From Puniceicoccus vermicola (GTDB taxonomy: Bacteria > Verrucomicrobiota > Verrucomicrobiia > Opitutales > Puniceicoccaceae): 64,000 nt of DNA. The translations under genes and the position numbers were made by a program. Where the stretch lies: assembly GCF_014230055.1 (NCBI RefSeq), contig NZ_JACHVA010000124.1, positions 1-64,000 on the forward strand. Reading direction: 5' to 3'. Each line of letters opens with the position of its first letter. Position 1 is the stretch's first letter. This document shows positions 1 through 64,000 of the stretch, one piece after another. A model generated the notes under the pieces. The model was not told the DNA's origin and searched no databases. It was given only the letters and a program-made list of their open reading frames with translations.

Positions 1-272
1 CGCACGTAGAATCGCTCATGATGAACCTAGAGACATGGAAACACTTTAGTTCCCGGACGCAAAAACACGAAGCCGCGCAATCAATCAGTGATCGTGAATT
101 CGATTCATTAAATCCTGGAGAGAGGTCGATGGTTGAGATGCTTCGTGAGAATTCCGGGCTCCGCCTAGAGCAGGAGCATATCGATTTTGAATATATAAAG
201 GTAGTATTTCGTTCCTGCTTTAACTTAATTGGTATGACCCAAGGACATCGGTAACACTCTATAGTGGCATTC

Positions 273-1149
273 ATGCCATGGAGAGAGACCGAATCGATGA
301 CCGAAAAAGAACGTTTTGTAACCCTTGCGGGGACCGGCCGTTTCACGATCACGGATCTGTGTCGTGATTTTGGAATCAGCCGGAAGACCGGGCATAAATA
401 CCTGGAACGGCACAGTCGCGAAGGACGGGCCGGGTTGAAGGACAGGAGCCGCTGTCCCGGGAGCAGTCCTTCTGTAACCGAGGAGGAAGTGGAGCGTTTA
501 ATTCTTTCTGCGATCCGCTGACGGTGTGCGACCGCTACAGCCGTTATGTGATCGGCTGCAAGTGTCAGCCCAATCAGCAGTTCAAGGGGACTTTGAGAAG
601 CTGCAAAAAGCTGATGCGCTATCACGGGCTGCCGGAGGTCATCCGGGTGGACAACGGTTCTCCGTTTGCTTCCGGGTCTCTGGGCCGACTCTTGCGTCTG
701 AGCGTGTGGTGGATCGAGCAGGGAATCCGTGTCGAGTTCACGACGCCGGGATCGCCGCAGGAGAACGGGTGGCACGAGCGCACTCACCTGGACTTGGAAG
801 CCGAGGCGGTTCGGCCTCCGCCGGCGAACATGAGAGCCCAACAAAAGCGCTTCGACCGCTGGCGTCATGAGTATAATCATGATCGTCCTCACGAGGCTTT
901 GGACATGCTTTTTCCCGGCGAAGTTTACCGCCCCAGTTCCCGGCGTCTCGGCGAAACGGACAAAATACGTTACCCCGAAGACTATACCGTGAGACAAGTC
1001 AGTGAGTCGGGACACTTCTTGATCGGGGGGAGGTCAACTTCTGTCTGGGCGAGATCTACTACGGATGCAGGGTAGGGCTACGGGAATGAGCGGTTGTTTT
1101 TGTCCAGAATTACGCTGAAAAGCGCAAATACTGGACGAAACTCAAATGA
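273..1149 (+). pseudogene. IS481-type transposase, internally deleted and frameshifted
   Basis: This is a remnant of a DDE transposase of the IS481/integrase-core type. The N-terminal part (273-521) keeps the MPWRET start and a helix-turn-helix around FGISRKTGHKYLERH. It ends just where the catalytic domain should begin. A second frame continues at about 515 with PLTVCDRYSRY and keeps the DNGSPFA and QENGWHERTH blocks of the catalytic core plus RPHEALDM. Roughly 100 residues holding the first catalytic Asp are missing at the junction near 515. The tail shifts frame again near 1025, where GEIYYGCRVGLRE appears, followed by an in-frame TGA at 1087. It cannot encode an active enzyme. No terminal inverted repeats were identified, so the element ends are unknown. 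Confidence 0.85.
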
Positions 1150-1350
1150 AGTCGAAAAAGGAGAAAGAGCCCATGAACGATTTTGGGGAAGCCCTGCGCC
1201 CGACGTTCCCAGCAATCCGGAACCTGTCAACCCGTATCCATCGTTCCCCGATAATCGATTCCTTGTTTAGTCGTCGCCCGCCACGCACCCGAAATGTTCA
1301 GTGCATTGAAAAGCTGGGTGAAAGGCGATTTGCTGGATGAATGAATGCGT

Positions 1351-2217
1351 TCAGTCCTTGTAGAAATTAGAGCGGAAGGCGGTGGGGGGCATTCCTGTAA
1401 TTTCCCTGAAGCGCCGATTGAAGTTTGATAGGTTCGAAAATCCAACCGCGTAAGCGATTTCGGTAACGGATTTACGACTTCCAATTAGGATAGAGCAGGC
1501 GCGAGCGACTCGCAATTCGTTTAGGTGGCGGTGAAAGTGCCGTCCGCTTTTGTTTTTGAAGAACCGCGAGAATGCTTGGGGCGACATACCGATACCCTTG
1601 GCGATCTCAGCTTGGGTGAGGTTGGACTCCGTGAATCTAGTTTCTATTTTCCGGAGAACAGATTCTAGACGAGAATCAATATGCGCCGCTTTCTTCACTG
1701 AGAAATTCGGGGTGTTCAACCATTCATGAGAGGTGGTAATCGCGAGAGAATGGAGAAGGTCGAGCAACAACGCGATCGGAGCATCCATCTTGGTTCGATT
1801 CTCCATCCGTCGCAGTATTTCGTAGCAATTGTTGGCGGAGTATTTGGGGAAAATCGCTCCGCGCTCCGCCTGATCGAGGAGAAGACGTGTAGGGCGATTT
1901 TCAGGGAGAGCCCAAAAATTCTCCCCCCAGGCGAGCGGACGGAAATGGAGGACGGTCCATTTTGCGCCGCTTTTGTTGGAGGGATCCGAAGTGAAGGCAT
2001 GAGGTAGATTTGATCCAGTCAGCACCAGATCGCCCGGTCCATAGGGGCGCATTGCTCGACCGGAATGAAGAAGGCCCCGACCTTTCTCGATCCAGACAAC
2101 TTCGACTTCTGGATGAAAATGCCAATGGGAATCCACGCTTGGTTTGGAGAAGGTGGAAACTTTGACTCCAATCTGGCCTCCGGAAAGGGCTTCAAGCTGT
2201 GGTGGATCCGGTATCAT
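1351..2217 (-). CDS. AraC-family transcriptional regulator
   Basis: This is a 288-residue regulator with the standard AraC layout. An N-terminal cupin-like ligand domain (about residues 10-150) contains the histidine-rich stretch SHWHFHPEVE. The C-terminal 100 residues carry two helix-turn-helix motifs: TQAEIAKGIGMSPQAFSRFFK and the signature region VTEIAYAVGFSNLSNFNRRF followed by GMPPTAFR. It is transcribed away from the deacetylase/NagB-like pair that starts at 2391, with about 170 bp between the start codons. It is therefore a plausible regulator of those genes in response to a sugar ligand; the ligand cannot be read from the sequence. The family assignment is secure and the regulatory target is inference. 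Confidence 0.92.
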   Translation of the reverse strand: MIPDPPQLEALSGGQIGVKVSTFSKPSVDSHWHFHPEVEVVWIEKGRGLLHSGRAMRPYGPGDLVLTGSNLPHAFTSDPSNKSGAKWTVLHFRPLAWGENFWALPENRPTRLLLDQAERGAIFPKYSANNCYEILRRMENRTKMDAPIALLLDLLHSLAITTSHEWLNTPNFSVKKAAHIDSRLESVLRKIETRFTESNLTQAEIAKGIGMSPQAFSRFFKNKSGRHFHRHLNELRVARACSILIGSRKSVTEIAYAVGFSNLSNFNRRFREITGMPPTAFRSNFYKD

Positions 2218-2353
2218 ATCAGATGGGTCATCTTAGGTTCTGTCTGGAAGAGTCATCGCGATTATTTCTCTCACGGAGAACGTTATGATTCATGATACAC
2301 GTCTCTCGATGGATTTGTGTTAAAATAGTATTGAAACATTTGCAATAGGGTAG

Positions 2354-2369
2354 AAGAGAATCTGTTGAC
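2354..2369 (+). promoter_or_regulatory. Weak copy of the shared TTGAC upstream motif
   Basis: The sequence gagaatctgttgac lies 21 nt before the deacetylase start and follows an A/T-rich stretch (aatagggtag). It matches only part of the motif described for the other genes of the window, so it is the weakest member of the set. Confidence 0.25.
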
Positions 2370-2390
2370 TTCGATCTATACTGAGGTCCG

Positions 2391-3194
2391 ATGAATTCTT
2401 CCCCCCCCCTCCCAACGGTTCTCGCCGCTGTAGCGCATCCGGATGACATTGAGTTCTGCTTTGCAGGCACTCTTGCTCATTTGAAAGAGGTAGGTTGTTC
2501 CGTGCATATGTGGAATCTGGCGAATGGCTGTTGTGGGGATGCGGTTCGCGGCAGAGAGGAGACCGCCAATATTCGATGGAAAGAGTCCCGAGCGTCCGCC
2601 GCGGTATTGGGCGCATACGCGCACAAACCGGTTTTTGATGACCTCGCCGTTTTCTATGATCGCCGCTCGCTCTCCATCGTCAGTGCGGTCCTCCGGAAGA
2701 TTCGGCCACAGATCATCCTGACCCATTCACCGAACGACTACATGGAGGACCATCAGAACGTATGTCGATTGGTGGTGTCAGCTGCGTTCAGTCGAGCGAT
2801 GCCGAACCATATCACGGGCCCGGAGGTTCCGACCTACAACGATCCGGTTCGCATCTATCACGCCGCACCTCATGGCTTGCATGATAGTATGGGAAACCCT
2901 TTTCAGCCGGATCTCTTTACTGATATTTTCACGAAAATTCCGATCAAAGAGAAAATGCTGAATTGTCACCGTAGCCAGAAAGAGTGGCTCGAGACCACCC
3001 AGGGCATGGGATCCTATGTGGATGAGATGATTGATATGGGCCACCAGTTGGCCAAGCACAATTCTTGTCGGTTCTCTTGTGCTGAGGGTTGGCGGATTCA
3101 CCATCATCTTGGGTTTTGTCCGCAAGATTACCAGCCTTTAGAATCTCTTTTGCCCGACTTTGTTCAAAGTGCATTCCCGTCCGTCTATTCCTGA
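2391..3194 (+). CDS. PIG-L/LmbE-family deacetylase
   Basis: This 267-residue protein belongs to the zinc-dependent PIG-L (LmbE-like) deacetylases, which remove N-acetyl groups from sugars. The zinc-binding AHPDD motif is at residues 15-19, and a second histidine-containing segment, HSPNDYMEDHQN, lies near residues 112-124, as expected. There is no signal peptide, so it should act in the cytoplasm. A purine-rich GAGG lies just before the ATG. The NagB-like gene follows after 25 bp, and the two are probably co-transcribed. In Bacteroidota a glucosamine-6-phosphate deaminase is often fused to a LmbE-like domain, so the pair looks like the split form of that arrangement. The substrate (an N-acetylhexosamine or its phosphate) is inferred from this context. 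Confidence 0.88.
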   Translation: MNSSPPLPTVLAAVAHPDDIEFCFAGTLAHLKEVGCSVHMWNLANGCCGDAVRGREETANIRWKESRASAAVLGAYAHKPVFDDLAVFYDRRSLSIVSAVLRKIRPQIILTHSPNDYMEDHQNVCRLVVSAAFSRAMPNHITGPEVPTYNDPVRIYHAAPHGLHDSMGNPFQPDLFTDIFTKIPIKEKMLNCHRSQKEWLETTQGMGSYVDEMIDMGHQLAKHNSCRFSCAEGWRIHHHLGFCPQDYQPLESLLPDFVQSAFPSVYS

Positions 3195-3219
3195 TTCATT
3201 AACCTGAAACGAAAAACCA

Positions 3220-4158
3220 ATGAGCCATCCAATTAGCAAATTAGCACCGACATGGTGGGATTATACGACACTAGAAAGGGATATCCTGGACGATGCCGCC
3301 CGATTGACCGTTTCGGATCTCGAGCAGTTGTCCCGTCCGGGATTTACCGTTCGTTTCTATGACACGGTGCAGGAATTTTATGCGGCTCAGGCACTTGAGT
3401 ATATCCAGGCATGGCAACAATCGACTCCCGATAATCCTGCTGGCATCTGCGGTCCGATCGGGCCGACGGAACAACTACTGATTGTCGCCCAGATGGTGAA
3501 CGCGTTGGAGCTAAACTTGAAGCAACGCGAGGCGCACTTTTGGGGGATGGACGAATGGGTGGACGAGGCAGGGAAGCCTGTAGATTCCGATCATCCTCTC
3601 TCATTTGCACGCTGTGACAATGAACTCTGTTTTAATCGAATCCGTTCGGACTTAGCCATGCGGGAGTCGAACAAGCATTTTCCCGGCGGTGACCTTGCCG
3701 AGTACTCCGCGACCTACGATTCTGTCCGGTGTGTTTTGATGCAGGGAGGGCAGGGTGAAATCAAGCACTGGGCTTTTAATGATCCGGTTCGTCGCGAAGG
3801 GAAGTTCGAAGAGCATCCGCCAACTCCCGAAGAGTATTTGGCGAAAGGGACGCGCGTGGTGGATCTTCATCCCGTAACCATCATGCAAAATGCGCGCACC
3901 TCGGGTGGTGGGAATGTCTCTCTTGTGCCTACGCGAGCCTGTACGGTCGGCCCGCAGGAAACCTGGAAGGCCGAAACGGTGAGCATTTGGCACCCCGGGC
4001 ACCATGATAATCCATTCGGAATGCGCCTGACTGCTTTGATGATTTCGAAAGGATTGCGGAGTAGTGCCGTGCCGATGTCTCTTCTCGCAGACCATCAAGA
4101 CGTGCGATTCAATTTTCTTCGGTCGGGAATTGGGACGGTTGCTGTGGAGATGCACTGA
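3220..4158 (+). CDS. NagB-like glucosamine-6-phosphate deaminase/isomerase
   Basis: This 312-residue protein has the NagB/RpiA sugar-isomerase fold. Visible family features are the phosphate-loop-like stretch [10 protein letters not shown], the FWGMDEWVD segment that matches the FxMDE block of deaminases, a DHPLSF segment, and a glycine-rich [15 protein letters not shown] region that corresponds to the GIGxDGHIAFNEP motif. Key positions in that last motif differ from classical NagB, so the exact sugar phosphate is uncertain. It has no signal peptide and should act in the cytoplasm. It follows the PIG-L deacetylase by 25 bp, which suggests consecutive deacetylation and deamination of an amino sugar. 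The gene converges on the broken oxidoreductase gene that ends at 4251. Confidence 0.75.
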
Positions 4159-4250
4159 TCATAAGAAGGGGCCATGAATTAGTCGTTTCCCCAGTTGAAC
4201 TGAATGCGATCCTGCTAGTTCGCGCTGTGTCCTTCTTGGATAATCTCTCT

Positions 4251-5669
4251 TCAGAGATACTCTTGGTAGAGGGAGTTCAGGTCTATTGTCTTTCCGCACT
4301 GGAGAGCGTGATCGATTCCTATCGCGGCGATGCAGGAAAGGATTCCATCGTCGACTGTGGCTAGAGGTGGCTTGTTATGCAATAGGGTGTCGGCGCAGCC
4401 CGCTTGCCATGATGTCGTCTCCACAAGCATGGAGATCGCAGGGGGTCTCGAAGCGTTCCATGGGGGTCTCATAGCCGATGCGTTTCCATTCGATGATACC
4501 CGAGCAGGCATCGCCCAGGAGGCTCCCCTCGCTGCCGCAAAAATAGAACCGGCGTTCGGGGATGCCCGCATTGGCATTGGAATGAAAGGTCCCGTGGGCA
4601 CCGTTTTCGTATTCGAGAATGGCGACTTGGTTGTTCACTATGTCAGCCTCTCCCCGAAATGGATTAACCCTATGAGGATCGGCCAGGGTTTGATAGGCAG
4701 GTAGCCCTTCAATATTCTCGCCAACCCGAGCGATGTTTTTTTCCTCTGAAGGGACAAAGAAATCAAGTCCGCCGAAACTGGCTACGCGCGAAGGCCGACT
4801 GGAGAGAATCCAGTTGGCTAGATCCAGGTCATGACAGCACTTTTCCAATAAATAGGGTCCGGCGACAGCGCGATGGCGGCGCCAGTTTCCAAAAATGTAT
4901 CCTCCGAGATTAAAATCGAGGGTCTCGTTAAATTCGAAGGAAATTAGTCTTCCGAGTGCGCCAGACTGGACCACCTCACGAATCTTTTGGTAGTGTGGCG
5001 AGTATCGGAGAACGAGGCCAAAAGCAAAGGTGCGTCCGCTTTCCCTGACGGCATTTCTGACCTTTCGGCATTCGCTAAGATCGGTTCCAAGCGGTTTTTC
5101 GCAGAAGACATTTTTCCCCGCCTGCAGAGCTTTGATTGATTGACGGGGGTGATGAGTGTTGGGTGATCCGATGAAGACCCAGTCGACCGACGATCGACCT
5201 ACTAATACCGAATTTAGTAAGTTTTGATCCTTATGGTGCAGCGCAGAATCGAAGCAGCGCAAGGCGCAAGGATCTGATTCGTATCGAGATACGCTCCGAT
5301 CCCTGCAACGCCGCGACCTTCGATTCTGGGCGCATCCCCCTGGGACGGGCGGGAAATGAGCCTGAGCAGCGTTAGCCCAAATGGCACGGGTCTCAGACCC
5401 GCCTCCAATTGGGCCGCCTCGCTCAGACTCATTTCCCATCCCGCCATAACTATCAAAACTTCCTAAATTCGGTATAATTCGTCTTCGGAGGAGCACAGGG
5501 TGAGTGGAGTTCCTAATACGGTTTGCGCAGCGGCTTGTGAAATTGGGTCGGGATCGTAGATGGCTTCGACCACGATTTTTTGGTCTGATGCATTTAGGAC
5601 TTTTTGGATTACTTTGAGCAAACGCTGTCCAGTCCCTATCAAGCCTAGGTGTATCGGTTTCGGATTCAT
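4251..5669 (-). pseudogene. Gfo/Idh/MocA oxidoreductase gene split by an insertion and a frameshift
   Basis: The gene starts at the ATG at 5669 (MNPKPIHLGLIGTGQRL, a Rossmann nucleotide-binding start) and reads to SSEDEL at 5475. There an inverted-repeat element interrupts it. The reading continues in frame at 5202 with VGRSSVDWVFIGSPNTHH, followed by the family motif CEKPLGT and the HDLDLANWIL segment. Near 4375-4400 the frame shifts once more, because the expected C-terminus (PPLATVDDGILSCIAAIGID) is in another frame and ends at 4251. Without the insertion the product would be about 380 residues, normal for this NAD(P)-dependent sugar oxidoreductase family. Two independent lesions make it very likely non-functional, unless the 3' frameshift is a sequence error and the element can excise. 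Confidence 0.85.
5206..5474. mobile_element. MITE-like inverted-repeat element, 269 bp, with TAA target duplication
   Basis: The element is bounded by 23-bp terminal inverted repeats, taccgaatttagtaagttttgat at 5206-5228 and its complement at 5452-5474, identical at 22 of 23 positions. The trinucleotide TAA is duplicated at 5203-5205 and 5475-5477. Inside are two back-to-back imperfect hairpins. One is centred on cgtatcgagatacg (5280-5293), with arms running out to about 5240 and 5332. The other is centred on gggtctcagaccc (about 5389-5401), with arms out to about 5349 and 5444. No transposase is encoded, so movement would need one supplied elsewhere. A three-base TNA duplication is known for some IS5-group elements; that link is only a suggestion. 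Confidence 0.85.
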
Positions 5670-5686
5670 GAGAATGGTTTTTTTCG

Positions 5687-6023
5687 TTTTATTCGCAATT
5701 CGAGACGAGCCAAGCGAGAGTCTGGTCGAGTCCGTCCAAGATGTGATAATCGGAAGGGTCGGGGAGGGCGAAGAGGATGCGTCTCTTCGATTGGCCGGGC
5801 GTTCGGTCCATTGGGTAAGAGTCAGGGTTGAGGGTAACCCTGGCACTGGATCTCAAACCGACCTGCGATTGCCTCACGGGATGTCTGCGTGGGTGAATGT
5901 TGTTCCTCGAACAGCGAGCGAATCAAGAGTCGGTGAGTGAATCTGCTTGGTTCCCAGTGCGGGGATCGTGTCGAGGAGCTCGTCGTCCGAAAGAAAGAGC
6001 AGGATATTTGGCTTTTTCTTCAT
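5687..6023 (-). pseudogene. Sulfatase remnant (N-terminus plus unassigned tail)
   Basis: From the ATG at 6023 the complement encodes MKKKPNILLFLSDDELLD, then SPTLDSLAVRGTTFTHADIP and a stop. This is the recognisable first 50 residues of a formylglycine sulfatase, with the metal-binding DD pair and the PTLDSLA block. It stops just before the CxPSR activation motif should occur. The rest of the catalytic domain is missing. The following open frame (5689-5877) ends in DGLDQTLAWLVSNCE and may be the old C-terminus. I read it as an internal deletion of a sulfatase gene of more than 1.3 kb. It lies immediately upstream of the broken oxidoreductase and may once have shared its operon. Confidence 0.7.
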
Positions 6024-6260
6024 TTATATTCCCGAATATTCGTATTCAGTAGAATAAGGTGAAGCAAGGAAGAAAGAGAAACGGTATGGCTTCCAGCTTA
6101 ACCAATTGTAAGAGCTCGAATCCACCTCTCCTTCGCCATTCTTTCCCAATTGTTTTGTTGACGGGACGTGGCGTCGAGTTGGACACGTGGCCAAGCCGGA
6201 GAATATAAGGAAATATTGAGTTTGACTATGGCAATCCGACCGGGTTTAAATATTTTCATG

Positions 6261-7226
6261 ATGAGTAAGCTTGCCCCTATTCCCTTCTTCTCTCACTTGT
6301 TTCCTCTGCTTGCGTTCGGCATCAGCTTGGTATGCCTTCCGGTTCACTCTGCCGTAGTGACTTTGGATGCGGATGATTCAGGTAATTCCTCTTTTGCTAC
6401 GGCAGGAAATTGGGATGATAATCAGGCACCGCAGGCTGGGAACGACTATTATACCAATGGATTCCGACTGGAGGTTCCCAATGATAACAATGATTACACT
6501 TTCGGAGGGGATTCGCTGACAATCAATAATTCGAATTGGGCGGTCATCGCGGGCACTACGCGCGTTTTGACCGTGAACGACCTAATCCTGGATAATGCAA
6601 ACCTCCAAACAGGGACGAGCGGCAGGGATCTCAATCTTGATGGGAATGTTACAGTCGCGGGAAACTCTAGTCTGCAGACGATTCGGGCTTCCGTGAACTT
6701 TCTTGCTGCGGTCGGGGGCTCGGCAGAACTGAGGATCTACAACCGTCAGGCCGCCAACGATCCGACGGTCACCTTCCTTTCCTCGGCCAATACTTTTACG
6801 GGAGACATCGATGTGGACGTGGGCCACTTCACTCTGGCGGACAATGCGCGCATGAATTTCGTCATCGGAGCCAGCAGCGGGGTTAATAACGAGATTTACG
6901 ACTCCTCTGCGGCATCGTCCACTTCCATCGTCGATTTGGACGGCGATTTCTATTTCGATCTCAGTAGCGCCAGTACGACCCAGGGTGATTTCTGGAATAT
7001 TGTCGATCTGGCCAGTCTCGGGGCCTCGAATGTAACCTTTGGCGAAACCTTCAGCGTGAATGGATTCTCCAATAGCGGGACGCTTTGGACCAGTGGTTAT
7101 TACGCCTTTGACGAAAGCACCGGCACGCTCTCCGTGATCCCCGAGCCCTCGTCGGCAACCATGATCCTCCTGGCGGGATGTGGGGTGACGGTTGTGGTTT
7201 GCGGTCGGCGACGCAGTGTTTCCTGA
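6261..7226 (+). CDS. PEP-CTERM surface protein, beta-strand-rich
   Basis: This is a secreted protein of about 321 residues. The chosen start (MSKLAPIPFF; the ATG one codon earlier is equally possible) gives a clear signal peptide ending near VCLPVHSA. The mature part has the pattern DADDSGNSSFATAGNWDDNQ, then APQAGNDYYTNGF, typical of verrucomicrobial proteins with autotransporter-like beta-strand passengers. The C-terminus has the PEP-CTERM sorting signal: VIPEPSS, a hydrophobic helix, and the basic end CGRRRSVS. Such proteins are processed by an exosortase and are thought to be exposed or released at the surface; no exosortase gene is present here. A close relative is at 50125-51057 and a broken one at 39850-40172. 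The biochemical role is unknown; binding or adhesion is plausible. Confidence 0.85.
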   Translation: MSKLAPIPFFSHLFPLLAFGISLVCLPVHSAVVTLDADDSGNSSFATAGNWDDNQAPQAGNDYYTNGFRLEVPNDNNDYTFGGDSLTINNSNWAVIAGTTRVLTVNDLILDNANLQTGTSGRDLNLDGNVTVAGNSSLQTIRASVNFLAAVGGSAELRIYNRQAANDPTVTFLSSANTFTGDIDVDVGHFTLADNARMNFVIGASSGVNNEIYDSSAASSTSIVDLDGDFYFDLSSASTTQGDFWNIVDLASLGASNVTFGETFSVNGFSNSGTLWTSGYYAFDESTGTLSVIPEPSSATMILLAGCGVTVVVCGRRRSVS

Positions 7227-7378
7227 CGGTATATCTCTCCACTTTTTCCAATCGACCTGCCTCTTTCCTGTAATCGAAAGCATTCATGTCGGGAACACGG
7301 TCGAACTGACAGCAGGGACGGAACGCCAATTGATTTCCCGTTATCAGGCAAAGCGTCCCTGAGGGAAAGAGGTAGATT

Positions 7379-8755
7379 TTGAATCCGAAAAACCATCAGG
7401 CCAGTCGTCCGAATATTATTCTGATCAATTGCGATGATCTGGGTTTTGGGGATTTGGGATGCTATGGCTCTGGGGTTAACTCGACTCCCTGTCTGGACCG
7501 GATGGCTGGCGAGGGTCTTCGGCTGACTCACTTTTCTATGGCGGCTTCCGTATGCTCGCCCTCCCGGGGTGCGATGTTGACGGGCTGTTATCCTCCGCGC
7601 ATTGGGTTCGGTTCCTTCGATGACCGTCCTGTTTTGTTTCCGGGCCAGCCGGTCGGTCTCTCGCCGGACGAGACATCCATTGCCACTTTGCTCAAGCGCG
7701 CTGGATACGCGACTTCCCTGGTTGGCAAATGGCATTGCGGCGACCAGCCGGAATTCCTGCCGACGCGGCATGGTTTTGACCATTATTACGGATTGCCCTA
7801 CAGCAACGACATGGGGCGTCAGGCGGGCCGGGAGGTCGACTTTCCGCCACTGCCGCTTCTGCGTGATGAGGAGGTGATTGAGGCGCAGCCGGATCAGGCC
7901 TCCTTGATTGAGCGCTATACGGAGGAGGCGGTGCGGTTCATCCGTGCGGAGCGGGACGGTCCGTTTTTCCTGTATCTGGCGCACATGCAGGTGCATCTCC
8001 CGCTGTTCGCCCCGGAACGATTTATGAAGCAGTCCCGCAACGGGCGCTACGGTGCGGCGGTGGAATGTGTTGATTGGAGCACGGAGGTCCTTTTGTGGGA
8101 GTTGGAGCGGCTTGGATTGACGGAGAACACGCTGGTGATTTTCACCTCGGACAATGGATCCAATGGACGAAACGGTGGTAGCAACGGCGGGCTGCGCGGG
8201 AGCAAGGGCTCGGCGTGGGAGGGTGGATTCCGGGTGCCTTGCGTGATGCGCTGGCCGGGGGTGATTGCGCCCGGTGAAGAGTGCGATGCCCCGGTTTCCG
8301 CCATGGATTTTCTGCCGACCTTTGCTTCTCTGGCTGGAGTCGACTGGCGGTGCGGTCGGCGGATCGACGGATGCGATGCGGGTGGGGTGCTCTTTGAACG
8401 AACGGGGACGGAGCTTGAACGGACGGAGATGTTTTACTACCTTGGCGAGGAGCTTTGTGCGGTACGGAGGGGGAATTGGAAATATCATGTCTGGAATGGA
8501 AACGGCCCTGAGCTTTTTGAGCTCGGGACGGATCCGGGAGAGAGCTGTAATGTGCTTCTGGATCATCCCGAAGTGGCCCGTGAACTGGAGGAACTGCTGA
8601 CTGCCTGCCGCTGCGACCTCGGAGACAGCTCCATGGGCATGCGCGGGGATGGAGTCCGGCCGATTGGTCGGGTGAATGAGGCGAAGCCATTGACCGAATT
8701 CCATCCGGACTGTCCCTATTTCGAAGCTGAGTATGATCTCTCCGATGCCGAATGA
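7379..8755 (+). CDS. Formylglycine-dependent sulfatase (arylsulfatase-type)
   Basis: This 458-residue enzyme belongs to the alkaline-phosphatase-like sulfatases, which hydrolyse sulfate esters. The metal-binding start PNIILINCDDLGFGD is at residues 11-25. The activation motif CSPSR is at 59-63, where the Cys becomes formylglycine. GKWHCGD and TSDNGS are the further active-site blocks. The start is TTG at 7379, because a purine-rich stretch (gagggaaagagg) lies about 7 nt upstream and no suitable ATG exists before the catalytic fold. There is no signal peptide, which suggests a cytoplasmic enzyme. It overlaps the GH43/GH117-like gene that follows. The sulfatase at 34845-36230 is a clear paralogue (shared GKWHCGDQPEFLPTRHGFDH). 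The substrate is probably a sulfated sugar residue. Confidence 0.93.
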   Translation: MNPKNHQASRPNIILINCDDLGFGDLGCYGSGVNSTPCLDRMAGEGLRLTHFSMAASVCSPSRGAMLTGCYPPRIGFGSFDDRPVLFPGQPVGLSPDETSIATLLKRAGYATSLVGKWHCGDQPEFLPTRHGFDHYYGLPYSNDMGRQAGREVDFPPLPLLRDEEVIEAQPDQASLIERYTEEAVRFIRAERDGPFFLYLAHMQVHLPLFAPERFMKQSRNGRYGAAVECVDWSTEVLLWELERLGLTENTLVIFTSDNGSNGRNGGSNGGLRGSKGSAWEGGFRVPCVMRWPGVIAPGEECDAPVSAMDFLPTFASLAGVDWRCGRRIDGCDAGGVLFERTGTELERTEMFYYLGEELCAVRRGNWKYHVWNGNGPELFELGTDPGESCNVLLDHPEVARELEELLTACRCDLGDSSMGMRGDGVRPIGRVNEAKPLTEFHPDCPYFEAEYDLSDAE

Positions 8756-9731
8756 AGACCGTAACTGTGGTGTGCGGTTCGTCGATCGACTGCGACCGCT
8801 TGGCCCCATTCTCGATTTCAGCCGAGAGGGCTGGACGGTCTGGGATTGTGCGCCGATTCTTCATGAAGGGAGAGTGCACGTTTTCTTCACCCGCTGGCGA
8901 ACACCGGAGGAAGGCTCAAGTCCCGACGCGCAGTGGTATTTGGGCAGCGAAATCGTTCATGCCGTTTCGGACGATGTCCTCGGGCCCTACGAAATTCGCC
9001 AGGTTGTCTTGCGGAAAGAGGGAGGCGATGGATCGTGGGATGATTCGGCGGTCATCAATCCGAAGATTTATCGCATCGGCGAACGTTTCGCACTTTGCTA
9101 CACGGGATGCCGCGCGAGGCGTCATGATACCCAGGCGATCGGTTTGCTGGTGGCGGATTCTTTGGACGGACCGTGGACCAACTTGAGCGCCGATGCTCCG
9201 ATCATTGCGCCGGGCGAGAAACCGGAGGCCTTCGATGGTTACCTCTGCAACAACCCGGCTATGCTTGTGCATCCCAGTGGAGAGATTTGGATCTATTACA
9301 AAGGGCGTCCGCGGCTACCGGGTGCGGGAGCGGGGCCGATGCGGATCGGTCTGGCCACGGCGAAGACTCTGGAAGGGCTCTATGTCAAGTATTCCGAGAA
9401 CCCGGTCCTGGATCTTGCCCCACTTTCCTTTGAGGATCCCTTTGTCTGGCGGGAAGATGACGCCTATTGCATGCTGGCATCGGAACTCGACAATCCGATA
9501 TGTATCTTGGAGCAAAATGGCGGACTGTTGTTTCGTTCGAAGGATGGTTTGGCTTGGGGACCTCCGGAACCCGGTTATCCAAGTCCCCGGAAGCTTTTCG
9601 GAACAGCGCAGCGCATGGAGGAACCCAATATTCTCTTCGATGGTGACCGGCCGTCGCATCTCTTTGCGACACTCGGAGGGGGAGCCGGGGCGGGCTTCCA
9701 TGGATTCGTTTTCGAAGTGGCGGAAGGCTGA
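8745..9731 (+). CDS. Five-bladed beta-propeller glycosidase-like protein (GH43/GH117-like)
   Basis: This is a protein of about 328 residues with the repeated short beta blades of the GH43/GH117/GH130 glycosidase fold. Signs are WDCAPILHEGRVHVFFTRW near the N-terminus, WDDSAVINPKIY, LCNNPAMLVHPSGEIWIYYKG and the late block SFEDPFVWRED, with Asp and Glu in the usual catalytic settings. I cannot place it in one family. The start overlaps the end of the sulfatase gene (8755); an ATG 12 nt earlier (8733) is an alternative. The overlap implies translational coupling, so both enzymes probably act on the same sulfated oligosaccharide. There is no signal peptide. A short remnant of a second copy of its 3' end is at 49551-49665. 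Confidence 0.75.
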   Translation: MPNEDRNCGVRFVDRLRPLGPILDFSREGWTVWDCAPILHEGRVHVFFTRWRTPEEGSSPDAQWYLGSEIVHAVSDDVLGPYEIRQVVLRKEGGDGSWDDSAVINPKIYRIGERFALCYTGCRARRHDTQAIGLLVADSLDGPWTNLSADAPIIAPGEKPEAFDGYLCNNPAMLVHPSGEIWIYYKGRPRLPGAGAGPMRIGLATAKTLEGLYVKYSENPVLDLAPLSFEDPFVWREDDAYCMLASELDNPICILEQNGGLLFRSKDGLAWGPPEPGYPSPRKLFGTAQRMEEPNILFDGDRPSHLFATLGGGAGAGFHGFVFEVAEG

Positions 9732-9746
9732 TTTCCGCGAATCAGT
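9729..9746. other. Hairpin spanning two convergent stop codons
   Basis: The sequence ctgatttccgcgaatcag forms a six-base-pair stem between the ends of the propeller gene and the convergent sulfatase gene. No T-run follows on either strand, so it is a weak terminator candidate at best. Confidence 0.3.
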
Positions 9747-11262
9747 GCACCCCCAGCGCGAATAAATGATGGCGGGGCTTGGGGAAGTCCTGCAGGACGA
9801 TCCGTTCCAAAAGCATCTCCTTGAGTTTCGATTTGAGAGCGGCGTGCCGGGCGCAGCCCGCCAGATTGTGCTGTTCCTCGGGATCTCTGGAGAGATCAAA
9901 CAATTGCTCCCCGCCGCCCGGATACCAGGTGTAACGATGGGAGAGAGTCCGAATCGTCCTGGCCCAGTCCTGCGGATTGGCAGAACGGATCGAGTTGTAA
10001 CTTTCGCAATAAACAGCCTCCCGCAAGTCCGTGCCCCGCAGGGTCGATAAAAGGGAAATGCCGGGTAACACCGGATTCGGGCCGGGGTAATCGGGACCCG
10101 TCACGGGGGGCGGGAATTGCTGACCTGCCAATTCAAGAATGGTCGGACAGATGTCCTCGAGTTGCACCAGATCCGCCCGCGTTTGACCGGTGGAGAATCC
10201 GGGGCCGGAAACGATCAGAGGTACCCGGATGCAGGCATCATAGTGGCGTTCCTCTTTTCCTTTAAATCCATGGTCGTAAAGTAAATCTCCGTGATCGGAA
10301 CAGAACAGGATGCAGGTGTGGTCCCGGATCTGCAAATCTTCCAGCCGGTCCAGAACGCGTCCCATCTGGCGGTCGAGGTGCAGAAGATCGGCGAAATAGC
10401 ACCGGCGGTCGTGCCGCCAGTTACCGCTGACCGGCCGCTGTCGCGCGAAGTATTCAGGGGCGTGTGGGTCCTCCAGCCACTCCGCCTCTAAGGGTGTTGG
10501 AATGATGTCCTCGGGTATCCGGCACAGGTCGGAAGCCGGAGCGCAATACGGGCCGTGCGGCTGGACATAGCTGATCTGCGCCAGAAACGGGCGCTCGTCC
10601 GCTCTTCCCAGGAAATCCAGCGCTTTGGCGGTGATCCAGTTGGTTTGGGAGATCTCCTCGGGGAAGGGAAGGGGATAGGCGCCGGCATGGGCGTCGGGGA
10701 ATTCCGCACTGGCCCATGGAAAGTTGGCGCGGATGGACTCGATCCGGGCGCGCAGGTTCCGGCCCTCCGCGCCATAGGATGCGAACTCGGGAACTTTGGG
10801 CTGCCAGACGGTGGCCAGCGCCGCGTCCAGATGGGATGGATGTTCGGAGGCGACCCAATCCAGCCAGGCTCCCCCGCGCATGTCTTCGGTGACTTCACAA
10901 TCGTCAAAGCCATACTCTCGATAGTCGGGTCGCAGACCCGCAAAGTGTGGATGGAAATGCAGTTTCCCGAAGGCCCCTGTGCGCCACCCTGCCTGCTGAA
11001 GTGTGCGCATGAAGGTCGGCAGGCCGGGATCGAGCTGATACCCGTTTTCGAGCACGCCATGCTGACGACTGGAGAGCCCGGTGGCAATCGTCGCCCGCGA
11101 GGCGCAACAGACCGGATTGCTGGTAAACGCGTTGTTGAACGAAACGCCGCTGGAGCGAAGCCTAGCGACATTGGGCAGGCCGACGGTGCTCTCGACATGC
11201 GAGAGCCACTTCGCGGCCAATTGATCCACCATGAAGAGAATGATGTTGGGCGGTAGGGGCAC
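9742..11262 (-). CDS. Sulfatase with variant activation motif CCASR
   Basis: This 506-residue sulfatase begins with PNIILFMVDQLAAKW (metal-binding region). Its activation site is VCCASR at residues 51-56, so the usual Pro is replaced by Ala, with Cys52 as the likely formylglycine precursor. Further hallmarks are GKLHFHPH, CSDHGDLLYDHG (metal-binding DH) and FKGKEERHYD, and a C-terminal FDLSRDPEEQHNL, which most sulfatases share. The start is GTG at 11262, because the fold starts within six residues. There is no signal peptide, so it is probably cytoplasmic. The sialidase-like gene lies 112 bp upstream on the same strand and the two may form an operon. It converges on the propeller gene with a 10-bp gap. 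Confidence 0.9.
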   Translation of the reverse strand: MPLPPNIILFMVDQLAAKWLSHVESTVGLPNVARLRSSGVSFNNAFTSNPVCCASRATIATGLSSRQHGVLENGYQLDPGLPTFMRTLQQAGWRTGAFGKLHFHPHFAGLRPDYREYGFDDCEVTEDMRGGAWLDWVASEHPSHLDAALATVWQPKVPEFASYGAEGRNLRARIESIRANFPWASAEFPDAHAGAYPLPFPEEISQTNWITAKALDFLGRADERPFLAQISYVQPHGPYCAPASDLCRIPEDIIPTPLEAEWLEDPHAPEYFARQRPVSGNWRHDRRCYFADLLHLDRQMGRVLDRLEDLQIRDHTCILFCSDHGDLLYDHGFKGKEERHYDACIRVPLIVSGPGFSTGQTRADLVQLEDICPTILELAGQQFPPPVTGPDYPGPNPVLPGISLLSTLRGTDLREAVYCESYNSIRSANPQDWARTIRTLSHRYTWYPGGGEQLFDLSRDPEEQHNLAGCARHAALKSKLKEMLLERIVLQDFPKPRHHLFALGVH

Positions 11263-11374
11263 TAGTTATCCGGTTTAGAGCTATGAAATTCAGACGCGAC
11301 CAGTCAGGGTCGATTGACGCATAGCGATTATTTTTTTGTTGAACCGACGTTCATGCCACTCTGTGGATATATTC

Positions 11375-12469
11375 TTACAGTCGCTGGTCCTCGATCTTGT
11401 TGACCATTTGCTGGAGACAGCTCTCCGCCGATTTAATTTTTCCGGCGAGGATGTCTTCTTCTGTAATGCGGGCGAGAAGGATTTCCCGCGCCTTGTACCG
11501 TTCGCGGTCATAGATGATGCGAATGCGTCCGTCCGGGGTAATCGTTGCATCGGGGTAGGAGACCTCGGGGCGCGGATCGAGAAGCAAATGGGATAGCCAC
11601 GTATGGCCATCGTCTTCGGAGAGCGAGGCAGTAAGGTGGGAGCGTCCTGTGAATCCAAAATGGTTGACCATGAGCAGTCGGCCGCTTGAAAGGCGGGTAA
11701 TAAAGAAACGGCTGTTTGGGCCGGCGATGTCCGTCGGGCGGGGTGTTGTCCATGTGGCACCTCCATCGGGCGAGGTGCTCTGGCCGATGCCGTAAACCGT
11801 GCGCACGAGCATCCAGATCGTGCCATCGTTCCGTTCCACGAGCATATGTTCATCGAAGCACCGATGTGGGGCATCCACTCCGCCGCGACGGGTGAAGGTT
11901 TCCCCGCTGTCGGTGCTGACGAAGACGCTGGAGACCGCTTCATGGGCCAACTCCGGAAGGCGCGGCGGTTTGGTGCCCCAGACTGCAATGGGCAGAAGCC
12001 ACTCGCCGTTGGATCGGACGAGGGGCTTGTTCATCATGACGCCGTTGGCGATGCGGCGGGGTGAGGTCCAGGCGGGACGCTTTGCATTGGGGTCTTCACA
12101 GCGAATGCACCAAACGCCGCCGCGACCGTTCCAAAGCCCTTGGCTCTGTGCCCAGAACAGCCACAGGCGTCGGCTCGGATCGACCCATAAAACAGGATCG
12201 AATGCGCGCACGGGGCCGGCGGGGTCAATGACCAGCAGAGGTTCCGACCACGTCCGGCCGTCGTCATCGCTGCGAACGAGCAGGACGTGGTTTTCGATGC
12301 CTTCGGTCGTGCCTCCGGAATACCAGGTCGCATACAGAATGCCTTCGGAGGTCTGTTCAATCCCGGGGATTCCCTGCCATAGCCGCCGGGACGAGGTAAA
12401 TTGCGGACCGGGGTGGAAATGGATTTCCGGGGCGGTGAGTGAAAGGGAATGGATGTTTTCTTCGGTCAT
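11375..12469 (-). CDS. Sialidase-like six-bladed propeller (BNR repeats)
   Basis: This 364-residue protein has four Asp-box repeats, SDDDGRTW (67-74), STDSGETF (185-192), SPDGGATW (233-240) and SEDDGHTW (284-291), each diagnostic of sialidase-type propeller blades. The block RLWQGIPGIE at the N-terminus resembles the (F/Y)RIP region of sialidases but lacks a clean RIP, and I cannot see the full Arg triad. It may therefore not cleave sialic acid; related propellers act on other uronic or deoxy sugars. No signal peptide is visible. It precedes the sulfatase at 9742-11262 on the same strand, which suggests joint action on a sulfated, acidic oligosaccharide. The fold is well supported and the substrate is not. 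Confidence 0.82.
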   Translation of the reverse strand: MTEENIHSLSLTAPEIHFHPGPQFTSSRRLWQGIPGIEQTSEGILYATWYSGGTTEGIENHVLLVRSDDDGRTWSEPLLVIDPAGPVRAFDPVLWVDPSRRLWLFWAQSQGLWNGRGGVWCIRCEDPNAKRPAWTSPRRIANGVMMNKPLVRSNGEWLLPIAVWGTKPPRLPELAHEAVSSVFVSTDSGETFTRRGGVDAPHRCFDEHMLVERNDGTIWMLVRTVYGIGQSTSPDGGATWTTPRPTDIAGPNSRFFITRLSSGRLLMVNHFGFTGRSHLTASLSEDDGHTWLSHLLLDPRPEVSYPDATITPDGRIRIIYDRERYKAREILLARITEEDILAGKIKSAESCLQQMVNKIEDQRL

Positions 12470-12880
12470 GAGGGTAAGCGTCTTTATTACTTTCTATGGG
12501 GTTCCCTCTCGACGGGAGTGCCGCCGATGAACAGTTGCCTGGTATATGTGAGGGATGTAGAACAAAAGGAAATTAAACTTTGGTATGCAAGTTTGTAACG
12601 TGCATCTTCTCACAGCAGTGACGGGCCGTTATCCGCGAATCCTCCGCCCTGAAAATTAATCGATCATAGGGAAGAGTTTAAGGTCAGAAATTTGGGTTGT
12701 AAGAAATAAACGGGAACAAAAACTTGAAAGTTTCGGTGTTTTGGGTTGGGGTAGCAGTTGTGGACAGTCCCGAATTTTCTAGTTCCCGCTTTGGGGTTCA
12801 CGGCTACCTTCTCTCCTCTTTTTGTCGATTCCCCATTCTAGTATTCGCTTAGGCTCACTTACACCTCCGATAGAAAAAAG
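12470..12880. other. Intergenic region between divergent sialidase-like and heparinase-like genes
   Basis: This 411-bp stretch has no credible gene. It must hold the promoters for the two divergent genes. The only distinct signal I see is the A/T-rich motif at 12713-12727. Confidence 0.6.
12713..12727 (+). promoter_or_regulatory. Shared upstream motif (ggaacaaaaacttga)
   Basis: This copy follows aagaaataaacg and lies about 150 nt before the heparinase-like gene. It ends in TTGAA instead of the common TTGAC, so it is a moderate match. Confidence 0.4.
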
Positions 12881-15019
12881 ATGACATACGCTATGGAAAT
12901 CCTTGCCGATGAAAACCGCACTGAATTGGATGCCGCCAAAGAAAAAAGTTTGCTGGATAGGGTGGACTGGTCGCATCCGGCACTGGAAAGCGTTCGCGAA
13001 GCTCCGGACAAGGCCGCCGCACTTCTCGCTCACCTCGCCACTTCTCCACGCCGGAATTACCAGTTTGAGTATGAGTGCAAAGGGGAGATCCTCGCTTTCC
13101 TAAATGAGCACTATGAGGCCTGGCGCAACTTCGATACCACCGAGGCAGACCGTCTGGAAGCACTGTCCATCGAAGAGGCGCAAGGTCCCCGTGCACTTTC
13201 CACCGTCGCCCGTCTGGGCCAGGCTTGGTGGGCTACCGGAGATCCACGATATGGCCGCGCGTTCGAACGCTTTTATCGGGCGCTTCCCACGGGCGAAATG
13301 TTTAACTGGCAACATTTCAATGGCAGCCAAGGCGCAATCGAGCTAGACACATGGCTCTATTTCTCCGACTGTGAGGGATTCACCCGCGAAGGGCGCATTG
13401 CCGTTTTGGATCACATCTGCGCCATCACGGACGATGCATGGGAGCGCACCTCCGGTTGGACGCAGCGGACCCTCGGGCCGGAGGGTCACAACTGGTATTT
13501 GCATGGCATGCATGTCCTACCGTTTTACGGGATTTTCTTTCCGGAATTCAAACAGGCTGACTATTACCTGCGAAGCAGCATCGGCATCATGGAGGAGCAT
13601 CTCCGGGGGCACTATCGGGCCGATGGGGGAGCTCGCGAAACGTCGTTGGGATATCAGGGTGGGTCTTTGACGCATCTTTGGGATTTTTATCTCCTTGCCC
13701 AACGAAATGGAGTTCCGCTCTCCTCCGAATACCGAGACCGGCTCCTGCATGCGACGCACTTTCTACTGCGTCTAGCGACGCCCAATGGCAGTTCGCCCTG
13801 TTTTGGCGACATGAAACCGAATCCTGGAGGATTGACCAACCTGGCGGCTGTCTCTGCGGCCGTTACCGGCGACCGCGAAGCGAAATGGTATGCCGAGCGC
13901 TTCCGCCATCACCGGCCGGGGGTCCAGAGGGAAACGCAGGGGGAACTGCCCTTGAGTGTCTTCTGGAAAGTCGGCCTTGCCGGGGCACGAGTCTATGCCG
14001 GCACCCGTTCCCAGAACCCTCGGCATAAATCGGTGTTGATGGGTGCTACAGGCTACGGAGCCATGCGGAACAGCGATCATGAGTTCGCTAATTACCTCGC
14101 TGTGGCGGCAGCGGACCGCGGTCCGATCGTGACCAGCCACGGACACAACGAGGTGTTCTCTATGGAGATCCACGCTTTGGGCCAAAGGTTCGTGGGAGAG
14201 ATGGGGTGCGTTAACTATGGCGATTCGCCCGCACGCGAGTACGATCAAAAAACCGAAGCCCATACTTGTCTGACCATCGATGGCATGGAGCAGGCCGAAT
14301 TGGAAAATCAATGGCGATGGAAGAGTCAGGTCATTCCCTGTGTGCGACGGTGGATCCGTGAAGATACCCACGACTTCTTTGATGGCGTGCACGAAGGCTT
14401 TAACCGGGGACCCGACAAGCGGATTCTCCACGCGCGTAAGATCCTCTTTTTTAAATCAGAACCGAGTTATTTTCTGGTTTTCGACTGGATCGATTCTGAT
14501 ACGGAGAATCCCGTAAGCGCCTATTTTCATGGCTGCTGTCCGGGAGAACTCGAGGGTGACGGTATCCGCCTCGATTCTTCCAATGCCAGTCTTGCTATTC
14601 TGCCGCCGGAAGACTCTGGTCTGCATCTGGAACGTGTGAGTGACGCCGGTCTGGATGCCTATAGGGAAGCGCGGAATCTGAATGCCGAAAATTATCCGGT
14701 ATTTGCCTTTCGAAAAAAAATCACCAGCGACTGTCTGGTCTGGGGCATTGTTCCACGAAAATCCTCCGAATCCACTCCGCAGATAAAACGCTTGCCGGTG
14801 TCACTAAATGGCAAAGAGGAACCCGCCAGCCGTGCAGTAGCAGTGGAAGTGCAGTTCGATTCCCATACCGATCATGTCATGCTGTCTCACACCGGATTTG
14901 ATGCTGAGATGAAGGCCGGAACCCACAGCGCTTGGGGGTTTTTATCAATCAACCGATCTGGAGATGGCTTGGAATCCCGAATCATACATCGGGTAAGTGA
15001 TGGCGTTTGTGGTCGTTGA
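12881..15019 (+). CDS. Heparinase II/III-like polysaccharide lyase
   Basis: This 712-residue protein has the layout of heparinase II/III-type lyases. An alpha-helical toroid domain covers about residues 60-370 (WYLHGMHVLPFYG, ETSLGYQGGSLTHLWDFYLLA). A beta-sandwich follows, with the SHGHNEVFSMEIHALGQ segment that matches the conserved HxH...G block and a Gly/Asp-rich VNYGDSPAREYD. Such enzymes cleave uronic-acid-containing polymers by beta-elimination. No signal peptide is visible (MTYAMEILADENR), so it may act on imported oligosaccharides. An alternative start is the ATG at 12893. It converges on the GntR regulator (end 15118) and is a candidate target of it. The glycan is unknown; glycosaminoglycan-like or alginate-like substrates are typical of the superfamily. 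Confidence 0.82.
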   Translation: MTYAMEILADENRTELDAAKEKSLLDRVDWSHPALESVREAPDKAAALLAHLATSPRRNYQFEYECKGEILAFLNEHYEAWRNFDTTEADRLEALSIEEAQGPRALSTVARLGQAWWATGDPRYGRAFERFYRALPTGEMFNWQHFNGSQGAIELDTWLYFSDCEGFTREGRIAVLDHICAITDDAWERTSGWTQRTLGPEGHNWYLHGMHVLPFYGIFFPEFKQADYYLRSSIGIMEEHLRGHYRADGGARETSLGYQGGSLTHLWDFYLLAQRNGVPLSSEYRDRLLHATHFLLRLATPNGSSPCFGDMKPNPGGLTNLAAVSAAVTGDREAKWYAERFRHHRPGVQRETQGELPLSVFWKVGLAGARVYAGTRSQNPRHKSVLMGATGYGAMRNSDHEFANYLAVAAADRGPIVTSHGHNEVFSMEIHALGQRFVGEMGCVNYGDSPAREYDQKTEAHTCLTIDGMEQAELENQWRWKSQVIPCVRRWIREDTHDFFDGVHEGFNRGPDKRILHARKILFFKSEPSYFLVFDWIDSDTENPVSAYFHGCCPGELEGDGIRLDSSNASLAILPPEDSGLHLERVSDAGLDAYREARNLNAENYPVFAFRKKITSDCLVWGIVPRKSSESTPQIKRLPVSLNGKEEPASRAVAVEVQFDSHTDHVMLSHTGFDAEMKAGTHSAWGFLSINRSGDGLESRIIHRVSDGVCGR

Positions 15020-15117
15020 TGTTCCCGTAGACTATGCGGAGCTGCCAGAAATGGATTTTCGTCCGTCCGGTCGGCTTTGGAGGCAATAGGGCCGCGGGCA
15101 GCTGATCTTACCCCAGC

Positions 15118-16254
15118 TTACCGATAAGCCTTGGTCAGAGTGCCCCGAATCTTTTCCGGCTCCGAGGCATGAGGGGAATTGGTCATGCGTAGCGTTAGCC
15201 GCTGGACCAGATTACTCGCAATTTCTGCGGTGGATACCAGGTAGCGCGCTGTGGGAAGCACATAAAAATGCTCGGTATTCAGATTCGACTGAACGACAAA
15301 CTTCGACGCGGAATCTCCAGCCGCATTTACGGCCGCAATGATTCCGCGGGCGGCGATATCATCAGAGATAATAAAGGCGTCGGGCGAAAACTTCGACTTT
15401 TTCCACTTTTTGAGAAGCGATATCGTCTTCTCATAGGCCGAACGCTCTAGTCCTACTGACTGGGGGTGATCGATACCCTTATTCATATCCTTCACCACTT
15501 TATAGTCCTTGGCAGGGATCCCGCCGACTTTCATGGAATCGGTAAAACTCTTTAGATGCTCTTTGTAACGGGGGCCGATGGAGGGAGGGAAATACGCAAA
15601 CTTGCAGCAACCTTGGGAAATTAGGGAATCCACTGCCGTGCTCGCAAAATGATGATAATCGACATGCACATCAATATCGGGTGCCGGTGTGGAAAAATTG
15701 GCGTATGGAAACTTGGATTTCCCGATCTGCAGTTTGTCCTCCTCCAGCAAAAGAGCGTTCCGGGGCACCCCCACCACCGTGAATCCGACAAATGATCGAT
15801 GCATCAGATCATAGTGGATATCCTCATGAGAGCCGCCGCCGTAGGGCGCTCGGGAACCATTATAAGAATCGTATAGTCTGGGAACAAGGCCTTTCGATTT
15901 GATCTCCAGTTTGAGATCGGCAGCCAGCAATCGATAAAATTGAGGTTCCCCCGGCAACAAATCGGGACCGATCAAGATCCCGACGGAAGGACGAGCCCTC
16001 TTTGACGTTACAAAAGTTCCTCTGCGGGGTGAACGCTGCAAAAGGCCATTGGCCACCAACAGATCCATGGCCCGCTGGATCCGGGTGATGTTCGCTCCCC
16101 AGAGGTTCACGAGCTCCGTGGTGCTGGGCAGGCGCTCATTTTCCTTTAGAACATCCGTGTGGATAAGCCGCTCCAAAAAGCGAGCAATCTGTAAATGCCC
16201 GGGATCGGCCGTATCTCCATCCAGCTTAAATTGCCTGTAGACCTTGGGAACCAT
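15118..16254 (-). CDS. GntR-type regulator with LacI-like ligand domain
   Basis: The protein is about 378 residues from the ATG at 16254 (MVPKVYRQFKLDGD); an earlier in-frame ATG exists at 16344 but adds an atypical proline-rich head. Residues about 15-85 form a winged helix with the GntR signature NERLPSTTELVNLW, RIQRAMDLLVANGLL and RRGTFV. The rest matches a periplasmic-binding-protein-like effector domain as in LacI regulators: DVHVDYHHFASTAVDSLISQG, PDAFIISDDIAARG. This is a common carbohydrate-sensing layout. It sits between the heparinase-like gene and the GH78 gene, on the same strand as GH78 and about 100 bp downstream of it. It is likely to control neighbouring glycan genes; the ligand is unknown. 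Confidence 0.87.
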   Translation of the reverse strand: MVPKVYRQFKLDGDTADPGHLQIARFLERLIHTDVLKENERLPSTTELVNLWGANITRIQRAMDLLVANGLLQRSPRRGTFVTSKRARPSVGILIGPDLLPGEPQFYRLLAADLKLEIKSKGLVPRLYDSYNGSRAPYGGGSHEDIHYDLMHRSFVGFTVVGVPRNALLLEEDKLQIGKSKFPYANFSTPAPDIDVHVDYHHFASTAVDSLISQGCCKFAYFPPSIGPRYKEHLKSFTDSMKVGGIPAKDYKVVKDMNKGIDHPQSVGLERSAYEKTISLLKKWKKSKFSPDAFIISDDIAARGIIAAVNAAGDSASKFVVQSNLNTEHFYVLPTARYLVSTAEIASNLVQRLTLRMTNSPHASEPEKIRGTLTKAYR

Positions 16255-16354
16255 AAGTGGAATATATGGGCATGAATTCGGTTTAGGCAAAGATAAAGAA
16301 TTGGCCCATGGAGGTGCGGGGTGTGGTTCCCAGACAGGTTTCACCTTTGGGTTC

Positions 16355-18754
16355 TTATTCCGCCGTCACCTGATTCTTTCCGGCGGACAGAGGGATCTCG
16401 ATTTCACCGTGCCTAAAAGTCCCGGTAATTCCTTCGGGCAGGGTTATCGTGGCTTTGAGTGACCGCCCGCTCTTCCGGTAGTCGACATCGATGTGGCCCC
16501 GTGGATGCACTAGGCTCCCGGATGCGGACTCCATCTTGCCCAGCTGGGGAGAAATTCGAACGGTTTCGAATCCCGGACTTGCGGGCCGAACTCCGAGAAT
16601 AGTCGCATAGTAATGATACAGCGGATGGGCTCCCCAGGCATGGCAGTCCGACCGGGTATCGCCGGGTTTTTCGAAGGTGGTTTTGAAGCCCTTGTCGACC
16701 AACCCGAACCAAAGTTGCATGCGCTCCATAAAGGCATCCATTCTTCCGGTTCTTTGGCATGCCTCGAAATAATAGTGGGCGAAGTAGATGGTTGTTTGGG
16801 CAAGATCATCCGCCGCAAGCATGGCATCCATGAGGGCTGCTTCCTCGTCCAAGGTCAGTTGGCCACTGAGAATGGCGAGGCACTGGGCGTGCTCTGACCA
16901 GGAGGTATGCGAGGGGTTGTCGGCAAAGAGACCGCGCGTTTCGCTCCAGAATTTCTCCTTGAGGCTAGTGGCAAGCTTGCCAGCCGTCTTGGTTGCACGA
17001 CTGGCCAATTCCGGCTCTCCCATCCATTCTTCCAACTGTGCCGTCAGGGCGAGAACCAATACAAGTTGCCAGCCCTGCACACTGTTGACGCTCATGTCTC
17101 CATCGGGACAGCAGCCATACTGCCAGCCCGGAACCCAGTCCATGAAGTTCCAGCCCTCCAGGGGTGCCGGGACTCCATCTGCAGTCAGGTGGCTTGTGAA
17201 TTGATCCAGAACCAGGCGGCATACCGGAAGTGCCTGACGCACCAGCGTCTCCTCGCCCCGCCAAAGCGCCAGGTCATGAACCATGGTGACCCACCAGAGT
17301 GAGAATGGTGGAATAAATTGACCCGATTGGCTCGGATAGCGGCTTTTGGTCAGGCCATTCGAAGATAGAGAAAGCTGGAAAAGTCGTACCGCCTTGGCCG
17401 GGAGTCGGTAGTCCCGCTGCAAAGCATAATGCGTAAGGATCTCGAGCCGAGTGTCCCCTGTATACATGAGTTGCTCATAATAGGGGCAGTCCATATACGT
17501 TTCATGAGAACACGTCTGCAGCGCCCGCACCATAACCGGTAGGGCCTCTTCCAATCGTGGATCTTCAAATTGAACCCGGCTTTCCATTTCCAGCGGATAG
17601 CGGGTTTCGTAAAAAATCAGATCATCCACAATCAGGGCCTCCTCTGCCGTGCTGATCAGAATTTCCAGATAACGTCCGGCCCTCCACCAGAGGGGACGAA
17701 ACTTTCTCTTCGAACCACCATCCGGTCGGAAATAGTCGGCGTAGCCGACAAAGAATTTCCCCTCGACCTCGTCGCGATTGCCCTTGCGGTCGGGCCACTC
17801 CGGTGTGCGCTCCACGGTATGATAGAGTGATTCGGCCCAGGAGACAGAGATACGGCTTCCCTGGCCCCTGCTCGTGGTGAGTTCAGGGTAGGCGCAGTAA
17901 TAGTCATCCAGATCGATCAGGATCCGTAGTTGAGAATGGGCAGGCAAGGTGATTGTCGCATCCCCACCCAAAAGACGGTCCCACTGCTTAGCCGTTTCGG
18001 GGTCGCTTGCCGCTTTCAGGTACTTTTCCTGCAGAACTGTGGCGGACGCGTATCGGGAACGGCCTAGCCGACGCGGTTCGTTCAGCATGGCCGGGAGAAT
18101 GGCCGGCACGAGCGGTTGCGCCTGACTTGAAAGTTTGGGCGTAGCGCCGCTCTTGGCCACCAGTCCAGGTTTCGCCTCGATCCAACCGCTTCCATCTCCC
18201 GTTTCAAATCCCCATGGATAAGATGCGCCGTCGAATTCGATCCCATCGGCAATGCCATAATTGTGTGGTCCCTCGGGGTAGTTGAGTCCCGTAAAAAGCA
18301 GGACCTGCCACGGCGTTAGTCCGGTACCGAGCAATCCCTGATGTTCTTCGCTCTCCGGGGCGAGGAGAAAGCCCGGTGCCATGCTCATTTGTGCGGTAGG
18401 CGCTCGGTTGGGTCCAAGCGCCCAGACTCTTGCCACCAATAGATGGGACCCGGCCTCCAGGTCGAGGTCGTAGGTTTCAAAATACCAGCATTCCGGTGAG
18501 CCGCGCTCAGGACCGCGCCCCACCAGTTCGCCGTCCAGATACAATTCGTAACGTTCATCCGAGCTGACATGTACTCGGATCTCTTCAGAGGACGTGAGGT
18601 CGAACTCCTTCTTAAAAGCCGAGGTAAAGGGGCATTGGGGATCGCTTGGGTGACAGATCCAACTGCAGGGCCAGTTTCCGCGGCCCCAGGGTGCGGATGG
18701 TTTCTCCTCCCGAAACGGAGGTTCATGGATCATTCGTTTCGTTACATGGTTCAT
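16355..18754 (-). CDS. GH78-like alpha-L-rhamnosidase
   Basis: This 799-residue protein starts at the ATG at 18754 (MNHVTKRMIHEPPF); a longer frame to 18835 has no supporting signal. N-terminal beta-sandwich domains include the carbohydrate-binding-like ELYLDGELVGRGPERG. They are followed by the (alpha/alpha)6 barrel with METYMDCPYYEQLMYTGD-type motif (YMDCPYYEQLMYTGD), equivalent to the DCPxREQxxWxGD block holding the general acid of GH78. The C-terminal beta domain has HAWGAHPLYHYY and ILGVRPASPGF, also typical. No signal peptide is visible. It lies upstream of the GntR regulator on the same strand. Rhamnose release is the family activity; this member could also act on a related deoxy sugar. 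Confidence 0.88.
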   Translation of the reverse strand: MNHVTKRMIHEPPFREEKPSAPWGRGNWPCSWICHPSDPQCPFTSAFKKEFDLTSSEEIRVHVSSDERYELYLDGELVGRGPERGSPECWYFETYDLDLEAGSHLLVARVWALGPNRAPTAQMSMAPGFLLAPESEEHQGLLGTGLTPWQVLLFTGLNYPEGPHNYGIADGIEFDGASYPWGFETGDGSGWIEAKPGLVAKSGATPKLSSQAQPLVPAILPAMLNEPRRLGRSRYASATVLQEKYLKAASDPETAKQWDRLLGGDATITLPAHSQLRILIDLDDYYCAYPELTTSRGQGSRISVSWAESLYHTVERTPEWPDRKGNRDEVEGKFFVGYADYFRPDGGSKRKFRPLWWRAGRYLEILISTAEEALIVDDLIFYETRYPLEMESRVQFEDPRLEEALPVMVRALQTCSHETYMDCPYYEQLMYTGDTRLEILTHYALQRDYRLPAKAVRLFQLSLSSNGLTKSRYPSQSGQFIPPFSLWWVTMVHDLALWRGEETLVRQALPVCRLVLDQFTSHLTADGVPAPLEGWNFMDWVPGWQYGCCPDGDMSVNSVQGWQLVLVLALTAQLEEWMGEPELASRATKTAGKLATSLKEKFWSETRGLFADNPSHTSWSEHAQCLAILSGQLTLDEEAALMDAMLAADDLAQTTIYFAHYYFEACQRTGRMDAFMERMQLWFGLVDKGFKTTFEKPGDTRSDCHAWGAHPLYHYYATILGVRPASPGFETVRISPQLGKMESASGSLVHPRGHIDVDYRKSGRSLKATITLPEGITGTFRHGEIEIPLSAGKNQVTAE

Positions 18755-18855
18755 GAGGTTTTCTCTGGTGTGGGATTCCGAAAACAGTGTAGAGAGGAAT
18801 AGATCGGGGGATTGGAAGACCTTTGCGGAGATCACGCTAAACCGGATCGCAAGAC

Positions 18856-18872
18856 AATCAAAAATTATTCCC
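18856..18872 (-). promoter_or_regulatory. Shared upstream motif (gggaataatttttgatt)
   Basis: Read on the complement, this follows aataataaac and ends in TTGATT, about 100 nt before the GH78 start. It matches the GGAAT plus TTGA pattern of the other sites, with one change at the end. Confidence 0.4.
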
Positions 18873-18886
18873 GTTTATTATTTATC

Positions 18887-18949
18887 GTAATCGTAATCTT
18901 TCTCGTAATCGTAATCGACCGATTGGGATTAGGATTAGGAGCACGATTA
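18887..18949. repeat. Degenerate TCGTAATC / GATTAGGATTA repeat tract
   Basis: Four copies of cgtaatc occur in a row on the plus strand, followed by gattgggattaggattagg. Related tracts lie at 25457-25496, 26431-26462, 34144-34158 and 60625-60655, all intergenic or at a gene end. Their function is unknown. Confidence 0.7.
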
Positions 18950-19125
18950 TGGGTAGGGCAATATGAGTCGGGGGTAGGTCGGATGGGGCGGAGTTTGCTG
19001 GACACTGATTGCGAAAAGCATTTTTATTCCCGAATGTTTTATTTCCAGCAACTTCGAAAGGCTCTAGGGATTCTCTCGGGTAGGGCAGTTTCAAGCACTT
19101 TCCCGGAGTGCAACGTGATTTCCCT

Positions 19126-20541
19126 ATGAGCCGTTCTCCAAACTTTCTCTTTCTTCAGCTTGAGGATGCGGGTCGGCATCTTGGGTGTTATGGCGATACT
19201 GCGGGGAAGACGCCGAACATGGATCGATTGGCGTCCGAAGGAGCGCTCTACACCAACGCCTTCACCCACTGCCCTGTATGCGCTCCGAGTCGGGGCGGTA
19301 TGGTCACGGGATGTTATCCTTGGTCTATCGGCAATCAGTTCATGCGGTGCGATGTTTTAGAGCCACCCCGAACGTTCACCCACGAGTTGGTCCGAGCTGG
19401 GTATCATGTTTCGTGGCCGACCAAGCTGGATTTCAATTTTACGCCTGGCGAGGGCTGGTGCAGTGACCAGGACTTTTGGTGGGAAAAGCCGGCTCCCGAG
19501 CAGCCTTTTTTCCTCTACGAGAACTTCGTGCATACCCACGAGAGCCGAATGTTTCGCGAGCTTTCGCATATTCACGGCAAAATGCCGTATTTCTGTCCAT
19601 CGGAGTGCCGGCATCACCCCGATGAGATTCCCGTTCCCCCTTATCTTCCGGACACCCCCGAGCTCCGTTGGCAGTTGGTGCGGTATTATGATGCCCTGAG
19701 TGCAAACGACTACCGGATTGGCCAGCGTTTGCAGTGGTTGGAGGATCAGGGCCTGAGCGATGAGACCATTGTCATTCTTCTTTCCGATCACGGTCGGGGT
19801 CTTCCGCGAGAGAAGCGATGGTGCTATGACGCCGGATTGCATCTTCCTCTCGTGATTCGTCATCCCGGAGAGATCGCTCCGGGCACGACCGAAGATGAAC
19901 TGGTGGCGTGGGTAGACATCGCACCGACCGTTTTGTCTCTCGCGGGCGTTGCCATACCCGATCATTATCAAGGTCAGGTATTTATGGGTCCCGATCGTGC
20001 TCCTGAGCGTTCCCATGTTTTCGCCGGACGAGATCGGATGGACAGTATCTATGACATGGTTCGGGTGGCGCGTGATCATCACTATCACTATATTCGAAAC
20101 GATGCCCCGGGTCTTCCTTACGCTCAGTATCAAGCCTACATGGAGAAACAGCCCATCATGCCCCTGATGCGGGATCTACACGCCAAAGGTCAATTGAAGG
20201 GGGATGAGGCCGTCTTTTTTCAGCCCGAGAAACCGAGGGAGGAGCTTTACGATACCCAAGCCGATCCCAATCAGCTGAACAATCTTGCCAAGGACCCGGC
20301 GCATTCCGAGGCCCTTCAGGCACTGCGCACCGCGTTGGACCAGCACTTGGCCGAAACCGGCGATCTCAGCGAAATCGATGAAAAGGTCTTGGCGGATCGA
20401 GGATTGGTCCGGGACGATGTTGAGGCCCTGACCCAGCAGAACCGGGTCTGCCCGCTGCCTCCAGAACAGCAACTCGGCCCCGTTCCCATCCCGGCCACTC
20501 GCAGCCAGGCCGAACCTTGGCTTTGGACTGCCTCGGGATAA
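19126..20541 (+). CDS. Sulfatase, heparan-N-sulfatase-like type
   Basis: This 471-residue enzyme starts at MSRSPNFLFLQLEDAGRH (ATG at 19126; a GTG or ATG further up adds only a few residues). The metal site begins with LEDAGRHLGCYGD, where the first acidic residue is Glu rather than the usual Asp. The activation motif CAPSR is at residues 52-56, and the late block LLSDHGRGLPREKRW is like that of N-sulfoglucosamine sulfohydrolase relatives. There is no signal peptide. The truncated sulfatase at 63057 belongs to the same type (shared VYxSGLHVPL-like block, here YDAGLHLPLVIRHPG). It is divergent from the GH78 gene. Specificity cannot be read; hexosamine or uronate sulfate groups are typical for relatives. 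Confidence 0.92.
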   Translation: MSRSPNFLFLQLEDAGRHLGCYGDTAGKTPNMDRLASEGALYTNAFTHCPVCAPSRGGMVTGCYPWSIGNQFMRCDVLEPPRTFTHELVRAGYHVSWPTKLDFNFTPGEGWCSDQDFWWEKPAPEQPFFLYENFVHTHESRMFRELSHIHGKMPYFCPSECRHHPDEIPVPPYLPDTPELRWQLVRYYDALSANDYRIGQRLQWLEDQGLSDETIVILLSDHGRGLPREKRWCYDAGLHLPLVIRHPGEIAPGTTEDELVAWVDIAPTVLSLAGVAIPDHYQGQVFMGPDRAPERSHVFAGRDRMDSIYDMVRVARDHHYHYIRNDAPGLPYAQYQAYMEKQPIMPLMRDLHAKGQLKGDEAVFFQPEKPREELYDTQADPNQLNNLAKDPAHSEALQALRTALDQHLAETGDLSEIDEKVLADRGLVRDDVEALTQQNRVCPLPPEQQLGPVPIPATRSQAEPWLWTASG

Positions 20542-20566
20542 AGAAAACGTTGTTTTCGATACGGGT

Positions 20567-20606
20567 GCTGAGGGGCAGAGAGGCGCTAGCTGAAGCATCG
20601 CGCTAC
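20567..20606. repeat. Dispersed repeat, copy 1 (gctgaggggcag ... gcatcgcgctac)
   Basis: The segment ending in gctagctgaagcatcgcgc is repeated nearly exactly at 20804-20843. It looks like a dispersed intergenic repeat rather than coding DNA. Confidence 0.75.
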
Positions 20607-20803
20607 TAGCGCCGAGGCGCACTAATGGATTAACTCGATGCCATTGATTCTTTGCGCCGCACGCTTGGGAGGGCAACTGTCTCAGTTGCCGCCTGCTTGA
20701 TGCTCAGAATATTTGAAAATGAGCCAAACATAGGTGCTCTTAACGAAAATTAGAGCGACTTTGATCTGTGCAATGGCATTGAGCGAAAGACATCGCACTT
20801 CGG

Positions 20804-20843
20804 GCTGAGGGGCAGTGAGACGCTAGCTGAAGCATCGCGCTAC
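20804..20843. repeat. Dispersed repeat, copy 2
   Basis: This copy differs from copy 1 at about two positions, and its first part (ctgaggggcagag) occurs again at 20849-20863. Confidence 0.75.
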
Positions 20844-20901
20844 GGATCTGAGGGGCAGAGGGAGAGCTAATATTGGCGTCGATTCGGATATAGAATAATA
20901 A

Positions 20902-20916
20902 GGAATAACAATTGAC
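20902..20916 (+). promoter_or_regulatory. Shared upstream motif (ggaataacaattgac)
   Basis: It is preceded by tagaataata and ends 31 nt before the start codon of the large secreted heparinase-like protein. It is a strong match to the consensus. Confidence 0.5.
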
Positions 20917-20947
20917 GGAGAAGTACTTGCTGCCCATCGTAGCTCTC

Positions 20948-23900
20948 ATGAAGTTCCCCTATTTCTCGGTAGTTGTTTTCTGTGTTCTGAGTCAATTTTC
21001 GCTTCTCGGTAAGGAGATTGTCCTGAGGGATCCAATAGGGACGGAGTGGTCGGGTGCCTTAATCGGTGAGCCCATCACCTTTGCTTCTGGAGAAGTAGCC
21101 TCTGGGGATCCGCAGATTCGAGTTCTTGGTCCTGATCAGAAGCCAATCCTAAGTCAGGTGAGCGATGTCCAAAAACATCCGGACGGTTCGTTGGCGAGCG
21201 GCAAGGTTTGGTTCATGGCCGACGTGCCGGCGGACGGGGAAGCCCGTTATCAGGTGGTGCCGGGAGAGCCGTTTTCCGGGAAGGAGGGCTCTCAGGTCAG
21301 TGTCGAGCGTGGCGAAGGCGAAGCAACGCTGTGGACGGCCGGGAAAGCTCACGGCGGCGTGCGGATTCTCCTGGGAGAGAAAACCTATGCCGAACCGATT
21401 GAAATGAGTGGGAACGAAGCGCCCATCCGCAGTCTGATCCTTCCTTCGGGGAAGTCGGTGGGAGCATCGGGGATCCACGCTCCGGCCCGCCTCAAGTCTT
21501 GGAGATCCGAGATTGTGGAAGAGGGCCCGCTTTTCATTCGTGCCCGGTTGGCCTACCAATTTGAGGTGGACCCCGGCTATTGGACGATGGAGATTACGGT
21601 CAGTGCCGATACTCCGATGATGGAGGTATGGGAGAAATTTCACACTGGCGAAAGTGAGGCTTCGTTTCGAGACTTTGATCGGTTCTTTACCCTAGCTTTG
21701 GAAGGGGAAAACTACCAGCCGACTCAGGGCTGGTTTACCGGAACACCGCGCAACCCGGCGTATGCCGACTTGCTCAAGCGCTCTGCGCCTCCGGCCTGGG
21801 TGGAAACCGGCGCACTGCCCAAGCAAGCCAACTGGCTGGGCAGTCCGGTCAACGGCTATACTCTCTCGAACCAACCCGATCTGACGGAGTACGGGCTGAC
21901 CGGTTGGCCGACCAACATTCCGAATGTGGGCACGTTTTATCAGGTGGTGCAACCGGGAGGCATTGCCATCGGATTTGCCGGAATCAACCCGATGTCTTGG
22001 AAGGATCCCATTGCCCTCCGGATGGGAACCAATGCCCAGGGGCAAATGGAGGTCCGTCTCGCGTTGCAAAAGTTTACCCAGGACTGGAATACGGATGGGT
22101 TCGGGGGAGGAAGTCCCAACTACACCGGAGTGACCGAAGGGGTGCCCCAAGGCACCTCCTGGCGGTGTTATGGTATTCTCATCACCGAGGCAGTGGAGGA
22201 CAAAGAGAACCAACTCGACGCCCTCATGACGGCCGCGGTGACATTGAGCGGAGACTCATTGGACAAAATTCGCCATTGGGTTTTCGAGTGGCCGGACCCG
22301 TTGACTCCGGACCAATTGGGAACTCAAAGCTCGCCGGAGGCAGAGACTGCCCTCACCACGATGCGACAGCGTCGGGACCTTCATCAGCTGGCCGGACCCT
22401 ATGCGACTTTTTCGATGGCGAATCACTCGGGATTTGCGAAGCGCGTGTTCCCGCTTCTTGAACCCGTCGTCAAAGATCCGAGCCTGACCACGCCGGAAGA
22501 ACGCGCGGAGTTGCGGCGGCTTTTTGCCTACGAGGCCTACCGCCAGAATTCCGGCGCTTCCTTTCCCTATGGTGCCGGTTTTCATCTCAACAATCCGAAC
22601 ATGACGATCATGGCGGTGGAGTCGCAGGCTCGTAGCGTCGGCTTGGTTCCCGGCCATCCGGCGGTGCCGGAGTGGCAAAAAGCCCAGCTTGCCCTCATGG
22701 AGGGATTTTTTCGGCGATTCACCTTTCCCAACGGAGTGCCCTTCGAAAATCCCCACTATATATTGGATGTGACCTTGGACTGGGCCGCCATCGCCAATTC
22801 GGCGCTGATGGAAGCCAACATTGGCGATGCGTTTGATGATCCGCTCTTCAAGAAAACCATCGAGTTCCTGCCCAACTGGCTCACTCCGCCCGATGCCCGG
22901 TTTCTCGGCCACCGGGTAGTTCTGCCGCTGGGGAACGGTTCCTATCAGTCGGTCTCCCCGTCCTTCATCAAACAATATGTGGAGTATTATAAAACGAGGG
23001 ATCCCGAGCTTGCGGAAGAAATTCAATGGTTTGGCAATGCCACGTTGCCCGAGAACAAGCAGGTCAAAATCATGCCCAAGGAAACGCCTCCCGACTTGAA
23101 AAGCACTTGGTGGAAGGACTACGGTGTAGCCTTCCGGCACGGGTTCGGCACCGAGTATGAGACCCTCATGTTTCTGCTCGCGGGCAAGGCCCTGGGCCAC
23201 CACGAAATCGAATCGGATCAGATGGCCTACACGTTGTATGCCAAGGGACAGCCCATTCATCTACACTTTGGGAATGGCTATTTTCCCATCTTCAACCGGC
23301 CCTGGTTGAGAAACCGGATTTCTTTCGATAGGAAGATGGAGGCCTTCGAACGTGACAGGATCGAAGTGGAATGGGCCAGCTTCCAGCCCGCTGCCGACTA
23401 TTTTCGAGCGGTCCGGGAAGTGGATCTGCTGAAGGAGCGAGGAGCGGAGTATCCCAAGTTGAATGAGAAAGGCAGGTGGACGGATGAGGAGAAGGCCGAC
23501 AACCGCCACTATGCGACGAGTGAAGGAGAACTAATTCCGCTCACCGTCTGGACCCGGCAGATGGCTTTTCTGAAAGATCAAGATCCGGCGGGTCCAAACT
23601 ATTTTGTCCTCCGGGACAGTTTTGGCGGAGAACCGACCAAGCCGACCGATCTGAATCTCTGGTTTCTCGCCAACGGCATGGAGAAGGAATCCAACTACCT
23701 CCATTTCGACGGTCAGGTGAACGTGGATATGGATGTGTTCATCAATACCCCCGAAGACCCGGAGATCACCACAGATCGTTATGGACATGTCCAGCAACCC
23801 TACAATCGTCTGGTGGGGTTCGATCCTCAGTATCATCCCGGCGGAAAGCTGGGCGAGTATCAGGAGCTGTTGCGGATCTCGCAGGGACCGGGGGAAGACT

Positions 23901-24247
23901 ATATGGTCGTTCTTTACCCACGGCTGAAAGGCAAGGACCCGGCGGCGAAGTTCACCCGCCTCGATCCCGAGACCGTGCGGGTGGAAACCGAGCTTTCCAC
24001 CGATGTGGTTTTTCTTGGAACGGAACCCCGAGAGATTTCGGGAGAAGACTGGAGGTTTACCGGCGGGGCCTTTGCCATACGTTTCTATCGGGATGGCCGC
24101 TTGGCTTTGGTGAATTTTGAGGGTGCCTGCGCTGGGAAACTGGGCGAACAGGATATCGCCGGAGAAGGTGCATTTACCGTTACCCTCCAAGACGGGCAAG
24201 CCACGGTGACCGAGTTAGGCGAGGACGCCCGTGTGGAACTCCAATAG
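20948..24247 (+). CDS. Large secreted heparinase-like protein
   Basis: The protein has 1,099 residues from the ATG at 20948, chosen because MKFPYFSVVVFCVLSQFSLLG is a clean signal peptide (a TTG at 20912 would spoil it). The first half is beta-rich and unassigned. The middle is helical, and the last third contains DYGVAFRHGFGTEYETL, then AGKALGHHEIESDQMAYTLY and PNYFVLRDSF, corresponding to the C-terminal beta-sandwich of heparinase II/III-type lyases. It shares these blocks with the lipoprotein at 42623-45805. I infer an extracytoplasmic lyase acting on an acidic polymer. The N-terminal 500 residues match no family I know. It is 33 bp from the following oxidoreductase gene and probably co-transcribed with it. 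Confidence 0.7.
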   Translation: MKFPYFSVVVFCVLSQFSLLGKEIVLRDPIGTEWSGALIGEPITFASGEVASGDPQIRVLGPDQKPILSQVSDVQKHPDGSLASGKVWFMADVPADGEARYQVVPGEPFSGKEGSQVSVERGEGEATLWTAGKAHGGVRILLGEKTYAEPIEMSGNEAPIRSLILPSGKSVGASGIHAPARLKSWRSEIVEEGPLFIRARLAYQFEVDPGYWTMEITVSADTPMMEVWEKFHTGESEASFRDFDRFFTLALEGENYQPTQGWFTGTPRNPAYADLLKRSAPPAWVETGALPKQANWLGSPVNGYTLSNQPDLTEYGLTGWPTNIPNVGTFYQVVQPGGIAIGFAGINPMSWKDPIALRMGTNAQGQMEVRLALQKFTQDWNTDGFGGGSPNYTGVTEGVPQGTSWRCYGILITEAVEDKENQLDALMTAAVTLSGDSLDKIRHWVFEWPDPLTPDQLGTQSSPEAETALTTMRQRRDLHQLAGPYATFSMANHSGFAKRVFPLLEPVVKDPSLTTPEERAELRRLFAYEAYRQNSGASFPYGAGFHLNNPNMTIMAVESQARSVGLVPGHPAVPEWQKAQLALMEGFFRRFTFPNGVPFENPHYILDVTLDWAAIANSALMEANIGDAFDDPLFKKTIEFLPNWLTPPDARFLGHRVVLPLGNGSYQSVSPSFIKQYVEYYKTRDPELAEEIQWFGNATLPENKQVKIMPKETPPDLKSTWWKDYGVAFRHGFGTEYETLMFLLAGKALGHHEIESDQMAYTLYAKGQPIHLHFGNGYFPIFNRPWLRNRISFDRKMEAFERDRIEVEWASFQPAADYFRAVREVDLLKERGAEYPKLNEKGRWTDEEKADNRHYATSEGELIPLTVWTRQMAFLKDQDPAGPNYFVLRDSFGGEPTKPTDLNLWFLANGMEKESNYLHFDGQVNVDMDVFINTPEDPEITTDRYGHVQQPYNRLVGFDPQYHPGGKLGEYQELLRISQGPGEDYMVVLYPRLKGKDPAAKFTRLDPETVRVETELSTDVVFLGTEPREISGEDWRFTGGAFAIRFYRDGRLALVNFEGACAGKLGEQDIAGEGAFTVTLQDGQATVTELGEDARVELQ

Positions 24248-24280
24248 GACTTGGCCCGGAAGGAGATACTCTCGCGAGTG

Positions 24281-25291
24281 ATGAAATCAAAAGTTGGACT
24301 GATGGGTTGTGGCACGGTGGCTGGCTATGGACATATACCGGCCATCCTCGAAGTACCGGACCTGGAGTTGGTCGCTCTCTATGATCCGACAGAAAGTCGA
24401 TTGCAGGCCATGCAGGAGCGGTACGCGATTCCCCATGCCTTTAGCAATTTGGATGACTTCTTTGCCTCGGGAATCGAGGCGGTCACCATCACTTCGCCCG
24501 CTCCCTGCCATCGGGACAATGTCATCGACTGTGCCCGGCACCAGCTTCCCGTGCTGTGTGAAAAACCTTTGGCCATGGACCGGGCCGAGGGAGAGGAAAT
24601 GGTTGCCGCCATGCGAGCCGCTGGTCTCACGCTCTACACGGGATTTTGCTATCGTTTTAGCCCCTCCGCCCTCAAAATCCGGGAACTGGTCCGGGCCGGG
24701 GCAATTGGTGCGGTGCGATCGCTCCGGTTGATCTACAACTGGAGTATGGCCGGAAAATACATGGAGGTTCCCGGCGGGGGAAAAAGGATTCATCAACGCC
24801 GCGAAGCCCGCATGCTCGAAGGCGGCCACATGGTGGACTGCGGGACTCATCAGATTGATTTGGCCCAGTTCTGGCTCGGATCCCCAGTGGTGCGCTATGC
24901 CGGGCAGGGGGCCTGGGTGGACGAGTTCGAAGCTCCCGACCACATGTGGCTGCACCTCGACCATGCCAACGGAGCCCATACCATGGTCGAGATGAGTTAT
25001 TCGTATACCCATACATCGGCCCGGAAATGCTCCCTCTTTACCTATGAATTGATTGGAACGGAAGGGATCCTGCGCTACGACCGTGATAGTAAGAGTTTCA
25101 CCATGGAGAATGGGGCTGGGCATCACGATTTTCCCTGGCACCCGGAGAAAGAGTTCCGGGGGATGTATCGGGAATGGGCTCGGGCATTGCGGTCTGGGAA
25201 GTCCGACTTGCTTACCTCAGGCGAGGAGGGAATAAGGGTGGCGGACATCGCACGATCCGCGACGGAGTCCGTGATTCGGGACAGACTTTAG
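24281..25291 (+). CDS. Gfo/Idh/MocA-family oxidoreductase
   Basis: This 336-residue cytoplasmic NAD(P)-dependent sugar dehydrogenase starts at MKSKVGLMGCG (ATG 24281), with an AAGGAG-like site upstream. The Rossmann motif GLMGCGTVAGYG is at 6-17, the catalytic Lys is in CEKPLA (Lys95), and the substrate-side motif GGHMVDCGTHQID has Asp186 and His190 in the usual places. The C-terminal domain is the typical beta-sheet half. It follows the secreted heparinase-like gene directly and is likely expressed with it, so it may oxidise or epimerise a sugar released by the pathway. The exact sugar is unknown. It is intact, unlike the family member at 4251-5669. Confidence 0.9.
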   Translation: MKSKVGLMGCGTVAGYGHIPAILEVPDLELVALYDPTESRLQAMQERYAIPHAFSNLDDFFASGIEAVTITSPAPCHRDNVIDCARHQLPVLCEKPLAMDRAEGEEMVAAMRAAGLTLYTGFCYRFSPSALKIRELVRAGAIGAVRSLRLIYNWSMAGKYMEVPGGGKRIHQRREARMLEGGHMVDCGTHQIDLAQFWLGSPVVRYAGQGAWVDEFEAPDHMWLHLDHANGAHTMVEMSYSYTHTSARKCSLFTYELIGTEGILRYDRDSKSFTMENGAGHHDFPWHPEKEFRGMYREWARALRSGKSDLLTSGEEGIRVADIARSATESVIRDRL

Positions 25292-25456
25292 GTGTTATTC
25301 TGGAGTCGGGCGTATTTCCGATTCCTGCTTGAAAGCGGTGCTACGGGGGAATGCTAGCCTCGGCGTATGGATCGGAGGTGGATCAAAGGCGGAGCAGGAG
25401 GCGTGAATCCGCTGGACTGTCCGGATGGTTCAAGGTAGCGGCCCTTGAGCGAATCC

Positions 25457-25496
25457 TACTCGTATTCGGTCTTTCGATTAGGATTACGATTATCGC
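25457..25496. repeat. Degenerate TCGTAATC-type repeat
   Basis: The tract ctactcgtattcgg and gattaggattacgatt lies between the ends of two convergent genes and resembles the tract at 18887-18949. Confidence 0.55.
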
Positions 25497-25550
25497 GGCA
25501 CCCAGATTTATGGTCCACCTCGATGCTTTTTTGGGGGGTCGACCGCGTTC

Positions 25551-26309
25551 TCAGGCTTTGATCTGTTGGCTCAGGGATTGGCAGGCACCCATCAAGATGC
25601 CGACATCAACGGCGTAGCAGACGTAGTGAATACCCATCTCTTTGTATTTGAGGGCGGTTTCGACGGACTCGACGAAGGTGCCGACGGGAATGCCTATTTT
25701 TGCGCAGGTTTCGGCCACCTTCTTTAGGGCATGCAGCACTTCGGGTGATTCGGTTTGGCCGGTCATACCGAGTGACTGCGAGAGGTCGTAGACGCCGACG
25801 AAGATCATGTTCACTCCGGAGATCTCAAGGATGGAATTCAAATTGTTAAGACCTTCGGTGCCTTCGACTTGGGCAATCACGGTGATCTCGGTCGAGTCAT
25901 TGAAGTAGGTCTGCTTCTCGGTCGAGCTATGATCAGCTGCGCGGACATAGCGGCAAACGCCCCGGTGCCCTCTAGGGGCAAAGTGGGCCGCTTTAACGGC
26001 CTTCTGCGCATCTGCGGCGCAGTTGACGTGGGGGATTTGCACGACGCGTGCCCCCAAGTCGAGTGCTTGGCCGATTTGATCGGAGCGCAGGCAGCGCACG
26101 ACTGCGGTGGTGTTCGAGCACTCGCAAGCACGGATGAGATTGCCCAAGGTGGTTACGTCATTGGGACCATGCTCGAGGTCGAGGATGATAAAGTCCATTC
26201 CTCCCATCCCGATGGCTTCGATCATGTTGGGATCGGAAGTCTTGGAAAAGGGACCGAGCAGGGCCTGCGATTGCAGTTTCCGGTGAAAAGGGGGCAAGGA
26301 CTCATTCAT
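25551..26309 (-). CDS. HpcH/HpaI-family aldolase (2-keto-3-deoxy sugar acid aldolase-like)
   Basis: This 252-residue TIM-barrel aldolase belongs to the metal-dependent class II family that splits 2-keto-3-deoxy acids into pyruvate and an aldehyde. Family marks are DFIILDLEHGPND near the N-terminus, RCLRSDQIGQALDLGARVVQIP (substrate arginine region), AQVEGTEGL with the metal-binding Glu, and NMIFVGVYDLSQSLG with the metal-binding Asp. Relatives include 2-keto-3-deoxy-L-rhamnonate aldolase (RhmA), which would fit the rhamnosidases and fucosidase nearby, since L-rhamnose and L-fucose can be oxidised to such acids. That link is inferred. No signal peptide is present. It converges on the Gfo/Idh/MocA gene and lies 307 bp downstream of the GH95 gene. 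Confidence 0.88.
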   Translation of the reverse strand: MNESLPPFHRKLQSQALLGPFSKTSDPNMIEAIGMGGMDFIILDLEHGPNDVTTLGNLIRACECSNTTAVVRCLRSDQIGQALDLGARVVQIPHVNCAADAQKAVKAAHFAPRGHRGVCRYVRAADHSSTEKQTYFNDSTEITVIAQVEGTEGLNNLNSILEISGVNMIFVGVYDLSQSLGMTGQTESPEVLHALKKVAETCAKIGIPVGTFVESVETALKYKEMGIHYVCYAVDVGILMGACQSLSQQIKA

Positions 26310-26616
26310 GAGGGTTTTGGGGGTAGAACTTCACTGGCCTTGGCGTTTGCCACGGATGAAAGAGGTGGAGGTTGAAAGGCCGAAGGTCAAGAAAGACTAG
26401 AATATTAAGGAATAAAAACGGTGTAATTCCTAATCGCAGTCCTACTCGTAATCTTAATCTTCTTATGCCGAGAGTTAACTTTCTCTGGCAGGATGTGGTA
26501 ATCGGAGCTGGTTCCGGCCCAATCTGCCTCTCCGACCTTTCCATCGTGGGCCGCAGCAAGCTGCGACTACAACAGCGGCACTTCGTTTCTATCGAAAAAG
26601 TGAAGAATGGGTATAA
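26310..26616. other. Intergenic region between GH95 and aldolase genes
   Basis: This 307-bp stretch has no credible gene. It contains a degenerate TCGTAATC repeat (26431-26462). It also contains a plus-strand tagaatattaaggaataaaa (about 26398-26417) that resembles the shared motif but lacks TTGAC and points away from both flanking genes. Confidence 0.5.
26431..26462. repeat. Degenerate TCGTAATC-type repeat
   Basis: The tract ctaatcgcagtcctactcg with cgtaatcttaatctt is another member of the dispersed repeat seen at 18887-18949. Confidence 0.55.
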
Positions 26617-28905
26617 TCACGCGGCCGGTGGGGGTTCGAAGACGAACCGCATCGATTCACCGGGCTTGTATTTCCAGCGAAAGCTTGCGGCAGGCGGATT
26701 TCCGTTTCCGGAGAAGAGTTGGGGATTTCCCGACCGGAACACGCTTTCTCCCGTGGCGGTGGCGCGCATCTCTGCGGAACGGAGGCGGCCGTCGATCCAG
26801 GTGAGGTCCGCTTCGAGGCCGCCCCTCGCCCGGAGCCCGCGCACACTCCCGGAGGGCCATCCATCCGGTAAGGCGGGCAGCCATACTATTTCGCCTGCAT
26901 GCGATTGCAGGAGCATCTCGCAAACGCCGGCACAGGCTCCGAAATTTCCGTCGATCTGAAACGGGGGATGATTGTCGAAAAGATTGGGTAGGGTCGATGT
27001 GCGCAGCAATTCGACAAGGTGCTGGCGGGCGGCATTCCCGTCGTGAAGCCGTGCGTAGAAATTAACGAGCCATGCCCGGCTCCAGCCTGTATGGGCGCCT
27101 CCGTGAGCGAGTCGGGATTCCAGCGAACGCCGCGCGGCCGCCGCCAGCTCCGGGGTTTTATCCGGATTAATTTGTGTCCCGGGATAGAGGGCAAAAAGAT
27201 GTGAGATGTGCCGGTGGCCGGGCTCAATTTCTTCAAACGGCTCACGCCATTCCAGTAAACGTCCATCGTCGCCGATCCGGTCCGGCGAAAGTCGGGGGAG
27301 GGCATCGGTCAACCGATCGCGAAACCCATCGAATACCCCAAGAATGTCGCAGGCCTCCATGGCTGCGGAGAAGAGTTCCCGGCAGATCTGTGTATCCATG
27401 GCTGCGCCGACACACAGGAAAGCCTCACGCCCGTCCGGCAAGCGGTATCCGTTCTCGGGAGAGGAAGAGGGGACAGTTACCAGAGTGCCATCCGGCAGCG
27501 GGACCAAATAATCGAGCAGAAACTCAGCGGCTTCTTTTATCAGAGGAAAGGCCCGCTCTTTCAGAAAGGTGGGGTCCTGACGGAACTGCCAATGCTCCCA
27601 GGCGTGGAGGACGATCCAAGCGCCCCCCATGGGCCAAAGCCCGCATCGATAGTTGTCCGCGGGAGCCGTAAAACCCCAGATGTCCGTCAAATGATGGAGG
27701 ACGAATCCGCCGCAGCCATAGTGCTCCCGGGCCGTGTGGCGACCGGACTCGACCAACGACTCCAGTAAATCAAAGAGTGGCTCGTGGCACTCCCCCAGAT
27801 GGGCCGGTTCTGCGGGCCAGTAGTTCATCTGCAGGTTGATGTTGAAATGGTAGTCGCTGTTCCAGGCGGGCCGGAGATGCGCATTCCATTTTCCCTGGAG
27901 ATTTGCGGGCAGGCTGCCCGGTCGAGTCGACGAGATGAGCAAATAGCGTCCATAATCAAAGAGCAATTGCTCCAGCCCGATGTCGGTGCCTCCCTCTTTG
28001 ACGTGCCGGAGACGCCGGTCTGTCGGCCAGTCCGGGTGGGACTCCCCGCCGGAGAGGTCCAGGCTAGCCTTGTCGAAAAGGACGCGGTGAGCGGTTTCGT
28101 GGGCGAAGTGGAGCGCGTGGGCGGAACGTCCCTGCACACCGTGCAACCGCTGCCGACAGACCGCGTCGGGATCACAATCCGGCTTCCGGTAGTTGGTCGC
28201 CGCCGCCAGGCGCACCTCCACGCGCGAGGCACCGGATAGGGTTAACCCATCGTCCTCCGCGACGAGCTTCCCGTCCGTGATCACAACGGCCACAGCCGCG
28301 AAGCGCAAACCGTCATCAATCCGGCCCTGCATCTGAATGCTGCCATCGGAGTTGGCGGTGGTCGACGCATTCTCCGGGCGCGTCATTCGGATGCGGAGAT
28401 CCGGCCATTTGCCGTCTTCCGCCTGCCACTCATACACCAGCAGATGATCCGGTGCGCTGATCCAGCATTGCCGGGTGAAACGACCGCCGTTGTGCTGGTA
28501 GCTGATGCTGGCGGTTGCGGTAGCAAGGTCGAGTTGTCGATGGTAGTTTACGGGGTTTGCGTGTCCATCGACATCGAACCACAAGTCTCCCAAAGTTTGG
28601 TAGGGCTTTATGCGATTGGGGCGCCCCATCATTCGCTCCTGAATTCCTTCCTCCGCCGCAACGGGATCCCCGGCAAGGAGGAGGGCTCGGACGTGCTCGA
28701 GGTGTTCGCGGGCAAGGGGATTGGTGGCATTCACCGGCCCGCCGGCCCAGAGAGATTCCTCATTGAGCTGCACCCGCTCCTGATCGGTTCCCCCGAAGAC
28801 CATGGCGGCGAGTCGGGCGTTGCCCAGGGGAAGTGCCTCCTCCCAGACGGAAGCAGGTTCGGAGAACCAGAGAATCGGGCGGGACGGATTAGGCAAAGGG
28901 TTCAT
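26617..28905 (-). CDS. GH95 alpha-L-fucosidase
   Basis: This 762-residue protein has the full GH95 layout: an N-terminal beta-sandwich ([30 protein letters not shown]), the alpha-barrel and a C-terminal beta domain. Catalytic-site blocks are NLQGKWN (335-341), NINLQMNYW (355-363), LEWRE (Glu552, general-acid region), [14 protein letters not shown] and QIDGNFGA (Asp652, the base region in characterised members). GH95 members are inverting enzymes that remove terminal alpha-1,2-fucose or alpha-L-galactose. There is no signal peptide, which suggests an intracellular enzyme. Neighbours on the same strand are the FAD oxidoreductase upstream and the aldolase downstream, compatible with fucose or rhamnose use. 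The family assignment is very secure. Confidence 0.95.
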
Positions 28906-29226
28906 TTAGGTTTGGGCTGTGTCTTGGATCGAGGGTTTGGAGGAAGTTTTTCGTTTTACGATGTGGTCAATCGGTTCCGATTAGGGAAGGCATTTTCGCG
29001 CAAGGCTACGGCGGGCAGGCTGGGGACGCAGAGAGGGTGAATCGAGCTCGATAGGGGAGGGCCATCTATGCAGCGAGCCAACGGCATCATCCTTCGTTCA
29101 CTATCTATTCGGGACACTATGGTGGACGGGTTGGGCGGACGATAGCTTCTACGGGGAATGGCGCTAATTTTAGCGTCTCACAATGCACCCAAAAATTATC
29201 ACGGCAAAATTGTGCTGTCTGTTGTT
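28906..29226. other. Intergenic region upstream of GH95
   Basis: This is a 321-bp stretch without a credible gene. The only structure noticed is the perfect palindrome cgctaattttagcg near 29162-29175. It lies about 50 bp past the end of the FAD oxidoreductase gene on its downstream side but has no T-run, so a terminator role is uncertain. Confidence 0.5.
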
Positions 29227-30498
29227 TCAGGCAGGGGATGGAACGACCGCTTGGTGAGAGCGTAAAAGATGGTGCAACTCGGACAGCTTGACCGCTCCTG
29301 GCGTCACATCCCCCTGCGCGGCCAAAGCGGCGCAAGCTCCGGCCGCCTGCCCCATCGCCATCGCAGATGCCTGGACACGAAGGGCAGAATTGGCCATCCG
29401 GTCACTCGCCACGCTCCGGCCAGCTACCAGCAATCCGTGGCTGTATTTGGGAATCAACGCGCGCAAGGGAATACGAGCGACCACCCCTTCCTCAAGCGGC
29501 ACCGGCTTCACACCCTCTGCCGTGTGCAGATCAATGGGATAAAAACTGTAGCACACCGAATCAGCAAATTGCCTGCCCGTGCAATAATCGGATTGGGTGA
29601 TGGAGTATTCCCCCTCGATCCGCCAGGTTTCGCGCACGGCGGTTTCCTGCTGAGCCCGCAGAAGCCTTGCATTTTCACATCCGGGAAGAGTCCGGAACCG
29701 CAACAGCCGCAGCATGGATCGCCGCCCCTCGATATTCGCCTTGGTCTGCGAAACACTGGTTGAACCGTCGGCACCGAAAACGTGCTGGGCATTTTCTCCC
29801 CCTTTCTGCAGAAAGGAAATGAACCGCCCGCTTTTGGTGGCGAAGTCACCTGCCTTAAGCGCGCCCGTGTTCAATGCATTCTCATATTGTCGCTGGATCG
29901 CATCCCCATTGAGGGCACTGACTTCGTAGCCGCCAAACTCAAACATCAGTGTTCCCGGTTGTGTCTCCAACGGATCGCGCAGCCGGGGGAATCCAGCCAT
30001 GCCAACAACGTCAGCTCCGCCAGTGCAATCAATCAATACTTTACAGTGAATGATTCTCTCGATCCCCGGGCCGACACTTTTTACCTTCCACCCGCCATCG
30101 ACCGCTTCAATGGAACTCACGAATTCGTAGAAACAGAGATCGACTCCAGCCTCCAGACAGGACTCCTCGGCCAGGGCCGCATAGAGACTGCCGTTGATCC
30201 GGATCTGGTGATGCCAATGCCGTTCCGGAATGGTGGAAAAATCGGGCAACTCGCGATCTTCCAGAAGGGCGGTCCGGCGGACGAGGTCCCACCCAATGCC
30301 GGAGATGATCTGCTTTCCCCATGCGTGGAACAGGCCGGGAAAGTTTACCCCTCCGGTGGTAGTCACGCCTCCAAGTTGAGAGCCGCGCTCAATGAGGGAA
30401 GTCTTAGCCCCTGCTTTCGCACTCTGAATGGCTGCGATCGTGCCGGCGGTGCCTCCCCCCACGACGAGGACTTCAATATGTTCAGGTGTTGGCGTCAT
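29227..30498 (-). CDS. FAD-dependent oxidoreductase
   Basis: The protein has 423 residues from the ATG at 30498 (MTPTPEHIEVLVVGGG). The dinucleotide-binding motif VVGGGTAG is at residues 12-19, followed by LIERGSQLGGVTTTGGVN, typical of the 'FAD_oxidored' group found near glycan-degradation genes. The C-terminus has LLVAGRSVASDRMANSALRV, the second FAD contact block. It starts 13 bp after the stop of the GH78 gene on the same strand, so the two are probably one transcript. No signal peptide is present. Related proteins are annotated only generally; oxidation of a released sugar or a glycosidase-assisting redox step are possibilities. The substrate is unknown. Confidence 0.87.
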   Translation of the reverse strand: MTPTPEHIEVLVVGGGTAGTIAAIQSAKAGAKTSLIERGSQLGGVTTTGGVNFPGLFHAWGKQIISGIGWDLVRRTALLEDRELPDFSTIPERHWHHQIRINGSLYAALAEESCLEAGVDLCFYEFVSSIEAVDGGWKVKSVGPGIERIIHCKVLIDCTGGADVVGMAGFPRLRDPLETQPGTLMFEFGGYEVSALNGDAIQRQYENALNTGALKAGDFATKSGRFISFLQKGGENAQHVFGADGSTSVSQTKANIEGRRSMLRLLRFRTLPGCENARLLRAQQETAVRETWRIEGEYSITQSDYCTGRQFADSVCYSFYPIDLHTAEGVKPVPLEEGVVARIPLRALIPKYSHGLLVAGRSVASDRMANSALRVQASAMAMGQAAGACAALAAQGDVTPGAVKLSELHHLLRSHQAVVPSPA

Positions 30499-30511
30499 AG
30501 ATGTTACGGGA

Positions 30512-32302
30512 TCAGCAGGTCGGTTTGATCTCTTTCGTTCCTGCAGGAAGCTCCAAGTATGAATCCCGCGGCGAACGGTCATGGCTGCACAGTCCGGAAA
30601 GATCGAGCTGGGAGGGGACCGGAGAATCAATCCGCAGGGTCCAGTCTTTCGACGCGGATGCGGACAGCTCGATGCGGATCGGGCCTCGTATCGTCGGCAC
30701 TGTGGAGCGGATCTGGCGCAGTCTTCCGGGCTGCGGTGCGATCAGTGCCTTGCGGAAGCCGGGCTGGAGTGGACGAGCCCCGACCAGGAAGCGGGGAATG
30801 ATATTCGCCGGTGCAGCACCCCACGCGTGATTCCAGTCGAGGTTGTTTTTGTAGGGATGGTCCCATGCCTCCATCGTGATGGTCGATCCTGATTTTACCA
30901 TGTTGAGCCATCCCCGGTCATGCGTGGCAGTCATTAAATCCAGCGCGTCATCAGCAGCGCCAAGCTGATAGCAGGCTTCGAGCAAATATTGTGCTCCGTA
31001 CACGCTGCACGCCATCCCGCGGGAGCGCAAAAAATCCAGCACACTCACTTCATATCCCGGAGGGATAAGGCCGAGAGCGGCCGGTAACATATTCGCGTGC
31101 AACGAAGCATGGTCAGTGTCTTCTCCATCCAGAAAAACTCCTCTTCGGCTATCAAAAAAAAGCTGCTGATAGCGGATTTTTACCTGCTCGTACCTTTCGC
31201 GGATTTCGACGGCTTCCCCGCCCAGCCCAAGCATCTCTGCAACCTGCGCGAGCAACCACAGATTCCAAAGATAAAAGGCATTGATCAACGATTTTACCGG
31301 CACCATGTCGTAGCCGTCCCGCTCGCCGATCCCGCTATCTGCGAATGACCCCGGCGGCCAGTCAACCAGATCCCGGAGAGGAGGCGGTTCGCCGACGAGG
31401 TGCAGCCTGGCAAGCAATTCCGGCGTCACCAACCCGGTCTCCGTGCTGATGATTCCGTCCTCGCGAGCCAGTTCAAAAAGAGCCTTCGTTTTTAACTCCT
31501 CATAATAATGCCTGAGCAAATCGTTCCTGCCTGTGTATAGATAATCCGCCCACGCCATCGGCAAAAAGTGCAAAGCCCAGTCTGTCGGCCAAGTCGGGTG
31601 ATCAATGAGATACTCAATCGTGCGCCTCGCCATTTCATACTCGGCATCCACTCCATAGTGGCAGAGCTGGTTGATGTAGGCGTCTCCCTCGTAGGGGATT
31701 CGTTCGCGGTCTCCATCCACGTAGATGCCGCAGAAACTGGTGGCTTTGATGCTATACTTGCAGAGATCCCACACACGATTCAGGGCGTCGTCGTCACATC
31801 TGAAATCCGAGGCCGATTCGTCGAAGGGATAGGAAACTTCCAATCGGATCAATTCGCAGGAGAGAAGCGCAGGTCCTTCTTCCGGCTCGACTTCCGCATA
31901 ACGAAAGGGCAGCACCTCGAATAATTCGGCGGGCATCAAAATTGCCGCCGGTCCCGTATTCCGTGGATCGGCGGGAATCACGATTTGTTCCACATGGCAG
32001 CCCTTTGCGATCTTCAATGGGATCGCCCGATACCTGACTGTGCCGGGCGGCTGTCGGTCCACCCTCCCATTCGGATTCAGTTTTTCGCCCAGGTGAAGCG
32101 TGAGATTTGTCCCCCGGGATGCTTTGACGCGCAGCCGAACAGTGCCAAAAGCGGCTTTTCCAAAATCAAAAAACCACCCATTATCGGGAAGCCGACATCG
32201 GTGATCCGGTGGAGTTTCTTCTACAACCAACGACTTTGCATGAGCAATCACTGCGCTCGATCCTGATATCTCATCTGTCGATGATCGAATCGCACTGAGC
32301 AT
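30512..32302 (-). CDS. GH78-like alpha-L-rhamnosidase (second copy)
   Basis: This 596-residue protein is shorter than the GH78-like protein at 16355 because it lacks the long N-terminal sandwich. The conserved block YVDGDRERIPYEGDAYI (around residues 195-210) carries the acidic residues of the GH78 active site. TMEAWDHPYKNNLDWNHAWG and FLVGARPLQPGF are the C-terminal barrel and beta-domain hallmarks. No signal peptide is seen. The FAD oxidoreductase follows 13 bp downstream. The start is uncertain: an A/T-rich motif seen upstream of other genes lies directly against this ATG (32305-32321), which would leave almost no leader, so translation may begin further in. It probably removes rhamnose or a similar sugar inside the cell. 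Confidence 0.86.
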   Translation of the reverse strand: MLSAIRSSTDEISGSSAVIAHAKSLVVEETPPDHRCRLPDNGWFFDFGKAAFGTVRLRVKASRGTNLTLHLGEKLNPNGRVDRQPPGTVRYRAIPLKIAKGCHVEQIVIPADPRNTGPAAILMPAELFEVLPFRYAEVEPEEGPALLSCELIRLEVSYPFDESASDFRCDDDALNRVWDLCKYSIKATSFCGIYVDGDRERIPYEGDAYINQLCHYGVDAEYEMARRTIEYLIDHPTWPTDWALHFLPMAWADYLYTGRNDLLRHYYEELKTKALFELAREDGIISTETGLVTPELLARLHLVGEPPPLRDLVDWPPGSFADSGIGERDGYDMVPVKSLINAFYLWNLWLLAQVAEMLGLGGEAVEIRERYEQVKIRYQQLFFDSRRGVFLDGEDTDHASLHANMLPAALGLIPPGYEVSVLDFLRSRGMACSVYGAQYLLEACYQLGAADDALDLMTATHDRGWLNMVKSGSTITMEAWDHPYKNNLDWNHAWGAAPANIIPRFLVGARPLQPGFRKALIAPQPGRLRQIRSTVPTIRGPIRIELSASASKDWTLRIDSPVPSQLDLSGLCSHDRSPRDSYLELPAGTKEIKPTC

Positions 32303-32780
32303 GCGTCAAATAATTACTTCCTATTATACTGGTTAGATGTGGTAGAATCTTTTGGGTAATCAACGAGCTGAAAGGGTGGAGCGCGTCTGATTATCTGGAA
32401 ATGTTTGCCTCCGCGTAGAAAGTAATCGGCCCCGAGAACCCGATGACTGCGACGCCTTTCGATGAAAATAAATGGGAAAATTTGTGACCTCCGGCGTTTA
32501 CGGTTTGCTTGAGGACACATCTTGGGACGAGGAATCCCTCATGATCGGCAATGCACCGGCGAATCGAGAAAGAGCGCCGGGCCTCGATTCATCGGCAGTC
32601 GCCAAACTCGGATCCTTCGTAGTGGAATACGGGGTACAGCGTGGGCGTTTCGGAATCGATAGCGAGCACTTGGTCAGTTTTCTGCGCGAGCACGCCGGAT
32701 CGGAGATCACCCTGAGCGTGATTCGAATTTTTAAAATTGTTCCTTTATATTCCGGTTGAAAAGCGGTAGAGTCACCGTCG
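32303..32780. other. Intergenic region with no recognised gene
   Basis: This 478-bp stretch separates divergent genes. Short open frames exist on both strands (for example 32472-32759) but none has recognisable motifs. The only named signal is the A/T-rich motif at 32305-32321. Confidence 0.55.
32305..32321 (-). promoter_or_regulatory. Shared upstream motif (ggaagtaattatttgac)
   Basis: On the complement it follows agtataata and ends 2 nt before the annotated GH78 start, much closer than at other genes. Either the start codon is further downstream or this copy acts differently. Confidence 0.45.
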
Positions 32781-33443
32781 ATGAAGAAAATTCTCTTTCA
32801 AGGTGACTCGATCACCCATGCCCATAGGCGGCCGGAGGAGGTCAATCCGGCGTTTCAATTGGGCGGGGGGTTTGCCTTTTTAGTGGCAGCCCGTCTGAGC
32901 CGGGATTATTCGGACAACGGTTGGGAGTTTATCAACCAGGGTGAGTGCGGGCACGGAGTCCGTGATTTGGTCAGTCGCTGGGAAGCGGACGCACTCGCAC
33001 ACGCGCCGGATGTCCTTTCTCTTCTCGTTGGGATCAACGATACGGTCAAGGCGATGCGGGGGCACAAGGGGGTGGATGATGTCGAGTTTGCGTCCGCGTA
33101 TCGACAGCTCTTGGAGGGATTCTCTTCCCCTCCGGTCAGTTTCCTTTTGGAACCTTTTCTTCTGGAGACGGGCGATGTGACTTCGGAGTGGCGGAGTCAT
33201 ATTCGCCCCCGTCAGGAGGCGATCCGGCAGATAGCGGAGGAGAGCGGGCAGGTTTTTGTTCCTTTGCAGGAGCGCTTTGATGAGGTAGCCCGGACTACTC
33301 CGGCCGAAAGATGGCTCGTTGATGGTTTCCATCCGACCCACACCGGATTTCAATTGATCGCCGATGCTTGGTTGGAAGCTTTTTCCGGGCGGTTTCCCAT
33401 GCTGTCGGCTCTTTCGGAAGAAGCCGACGTGGTCGCGCGATGA
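32781..33443 (+). CDS. SGNH/GDSL-type hydrolase
   Basis: This 220-residue esterase-like protein has the four SGNH blocks: FQGDSIT (Ser10), NQGECGHGV (Gly block), LVGINDT (Asn86) and the C-terminal DGFHPTHTGF (Asp181, His184). SGNH enzymes remove acetyl or other acyl groups from sugars or lipids. There is no signal peptide, so it would work on imported oligosaccharides. The polysaccharide-deacetylase-like gene follows 33 bp later on the same strand, suggesting that both remove decorations from the same glycan. The catalytic triad is complete. The substrate is inferred only from context. Confidence 0.9.
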   Translation: MKKILFQGDSITHAHRRPEEVNPAFQLGGGFAFLVAARLSRDYSDNGWEFINQGECGHGVRDLVSRWEADALAHAPDVLSLLVGINDTVKAMRGHKGVDDVEFASAYRQLLEGFSSPPVSFLLEPFLLETGDVTSEWRSHIRPRQEAIRQIAEESGQVFVPLQERFDEVARTTPAERWLVDGFHPTHTGFQLIADAWLEAFSGRFPMLSALSEEADVVAR

Positions 33444-33476
33444 TCGCGTGACAGAGACCCTCAATATCGATTGGTT

Positions 33477-34163
33477 ATGAATAAAATGAAGGTCGTGCAA
33501 TGCTGGGATGATGGCGTCAATGACGACATCCGGTTGATTGAGATTCTCCGCCGCCATGGCGCGAAGGCTTCCTTTAACCTCAATCCGGCGACCCACCAAG
33601 AGAGTCGGTGTGGCGGAATGAGCGAAAGATGGAAGAAGCGCATCGAGCGACTCAGCCGTGGAGAGTTGAATTCCGTCTATGAGGGTTTCACGATCGCGAA
33701 CCATTCGATGTCCCACCCCCGCGCCACGGGTATCCCGCTGGAGCAATGGCGGGAAGAAGTCGTGGATGCCCGGAAGATGCTGCAGGATTGGTTTCAGCAG
33801 CCTATTCGGGGGTTTGTCTACCCTTATGGCAATTACGACGAGGCGACTTCGGAAGTGGTGCGCGAAGCGGGGCACGTTTATGCCCGCACCACTCAAAACG
33901 CGACTCCTTGCATGCCGCCCGCGGATCCAATGCAATTTCATCCGAACTGCAAGTTCGACCATTCGAGTTTCTGGGAGATTTACGAGCGGGCGAAGTCTTC
34001 CGGGGGCGGTGTCTTCTATTTTTGGGGGCACAGTTTTGAGATGTGCCGGGAAGAGGAATGGGCAGACTTTGATGCCAAAATCGCCCGGATCTCGGCTGAT
34101 CCGGAGGCGGAGTGGGCGGAGCTGCCGGAGTTGTTTTTGTCGGATTCTAATCGTAATCTCTAA
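33477..34163 (+). CDS. NodB-type polysaccharide deacetylase-like protein
   Basis: This is a protein of about 228 residues; the ATG at 33477 is preferred to an upstream TTG, and the ATG at 33486 is also possible. It has the NodB-homology start VVQCWDDGVNDD, in which the normal TFDDG is varied but keeps the Asp pair. Other blocks are the zinc motif ANHSMSHP (HxxxH), FVYPYGNYDE, and FYFWGHSFEM near the end. These enzymes remove N- or O-acetyl groups from carbohydrates with a metal ion. No signal peptide is present. It follows the SGNH hydrolase by 33 bp. The last residues (SDSNRNL) are encoded by a cgtaatc-type repeat, so the repeat may have supplied its present stop codon. Confidence 0.85.
   Translation: MNKMKVVQCWDDGVNDDIRLIEILRRHGAKASFNLNPATHQESRCGGMSERWKKRIERLSRGELNSVYEGFTIANHSMSHPRATGIPLEQWREEVVDARKMLQDWFQQPIRGFVYPYGNYDEATSEVVREAGHVYARTTQNATPCMPPADPMQFHPNCKFDHSSFWEIYERAKSSGGGVFYFWGHSFEMCREEEWADFDAKIARISADPEAEWAELPELFLSDSNRNL
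34144..34158. repeat. TCGTAATC repeat at a gene end
   Basis: The sequence attctaatcgtaatc overlaps the last codons of the deacetylase-like gene and matches the dispersed tracts at 18887 and 60625. Confidence 0.5.
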
Positions 34164-34284
34164 GGATTTCGATCCATGAGCGATTGCTCAAAAGACCCTG
34201 TTCGACTCTCTATTTTGCGATTTCTGAGCCTTTTCGCGGCCGTTCCTGATCTCCAAGAATCTCGATACGTCCGTGATTGTCCTC

Positions 34285-34420
34285 GGGATGTCTTCGAATT
34301 TTCGGACTATTGTTCGGGAGCTGGAAGCTCCCAACTACGGTACGCGCTTCGATCCCAATCGTAGCGGGATCTCCCCCAGTCGCGCTGTAGCGGGAGCTTC
34401 CAGCTCCTACGCCACTTCGA
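34285..34420. repeat. Dispersed repeat with opposed gggagct arms
   Basis: The segment tcttcgaattttcggacta plus ttgttcgggagct (34290-34325) is about 90% identical to 49747-49776. The arms gggagctggaagctccc and gggagcttccagctcc are inverted with respect to each other, so the block can fold. The end ctacgccacttc also occurs at 49787-49798. Confidence 0.7.
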
Positions 34421-34529
34421 AATCTCCATTATATTGAATCACGCCAAAGATAGGGAAAAGCCCCGCGGAGCCGGGCGGTGAACCCACCCGGCCACTTATC
34501 CGAGAGGCAGTCGCTTTCCGGATAAATCC

Positions 34530-34570
34530 GGTACTCCAACGGTCATCGCGTTGGAGAAGGTTGGAGTACC
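34530..34570. repeat. Perfect inverted repeat ggtactccaac / gttggagtacc
   Basis: Eleven-base arms at 34530-34540 and 34560-34570 are separated by 19 bases that include another ttggag. The unit resembles dispersed palindromes common between genes in some Verrucomicrobiota (from memory). Confidence 0.65.
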
Positions 34571-34844
34571 AGCTTCAGCTGGCCCTGCGTCGGATTCCCC
34601 GCCCCACCTCTGTGATAACCAATCCACAAGTCGGGATATCGCGGCTGAGCGCGAGTTTGGCCAATTGGAGAAGGGGATCCTGTCGGGCGCGGGCCTCGTC
34701 GATGTATTAAGATAGCGGGTAAATCGATCTTGGTTCCCCCGGTTCTGAGAACCGAGGCCACGAGACCTCAAGGCTTTGTTCCGGGTCGCCGAACTACCAG
34801 AAAAAATTGATCTTTGGTATTATTCGCCCGCTGTGGGCTCTGAA

Positions 34845-36230
34845 TTACCCGGCCTTGCCGTCGTACAAGGCGATGATATAGGGGTGTTCGGGATCGTATA
34901 CGGTGAGGGGTTTGGGATTGTTCACGCGGCCGAGCGGGCGGATGTCTTGGCCGGGTTCTCCGTTGCGGGAGTCCCCGATCGTTTTCGCGCCCTGCCGGAA
35001 GGCATTCATCAGCTCCTCGACTTTGTCGGGACGGCTCTCGAAGAGGTTTTCGGTTTCCCCAATGTCGCGGGAGAGATCGTAGAGTTCCTGGCAGTCGGTG
35101 CAGCGACCTCCTCCCTCGTGGATGCGTAGGTGCAGCTTCCAGGATCCCTTGCGCACGGCGTGAATCTCGTCCCGTCGGTAGTAGAAAAAGGCTTCATAGG
35201 GCGAGTCCGCATCGTCGCCTGGAGCGGTCCAGAGTGGGGTCGCATCGTGGCCGTCGATTACCCGGTCTTCCGGTGGCTTGGTGTTGGCGGCGGCCGCCAG
35301 TGTGGGGAGGAAATCCATAGCCGTCGTGAGTGCCGAGCAGGTGGTGCCCGCCGGGACGTGATCCGGCCAACGGACAATGCAGGGAACGCGGATTCCCCCC
35401 TCGTAGTTTTGGGCTTTCGTGCCGCGGAGTGGGGCATTGCTTCCGCCTTCGCCGCTCACCCGGGAACCGTTGTCGGAGGTAAAAATGATGATCGTGTTGT
35501 CCAGCAGGCCGAGCGACTCGAGTTCGGCACGGAGCGAGGCGGTGGCCCAGTCAATACATTCCACGGCTGCTCCATAGGGACCGTTCTGCGAGGTTTTTAG
35601 AAAGCGTTCGCTGACGAGCAGCGGCAGATGGACGTGGAGGTGGGCAAAATAGAGAAAGAAGGGCTCGTCGCGATGTTCACGCATGAAGGTAATACTTTCT
35701 TCGACGTAGCGTTCGGTAAGGCTGGTCTGATCGGGCTGCTGCTGGATAACCTCTTCACCGCGCATGAGAGGGAGCGGTACGTATCCATCGGGGTTAGCGT
35801 GCCGACGGGCCATGTCGTTGCTGTAGGGTAAGCCGTAGTAGTGGTCGAATCCGTGGCGGGTGGGCAGGAATTCCGGCTGATCACCGCAGTGCCACTTGCC
35901 AATCAATGCAGTGGCATAGCCGGCGTCATTTAATAGCGTGCCGATGGTGATTTCGTCGGGGTGCAGTCCGCAACTGTCACCAGGGAAAAGCACGCCCGCA
36001 CGGTCGAATTCGGTAAATCCGATTCGCCGAGGATAGCAGCCCGTCAGCATGGCACCGCGCGAGGGGGTGCACACCGACGAGGCCATGTAAAAATCGGTGA
36101 ATCGCTTTCCATCCGCCGCCAGGCGATCCACGGCGGGCGTCTGGTTCACCGTTGATCCATAGCAACCTAGATCGCCATATCCGAGGTCGTCGCAGTTGAT
36201 GAGGAGGATGTTGGGCCGTCGGCTCATCAA
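34845..36230 (-). CDS. Formylglycine-dependent sulfatase (paralogue of 7379-8755)
   Basis: This 461-residue sulfatase starts MMSRRPNILLINCDDLGYGD with the metal-binding Asp pair. Its activation motif CTPSR is at residues 54-58, followed by GAMLTGCYPRRIGF. Long identical stretches with the sulfatase at 7379 (GKWHCGDQPEFLPTRHGFDH and YGLPYSNDM) show a gene duplication with later divergence. TSDNGS and LYDLSRDIGETENLF complete the family pattern. No signal peptide is present. It is not paired with a glycosidase here, unlike its paralogue; the PEP-CTERM gene lies upstream on the same strand. Specificity is unknown but probably related to that of the other copy. Confidence 0.93.
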   Translation of the reverse strand: MMSRRPNILLINCDDLGYGDLGCYGSTVNQTPAVDRLAADGKRFTDFYMASSVCTPSRGAMLTGCYPRRIGFTEFDRAGVLFPGDSCGLHPDEITIGTLLNDAGYATALIGKWHCGDQPEFLPTRHGFDHYYGLPYSNDMARRHANPDGYVPLPLMRGEEVIQQQPDQTSLTERYVEESITFMREHRDEPFFLYFAHLHVHLPLLVSERFLKTSQNGPYGAAVECIDWATASLRAELESLGLLDNTIIIFTSDNGSRVSGEGGSNAPLRGTKAQNYEGGIRVPCIVRWPDHVPAGTTCSALTTAMDFLPTLAAAANTKPPEDRVIDGHDATPLWTAPGDDADSPYEAFFYYRRDEIHAVRKGSWKLHLRIHEGGGRCTDCQELYDLSRDIGETENLFESRPDKVEELMNAFRQGAKTIGDSRNGEPGQDIRPLGRVNNPKPLTVYDPEHPYIIALYDGKAG

Positions 36231-36304
36231 GATAAGTGAACCCTTGGGTTTGAGTGGAGTGTGGCGGTCCTAAAGTCTCTACACGGCAACTCTGATTAAA
36301 CCCT

Positions 36305-37111
36305 TCAGGTACGCCGGCGACGTAGGGCCGCTAGAAGCCCGAAGGCTCCAGCGAGCAGGGCAAGATTGGAAGGCTCCGGGACCACGGAAAGCGACATGTT
36401 TTCGATGGATCCATTTCCGCCGGATCCCGAAAAGCGGGTAAAGCCGAAGCCCGGAAGGTCCCCTACCAATGCGGTGCTGGTGATACCGAGGTCCTGGGTG
36501 CTGCCAAGCTGAATTCCGTTTAGGAAATAGGAGGCTTGCGCGATGGTTCCTGTCAGGTCAAGCTGGATGGATACATCATAGGTGCCGTCCGTGTCGCTAT
36601 CGGTCCCGACTGTGTCTCCTGCCGTCCCCGGTCCGTTCCAGAATACGACATCGTCATTGCTCGCATGAGTGCGGGCCAGCACCCATGGATAACCGCCATC
36701 GGCGGCACTGCTATGATTTATGTTGTCGCTGGTGCTGAAGCCCAACGAGATCCAGTTTGTTCCGGGACTGGTGATGGTGGCTCTGAGATCGTAAACTTTA
36801 TCGACCTCAAACGTGTAGGGGAGGAAAGCCACGTTAATGGAGTCCGTGGACTCAAGGACTGTGCCGTCCTGGCGGAAAAGCGTTCCCTGCGGATAACCTG
36901 TTTGTTGCAGCACGACCTGCCAGGTTAGCCCACCCGTAGTGGTTGTCTTGCCATCGAGAAAATCACTGCCGGATCCATCGAAGTCTTCCGACACCAGAAG
37001 CTGGGCATGAGCCGTCACACTTGCGGACGCCAAGCCGATGAAGGTGAGGGTAACGAGAGCGAGCGACGAACCGAAAGTGGAGGATAGATTTGCTTGGGAG
37101 GGGCTTTTCAT
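36305..37111 (-). CDS. PEP-CTERM protein, lectin-like beta sandwich
   Basis: The protein has 268 residues from the ATG at 37111 (MKSPSQANLSSTFG), giving a signal peptide that ends near VTAHAQ. The body (LVSEDFDGSGSDF, then the middle with many Thr, Ser and Asp residues) looks like a concanavalin-like or LamG-like sandwich. The C-terminus is a textbook PEP-CTERM signal: VVPEPSNLALLAGAFGLLAA followed by LRRRRT. It would be exported and processed by an exosortase. It is not related to the two autotransporter-like PEP-CTERM proteins at 6261 and 50125. A glycan-binding role is plausible. The sulfatase at 34845-36230 is downstream on the same strand. Confidence 0.85.
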   Translation of the reverse strand: MKSPSQANLSSTFGSSLALVTLTFIGLASASVTAHAQLLVSEDFDGSGSDFLDGKTTTTGGLTWQVVLQQTGYPQGTLFRQDGTVLESTDSINVAFLPYTFEVDKVYDLRATITSPGTNWISLGFSTSDNINHSSAADGGYPWVLARTHASNDDVVFWNGPGTAGDTVGTDSDTDGTYDVSIQLDLTGTIAQASYFLNGIQLGSTQDLGITSTALVGDLPGFGFTRFSGSGGNGSIENMSLSVVPEPSNLALLAGAFGLLAALRRRRT

Positions 37112-37142
37112 GAAAACGATGTTGGTAAGGAAATCTTTGTTT

Positions 37143-37158
37143 GGCAATAAATATTCTC
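37143..37158 (-). promoter_or_regulatory. Shared upstream motif variant (gagaatatttattgcc)
   Basis: On the complement it follows taaaataatc and ends 31 nt before the PEP-CTERM start. It has TTGCC rather than TTGAC. Confidence 0.4.
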
Positions 37159-37459
37159 GATTATTTTACTCTCACTTGGTTCCGGGATTCGAACCGTCCC
37201 GGGGAGGGGATGTCGGAGCCGTTTGGATAAAAAGGGGACAGGAACGCTGGGAACGTTTGACCTATGCCATGGGCCCGTTCGAAGTCACCGATTATATATT
37301 GAAGGGTGCAACTTAACCCACAGAGTCATCGGTAAAGCTGAGATTCGCCCGTAGCCGAAGCGGCCAACGCTTTGGATCGTTCGCAGCCATCGGTTTCCAT
37401 CGTCCGAAATCTTGCGATTTTAGCTACATTCACCAGTAGAAATAGTCTCGCCGGATAAT

Positions 37460-37528
37460 GGAATAAAAAGGAATAAAAATTGACAGGGTTCCCCTTGCGT
37501 CAGAAGGTGACACTTCAATGAAATTGAG
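37460..37528 (+). repeat. Leader block, copy A (with shared motif)
   Basis: This block contains ggaataaaaattgac (37470-37484), then agggttcccc, gcgtcagaaggtgac and an ATG in atgaaattgag. It is nearly identical to blocks at 39790-39860 and 42564-42633, with small indels. It precedes a mini-frame and then GH36. Confidence 0.85.
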
Positions 37529-37601
37529 CCTTCTCTCCCGTCGTCGCTATTATTCCGACTCTTTACAAGTGATTGTCCCGTCAGTGCACAAAGCTTATTA
37601 G
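37518..37601 (+). other. Short leader frame ending against the GH36 start
   Basis: A 27-residue frame begins with MKLSLLSRRR at the leader-block ATG and stops with TAG at 37599-37601, directly before and in the same frame as the GH36 ATG. It resembles the first residues of the lipoprotein leaders at 39850 and 42623 only in MKL. It may be a decayed leader or a coupling frame. Confidence 0.4.
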
Positions 37602-39734
37602 ATGAGAACCGAATTCAATCTTATTCTCGATACTGAAGAAAACGGACTGCACATTGTTATCGAAAAGGGCCCGGATCACGCTGCGCGCTTGCTTCATTTT
37701 TCATCGCTGCCCTTCGAAGCGAATACGGTTTCTGACGATGAGCGCTTACGCCGTCGTTACACTTTGGTGGAAGTGCATTGCACTGGCGAAAACCAACATG
37801 ATCATCACGGGGGAAAGCATACGGGCTCCAATTGCGGCGGCAACCTCCCGCGCTTTGTGGCCTTGCGTGACTCGGGTAACGCGCAGGGGCGTAAGTTGGA
37901 GATTGAGCAAGTGTCCGACCGCTTGTTGATTGTCAGTCACATCCAGTTCTTTGATGGGATCCCGGTAGCCCGCTGTTGGACGGAGTTAACGAACACCGCC
38001 GACGTATCAGTGGGGATCGAGTATGTGGCCTCTTTTGCACTCGTCGGCATCACAAAGGAGCAAGGCGCCGAGGTGATGGAAGACGCTTTTCTACACGTGG
38101 CGCACAATTCATGGAAATCCGAATTTCAGTGGCGCCGTAATTCCTTGGCGGAGCTTGGGCTTACTCCAATGAGCGAGCCGGGCTTTTCCTTGAAGTCCCT
38201 TGCGTTTAGCAACACCGGCACTTGGGCGGCCAAAGAATTTTTACCCATGGGGATTTTCGAGACGCCTCGGCGCTGCCATTTTCTTTTTTGGCAGATCGAG
38301 AGTCACGCTTCCTGGCACTGGGAGGTCGGAGATATCTCCAAGCAACTGTATCTCCATTTAAGCGGCCCGACCGAGCGTGAAAATCAATGGTGGAAAAACC
38401 TTCAGCCGGGCGAGTCTTTCGCATCGATCCCTGTGGCTGTCGGAGCCTGTACGGGCAAAATCGACGCGGCATTCAACCATTTGAATACCTATCGCCGCAC
38501 TCTGCGGAGGGATCATTTCGATAACCACAAACTGCCGGTCGTTTTTAATGACTACATGAATTGCCTGAGGGGCGATCCGACGACGGAAAAGCTCTTGCCG
38601 CTGATCGACAAAGCGGCCGCGGCCGGCGCGGAGTATTTCGTGATCGATGCGGGTTGGTATCACGACGGCCCTTGGTGGTCGGGTGTCGGCGAGTGGTTGC
38701 CGGCTAAAAAACGCTTTCCCGGGGGAATCGAAGAACCCCTGGACTATATTCGCGAGAAAGGGATGGAGCCGGGGCTCTGGCTCGAAATCGAGCGCGTCGG
38801 GATTAACTGTCGTTTAGCGACCGAGTGGCCGGACGAATGCTTCTTCGTGCGCCATGGCCTCCGAGTGGTGGACCACGATTCGCTGCAGCTGGATTTTCGC
38901 CACCCCAAGGTGCGGGCGCATGCTGATGAAGTCGTGCGTCGAGTCGTCGAGCAGTATGGATGCAAGTTCATCAAAATGGACTACAATATCGAGATCGGTC
39001 CAGGAACCGAAGTCGATGCGGATAGCTTTGGAGACGGCCTCGTCGGCCATCAACGAGCTTACAGAGCGTGGTTAACTTCGATCTTCGAACGGTATCCGGA
39101 TCTCGTGATCGAGAACTGTAGTTCCGGAGCCATGCGTATGACCTATGGCTTGATGGATCTGCACACCACTTCGTCAACCACCGACAGTGAGGATTATCTG
39201 ATGAATGCGCGCATTTCCATCAATAGTGGGACTGCGGTCTGTCCCGAGCAGGCCGGTGTCTGGGCCTATCCCCTGATGGATGCCACCGAGGAATCGGTGA
39301 TTATGAACATGGTTAGTGCCATGAGTTGGCGCATCTATTTGAGCGGTCAAATGCAATCGATGCAAGGTGTGCGGCTTTGTCTGATTCGCGAGGCAGTGGA
39401 GTGTTACAAATCTTACCGTGAGCGCATTCCGGAAGCTGAACTCATCTGGCCGCTGGGTCTTCCCCGGCACAATAGCGGTTGGGGAGCCTTCGGCTTACGT
39501 TGGGGTGATGAAATCTTACTCTCCGTTTGGCGATTTGAAGGAGAGGACGCGACGGTTGACCTCCTGCTTAACTATGATGGCTTTGGATCCAGGCCACTAT
39601 GCGCAGACTGCGTTTATCCGAAAGAACGACCGGTCCCGACGAATTGGGCTCCCGCAACCTCCATATTCTCGGTAACGCTGCCTGAAAAAAAGATGGCTCG
39701 GATCTATCGCTTAAAATGCCAGATCGCAAGTTGA
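37602..39734 (+). CDS. GH36 alpha-galactosidase-like enzyme
   Basis: This 710-residue enzyme has the GH36/clan-D layout: an N-terminal beta-sandwich of about 300 residues, a TIM barrel and a short C-terminal beta domain. The catalytic nucleophile is Asp460 in KMDYN (the KxDxN motif). The acid/base is Asp528 in TDSED, and WYHDGPWWSGVGEW forms part of the substrate pocket. The retaining mechanism of this family removes alpha-galactose or alpha-N-acetylgalactosamine. There is no signal peptide. The ATG directly follows the stop of a short leader frame. Its upstream DNA carries the same ~70-bp leader block as the lipoprotein genes downstream, so it may be co-regulated with them. Confidence 0.93.
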   Translation: MRTEFNLILDTEENGLHIVIEKGPDHAARLLHFSSLPFEANTVSDDERLRRRYTLVEVHCTGENQHDHHGGKHTGSNCGGNLPRFVALRDSGNAQGRKLEIEQVSDRLLIVSHIQFFDGIPVARCWTELTNTADVSVGIEYVASFALVGITKEQGAEVMEDAFLHVAHNSWKSEFQWRRNSLAELGLTPMSEPGFSLKSLAFSNTGTWAAKEFLPMGIFETPRRCHFLFWQIESHASWHWEVGDISKQLYLHLSGPTERENQWWKNLQPGESFASIPVAVGACTGKIDAAFNHLNTYRRTLRRDHFDNHKLPVVFNDYMNCLRGDPTTEKLLPLIDKAAAAGAEYFVIDAGWYHDGPWWSGVGEWLPAKKRFPGGIEEPLDYIREKGMEPGLWLEIERVGINCRLATEWPDECFFVRHGLRVVDHDSLQLDFRHPKVRAHADEVVRRVVEQYGCKFIKMDYNIEIGPGTEVDADSFGDGLVGHQRAYRAWLTSIFERYPDLVIENCSSGAMRMTYGLMDLHTTSSTTDSEDYLMNARISINSGTAVCPEQAGVWAYPLMDATEESVIMNMVSAMSWRIYLSGQMQSMQGVRLCLIREAVECYKSYRERIPEAELIWPLGLPRHNSGWGAFGLRWGDEILLSVWRFEGEDATVDLLLNYDGFGSRPLCADCVYPKERPVPTNWAPATSIFSVTLPEKKMARIYRLKCQIAS

Positions 39735-39789
39735 CGCGCGGGTGTCGGTTTCGCCTCGGGATCAGTTTGTAGGGAAATCTTGCCCTAAA

Positions 39790-39860
39790 TAGAATAAAAA
39801 GGAATAAAAATTGACAGGGTTCCCCTTTGCGTCAGAAGGTGACTCTCCAATGAAATTGAG
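39790..39860 (+). repeat. Leader block, copy B (with shared motif)
   Basis: The block contains ggaataaaaattgac (39801-39815), agggttcccctttgcg and cagaaggtgac, then atgaaattgag at the start of a lipoprotein-like leader. It is more than 90% like copies A and C. Confidence 0.85.
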
Positions 39861-40172
39861 AAATCTCCCCAATTGTCGCCTTCAACCCTTATTTACTCTC
39901 TGCATGCTTGGATTGTTTGCTTCCTGCAGTAAGGAGATGGCATCCGAGGATAATGCCACGTCGCCGACTTCCACGGGGAATTCCATTTCGATCTGACCAA
40001 CGACGGGGCCAAAGCGGGGGACTCCTGGACCATGGTGTACATCGACAGCATCGGCACCGTGACCTTCGGCGAAGCCTTTTCCGTAGACGGGTTCACTCAA
40101 AACGGCACGGTCTGGACCCGGGACGGATACACGTTTGACGAAAGTACTGGGATTCTTTCGGTGAGCCGCTAA
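39850..40172 (+). pseudogene. Broken chimera: lipoprotein leader joined to a PEP-CTERM-protein fragment
   Basis: From the ATG at 39850 the frame encodes MKLRNLPNCRLQ with a hydrophobic segment and LFASCSKEM, a lipoprotein-type leader almost the same as that of the gene at 42623. It stops at 39996. Another frame, entered near 39963, reads VADFHGEFHFDLTNDGAKAG and then FGEAFSVDGFTQNGTVW, YTFDESTGILSVSR, which matches residues about 235-300 of the PEP-CTERM proteins at 6261 and 50125 (DFYFDLS, FGETFSVNGF). The sorting signal after LSV is missing. This looks like a deletion or recombination junction between two unrelated genes and is unlikely to make a product. Confidence 0.75.
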
Positions 40173-40246
40173 TGGTTCGTCCAAGAATTTTTTTCAAGAA
40201 ATAGGCAACGGACTAGATTGGAAACTGGAAAATCGTTTTTTTCGGA

Positions 40247-42463
40247 ATGCTAGAATATTATATTTCGCCTGACGGCAATGATCAGAACCCGGGAACCCAA
40301 GCCGCGCCCTGGAAAACGCTGACCAAGGCTCGTGACCAAGTCAGATCGGTTGTTGGCAGCTTTGAATCCGGACGAACAAAAAATATCACGGTGCACCTTG
40401 CGCCCGGCATTCATCGTCTGTCGGAAACATTGATACTGGGGCCCGAAGATGGGGGTGACGGAACCTTTGCCATTACCTAGAAGGGTTGTGGAGCCGACCG
40501 GACGCAGGTAAGCTCCGGCCATATCCTGAAGGGTTGGCAACGCATCGCGCAAGAGCTGCCGGACCTGCCCGATGCTCTTCAGGGAAAGGTTTGGTTTGTC
40601 GATTTACCCGAGGGGATGAAGGTCAATGCGCTTTATGGGAGGCAGGGGCCACTACCTCGGGCCCGGGGTGAGGCACTTAAACCCAATCGTCTTCCTATTG
40701 ATGAAGAGACCCTGGCACAGTACGGACCGGATGGGCCCAACGCCATTCGCCCTCGGATGTATCATGAGGGGACGACCTTATTTCATGATCGTTTTGGCTT
40801 TTCGAAAGGTGCGATCACGCCCGCTGCGGATCTGGACGAGGCGGAGTTTCTCATCATTCCAATGCATCAATGGACCATGAACATCCTGCCCATGGAGAGG
40901 ATCGACTTCGACAAGCAGATTGTCCACCTCGGAGTGCCCTGCACCTATCCCATCGGCGTTCCGCACTGCGCGCCCGAGGGCTCCATATGGTTGGAGAACA
41001 GCTTGAGCGTGATGCAACCCGGCAGTTGGGTCTATCACGAAAAGCGAGGCCGTCTCTATTACTGCCCGGATGACGATGAACCCGGGGCGGACCTGGAAGC
41101 GGCGTGTTTGACCGAGTTTATCCGCATCGAGGGTGTCCATGAATTGGACGGCGAGCAACATCCGGTCAAGGGCGTTCACTTCAGGAACCTGGCCTTCACC
41201 CGCAGTAACCGGTTTGCCTTTCACGGCCTTACCGGCAAAGGGATTCAGCATGATTGGGAGATGCACGACGCGCCGTCCAGCATGGTCCGTCTTCGCCATG
41301 CCCAGAACTGCTCCGTCACTGATTGCCATTTTCACCAGGGCGCGTCCGGTGGACTGCGCATGGATTTGGCCTGCCGGGGCAACCGGGTGGAGCGCTGCGA
41401 GTTTGACCACCTCGGTGGGTGCGGTGTTGTCCTCTGCGGCTATGGACTGAGCCATCACTATCTCAATCGTGAGAACCATGTGGTTGACAGTCACTTTCAC
41501 CATCTGGGTGAAGCTTACTGGCACTGCTCCGCCATCTTCATCTGGCAGAGCGGCGACAACCATATCGCCCGTAACTACGTGCACGACCTGCCCTACACCG
41601 GCATTATCTGTTCCGGGCGGACCGTCTATGACCGCGCGGGAAAAGGAGAATGCAGCGCGACCATTCATTGGGACGATGTGGAGCGCCAGTGCGGCAAGGG
41701 GTATGTGAACAATGCCTGGTACCATTCGGGTCTGACGAACTGGTGGATGCGCGAGCCTCTCATGCACTCACGGGAGAACCTGATCGAGTACAACAACATC
41801 CACGACGTCATGCAGATCATGGGTGACGGCAACGGCATTTATGTGTCCGGAGCCGGAGGCGGCAATGTGGTGCGATTCAACGTCGTCGGGCCCTGCCCAT
41901 CACCGACCATGGCCGAAGGCATCCGCTGCGACGACGATCAGCATCAGACCATCCTCCACGGCAACCTCATCTTCTCCCTGCATGGCTACGCAACCGGCAT
42001 CGCCCTCAAGGGTGTTAACCGCGTGACCAACAACATCCTCGCCCTGCCCCTCAAAGCTCCTGTCCGCGGCCTGCTGTCACTCGAAACAGGCCCGCTCAAT
42101 GGGTCGGTCATTCGTCGCAACATTCTGCTCACTGTCATGCCGGACCACAGGTTCGTGGGCGAAATCCGTATCCATGGTCAGGGCCGCAAGGCGCGCCTTT
42201 GCGACACTGACAGCGACGAGAATATTTATTGGTGCTCAGGCACCCCTGAAGCCAGTCAGTCCTGGCTGGATGGACTCCAATCCTACGGGGTGGATCTGCA
42301 CAGCCGAAGTTGTGATCCCGGATTCATGGACGCCGAAAACGGCGATTTCTCCCTCAAAAACAATGCTGAAGCCCTGGAACTGGGTTTCCAAGCCCTGCCA
42401 CTGGAAAAGATGTTTGCTTCACAAACCCAAGCCCCCCGCTTCGCATTTCGGCCTGACACATAA
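40247..42463 (+). pseudogene. GH141-like beta-helix protein interrupted by one in-frame TAG
   Basis: One frame runs from 40247 to 42463 and is interrupted only by a TAG at 40478-40480. Before it is YYISPDGNDQNPGTQAAPWK and HLAPGIHRLSETLILGPED; after it come SSGHILKGWQ and GKVWFVDLPEG. These are the start of right-handed parallel beta-helix glycosidases like GH141 (alpha-fucosidase or xylanase-like). The later part has many beta-helix rungs (HFRNLAFTRSN, ENHVVDSHFHHLGEAYWH, NLIEYNNIHDV). The product would be about 738 residues with no signal peptide. The frame is otherwise clean, so the stop may be a recent mutation, a sequence error or a readthrough site. A start at 40616 would lack the first beta rungs. 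Confidence 0.75.
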
Positions 42464-42563
42464 CGTTCACCACACAGGCAGTTCCAACGGCCATGCATGG
42501 CTAAGAGAGACGAAGCCGAGGTCTTCAATTAAACGATCATGAACCACCTGCTAGGTGTCATGG

Positions 42564-42633
42564 CAGAATAAATGGGAATAAAAATTGACAGGGTCCCCTT
42601 TGCGTCAGAAGGTGACGCTTCAATGAAATTGAG
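42564..42633 (+). repeat. Leader block, copy C (with shared motif)
   Basis: This copy contains ggaataaaaattgac (42575-42589) and the agggtcccctttgcg element, and its similarity to copy B continues into the coding leader to about 42735. It precedes the only intact lipoprotein gene of the three. Confidence 0.85.
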
Positions 42634-45600
42634 AAATCTCCCCAATTGTCGCCTCCAATCTGTATTTTCCCTCTGCGCGCTGGGTGCGCTTATCAGTTTT
42701 GCTTCCTGCAGTAAGCAGATGGCATCCGGGGAGAAAGCCATGTCGCCGGCATCGGAGAAAAAGGAAGCCGCGCCGGCGCCCTCGGTGCAGAAGGAGCCCG
42801 CGGAAGTTTTTGTTTTGGAAGATCTTCTCAACCGGTCTTGGACCAATGAACTGGTGACGTTCCCGGTTTCGGAGGAGCAAATCGCCGCGCTTCAGTCCGG
42901 GAAAGCCCTGATCGGGCCGGACGGCAAGAGTCACCCTTATCAAATCGATGGAGATTCGTTGGCCTTTGCTGTGAACCTTTCACCGTATGAGCGTAAGGAA
43001 TTTCGAATCGCCGACGGCGCGAAGGCTGCGGAAACGGATCTGAAGGTCACGGAAACCGATGCCGTGATTGAGCTCAACAATGGCAGGACCGGTGTGCGGA
43101 TCAACAAGAGATTGGAGGAAGCGATGGGTCCGATCGCGGGGATCATGCTGAGTGACGGAACTTGGACGAGCGGTTCGCGGTTGAACCTGACTCCTGCGGA
43201 GTATCGGTACGAGATTTCGGTTGCGGCAAGTGGACCGGTCTTCAGTGAGGTGGAGGTTCGACTGACCCGCGGAGAGGGGGACGAGGAAACGTGGAGCTTA
43301 ACATTCCGGCTGCAGGCGGGCGAGCCGGTGGTGTTGGTCGATGAGGTGACCACACTTGGCGAGGGAGAAAACTGGGAAGTAGAGCTTGCGGGCGAGGGCT
43401 TTGCGCCGAACCACATCTTGCATCGTGCCGGGTGGATGGCGAAGGCGCCATTCTCACGTGGTTTTGTCTATGCCACGGAGATCGAGCCGAACCAGAATAA
43501 CGTGTTTTATCAAATCCAGCCCTGGGTTCAGTGGTGGCGCAACTTTAACGCCAAGTGGGTCGGGCTGTACGACGACCAGGATTCCGCGCTCTTGTTTCTG
43601 GCGGCACGCGACGCAGAGGTCTGGGCCGAAGTCCGGGAGGGGTCGACCAATCGGCTGATCTTGGGTTCCGGCGCGAAACCGTTCACGCTATTCGAAGTGG
43701 GCGACCGACCGTTTGTGAAACTGCCGCTCGTCGCGTGCCGACGGAATTGGCTGATCGGCTCTGTCGATAAGCAGGAAAGTCTGGCCCAGATCGAGCCAAA
43801 GAGTGAAGGAGGGGGGCAGGATCCGTTCCTCATCCCCGTGCCCCAGCAATACGTGATCAAGTATGAGTTTCCGCTGGATGAGGTCAAAGATCTCGTACTC
43901 GAGTGGGAGGAAACCGAGGATCATCCCCGGCTGTTGTTGACGAAAAAGCAACTCACGGAACTGCAGGAGAATCCGCCATCCGACAATCTCCAAGGCGCGC
44001 CCGCCGCGCTGATCTATGAGGATGAAGCCGCGCAACGGGAATTGGTCGATCAAGTAGTCGAAAGCTCAAACGGACTGTTGGGAGTCTATTTGGAACAAAA
44101 TAGGGCGACCAACACGACTTCCTTCGGCATGGCGCCGCATCATCATTATGGTCGATTGGCCTCGACTCTCATCGGCGTCGATTCCGCGTTGAGTGTCAAC
44201 GCCTTGACCGAAGAAGAGAGGAGGCGGTTGCGTGCACAGGCGGCTTTTGTGGGATACACGGTGACACGGGATGACTTCTGGTCGCCGGAACGTGGCTATG
44301 CCAACCACCTGAACATGAGTAGCTTTGTAGCGGGCATGCAGGTCTCGGCGGGCTCGCTGTTGGCCTCCCACCCGATGGGAGAAGCCTGGGCCAACAAAGG
44401 TCTTGGCACCTTGATCTCGCAGCTCGAAAACTCTTCGGGCCTGGATGGCGGCTGGCAGGAGACGCCCCACTATGCGATGGCGGCCTTCGATACCCTGCTG
44501 GCGGCTTTCACAATGGCGCAGAACAGCGGGTATGCGGATATGCTCGACGATCCGCGCCTGAAAAATATCGCTGAGTGGTTCGCCAAGGTTTCAACGCCGC
44601 CGGATTCCCGATTCCACGGTCGGCGGCATTGGCCCCACATCGGGCATACCTATTTGTACGAAACGTCGGGAGGGTATGGAGTCTTCGCGGCGCTGTGGCA
44701 GGAGAAAGATCCTGAGTTTGCGGGAAACATGCGCTGGATGTGGGACCAGCACGGGAACCCTTCGAAGGCGGGAATCGGTGGGAGGTTTCCTATGTTTGGT
44801 CCATATCGCGGTTTATTGCTCGGGGTCGCCGAAACGGTCGAGCCGGTGGCGCCCGCATATGGTTCGGACTGGTTCCGCGACACCGGCGTCATCTTTCGGA
44901 GTGGCTTTCCGTCGGACCGGGAAACGATGATGACCGTGATCGCCGGGAAAAATCACGACCACTACGACCGTGACTCGGGCAGTTTCACCCTGTGGGGCAA
45001 GGGGCGCATTGTCTCCGACGATTTTGGCTACAGTAGCATGGGGCCGGCCACGGAACATAACATGGTCACCAGTCAGTTTTCCCGCGCCTCCAATCTCTTC
45101 CATGTGTCGGATTTCTATGCCGGAGAGTGGATGGATTATATGAAAGGCACGGCCAATGAGTGGACGCGGCAGATTGTCTTCATCAAAGATGAGGATCCAC
45201 TCCGACCGAATTACTTCGTGATTCGGGATAGCTTCCCCAAGCCGGGTTCCGCCACTTCGCGGACGTTCTTTGTGGCTGAGTCGGTCGAACTGACCGAGCG
45301 GGGAGCATCGGTCATTGGCAAGGAGGATGTGGATACGGATGTTTTTTACGCCTATCCTCCGGGGCTGGAACTGGCTACCGAGGAAAAAACCACCAGTGGA
45401 CACGGAGCCGCGGCCCCGAATCCAAGCCCGTCTAACCCGAACCGTGTCAAGGAGGGGAAAATGGATTATACCCAGATCGGGCTACTGGCTACCGTGAAGA
45501 GCGAGCCGGGATTCATGGCCGTGATCTATCCGCGACTCAAAAACGAAGCCGCTCCGACGTTCACTTCCTTCGCCGAGGGGCGCGGGGTGAAGGTGGAATC

Positions 45601-45805
45601 GGAAGTCGGCACAGACTACGTGTTCTTATCCGAGGACCCCTTCACCTTTGAGGAAGGCGGTATCACTTTCGAGGGAACGGTTGGCACCGCGCAGCTGCGG
45701 GAAGAGGGGATTCGCCTTTCCTTGGGTGCAGGGGGAAGGATCTCGTTTGGAGACTTTGAACTTGTTTCCGAAGAGGCTCGGGAAGACTATTCGAATCGGA
45801 ATTAA
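42623..45805 (+). CDS. Lipoprotein heparinase-like protein, ~1,060 residues
   Basis: The start is the ATG at 42623 within the leader block (MKLRNLPNCRLQ). The hydrophobic segment ends in ISFASC, a somewhat unusual lipobox with Cys29 as the likely lipidation site. A Lys/Ala/Pro/Glu-rich linker follows. The middle is beta-rich and then helical (HHHYGRLASTLIGVDSAL). The C-terminal part has AGKNHDHYDRDSGSFTLWGK, the heparinase II/III-type HxHxD signature, and PNYFVIRDSF. It is a paralogue of the protein at 20948, with the same domain order. I infer a membrane-anchored lyase for an acidic polymer. The N-terminal 450 residues match no family I know. The GH42-like gene starts 34 bp downstream. Confidence 0.72.
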   Translation: MKLRNLPNCRLQSVFSLCALGALISFASCSKQMASGEKAMSPASEKKEAAPAPSVQKEPAEVFVLEDLLNRSWTNELVTFPVSEEQIAALQSGKALIGPDGKSHPYQIDGDSLAFAVNLSPYERKEFRIADGAKAAETDLKVTETDAVIELNNGRTGVRINKRLEEAMGPIAGIMLSDGTWTSGSRLNLTPAEYRYEISVAASGPVFSEVEVRLTRGEGDEETWSLTFRLQAGEPVVLVDEVTTLGEGENWEVELAGEGFAPNHILHRAGWMAKAPFSRGFVYATEIEPNQNNVFYQIQPWVQWWRNFNAKWVGLYDDQDSALLFLAARDAEVWAEVREGSTNRLILGSGAKPFTLFEVGDRPFVKLPLVACRRNWLIGSVDKQESLAQIEPKSEGGGQDPFLIPVPQQYVIKYEFPLDEVKDLVLEWEETEDHPRLLLTKKQLTELQENPPSDNLQGAPAALIYEDEAAQRELVDQVVESSNGLLGVYLEQNRATNTTSFGMAPHHHYGRLASTLIGVDSALSVNALTEEERRRLRAQAAFVGYTVTRDDFWSPERGYANHLNMSSFVAGMQVSAGSLLASHPMGEAWANKGLGTLISQLENSSGLDGGWQETPHYAMAAFDTLLAAFTMAQNSGYADMLDDPRLKNIAEWFAKVSTPPDSRFHGRRHWPHIGHTYLYETSGGYGVFAALWQEKDPEFAGNMRWMWDQHGNPSKAGIGGRFPMFGPYRGLLLGVAETVEPVAPAYGSDWFRDTGVIFRSGFPSDRETMMTVIAGKNHDHYDRDSGSFTLWGKGRIVSDDFGYSSMGPATEHNMVTSQFSRASNLFHVSDFYAGEWMDYMKGTANEWTRQIVFIKDEDPLRPNYFVIRDSFPKPGSATSRTFFVAESVELTERGASVIGKEDVDTDVFYAYPPGLELATEEKTTSGHGAAAPNPSPSNPNRVKEGKMDYTQIGLLATVKSEPGFMAVIYPRLKNEAAPTFTSFAEGRGVKVESEVGTDYVFLSEDPFTFEEGGITFEGTVGTAQLREEGIRLSLGAGGRISFGDFELVSEEAREDYSNRN

Positions 45806-45839
45806 TCCCTGGGACTTCCAATCCGGAGGTTGAGCAGCT

Positions 45840-48020
45840 ATGATCCACTACACGGTTGAAAGATATCGCGGAAAGCCCTGTCTCTGCGAGAACGGTGTTC
45901 CTCGCGGGACACCCTCCTTCATGCCCGGAGACTCATTTGACAATGTGTCTCGGCAGGATATCGACGCCTTCCTCGCGGCGGGGGTAAAGGATTTTTACCT
46001 TTGGGTAGGACGGGATGAGAACGTTAGGGAGTTCTATACAACGCCCTTCTGGCCGGGCGTGGGTCGGCTGGACGAACCCCGTTTTGTCTCTGCGGATCGG
46101 TGTTTTTCTCTTCCGGAGCGAGTTGCTTACATTCTCGAGCGCTGTCCGGAAGCCCGTTTCATGCTGCGATATTTTGCCGCGGCTCCCAAGGAATGGCGCG
46201 AGAAGTATCCAGAGGAACTCGCGTTGAGTGAGGAAGGAAAGACCACGTCCGATACGTCGTTGGCCAGCAAGCGCTACGAGGAGGACCACCGGGTCGCTCT
46301 GCACCACATGATCCGCTGGGTGGAGGCGCAACCCTGGCGGGATCGGGTGATGGGGTATCTCACCCTGCATGAGAGTGAGGGCACGTCAAAGATCGGGGCG
46401 GATGGCTTTTTGTTCGATCATAGCGAGCCCATGCGGAAGGCCTTTCGGGAGTTTAAGCCTGAGTACACGGATTTTCCTTCGCAGAAGCGTTTTGAGGAGG
46501 GTCGTCTCTCTGGTCGGGGAATGACCTGGTTGAATCCGGAGGATTCTCAAATGGAGCGGGATTACTTCGAGCTCATGCGGCAGCTTTTCTTGCGACGCTG
46601 TCAGGTTTTTATGGAAACGGCCCAAGACGCCTTGCAGGGGCGTCAGGTGTTGTTGGGTATGGATGCCTTGAAGCAGGGGATGGCAGGGTGGCAGATTAAC
46701 CCCTTCTTCGCCGGGCGTGCACCCCGCAGTCACCATGCGGAACCGCTTGTGGCTGCGGGTTCCATCGGAGTCGATGAGACACTGCAAATTCCGGGATTCA
46801 ACATTTTGAACACTCCCTACGACTACACTTTTCGGCACATGGGGGGGCAGCCGGAGCCGGAAGGCGCGGTGGACAGTGCCGTCTTGAGGGGGAAACTCTT
46901 TCTTGTCGAGGATGACTGCCGTTCCTTCACCGCTTCGGAGGGGGAAAGTTATGGCTTCTATCGAAATGCCGCCGAGGTGCGGGCCGGTTACTGGCGTAAT
47001 GCCGCCGCCGCGATCGCCCGGGGTTATCAGTTCTATTGGATGGATGTCACCGGGCGGCGGAATCCGAAAGGGGGCTACTTTCGTGACCCTTGTATCATGG
47101 AGACCGTCGCCTCGATATTGCCGGTGGTGGAGAAAAGTCGCGACTGGGAACACGAGGATGTGTCGGCCATTGCCGTCATCCTCGACGACCGGGCGGCTCT
47201 CCATGAAGACTTCTCCTCGAATTTTCAGAACTTAGCCTCTTTTTGGCAGCGTTTGACCGGATTGTCTCAAGCGGGCTTGCCCTATCGGGTTTATCTCTGG
47301 GAGGACCTTCTTAACGACCGGCTCCCGGATCACCGACTTTTTATTTTTCCCAACCTGTTTTTTGTCGATGACGAGCGGATGGCCGTCTTGCGGGAACGTG
47401 TCTTGGGGCGCGGACGGGTCGTTCTTTGGGGGCCGGGGACTGGAATTACCGACGGAAAAAAACTCGGAGCAGATCGGGCTTCGGAGGTGACTGGAATTCC
47501 GATGAGCTTTACGAAGGAACGCGGTGCCCGCCGGGTTGTTCTCAGTGCCTTCGATCATGCCATCACCGAGAATTTGCCCGCTCCCATGGCCTATGGAGAC
47601 AGCTTTGCCTATGGGCCCCTGCTCTGGCCGGAATGGGATGAATCAGCTTCGACCCAAGGGATTGTGCTAGGCACTCGGGGGGTGAACCGTCCAGGCCTTG
47701 TGATCAAGGAAATGGGGGAGGGGGGCAACCGCTGGACCAGCGTGTACACGGCCGCAGTCCCGGTTCCAGGTGCTCTCATTCGGGAATTCGCTCGACATGG
47801 AGGCGCACACATTTACTCCGAGGAGAATGACGTCATTCTCGCCTCCAAGCATTTTTTGGGTGTGCATGCCACTCGCGCGGGGACTCGGGTGATACGCCTT
47901 CCGGAGCGTTGTGACGTACACGATGTGGTCAAGAATGAGGAGATTGCCGTCGATGCCGATCATCTGACCCTGACCATTACCCCTCCCGAAACTCGGGTCT
48001 TTCGTCTTATCGTGAAGTAG
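45840..48020 (+). CDS. GH42-like TIM-barrel protein with amidotransferase-like domain
   Basis: This 726-residue protein has an N-terminal barrel of about 400 residues (WVGRDENVREFYTTPFWPG, YLTLHESEGTSKIG, then SPxxxAFREF-like EPMRKAFREF). A flavodoxin/amidotransferase-like domain (VSAIAVILDDRA ... LFIFPNLFFVDDERM ... GRGRVVLWGPGTG) and a small C-terminal beta domain follow. This order matches GH42-type beta-galactosidases and related unclassified enzymes. The Glu pair of classical GH42 is not obvious to me, so the activity is open. No signal peptide is present. It lies 34 bp after the lipoprotein heparinase-like gene and is probably co-transcribed. Galactoside cleavage in the cytoplasm is the best guess. 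Confidence 0.6.
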   Translation: MIHYTVERYRGKPCLCENGVPRGTPSFMPGDSFDNVSRQDIDAFLAAGVKDFYLWVGRDENVREFYTTPFWPGVGRLDEPRFVSADRCFSLPERVAYILERCPEARFMLRYFAAAPKEWREKYPEELALSEEGKTTSDTSLASKRYEEDHRVALHHMIRWVEAQPWRDRVMGYLTLHESEGTSKIGADGFLFDHSEPMRKAFREFKPEYTDFPSQKRFEEGRLSGRGMTWLNPEDSQMERDYFELMRQLFLRRCQVFMETAQDALQGRQVLLGMDALKQGMAGWQINPFFAGRAPRSHHAEPLVAAGSIGVDETLQIPGFNILNTPYDYTFRHMGGQPEPEGAVDSAVLRGKLFLVEDDCRSFTASEGESYGFYRNAAEVRAGYWRNAAAAIARGYQFYWMDVTGRRNPKGGYFRDPCIMETVASILPVVEKSRDWEHEDVSAIAVILDDRAALHEDFSSNFQNLASFWQRLTGLSQAGLPYRVYLWEDLLNDRLPDHRLFIFPNLFFVDDERMAVLRERVLGRGRVVLWGPGTGITDGKKLGADRASEVTGIPMSFTKERGARRVVLSAFDHAITENLPAPMAYGDSFAYGPLLWPEWDESASTQGIVLGTRGVNRPGLVIKEMGEGGNRWTSVYTAAVPVPGALIREFARHGGAHIYSEENDVILASKHFLGVHATRAGTRVIRLPERCDVHDVVKNEEIAVDADHLTLTITPPETRVFRLIVK

Positions 48021-48108
48021 AAGCGAGGATGCTGCTCCTCTAGGGTTCGTATCCAGTAAGTTCCCAGATGCCTTCGCCTCCGGCGGTTCGATTCTTGGTT
48101 GAACCGGC

Positions 48109-49500
48109 TCAGGCAGGTCGCCGCATTCGGGTGCGGGCGAACCAATGGAACAGCCGCTCGGTGAGTTCGGCGCGGACGGATGCCGCCTTCGGGTCATCGA
48201 ACCGGTTGCGAAGTTCGTCTGGGTCTTGAACAAGATCGTATAATTCTCCGTATGGTTCACCGATGTAGGTGACCAGTTTCCATTCCAACGTGCGGATCAT
48301 CACGCGTGGGCCCGTTTCCGAGAATACGGCATCCCGCGCGGGAAAATTGCCGCCTTCCAATCCGGAGCGCAGGCTAATTCCATTGGCACCCTCCAGCGGT
48401 GCCAGCCCTGCGAGATCCAATAGAGTGGGTCCGAGATCGATCAATTCTATGAGCGAGTCCACCGTTTGGTTCCGGGCCAGTCCCGGCCCGCTCACGATGA
48501 AGGGAACGCGAACCACCGGATCGTAGTGCGACGAAAATTTATAGATCTGATGGTGGTCTCCCAGACAGTCCCCGTGGTCCGAGGTGAACACAAAAACCGT
48601 GTTGTCCAACAAGCCTTTTGACTCCACCGCTTTGACGATGTTTCCGACCCAGTCGTCGATCAATGAAATGTTGGCGAAGTAATGGCGGCGCATTCGGTCC
48701 AGTCGCTCTGGTGTGGCGCGACTCTGGCACCACATAGCCGGTTGTTCGGTTCGTTCCAGGCGCTCCATGAATCGTTTCTGGGGCGGGGGCTTGGATTCCA
48801 GTTCTCCGGGGGATTTAACCGGCGGTGGAAGTTTGACGTCCTCGTAGCGTGCGAGGGCGGATTCGGGAACGTCGTATGGATCATGCGGTCCCACGAATCC
48901 TGCCCATAAAAACTGCGGTTGGTCCGGCTCCCATCGATCAATGGCCTCCACACAGCGCCGACCGATGAAATGATCCGGATACAGCTCTTCCGCGTGCGGC
49001 CAAGTCGTGGCCTGCAGGCGGTCGGGCCAATCCGGGATATCGCGGTAATAGGTGAGCGCGGGTCGCTTCAGCCCGTGTCTTTCGAGTTCGAGGTCGTAGT
49101 CGTCGGGATCAGGGCCGTGGAGTCCCACTTGATAATTCTTGTTCTCCACCACGGTGCGTTCATCGAATCCACAGGGCAGGCGGATGGGAGCGGTGTGCAT
49201 TTTTCCGATGTTTACGGTGCGGTATCCTCCGCTCTGCAAAGACTCGATCCAATTGGGTTGCCCGGCATCCAGCCATTCCTCGTTTCGCTCCGCGCCATGC
49301 ACATGGACGTAGCGTCCCGAAACAATACAATTCCGGGACGGACCACACACGGCTCCCTGCACGTAGGCATGGCGGAAAGCCGAACCGGATCCCGCCAGAC
49401 GGTCGAGATTCGGTGTCTGCATGTGGTCGAAGCCCAGGCAGGCCAAGGTATCCCACCGCTGCTGGTCCGTCATGATCAGGACGATGTTTGGTTTTTTCAT
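48109..49500 (-). CDS. Formylglycine-dependent sulfatase (choline-sulfatase-like layout)
   Basis: This 463-residue enzyme starts directly with MKKPNIVLIMTDQQRWD (metal site). The CGPSR activation motif is at residues 52-56, and GKMHTAP and FTSDHGDCLGDHHQIYK are the later active-site blocks. The LYDLVQDPDELRNRF ending is typical. The TDQQRWD and DHGDxxGDH motifs place it in the group that includes choline-sulfatase-like and polysaccharide exo-sulfatases. No signal peptide is seen. It converges on the GH42-like gene (gap 88 bp). The next feature upstream is the glycosidase remnant at 49551-49665. The substrate is unknown. Confidence 0.93.
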   Translation of the reverse strand: MKKPNIVLIMTDQQRWDTLACLGFDHMQTPNLDRLAGSGSAFRHAYVQGAVCGPSRNCIVSGRYVHVHGAERNEEWLDAGQPNWIESLQSGGYRTVNIGKMHTAPIRLPCGFDERTVVENKNYQVGLHGPDPDDYDLELERHGLKRPALTYYRDIPDWPDRLQATTWPHAEELYPDHFIGRRCVEAIDRWEPDQPQFLWAGFVGPHDPYDVPESALARYEDVKLPPPVKSPGELESKPPPQKRFMERLERTEQPAMWCQSRATPERLDRMRRHYFANISLIDDWVGNIVKAVESKGLLDNTVFVFTSDHGDCLGDHHQIYKFSSHYDPVVRVPFIVSGPGLARNQTVDSLIELIDLGPTLLDLAGLAPLEGANGISLRSGLEGGNFPARDAVFSETGPRVMIRTLEWKLVTYIGEPYGELYDLVQDPDELRNRFDDPKAASVRAELTERLFHWFARTRMRRPA

Positions 49501-49550
49501 GAGGTTTTGCCTTGATCGTAGGAGTGCGAAACGCGAATGCCAGCTTTATT

Positions 49551-49665
49551 GTTCCTCGATATTCTTGTCGACGGCGACCGGCCGACACATTTCTTTACGA
49601 CCGTCGGAGGTGAAGCCGGGGTCGGCTTTCGTGGATTCGTTTTTGAAGTGGCGGATGAGCGATGG
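49551..49665 (+). pseudogene. Remnant of the 3' end of a GH43/GH117-like gene
   Basis: The frame reads LDILVDGDRPTHFF and TTVGGEAGVGFRGFVFEVAD. It matches the C-terminus of the propeller protein at 8745-9731 (NILFDGDRPSHLF and GGGAGAGFHGFVFEVAEG). Nothing upstream is recognisable, so only about 115 bp survive. It shows that a second copy of that gene once lay next to the sulfatase at 48109, as the first copy does at 7379. Confidence 0.7.
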
Positions 49666-49746
49666 CTCCGGTTCAATGCACTACGGTATATTTATTTGGG
49701 CTTCGGAGGAACGTCTGCCCTGTTGAAGTTCCGGGTGAACCGGATA

Positions 49747-49800
49747 TCTTCGATTTTTCGGACTTTTGTTCGGGAGCTTCCAGCTCTTACGCCACTTCTT
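49747..49800. repeat. Dispersed repeat, second copy of the 34285 block
   Basis: The sequence tcttcgatttttcggactttt and gggagcttccagctcttac matches the block at 34290-34420 closely. A cluster of cgcta/agca-type palindromes follows to about 49930. Confidence 0.65.
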
Positions 49801-50075
49801 CGCAAGAAATTTCCGTAGGGGGGTTGCTTCAGCGCCCGCTTCTGCCCCTCGGCCCGGAGTGCTTGCACACTCGTTTGCGGGATCTCCGCTCCCACGGTCG
49901 GGGGCTAAAGCACCCCGCTACGGAAAGGCAGATCGTAGGGGGTGGATTTTCGAATAGAGGGTGCGATCCCGAGAGTTTGTCGTAGCAACACTCCCGTATG
50001 CCCGTCTCGCAGCGATTGATTTGTACTTGTCCCGGAAGCCGCGTTTTGAGGCGAAAGTATGCATGGGGAACATTA

Positions 50076-50093
50076 GGAAATAAAAGAGTTGAC
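50076..50093 (+). promoter_or_regulatory. Shared upstream motif (ggaaataaaagagttgac)
   Basis: It follows gggaacatta and ends 31 nt before the PEP-CTERM start. The spacer between the A/T block and TTGAC is three bases longer than in the other copies. Confidence 0.4.
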
Positions 50094-50124
50094 GAATGGG
50101 TGGGGTTGCGAAAAATTTATAAGA

Positions 50125-51057
50125 ATGAAACTCCCCACTCATCTCAAATTTACTTTCGTTGCTTGTGTATTTGCTTCCTGCACGGTTTTTACGGTCACAT
50201 CCCTTCAAGCTCAGATTTTGCTTACGGCTAACGATGCCGGTGGAACCTCGTCGTTCAATACAGCGGGCAATTGGGATAGCGGACAGGCTCCCCAAGCCGG
50301 AAATGATTACGAAACCAACGGTTTCATTCTCAAAACTCCCGATGATAATGGCGATTACACGTTTGCCGGCGACTCATTGACGGTCAATTCAAGAATGGAT
50401 CTCGTCGGATCCGGGCTGATCACCATTAACGATTTGATTCTGGACGGAGGCAATATTCTCGCAAATCCCTCTTCCGTTCGACTCGCAGGGAACCTCGAAA
50501 TCCTGAGCAGTTCGTCAATTTTCGCGACCCGCACCGACTATAAGATCAGCTCGAATATCAGCGGCTCGGCAACCCTGCAGATTAGCGGTTGGCAGCAGAA
50601 CAACTTTCCTGGTTATCGAGTTAGATTCTCTTCCTCTGAGAGCACATTCACCGGAAATATCCACGTTTCGGATGGGCATTTGTTGTTGGAAGAGAATAGC
50701 CGAATGAATTTTAACATCTACGGCAATGGACTGAACAATCAGATTTACGGCTTCAGTTCCGGTGGTGGTTCCAACCAATATTCGGCCGCGACGTTCGAGG
50801 GGGATTTTTATTTCGACCTCTCCTTGGCCAGCAGCACGATTGGAGATTCTTGGACCGTGGTTAACGTATTTGATCAGGCATTCGGCGAAACCTTCAACGT
50901 CGTTGGTTTTGCCAATAGTGGAACCACATGGACCAGCGGCAATTACCTGTTTGACGAAGGCACCGGGACGCTGTCCGTGATCCCAGAGCCCAGTGCTTTG
51001 GGGATTGTGCTTTTTTCCGGGATGGCGTTGCTGTTGTTTCGCCGCCGCAGATCCTGA
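50125..51057 (+). CDS. PEP-CTERM surface protein (paralogue of 6261-7226)
   Basis: This 310-residue protein starts at the ATG at 50125 (MKLPTHLKFTFVACVF), with a signal peptide ending near SLQAQ. The mature protein repeats the pattern of the protein at 6261: NDAGGTSSFNTAGNWDSG, QAPQAGNDYETNGF, DDNGDYTFAGDSLT and FGETFNVVGFANSGTTWTSG. The C-terminus is VIPEPSALGIVLFSGMALLL followed by FRRRRS, a complete PEP-CTERM signal. It is a beta-strand-rich, probably surface-exposed protein. Its stop codon is followed at once by the remains of a sulfatase gene, so a deletion has joined the two. Function is unknown; adhesion or glycan binding is plausible. Confidence 0.87.
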   Translation: MKLPTHLKFTFVACVFASCTVFTVTSLQAQILLTANDAGGTSSFNTAGNWDSGQAPQAGNDYETNGFILKTPDDNGDYTFAGDSLTVNSRMDLVGSGLITINDLILDGGNILANPSSVRLAGNLEILSSSSIFATRTDYKISSNISGSATLQISGWQQNNFPGYRVRFSSSESTFTGNIHVSDGHLLLEENSRMNFNIYGNGLNNQIYGFSSGGGSNQYSAATFEGDFYFDLSLASSTIGDSWTVVNVFDQAFGETFNVVGFANSGTTWTSGNYLFDEGTGTLSVIPEPSALGIVLFSGMALLLFRRRRS

Positions 51058-51059
51058 CG

Positions 51060-51798
51060 GGCTCTCGCCGGGAGTCGGTAAGGCCTACGAATCCAAAGGC
51101 CGGCAGTTGTGGAGTCTCTGCACCGGACCGAGATCTCTCGACTCTGGCGAATGGGGAAATACTTTGATTGTTTTCATCCCGGACAATGGAGGGCTCGCCA
51201 CTGCAGAGGGATTACCGACTTGCAATGCGCCCCTCGCTGAAGGAAAAGGTTGGATTTATGAGGGAGGGTGCCGGGTGCCGCAATTTGCCGTTTGGCCGCA
51301 GCAGATTTGGGCGGGTTCTCTGTGCAGTGTCCCAGTGACCAGTACTGCCTTTTATCCGAGCTTTCTTGACTCTGCCGGACTGCCAGCGAAACCCGAACAA
51401 CATGGTGAAGGCGTCAGCCTACTTCCGCTCTTCCAGGGTGCGGATGGGCTGCATTGCGAAGACATTTTCTGGCATTATCCCCTCTACAGAAACCAGAGCG
51501 GAACGGCCGGCTCCTCGATTCGGTCGGGCGACTGTAAGCTCATCGAATTTTTCGAGGAAGGGCGCATCGGCTGTATCAATTTCGCGACGATCCTGGCGAA
51601 CAGCACAACCTCGTTGTCGAGCATCGCGACCTCGTCCAGAAACTCACAGAAAAAGTCGAACAGGCCATTCTGGAATACGGAAACGTTGGGGTGGGGCGGC
51701 ACCAAACAACGGGAATCGGGACGGGTGGAATCTCCACAGTCTATCCTGAGAAAAGGCTATACCCGCTGCGCCGGGACCTCGGTTTCGACAACTACTAA
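51060..51798 (+). pseudogene. Truncated and frameshifted sulfatase (C-terminal half only)
   Basis: This region encodes the second half of a sulfatase. NTLIVFIPDNGGLATAEG corresponds to the usual TSDNGG block, followed by PLAEGKGWIYEGGCRVP and HGEGVSLLPLFQG, then IFWHYPLYRNQSGTAGSSI and KLIEFFEEG. Near 51555-51565 the frame shifts by one, and the C-terminus continues as RLYQFRDDPGEQHNLV and ends LRRDLGFDNY at 51798. The N-terminal half, with the CxPSR motif, is absent. The remnant begins directly after the PEP-CTERM stop codon. It resembles arylsulfatase-type (iduronate/choline-like) relatives and cannot be active. Confidence 0.85.
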
Positions 51799-51893
51799 AC
51801 ACAAGCTCAGCGGCCTATCGGCCCACGAGAGGAATTCGACAAGTCACAGAGACATCCAAACATCTACCACGAGAGGCTCCACTCCCGATCATA

Positions 51894-54287
51894 ATGACAT
51901 TCGATAACTCTTCTTCACGAATCGTGCGATCACTGTCCGGCGACACATGGTGTTTCACCTGCGGCGATCCAAAAGATGCCGCGGAGCCCACGGTCGACGA
52001 TACTGGTTGGTCAACCGTCCGCGTGCCTCACGATTGGGCGATTGCCGGGCCTTTTGATTCGCAGAACGATGCCCAGCATACGATCATTCATGCCGATGGC
52101 GAAAAGCAGGCCCGCTTGCATCTGGGTCGGACCGGCGGGTTGCCGCATCAGGGCGTGGGGTGGTATCGGCTGCCGCTGGATATCCCGGCAGCGTGGAGCA
52201 GTCGGCGGGTCCGCGTGATCTTCGACGGCGTGATGAGTCACAGTATCGTGTATTGCAATGGCCGCGAAGTGGGTTCATGGCCCTACGGCTATACCAGCTT
52301 CCAATTCGATCTCACACCTTTCCTGCTACCGGGCGGTCAGAATTTGTTGGCGGTGCGCGTAGCCAATCCCTCGAACGCATCACGCTGGTATCCCGGTGCC
52401 GGCATCTACCGGAACGTGCTGTTGGAGGCCGTGGACCCGGCGCACATTGCGCCCTGGGGCGTTGCGATTACGACACCGGACGTGCAGGACGCATTTGCCA
52501 CCGTTGTCGTGCGTACCGAGGTGACCACGGACCGGGCTGTGACGCTGCAAACGGTAATCCGCGACCCGTCCGGCTACGAGGTCGCGAGTGACGTGGTTCC
52601 CGTTCCCGCCTCCACAAAGGCAGACCAGACACTGACCGTCGCTAATCCGGAACGTTGGAATCTGGATCGACCGGCGCTCTACACGCTCCGTAGTCGGATA
52701 TGTGATAACGAGCAGGTGGTGGATGAGGTCGTGACGAGGTTTGGGATACGCGCGCTCAAGTTTACGCCCAACGGCTTCTGGCTGAATGATCGGCCAGTCC
52801 GATTTCAGGGTGTCTGTATGCACCACGATTTGGGGCTACTCGGCGCGGCCGTGCATCGGCGCGCCGTGGAGCGGCAGGTGGATATCTTGCAGGAAATGGG
52901 CTGCAACGCGATTCGCACCAGCCACAATCCACCCGCCCCGGAATTATTGGAGTATTGCGACGAAAAGGGCATCCTGGTTTTAGACGAAGCGTTTGATGAA
53001 TGGCGGGTTCCGAAAGTGGCCAACGGCTACAGCAACCTCTTCGACGCATGGGCCGAGAAAGATCTTCGTGCAATGATCCGGCGCGATCGCAATCATCCCT
53101 GCGTGGTCATGTGGAGCATTGGTAACGAGATTCTCGATCAAGGAAGGCCCGAGGGTCGGGAGACCTGTCGATGGCTTACCGCCATCTGTCATGACGAAGA
53201 TTCCACGCGCCCGGTTACCGCCGGATTCAACGACCCGGATGGAGCAATCCAGAACGGGCTGGCTGGCGAACTGGATATCCCCGGATGGAATTATCGCCCC
53301 GCACGCTACGCTGAATTCCGCGAAGCGTATCCGGACTGGATCATGTACGGCAGCGAAACCGAATCGTGTGTCAGCACCCGGGGAGAATATGTGTTCCCTG
53401 CGAAAATTCTTCGCGATCACGAGCGCTCATCCGGGCACTGCTCCGCCTACGAACTGGAGTCACCATGCTGGGGGTATCCGCCGGACATCGAGTTTGCTGC
53501 GCAAGAGGACCGCCCCTATATGCTGGGCGAATTTGTCTGGACAGGATTTGATTATCTGGGGGAACCGACGCCGTACAAATTCCATTGGCCTAGCCGCAGT
53601 TCTTATTTCGGAATAGTTGATCTTTGCGGCTTTCCCAAGGACCGCTATTACCTTTATCGGAGTCAATGGCGTCCAGAGGTCCCAACACTACACTTGCTGC
53701 CGCATTGGTCGTGGCCGGGTAGGGAAGGTGAGCACATCCCGGTGCACGTTTTTACTAATGCCGCTGGCGCGGAGCTTTTTCTGAACGGACAATCGCTTGG
53801 GATTCGGCGTAAAGATGCGTCCGATCCCCTTCGCCGTTTTCGCCTCGTCTGGGATGCGGTGACCTATGCACCCGGCGAACTGAGGGTTCGTGCACTGGAC
53901 ACACAAGACCACCCTACAGGCGAGGAAGCGGTACAACGAACAGCCGGGGCTTCGGCGAGGCTGACCTTGAGTGCGGATCGTATAGAGTTAGTAGCAAATG
54001 GCGATGACCTTTCCTTTCTGACCATCAGAATGTGCGACACCGACGGCATTGTCTGTCCTTCCGCCGCCCAGCCCGTCGTTGTAAGCGTCCAAGGACCCGC
54101 AGAGGTCTTGGCTGTCGATGGAGGAGATCCCACCAGTCTAGAGCCGATCCCTGGTTGTCATGGAAGGCTTTTTCACGGCATGGCTCTCGCGGTAATCCGC
54201 ACACGGGCCAACGTTCCCGGCGAAATTTTCGTAACCGTCGAATCCTCTGGGTTCGTAAACACCTCCGCGCAACTACGGAGCTTCTGA
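51894..54287 (+). CDS. GH2 beta-galactosidase-like enzyme
   Basis: This 797-residue protein has the GH2 order: a jelly-roll sugar-binding domain (VRVPHDWAIAGPFD, GVGWYRLPLDI), immunoglobulin-like domains, a TIM barrel and C-terminal beta domains. The acid/base is Glu412 in MWSIGNEI, and the nucleophile is Glu488 in MYGSETES. NAIRTSHNPPAPELLEYCDEKG is the family signature, and DEAFDEW follows it. No signal peptide is seen, so it is likely cytoplasmic. Most relatives of this length act on beta-galactosides, though glucuronidases and mannosidases share the fold. It converges on the sulfatase at 54317, with a 29-bp gap. Confidence 0.93.
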   Translation: MTFDNSSSRIVRSLSGDTWCFTCGDPKDAAEPTVDDTGWSTVRVPHDWAIAGPFDSQNDAQHTIIHADGEKQARLHLGRTGGLPHQGVGWYRLPLDIPAAWSSRRVRVIFDGVMSHSIVYCNGREVGSWPYGYTSFQFDLTPFLLPGGQNLLAVRVANPSNASRWYPGAGIYRNVLLEAVDPAHIAPWGVAITTPDVQDAFATVVVRTEVTTDRAVTLQTVIRDPSGYEVASDVVPVPASTKADQTLTVANPERWNLDRPALYTLRSRICDNEQVVDEVVTRFGIRALKFTPNGFWLNDRPVRFQGVCMHHDLGLLGAAVHRRAVERQVDILQEMGCNAIRTSHNPPAPELLEYCDEKGILVLDEAFDEWRVPKVANGYSNLFDAWAEKDLRAMIRRDRNHPCVVMWSIGNEILDQGRPEGRETCRWLTAICHDEDSTRPVTAGFNDPDGAIQNGLAGELDIPGWNYRPARYAEFREAYPDWIMYGSETESCVSTRGEYVFPAKILRDHERSSGHCSAYELESPCWGYPPDIEFAAQEDRPYMLGEFVWTGFDYLGEPTPYKFHWPSRSSYFGIVDLCGFPKDRYYLYRSQWRPEVPTLHLLPHWSWPGREGEHIPVHVFTNAAGAELFLNGQSLGIRRKDASDPLRRFRLVWDAVTYAPGELRVRALDTQDHPTGEEAVQRTAGASARLTLSADRIELVANGDDLSFLTIRMCDTDGIVCPSAAQPVVVSVQGPAEVLAVDGGDPTSLEPIPGCHGRLFHGMALAVIRTRANVPGEIFVTVESSGFVNTSAQLRSF

Positions 54288-54316
54288 TCGGGCGCTTCGG
54301 CCCCGCTCGGTCTTTC

Positions 54317-55867
54317 TTACGAATTCCAGGGCGGAATGGGACGCCACGGTGTTTGGGCGGTGTATTGATCGAGCAACTGCCGCAGCAGCTCCGCCCGCAG
54401 AGACTGGTGGGCAGGTTCGTCCCAGAGGTTGTGGAGTTCGTCGGGATCCGTTTGGCGGTCGAACAATTCGCCCCATGGTTGCCCGGCGTAGGTGGTGATG
54501 CGGTAACGGGTGGTGACCAGGCAACGCGGGCGCAGGCCGGTGCCAGGGTCGTCGTTTTCAATGACCACGCTGTCGCGGATGGTCGCCTGATCGTCGCTGA
54601 GCAAAGGCCGCCAGCTTCGTCCGCCATACAGCGGGATTGGCTGAACGCTGCCCCGCTCGAACGGGGTGGTGGCTTCCTCCCATTCGCTGCCGGGCATCGT
54701 AACCCCGGCGAAATCGAGCAGGCTCGGCATGAGATCAATTTGGCTGATCAATGACTCGCTCTTTCGACCGCCCGGCATGCCCGGTGCGGCGACGATGGTG
54801 GGGATACGCACGCAACCTTCAAACGTGTAGAACGATTTCCAGAGCAGGCCGTGGTCGCCCATCATGTCGCCGTGATCGGAAACAAATAGGACCACCGTAT
54901 TGTTCCAAAGGTTGTTCCGTTCCAGGGCATCGAAAACCCGGCCAAGCTCTGCGTCCAGATGGCTGACCATGCCTAAGGTCAGCGCGATCATCTCCCTTGT
55001 CTTCGTGTCGGTAAGGTTCGCGTTGTTGGTGCCGTTCGGATGGATGTCGCCGTTGAACACCCGCTGATATATGGGAGGTAAATTGTCGGATTCGCCGGAG
55101 TTGCGCGGCGGAAGCGGTATATCGGCAGGGTCGTACATCGTGTCATACGGAGCCGGGGGCGCGACAGGGTAGTGGGGATCCGGGATCGAGCAGTAGGCAA
55201 AAAACGGGTGATCGGGATTGCCCGCCGCAGCGTCGATAAAGGCCGCCGTGGAGTCCGCGATGTATCGGTTGTAATGCATCTCGACGGGCAGCGCCATACG
55301 ATAGCATTGACTGGCTACACAGGCCGGTTCTCGGGCGAGGTTGGGTTGGAGCATGGCAGGGTCGCCGCCCTGATCCCTGAGCCACTGAATGTATTCTCCG
55401 AACACGAATGAGGTGTGTCCGCCGACGAAGTCCACGGATTCAAAGCCGAAATAAGGCGTGGGGAATTCCGTAAAGTCGCCCCGGTTCCATGCTTCCATGT
55501 CTTCGGGGAAGCGGCTGGCGTCGGGTGTCTCGAGCTTTGGAACGTAGGGCGTGAGATGCAGTTTGCCTGCGGCGTGTGTGCGATAGCCTACGGCGTTCAG
55601 CACCTGCGGTAGACAGGGCAGGTTTGCATGGGGATATTGCCCGTTGAAACGCACGCCATGGTCGCGGGGTAGGAGGCCCGTGAACATGCTGGTGCGGGCG
55701 GGCATGCAGATCGGGTTGTTGCAATAGGAGCGGTTGAACACGGTCCCCAGCGAAGCCAGTCGATCAAGATTGGGCGTCTGCACCAATGGATGTCCCGCAC
55801 AACCCATGTGACCGGCCCGCATCTGATCGACACAGATCAGCAGAATGTTGGGTTGATGTTGCTGCAT
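54317..55867 (-). CDS. Formylglycine-dependent sulfatase with CMPAR motif
   Basis: The protein has 516 residues from the ATG at 55867 (MQQHQPNILLICVDQMRAGH); a longer frame to 56080 runs into the neighbouring gene and is rejected. The activation site is CMPAR (54-58), followed by TSMFTGLLPRDHG. The later blocks are AAGKLHLTPY, FVSDHGDMMGDHGLLWKS and ELFDRQTDPDELHNLW. The DHGDxxGDHG block is like that of phosphonate/choline sulfatase-like enzymes. No signal peptide is present. The shared A/T-rich motif lies 40 nt upstream. It converges on the GH2 gene. It probably acts on a sulfated saccharide. Confidence 0.92.
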   Translation of the reverse strand: MQQHQPNILLICVDQMRAGHMGCAGHPLVQTPNLDRLASLGTVFNRSYCNNPICMPARTSMFTGLLPRDHGVRFNGQYPHANLPCLPQVLNAVGYRTHAAGKLHLTPYVPKLETPDASRFPEDMEAWNRGDFTEFPTPYFGFESVDFVGGHTSFVFGEYIQWLRDQGGDPAMLQPNLAREPACVASQCYRMALPVEMHYNRYIADSTAAFIDAAAGNPDHPFFAYCSIPDPHYPVAPPAPYDTMYDPADIPLPPRNSGESDNLPPIYQRVFNGDIHPNGTNNANLTDTKTREMIALTLGMVSHLDAELGRVFDALERNNLWNNTVVLFVSDHGDMMGDHGLLWKSFYTFEGCVRIPTIVAAPGMPGGRKSESLISQIDLMPSLLDFAGVTMPGSEWEEATTPFERGSVQPIPLYGGRSWRPLLSDDQATIRDSVVIENDDPGTGLRPRCLVTTRYRITTYAGQPWGELFDRQTDPDELHNLWDEPAHQSLRAELLRQLLDQYTAQTPWRPIPPWNS

Positions 55868-55907
55868 GAAATTCCTTGTCCGACAATGCTCCGTCTGGGG
55901 TTCGTCC

Positions 55908-55924
55908 GTCAAATAGTTGTTCTC
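55908..55924 (-). promoter_or_regulatory. Shared upstream motif (gagaacaactatttgac)
   Basis: On the complement it follows aacaata and ends 40 nt before the sulfatase ATG. It is a strong match. Confidence 0.5.
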
Positions 55925-56042
55925 TATTGTTTTGTTTTTTGCATTGCGATGGATCCCGGCTGACTGAGGATGGCTGAGGCCTTCAAGAGAGAGACCGGGC
56001 CCCTCAGAGCGGAATTGGTCGAGTGATCCAGACCCGAAGGTG

Positions 56043-56750
56043 TCAATCGGGTAGGGTTGACTCTGCCTCGACCGAGTCAAAAATGTTCTTCACCCGGATC
56101 TTCTTGCTATCACCATACAATAGCACAATGCACCTCTGATCCTGATACACTGGCCAAAATGCCGAATAGAAAGCCTTCCAGTCACCCCCGGGTTGTTCCT
56201 GTTTAATGATCGCCACTGTCGCTCCGGTGCCCTTTTCTGCGCTGATCCGATGGGGCAGTGCGGCGCCGGGGGTAAGGAGGATTGGCTCGGTTCCTGCGCC
56301 CACCTGTAGTGCCACCGTCGTCTCGGTGGCATTGATGAAGAACCAATCGTCGCTCCTCGCACCGACGAAATCGTCAGGGACTGCAAAAAACTCGGCGTTT
56401 CCCCGGACGATCATGCCCACTAGCAAAATACTCGTCGCCCCGGGTGGTACATTTACCGATCTGGCAATCACAGGCTCTCCCGCTTCATCGAGCTTATTGC
56501 CGAACAGGGGTAACGGGTTCGCCGCTTGTGCGCGAACCGGTTTCCCGGGGCCGTTGAGTCCGAAAACAAGCGGTTCGAGTCCTTTCGATCCCCGGACGAA
56601 AAATTCAGGCAGATCCTCCGCACTCGGTGCCAGCATCATCCCTCTCATCATCAAGGTTTCCTCATCGGCGAGGGACGTCGATGCGCACAAGAATGCTGCC
56701 AGCCCCACTGCGAGAACTCTACGGAGTCGATAGGATAGGGGGGGAGGCAT
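56043..56750 (-). CDS. Secreted protein of unknown function, coupled to the pilin-like gene
   Basis: This 235-residue protein has a clear signal peptide, RRVLAVGLAAFLCASTSLAD. The mature part is beta-rich and rich in Pro, Gly and Asn (VNVPPGATSILLVGMIV; FFINATETTVALQVGAG), with no motif I recognise. It starts 2 bp after the stop codon of the pilin-like protein on the same strand, so the two are almost certainly translated together. A partner or accessory role for that protein is the natural inference. Its 3' end reaches the region upstream of the sulfatase at 54317, whose motif and promoter are outside this gene. Confidence 0.72.
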   Translation of the reverse strand: MPPPLSYRLRRVLAVGLAAFLCASTSLADEETLMMRGMMLAPSAEDLPEFFVRGSKGLEPLVFGLNGPGKPVRAQAANPLPLFGNKLDEAGEPVIARSVNVPPGATSILLVGMIVRGNAEFFAVPDDFVGARSDDWFFINATETTVALQVGAGTEPILLTPGAALPHRISAEKGTGATVAIIKQEQPGGDWKAFYSAFWPVYQDQRCIVLLYGDSKKIRVKNIFDSVEAESTLPD

Positions 56751-56752
56751 TA

Positions 56753-59700
56753 TTAAATTTCTTCAGGGTGTAACCAACGGAAGGAGAGCAAACGAAAGCT
56801 ACGACCGAACGGGCTGCTGGGACGCTCCAGCTCCTCAAGCGTGGAATTTCCCCCGGCGGGATTCGTTACTGGATCGGGGAAGCGTTGCACTATCGCTTCG
56901 CACCAGGATCGTGCTGTGACCTCGCCAGTCGGGCTCTTCGCCTCCCCATAGGAACGGATCGTAAACGTATCTGACCGAACTTGCATGAACGGCGAAAGCG
57001 CTTGCAGGATATCGCCTTGAAGGAGCTGCCCCGGATACCCCGCACCTTGGGTCGTTCCCGACGGGATGTGGGTGCCGGTGACCGCGTTGCCGAACATTGC
57101 GAGACTGGAATTCTCGGACACGTTGTTCACCGTCGCATCCAAGGCGGCTTGGAGCGCGCCCGCTTTTCCGAGGTCGCCATTGACGAGCTTCCGGTTGACG
57201 AACTCACCGAGACTGCGGAACGGACCGCGTTCCTTGACTTCGACGACGATCGCTTCTGCGAGCTGCCGCACTTCCGCTGGGGAGAGTTCACGGAAGCCCA
57301 TCCAGTAATTTTCATTCAAACCACCGCTCTCCATTCCGTCACCGTAGAGGGATTTTACCCGCGGAAACCGAACTCCCTCCACCGCATCGAATCCCGTAAT
57401 CATCCCGAAGTTGTCGGTTTTTTCGATCGGCAGATTCAGGGTGCCCGACAGGAATGCTTCCCACGCGTCCACGGAAGAGGAATTGACGTTGAAAGCTCCA
57501 TCTACCAGCACGTGCCCGGCGTTGTGATAGACCGCTCGATCATGGTCGGTGAGTGTCTCCTTGCTGAAAGTGGAACCGACCGGTTCGTAGGGAATGAACC
57601 GCGGGTTCGGTAGAAACTGTGTTCGGTCTAGCAATGCCTCGTAGTCCCAGGTCGGCTCGGCCTTCCCTCCGGCCGCCGTGTTGTTGTCATTCGCCTGCGG
57701 GATCGTGGTGAAAATGTAGCTGTCCCAAATCTCCTCGTTCACCAAGTAGGACGCATCATAAATGTCAAAACTTCCCGTGATCGCCCATTCGTCTGGCATT
57801 CCCGGGTTATCGCTAAAGGTGTCTTGGATGCTGTTCTTCCACTCATCCAGCGGGATGCGCGGGTTCGCGTAGGAGTTCCCTACGATATAGGTCGGCTCGT
57901 AGCTGAAGCGCCCTGCCGAGGCATGTTGCAACTGCCCGAGAGAGACCAGGTCTTCCCGCGGAATGTCGAACAAAATCACGCGGTCGAAACCGTCTTCCTG
58001 GGTTCGTCCTCCTCCCATGAATAGATAGCCTTCTTGGTTGTCTGGAGCCGGGCTGGACTGGATGATATCTTTGTTTTCCTTGATCTCCGGATCCATACTG
58101 TAAGCTGCCAGAACGTCCACACCGAGGGGGGAGTCCCACCGTGGGTTGTTCCACTGCGCACGGATGTTTGCATCGATGATCGGGCGGATTGTGGATTCCG
58201 GCTCGCGAGTGGTCCGAAGGGCGAAGCTAAGACCCGGTCGGTTGTTGATCCTACTATTTTCCAAGGTAGCTTCGTAAGCGAGGCCGGGTCTTTCCGTCCC
58301 CGGGACCTTATGTTCCCTCTTGGGCGGCCCTCCGTCGCCGGTAATTCGTGAATGCGTATAGGGTGCGAAAAAGAGCTGCGCGACTTCCCGGTCAGGATTG
58401 TCATTGGGATAGCCCAAGCTTTCATCGAGGCCGTGAAACATGGTGGCGGTCTCGAACACGAACTCAATGGTGGCGTTTTCACTGCCATCGAGGGGTGCGG
58501 TCGTATCAAAGTTTCTGAAAACGCTTTGTGTCGTAAGATTCCGGACGTTCGGGCTGTAAGCTTTGTTATCCACCTCAGTTCCCGCCAGTTTGTCGCTGTC
58601 AAAGGCAAACAGCTGGCTCCGGCCCGGATCAATCAAATGATTGTTGGCGTTGGATTCCAGCTTTGTGGAAAACCCGGTAACTCGACTCAGGTCTACGATT
58701 GCGTTGTCGTCGTCTGTATATTGAACGCCATCCACCGTAAATCGTATTTGGGGGTAATTGAGAATGCGGGGGCCCCGGGCAAACCCGAAGTTAACCGCGC
58801 CTCCCTGAATGTTCAATCCCACGTTATAGGGATTGTAATGACCTACCCAAAGCTGGGAGCGTGTCTTCAGCCTTGTCGGATTGCCCGGGTTGTAATCAAA
58901 CCACGCGTATTGTTGCATTCGTGACAGCAAGGGAAAAATCGGGTTATGGACGTAGTTTTGCCCCCGAGAATTCTCCGAGAAATTGGGAGGGGCTTGCGAT
59001 TCGATAGGAGTCCAGGCCGAAATATAGGTGTCGTAGGGTTGCGGAAATTCGTGAGGTCCGACCTGACCTCTCGCAATGCGACCGGCCAACTGGCTGCCTC
59101 CCCGCCAAGGCTGCATGAAGTTCGGGCTCCTCTTGTTGAATGTATTGATATCAAGAACCGGAACCTCTGCGGTGTCATGGATGTGTATCCATTTTTTGAT
59201 ATTGTAATACTGCCGGAAAATATCCCAGTGGATATAGTCGTTTGGGAATTCCGAGCGTTTTTCGCTGTCTACCACGAGATGATCGGAATCGGCGTTTTCC
59301 GCAAAAAGCTCGCTGTAAACGTCGAGGCCCACGTTCGGATCATCTTCAAATGCGATCGTCAGATCCCGTTTCAATCCTCCCTTTCTGACGTCGGCCAGGA
59401 CTCCGAGGGATGTTCCTGTGTAGCCGAAATACTTCCGCTTCGCGACACTTCGATCAAGCCCCAGCAGGAGAAGATCCGTGGAGGAGCCGATCTTGCTGTA
59501 ACGTGCGAGGTCCGAATCGCCCCTATCGAGAAGCGCATCCATGTCGGTGAGGTTCCCGAGTTGATACGTTCCGGGAAGCATGCTCCCGCCCAGAAGGTCG
59601 TTGACGGGGCGGTCATTGCGAACTTCCGGGCTGGATGCGGCTAGCTGCGCTTTTAATCCGTTGTCATCCACCATGTAGGCGTATCCGCCAGAGGAAGCGC

Positions 59701-60217
59701 CCGTTCCGCCAGGGATGGGGACAATGCCGGCTTCCAGCGGTTCGCCTCCGGTGAGAGCCAGGTCAAAGGTTTCGCCGCCAAAAAGAATGACTGGGTCGTT
59801 GAAAACGGAGTCGATCTGGTCGCTGGCGTCCAAGTTTATGTTCAGACCGGATGCAAGCCATGTCACCTGATTGATGTCGAAGGCTGGTGAGTCACTCGGG
59901 GCTGCTCCCACCCACCATGCGCGACTGCCCGAAATGCTCCCGCCGCCCAGCGCTTCTGCTCGGGCAGTGATTCGCTGGTCGGGGCCGAGTTGCTGCTGAA
60001 GTTGACTCAGTGCCACCAGTGTTCCCAAGCGGGCGTTCGCCTGCGCCGCCCGGATCTCAGTTTCGGCGCGGGACTGCTGGAGGTTGACCGAGGTTAGCCC
60101 GAAAAGCCCGACCACGAGAAGGATCAGAAACGCCATCAGCGTGAGCGATATCACGAGCGCGAAGCCGTCCCGGGGGGCGGCGGATATGGCCGATAAACTG
60201 GGGGGGGTGGAAGTCAT
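56753..60217 (-). CDS. Verru_Chthon cassette protein A-type pilin-like protein
   Basis: This is a 1,154-residue protein. The head DGFALVISLTLMAFLILLVV (residues about 17-36) is a prepilin/PilX-like segment with a transmembrane helix, followed by QLQQQLGPDQRITARAEALGG and SRAWWVGAAPSD. This pattern marks Verru_Chthon cassette protein A, a family described only in Verrucomicrobiota and usually encoded next to three or four smaller pilin-like proteins B to E (from memory of the family description). The remainder is a long exported region rich in Asn, Asp and Tyr. The start ATG at 60217 follows the shared motif by 38 nt. No cassette proteins B to E are found here. It may build a surface or secretion-associated structure. 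Confidence 0.8.
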   Translation of the reverse strand: MTSTPPSLSAISAAPRDGFALVISLTLMAFLILLVVGLFGLTSVNLQQSRAETEIRAAQANARLGTLVALSQLQQQLGPDQRITARAEALGGGSISGSRAWWVGAAPSDSPAFDINQVTWLASGLNINLDASDQIDSVFNDPVILFGGETFDLALTGGEPLEAGIVPIPGGTGASSGGYAYMVDDNGLKAQLAASSPEVRNDRPVNDLLGGSMLPGTYQLGNLTDMDALLDRGDSDLARYSKIGSSTDLLLLGLDRSVAKRKYFGYTGTSLGVLADVRKGGLKRDLTIAFEDDPNVGLDVYSELFAENADSDHLVVDSEKRSEFPNDYIHWDIFRQYYNIKKWIHIHDTAEVPVLDINTFNKRSPNFMQPWRGGSQLAGRIARGQVGPHEFPQPYDTYISAWTPIESQAPPNFSENSRGQNYVHNPIFPLLSRMQQYAWFDYNPGNPTRLKTRSQLWVGHYNPYNVGLNIQGGAVNFGFARGPRILNYPQIRFTVDGVQYTDDDNAIVDLSRVTGFSTKLESNANNHLIDPGRSQLFAFDSDKLAGTEVDNKAYSPNVRNLTTQSVFRNFDTTAPLDGSENATIEFVFETATMFHGLDESLGYPNDNPDREVAQLFFAPYTHSRITGDGGPPKREHKVPGTERPGLAYEATLENSRINNRPGLSFALRTTREPESTIRPIIDANIRAQWNNPRWDSPLGVDVLAAYSMDPEIKENKDIIQSSPAPDNQEGYLFMGGGRTQEDGFDRVILFDIPREDLVSLGQLQHASAGRFSYEPTYIVGNSYANPRIPLDEWKNSIQDTFSDNPGMPDEWAITGSFDIYDASYLVNEEIWDSYIFTTIPQANDNNTAAGGKAEPTWDYEALLDRTQFLPNPRFIPYEPVGSTFSKETLTDHDRAVYHNAGHVLVDGAFNVNSSSVDAWEAFLSGTLNLPIEKTDNFGMITGFDAVEGVRFPRVKSLYGDGMESGGLNENYWMGFRELSPAEVRQLAEAIVVEVKERGPFRSLGEFVNRKLVNGDLGKAGALQAALDATVNNVSENSSLAMFGNAVTGTHIPSGTTQGAGYPGQLLQGDILQALSPFMQVRSDTFTIRSYGEAKSPTGEVTARSWCEAIVQRFPDPVTNPAGGNSTLEELERPSSPFGRSFRLLSFRWLHPEEI

Positions 60218-60255
60218 GTAACGACCTTTAGAGTTTCGGGGTAGAAAGGCATTCG

Positions 60256-60272
60256 GTCAAGCGTTTGTTCCC
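60256..60272 (-). promoter_or_regulatory. Shared upstream motif (ggaacaaacgcttgacc)
   Basis: On the complement it follows aaagaatag and ends 38 nt before the pilin-like ATG. It is a strong match. Confidence 0.5.
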
Positions 60273-60486
60273 TATTCTTTCAGTATCCTCATTAAGGGCG
60301 GTAAAGTCGGTTCAGGTCAGGGATTGCCGAATGCAATTGTTAATAGGGCGATAAGGTAGCCGAAATCGCAAGATCTTGGAAGATCGGAACGGTGCTTCGA
60401 ACGCTCGGGTGTAGTTCATTCGATGGTCGTTATTCTGACGCGGCGATGGTAATAGGGCCTTGCTTCGGGAACGGGACGGGGAAGGT

Positions 60487-60602
60487 GGGGGGGCAGGAAT
60501 GTCCCCCCGCCGTTATTGTCCGTGTCTTTCGAAACGGAGCGGGGACGTTCCAGTCGGCGGTATTAGTCATTGCAGCAATGGAGCGGGGACATTCCTGTCC
60601 CC
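60487..60602. repeat. Inverted and direct repeat of ggggacattcctgtcccc type
   Basis: The segment near 60487-60508 (gggcaggaatgtcccc) is the reverse complement of that at 60585-60602 (ggggacattcctgtcccc), and gcggggacgttccag at 60540-60554 is a third, direct variant. It looks like a mobile or REP-like dispersed repeat. Confidence 0.65.
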
Positions 60603-60624
60603 GGTGTCTTCGGGATGTTTTCTT

Positions 60625-60655
60625 ACTCGTGATCTTATTCGTAATCGATTACGGT
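60625..60655. repeat. Degenerate TCGTAATC-type repeat
   Basis: The tract ttactcgtgatcttattcg with cgtaatcgattacgg is another copy of the dispersed repeat at 18887-18949. Confidence 0.55.
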
Positions 60656-60684
60656 TCTCCTGTCGATTCGGTCAGGGGCAAATC

Positions 60685-62643
60685 TCAGTTTGGCGGATCA
60701 CCCTGATCCGTAGCGGTCCGTGCCGACCTCTCCTGCGAAAGCGGGGCGGGGTCGAAGTCGCGCACCATCGTTGTTGGATAGAGGGTTTCAAAATCCTGCC
60801 AGTGGTCGAGCATGACATCCATTTTCTTCCGCAAGTCCCGCACCAGGTTCGGGCCAAGCACGAACACGCTTTCCTCTTCCGGGGCTGCGGCGTGTTCGAT
60901 GACCGGTTCTTCCGTGCTTTCGATCAGGCGAATCAACTCGGCGGTGTTGTCCAGTTCCTCGCGAGCGATCTTTCGCATGTTCAGTGCCCGTTGGTCGTAG
61001 ATGATGTTGTCGTCATAATCCATCTGGTTCGGCCCGTATTGCGAATGGTGCGCGATATCCAGCGAGTATTTGAACATGATGCAATTGCGCGCATTCGTGG
61101 CCAGACAGGCCAGCGCGGCCGTGCGGGTGGCCAGGAGCCGGACTCTTTTCGCGCCCCCTTTGGGTAGTTCCGCGGCGAGCGCCTGCAAATCCCCGGCGAC
61201 TCCCCGCAGGGTTCCGATGGCTTCCTGCAGAGCCCAGCGGGCCATCCACATTGCGGACTCTCCATTGAAACAGGACTTCCCCAGGATCATCCCCAGGTCC
61301 GGATTGTCTTTGTCTTTTTCCGCGGCAAAAATGAAATCCCGGTAGTGGGCGGTTTCTTCGGGTGTGAGTCCATGTGGGTCCGCAACCAGAGGACGGAGTA
61401 ACCATCGCGAACTCACCGTGGCAAAGTTGAATATCAGCCCCAGCCCTTTTTGGCGCACCTGCGCGGTGGCATGAATCGCGCCGCCGATTTTTTTCCACGC
61501 GCCGATCACTCTTTCGGCATGAGTCTCATCCTCACAGAAGGCCGTGGCGGCATCCAGTAGCGCTTCCGTGTTTTCGCGCAGGCCTTGGTCCGGATGGCGG
61601 AAATAGCTTTGGAGAAAAATCTCGGCGAGATCCAGGTCATGGATTCCGATCTGAACGCTCGCGCGGTCCACGACCTTTTTTGGGGTGTTGTAGATTTGTT
61701 GCAGCCCTTCAAGGAAAGAAATGGGGCTTCCCATCCCCACCACCGGGTAGGCCGGATGCCAGATTCCACCTCCAAACGACGCACCGGGACCGCCGGGGGT
61801 CTCCTCGGTTCCGTTGTTGCCGCTGACGAATATGCCACTGGGCAGCTTGGCGGCGATCGATGCCTTTAACTCGGGAGGGAACCCGGCGCTGTGAATGTTT
61901 AGCTCCATCCGGACCCCGGCCTCCGCGGCCCCGTCTTGGATGGCTTTGAGCCAGTCGGCGACGCGCTCGCCTCCGTCTCGGGTTCGGTGTTTTACCGGTC
62001 CATTGATTCCGGGATAGATGCAGGGCGTCCAGGGAACTCCGGCTCCCGAGTCGTTGCTCATGAACTGAAAGAAGTCCACCTCGGGAAACTGGGTGGAAAA
62101 CTCTTTCATCGCCCGGCGGTAGAGATCGAGCACTTCGGGCTCATCGATGGAGGGGGCGAAGTACGGACGTGAGGCAATTCGCCCCAATTCGCACTGGGCA
62201 CCTCTCCAGTGAGGATGGGCGCGATAAACCTCCTCTGGAAGCCAGAGGGGTTCTATGGTGTGGCAGACGCCCTTGAGGCCGTGCGAACGAAGAATCGACG
62301 TCTGTTGCTGGATGAAGTCTCGGCACTCCCGCGCATGCTCCGGCGATACCCAGGGGTGAAGCTCTTCCGGAGGACAGATGCGCAAAATAGCCGGTGTGGA
62401 ATTGCACCAGGCCGCATAGGGATCTTTATGATCGGGTAGCACCCATGAACCGCACCGGTAGGGTAGGTTCCCAACCCGGATATGGGTGGCCCCGGAGGCC
62501 GCCGCCAGTTCCACGCATCGCTTGAATGTCTCCAGGTCCGAGTGTGCGGCCTGTCCTTCTGCCAGGGTGAAGACCACTTTTCGCGACCCCAGACGTTCGC
62601 GGATTTCTGCGGGAGACGGGCTGTTTTTTAACGTTTGTTGCAT
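60685..62643 (-). CDS. Glycosidase-like TIM-barrel protein of unknown family
   Basis: This 652-residue protein has no signal peptide. An N-terminal barrel of about 390 residues is suggested by VELAAASGATHIRVGNLPYR, VYRAHPHWRGAQC, PEVDFFQFMSNDSGAGVPW and NIHSAGFPPEL, followed by GMGSPISFLEGLQQI. The remaining 250 residues are mostly helical (RQKGLGLIFNFATVSSRWLL; NCIMFKYSLDIAHHSQYG). It resembles barrels of hexosaminidase and glucuronidase type, but I do not recognise the family and can name no catalytic residues with confidence. The strong acidic cluster SNDSGAG could be catalytic. It is divergent from the sulfatase at 63057, with the shared motif on both sides of the gap. Confidence 0.65.
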   Translation of the reverse strand: MQQTLKNSPSPAEIRERLGSRKVVFTLAEGQAAHSDLETFKRCVELAAASGATHIRVGNLPYRCGSWVLPDHKDPYAAWCNSTPAILRICPPEELHPWVSPEHARECRDFIQQQTSILRSHGLKGVCHTIEPLWLPEEVYRAHPHWRGAQCELGRIASRPYFAPSIDEPEVLDLYRRAMKEFSTQFPEVDFFQFMSNDSGAGVPWTPCIYPGINGPVKHRTRDGGERVADWLKAIQDGAAEAGVRMELNIHSAGFPPELKASIAAKLPSGIFVSGNNGTEETPGGPGASFGGGIWHPAYPVVGMGSPISFLEGLQQIYNTPKKVVDRASVQIGIHDLDLAEIFLQSYFRHPDQGLRENTEALLDAATAFCEDETHAERVIGAWKKIGGAIHATAQVRQKGLGLIFNFATVSSRWLLRPLVADPHGLTPEETAHYRDFIFAAEKDKDNPDLGMILGKSCFNGESAMWMARWALQEAIGTLRGVAGDLQALAAELPKGGAKRVRLLATRTAALACLATNARNCIMFKYSLDIAHHSQYGPNQMDYDDNIIYDQRALNMRKIAREELDNTAELIRLIESTEEPVIEHAAAPEEESVFVLGPNLVRDLRKKMDVMLDHWQDFETLYPTTMVRDFDPAPLSQERSARTATDQGDPPN

Positions 62644-62797
62644 GATGCTTCAATAGGCTGATTCAAAAATGGCGACCTGAGCGGGAACCTGTGATGACCA
62701 CGGGAGTCCCTATTCGGGGAGTGTATTTCGGACATTTTGCTGATGTATTGAAATTTTTCGGAAGGGTATCGGATTTAAAGGTGAAGGGAGGTCGGAC

Positions 62798-62813
62798 GTC
62801 AATTAATATTCTC
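62798..62813 (-). promoter_or_regulatory. Shared upstream motif (gagaatattaattgac)
   Basis: On the complement it follows ggaataata and lies about 155 nt before the TIM-barrel gene start, further than usual. Confidence 0.45.
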
Positions 62814-62899
62814 TATTATTCCATAGTGGAAACTCGTATGGTCCTTGCGGATTGAGATTGCCGATGGGAATTCAGAGACTTCCAGGCACATTATAATAG

Positions 62900-62915
62900 G
62901 GAACAATTTATTGAC
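62900..62915 (+). promoter_or_regulatory. Shared upstream motif (ggaacaatttattgac)
   Basis: It follows ttataatag and lies about 140 nt before the sulfatase start at 63057. It is a strong match. Confidence 0.5.
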
Positions 62916-63056
62916 TAGGATAATGTTTAAGCGATAAGTCTTTGTCTGGATTTTCACTTTGGATCTTGACGGTGACTACCGTTTCGACCGGTCCGGCGTT
63001 GTTCCTTCTCATATGGATCGTTTCCGAACTCGCACTCTAAAGCTAATTTCATAAAA

Positions 63057-64000
63057 ATGAATGTACTCTGGATCACTCTCGAAGACACCAGTCCAAGGTT
63101 TCAGGTTTATGGTGACCGCATTGCGCGCACTCCCAATGCGGATAAATTGGCGTCCGAGGGAGTTGTCTTTCAGAAAGCGTTTTCGACCGCACCGGTCTGC
63201 GCTCCAGCCCGCTGCGCGGCAATCACGGGTGTGTATGCCGCATCGATCGGCGGGCACCACATGCGAACGCATTTCCGGAATCTGTCGCATGAGGGGCAGG
63301 TGCCTCCGTATGAGCCTGTGCCGCCGGCGCACGTCAAGTGCTTCACCGAATACCTTCGGGCAGATGGCGTTTATTGCACCAACAACGAAAAGACCGACTA
63401 CCAGTTTTCATCTCCGTTCACGGCGTGGGATGAGTGCAGTGAGAATGCTCACTGGAGAAACCGCCCTGCGGGTGCGCGCTTCTTCTCCGTCTTCAACCTG
63501 CTCGCAGCGCACGAAAGCGGAATGTGGCCGGATGGACGCTCGTTGGAAACGGATCCTGCATCGGTCCAGGTTCCGCCTTATCTTCCGGATACTCCAATAG
63601 TTCGGGAGTCGATCGCGCGGCATTACGACCAGATGGCGAGGGTCGATGTTCAGGTAGGTCGTCTCTTGGACGAATTAGAGGAGGACGGCTTGGCAGAGGA
63701 CACCGTGGTCATTCTTTGGAGTGATCATGGGGAAGGACTTCCGCGCGGCAAACGGCATGTCTATGATTCCGGGCTGCATGTTCCGCTCATGGTTCGGTGG
63801 CCCGGTAGAATCGAGCCCGGTACCCGTAGGACAGATTTGGTGAGCACGATTGATCTTGCTCCCACAGTGCTGGAATTATTCGGACTTCCCCTGCCGGGGC
63901 ATCTTCATGGAACGCCGCTCTTGAACCAAGAAAACCCGAGGAAGTTTGTCCACGCCACTCAGGATCGTTTTGGTGGATACTATGATCAGTCCCGTGCTGT
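63057..64000 (+). CDS. Sulfatase, heparan-N-sulfatase-like type (cut by window end)
   Basis: This is the first 314 residues of a sulfatase. It begins MNVLWITLEDTSPRFQVYGD, keeps the CAPAR activation motif at residues 48-52, and has LWSDHGEGLPRGKRHVYDSG and LHVPLMVRWPG further on. As in the sulfatase at 19126, the first metal-binding position is Glu in LED. No signal peptide is visible. The two proteins share PPYLPDTP and SDHGxGLPRxK blocks, so they belong to one subfamily. The gene continues past the window. It is divergent from the TIM-barrel gene at 60685. Confidence 0.9.
   Translation, partial: MNVLWITLEDTSPRFQVYGDRIARTPNADKLASEGVVFQKAFSTAPVCAPARCAAITGVYAASIGGHHMRTHFRNLSHEGQVPPYEPVPPAHVKCFTEYLRADGVYCTNNEKTDYQFSSPFTAWDECSENAHWRNRPAGARFFSVFNLLAAHESGMWPDGRSLETDPASVQVPPYLPDTPIVRESIARHYDQMARVDVQVGRLLDELEEDGLAEDTVVILWSDHGEGLPRGKRHVYDSGLHVPLMVRWPGRIEPGTRRTDLVSTIDLAPTVLELFGLPLPGHLHGTPLLNQENPRKFVHATQDRFGGYYDQSRA

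Follow-up and report, generated by a model that had tools for sequence, protein, structure and literature searches.

A miniature transposon in a Puniceicoccus vermicola oxidoreductase gene and its conserved predicted DNA fold

What splits a Gfo/Idh/MocA oxidoreductase gene in Puniceicoccus vermicola, and is the splitting segment a local accident or part of something larger? The question was examined in a window of 64,000 nucleotides (contig NZ_JACHVA010000124.1, positions 1 to 64,000). The initial annotation, made from the sequence alone, described a 269-bp MITE-like element with 22/23 matching terminal inverted repeats, a TAA duplication, two long internal hairpins and no transposase, and that observation was confirmed. 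The element occupies positions 5206-5474. The repeats match 22/23 over the first 23 bp and 29/32 over 5205-5236 / 5444-5475. Only chance ORFs were found in it. The features of the element and of the interrupted gene are collected in Table 1.

Table 1. Positions in the window of the element, its flanks and the interrupted gene
Feature	Position	Strand	Description
Left target-site duplication	5203-5205		TAA
Left terminal inverted repeat	5206-5236	+	TACCGAATTTAGTAAGTTTTGAT...
Hairpin A	5237-5334	+	98 nt; left arm GCAGCGCAAGGCG (5254-5266) with bulge AA (5261-5262); right arm AACGCCGCGA (5307-5316) with bulge AAC (5307-5309)
Short central hairpin	5335-5345	+	TCCC-CCT-GGGA (helix 9 of the alignment)
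Hairpin B	5346-5443	-	98 nt; inverted counterpart of hairpin A; GCGTT... / GCCGCCTcGCTC arms
Right terminal inverted repeat	5444-5474	-	reverse complement TACCGAATTTAGGAAGTTTTGAT...
Right target-site duplication	5475-5477		TAA
5' part of the Gfo/Idh/MocA oxidoreductase gene	5478-5669	-	MNPKPIHLG...SSEDE
3' part of the gene	4375-5205	-	L-VGRSSVDWVF...DDIMASGLRRHPIA, ending at a premature stop
C-terminal remainder in a shifted frame	4251-4420	-	...GKTIDLNSLYQEYL; lies in the ORF 4251-4601

The claim that precise removal restores the gene was tested by deleting the element with one TAA in silico. SSEDEL was joined to VGRSSVDWVF in frame, and the Leu codon TTA was rebuilt. PF01408 then matched continuously (profile 2-118, E 8.6e-20), whereas the split 3' part matched only profile 62-118. 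Homologues in other families of the order, and a more distant one in the same genus, run through the junction without a gap. The gene is not fully restored, however. The rejoined frame still stops early, and the rest of the C-terminus continues in another frame, which shows a second lesion, either a frameshift or a sequence error near 4405-4420. If the lesion is genuine, the gene was decaying anyway. The insertion had also been said to look recent, but this is not shown beyond the intact ends and TAA copies. The comparison with sister strains, which had been proposed as a test, was made only in part. No orthologous empty site was found at this exact locus, and none for the other copies within the sister-genome loci examined.

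A lack of further copies had been named as one outcome that would overturn the MITE interpretation, and the opposite was found. In the 5.2-Mb draft genome (G000) there were 23 copies of 225-270 bp from end to end, three shortened two-ended copies (191, 169 and about 106 bp) and several fragments. This gives about 26 two-ended copies, most of them 94-98% identical, in addition to two relatives with other ends. The 3-bp flanks were identical in 20 of the 25 copies checked, nine TAA and eleven TTA. The genome of a sister species (G001) has about ten further full-size copies, while G002 of the same genus has none. Most other copies do not lie in long ORFs: 21 of 28 have no spanning ORF of 150 aa or more, and several of the remaining seven look spurious. 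Searches of phages and plasmids gave no match to the window element, and only one partial Acidovorax plasmid match to the Acidovorax element described below. The reading of the segment as a MITE was thus supported. What the initial annotation missed is that the inner hairpins, rather than the ends, are the widely conserved part.

Folded as DNA, the element gave a predicted energy of -88.1 kcal/mol against -38.9 (sd 3.8) for shuffled sequences, z -12.9. The predicted structure is a four-way junction of terminal stem, hairpin A, short central hairpin and hairpin B. The inverted orientation of hairpin B gives the element two-fold symmetry, and a covariance model matches it on both strands. In one copy (L022, G000:C118:58045-58319) hairpin B is inverted relative to all others, suggesting flipping between its arms.

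Elements with this fold but with ends such as TACCACTTCTGAAAAATT or TACCACTTCGAAAAAATT were found in the same genome and its sister. A covariance model, R1, was built from 19 elements, in which 51 of 103 pairs showed double changes. R1 matched in 22 of 132 genomes of the order, in 14 genera, and most matches were full length. Two of these genomes were identical over the compared 700 bases to Cerasicoccus frondis and to a Puniceicoccaceae MAG, which places the order in class Opitutia, phylum Verrucomicrobiota. R1 also found members in other classes of the phylum; one candidate, L190 (genome G288), was an unrelated palindrome and was dropped. The architecture spans 254-298 nt. Each lineage has its own ends: TACCACTTTTCACTAAG, GAACCTATCTCAAATT, GAGGGCGTCTAAAAAG, GGGTGTGTCTCGG, GAGCACTTTTCATC and CAGGCTGCTGAAAAAGG.

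GTDB genomes were scanned, though not exhaustively, for the pattern GCAGCGCAAGGCG-N30-60-AACGCCGCGA, and the hits included Verrucomicrobiota, betaproteobacteria and others. Many of the non-verrucomicrobial hits are real hairpins. R1 then matched full length in Acidovorax, Herbaspirillum, Sulfuritalea, Sterolibacteriaceae and Burkholderiaceae, with one-hairpin forms in Lautropia, Lampropedia, Kribbella and Nocardioides; one-hairpin forms occur in actinobacteria. Because these loci were selected by the hairpin-A motif, conservation of that motif in them is not evidence; hairpin B, the terminal stem and the total length (269-275 nt) are independent confirmation. As a negative control, 34 motif hits in viral contigs were all chance coding DNA without a hairpin, and none gave a model match better than E 0.88.

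Base pairing was measured on the 92 distinct rows of a 50-locus alignment, in which most loci were counted on both strands. Of the cells, 89.9% pair, against 53.7% when shuffled and at most 42.1% when slid. Double changes were seen in 96 of 103 pairs, and covariation was 0.833 against 0.194 shuffled and at most 0.126 slid. With one strand per element the pairing figures were 90.2% against 55.7%. The alignment is fitted to the structure, which inflates these numbers somewhat, but the slid and shuffled controls are far below. Only a staggered-bulge motif (C-AA-GGC / AAC-GCC) is invariant, and the best-conserved bases include its unpaired residues: A60 in 50 of 50, A59 in 47 of 50, and A105, A106 and C107 in 50 of 50. 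The three pairs between the bulges (helices 6 and 13) never change type on both sides. G-U pairs made up 3.0% and A-C mismatches 2.7% of cells (149 and 133 of 4,994), and neither strand was consistently favoured, which points to DNA rather than to an RNA made from one strand. Identity averaged 0.35 in the ends and 0.49 in the core, although part of the core figure is the shared motif.

A search for a full-length transposase with the same ends had likewise been named as a test. None with the element's own TACCGAATTTAG ends was found in this genome or its sister. Transposases of PF01609, PF13340, PF13586 and PF13359 were searched in the own and related genomes for TACCG ends, but the own insertion sequences end in CACTACTGTCCAG, CTAGGCCGCGTGGAC or GAATGGCACTAG. 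Paired ends 0.6-3.5 kb apart were absent from all loci collected. The draft assembly breaks at insertion sequences, so absence is not proven and the partner may be missing or extinct; whether this element has an autonomous IS5-type partner is left undecided by these results. Solitary TNATACCGAATTYAG end-like sequences without a partner end or MITE body were observed at G000 C16:23844, C82:172719, C83:40768, C76:37944 and C101:167463 and at G001 C19:24404 (L035-L039, L066). Several start right at a TAA stop codon, and they are more than the reversed-pattern control predicts.

For two sibling types, in contrast, IS5-family transposases (NF033580; PF13340 with PF01609/PF13586) with 16/16-identical ends and TA/TWA targets were found. 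In the genome designated G116, such a transposase ends in GAGGGCGTCTAAAAAG next to TTA and is itself interrupted by a 161-bp MITE (L142/L368, G116:C32:431-591), without the conserved core, that has the same ends and a TTA duplication. These are exactly the ends of the cloverleaf elements in genomes G048 and G063. In G048 two copies of an IS5-family transposase lie beside GAACCTATCTCAAATT, the end of the elements in genomes G032 and G062. The TWA duplications of the present element and the TTA beside the IS5 copy and the MITE in G116 fit the TNA or TA target duplication of IS5-mobilised elements. The IS5 copies seen do not carry the core hairpins.

The explanation favoured, with fairly high confidence, is a non-autonomous MITE that an IS5-family DDE transposase moved in trans into a TAA target inside the gene. 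In this view it belongs to a large family in which the terminal repeats match the transposase of each host lineage, while the interior, two 98-nt hairpins in inverted orientation around a short central hairpin, each carrying the invariant staggered bulges, is a conserved module of unknown function that most likely works as folded DNA (cruciform or single-stranded hairpin) recognised by a transposition or host factor. The analysis itself demonstrates the MITE anatomy, the copy number, the TWA duplications, the structural conservation with covariation across phyla, the DNA-type pairing statistics and the IS5-family transposases with identical ends for the two sibling types. IS5 mobilisation through the TACCGAATTTAG ends and recognition of the folded core are inferences, and no function of the core was assayed. 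A more far-reaching reading, which must be regarded as tentative, is a pan-bacterial superfamily of non-autonomous transposons defined not by its ends but by a folded-DNA core, which is recognised by a conserved factor and survives replacement of the terminal repeats as the elements switch from one IS5-type transposase to another.

Of the alternatives, the one that survives best, though unlikely, is an ordinary IS-derived MITE whose hairpins have no role. Their complementarity would be kept by replication template switching within palindromes, and the similarity across phyla would reflect old shared ancestry and horizontal spread. The equal rarity of G-U and A-C is what DNA-level correction would give, and L022 shows that arms can be flipped. 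However, template switching should erase the bulges, yet the unpaired AA and AAC are the most conserved bases, the pairs between them do not change type on both sides, and hairpin and arm lengths stay near 98 and 34 nt across phyla. The invariant bulges favour a core that is recognised as folded DNA and helps transposition or maintenance over palindromes kept by template switching. It is more doubtful that the core hairpins are substrates of a separate single-strand transposase or recombinase (RAYT/HUH or integrase-like), with the IS5-type ends being secondary. Conserved bulged hairpins are typical of such ssDNA substrates, the core is better conserved than the ends, and one-hairpin forms with the same motif exist. 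Against this stand the 3-bp or TA target duplications at the termini, the IS5-family transposases with identical ends, the absence of a GTAG/CGTC-tagged REP form or attC box in the element and the lack of an identified partner gene. A structured RNA transcribed from one strand is very unlikely despite a very stable predicted RNA fold and strong covariation, since G-U pairs are no commoner than A-C mismatches, their counts do not differ consistently between strands, the element is two-fold symmetric with the model matching both strands, and no Rfam family matched above the gathering score.

Classical bacterial MITEs, such as Correia/NEMIS, Nezha, Chunjie of Geobacter uraniireducens and the QMITEs (PMC10969869), are likewise short and multicopy, with terminal inverted repeats, target duplications, a stable folded form and no transposase. 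These families are described genus by genus and tied by their ends. In the present family the ends differ between hosts, and the interior fold with invariant bulges is conserved across phyla. Chunjie (235 bp, 38 copies) is similar in size; whether it shares the core was not examined. REP/REPIN elements and RAYTs (PMC3116915, PMC3733652) also form imperfect hairpins, often as inverted pairs, in many non-autonomous copies. The present element does not fit the definition of a GTAG/CGTC-tagged palindrome of 20-40 nt without target duplication (PMC3733652), as it has no such tag, has units of about 98 nt and is flanked by terminal inverted repeats and target duplications. Integron attC sites share an imperfect DNA hairpin with conserved extrahelical bases, but no GTTRRRY/RYYYAAC boxes were seen in the element, as read by eye, and terminal repeats and target duplications are present.

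MITEs are usually thought of as decayed insertion sequences whose only functional parts are the ends. Here the ends differ between lineages, while the interior fold is conserved, down to unpaired bases, from Verrucomicrobiota to betaproteobacteria. This makes it directly testable whether bacterial MITEs carry a DNA-structure module that helps them spread, and it provides a covariance model with which such elements can be annotated wherever they occur. The family is apparently undescribed: nothing like it was found in Rfam or in the open-access papers searched, to which the judgement is limited, and as no comparison with ISfinder was made, a genus-level MITE listed there or in other literature could prove to be a member. 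Among the one-hairpin forms, L187 and L198 (genome G285) and L258 (Kiritimatiellales) have a different outer stem (GTGGTGGGCGTTTGG type) and a CCCGCC/GGCGGG mini-hairpin; their ends and target duplication were not worked out. A solitary core hairpin was also observed in a Methylobacter sp. MAG (L273, 5242-5304), in what looks like the 16S-23S rRNA spacer, between two tRNA genes.
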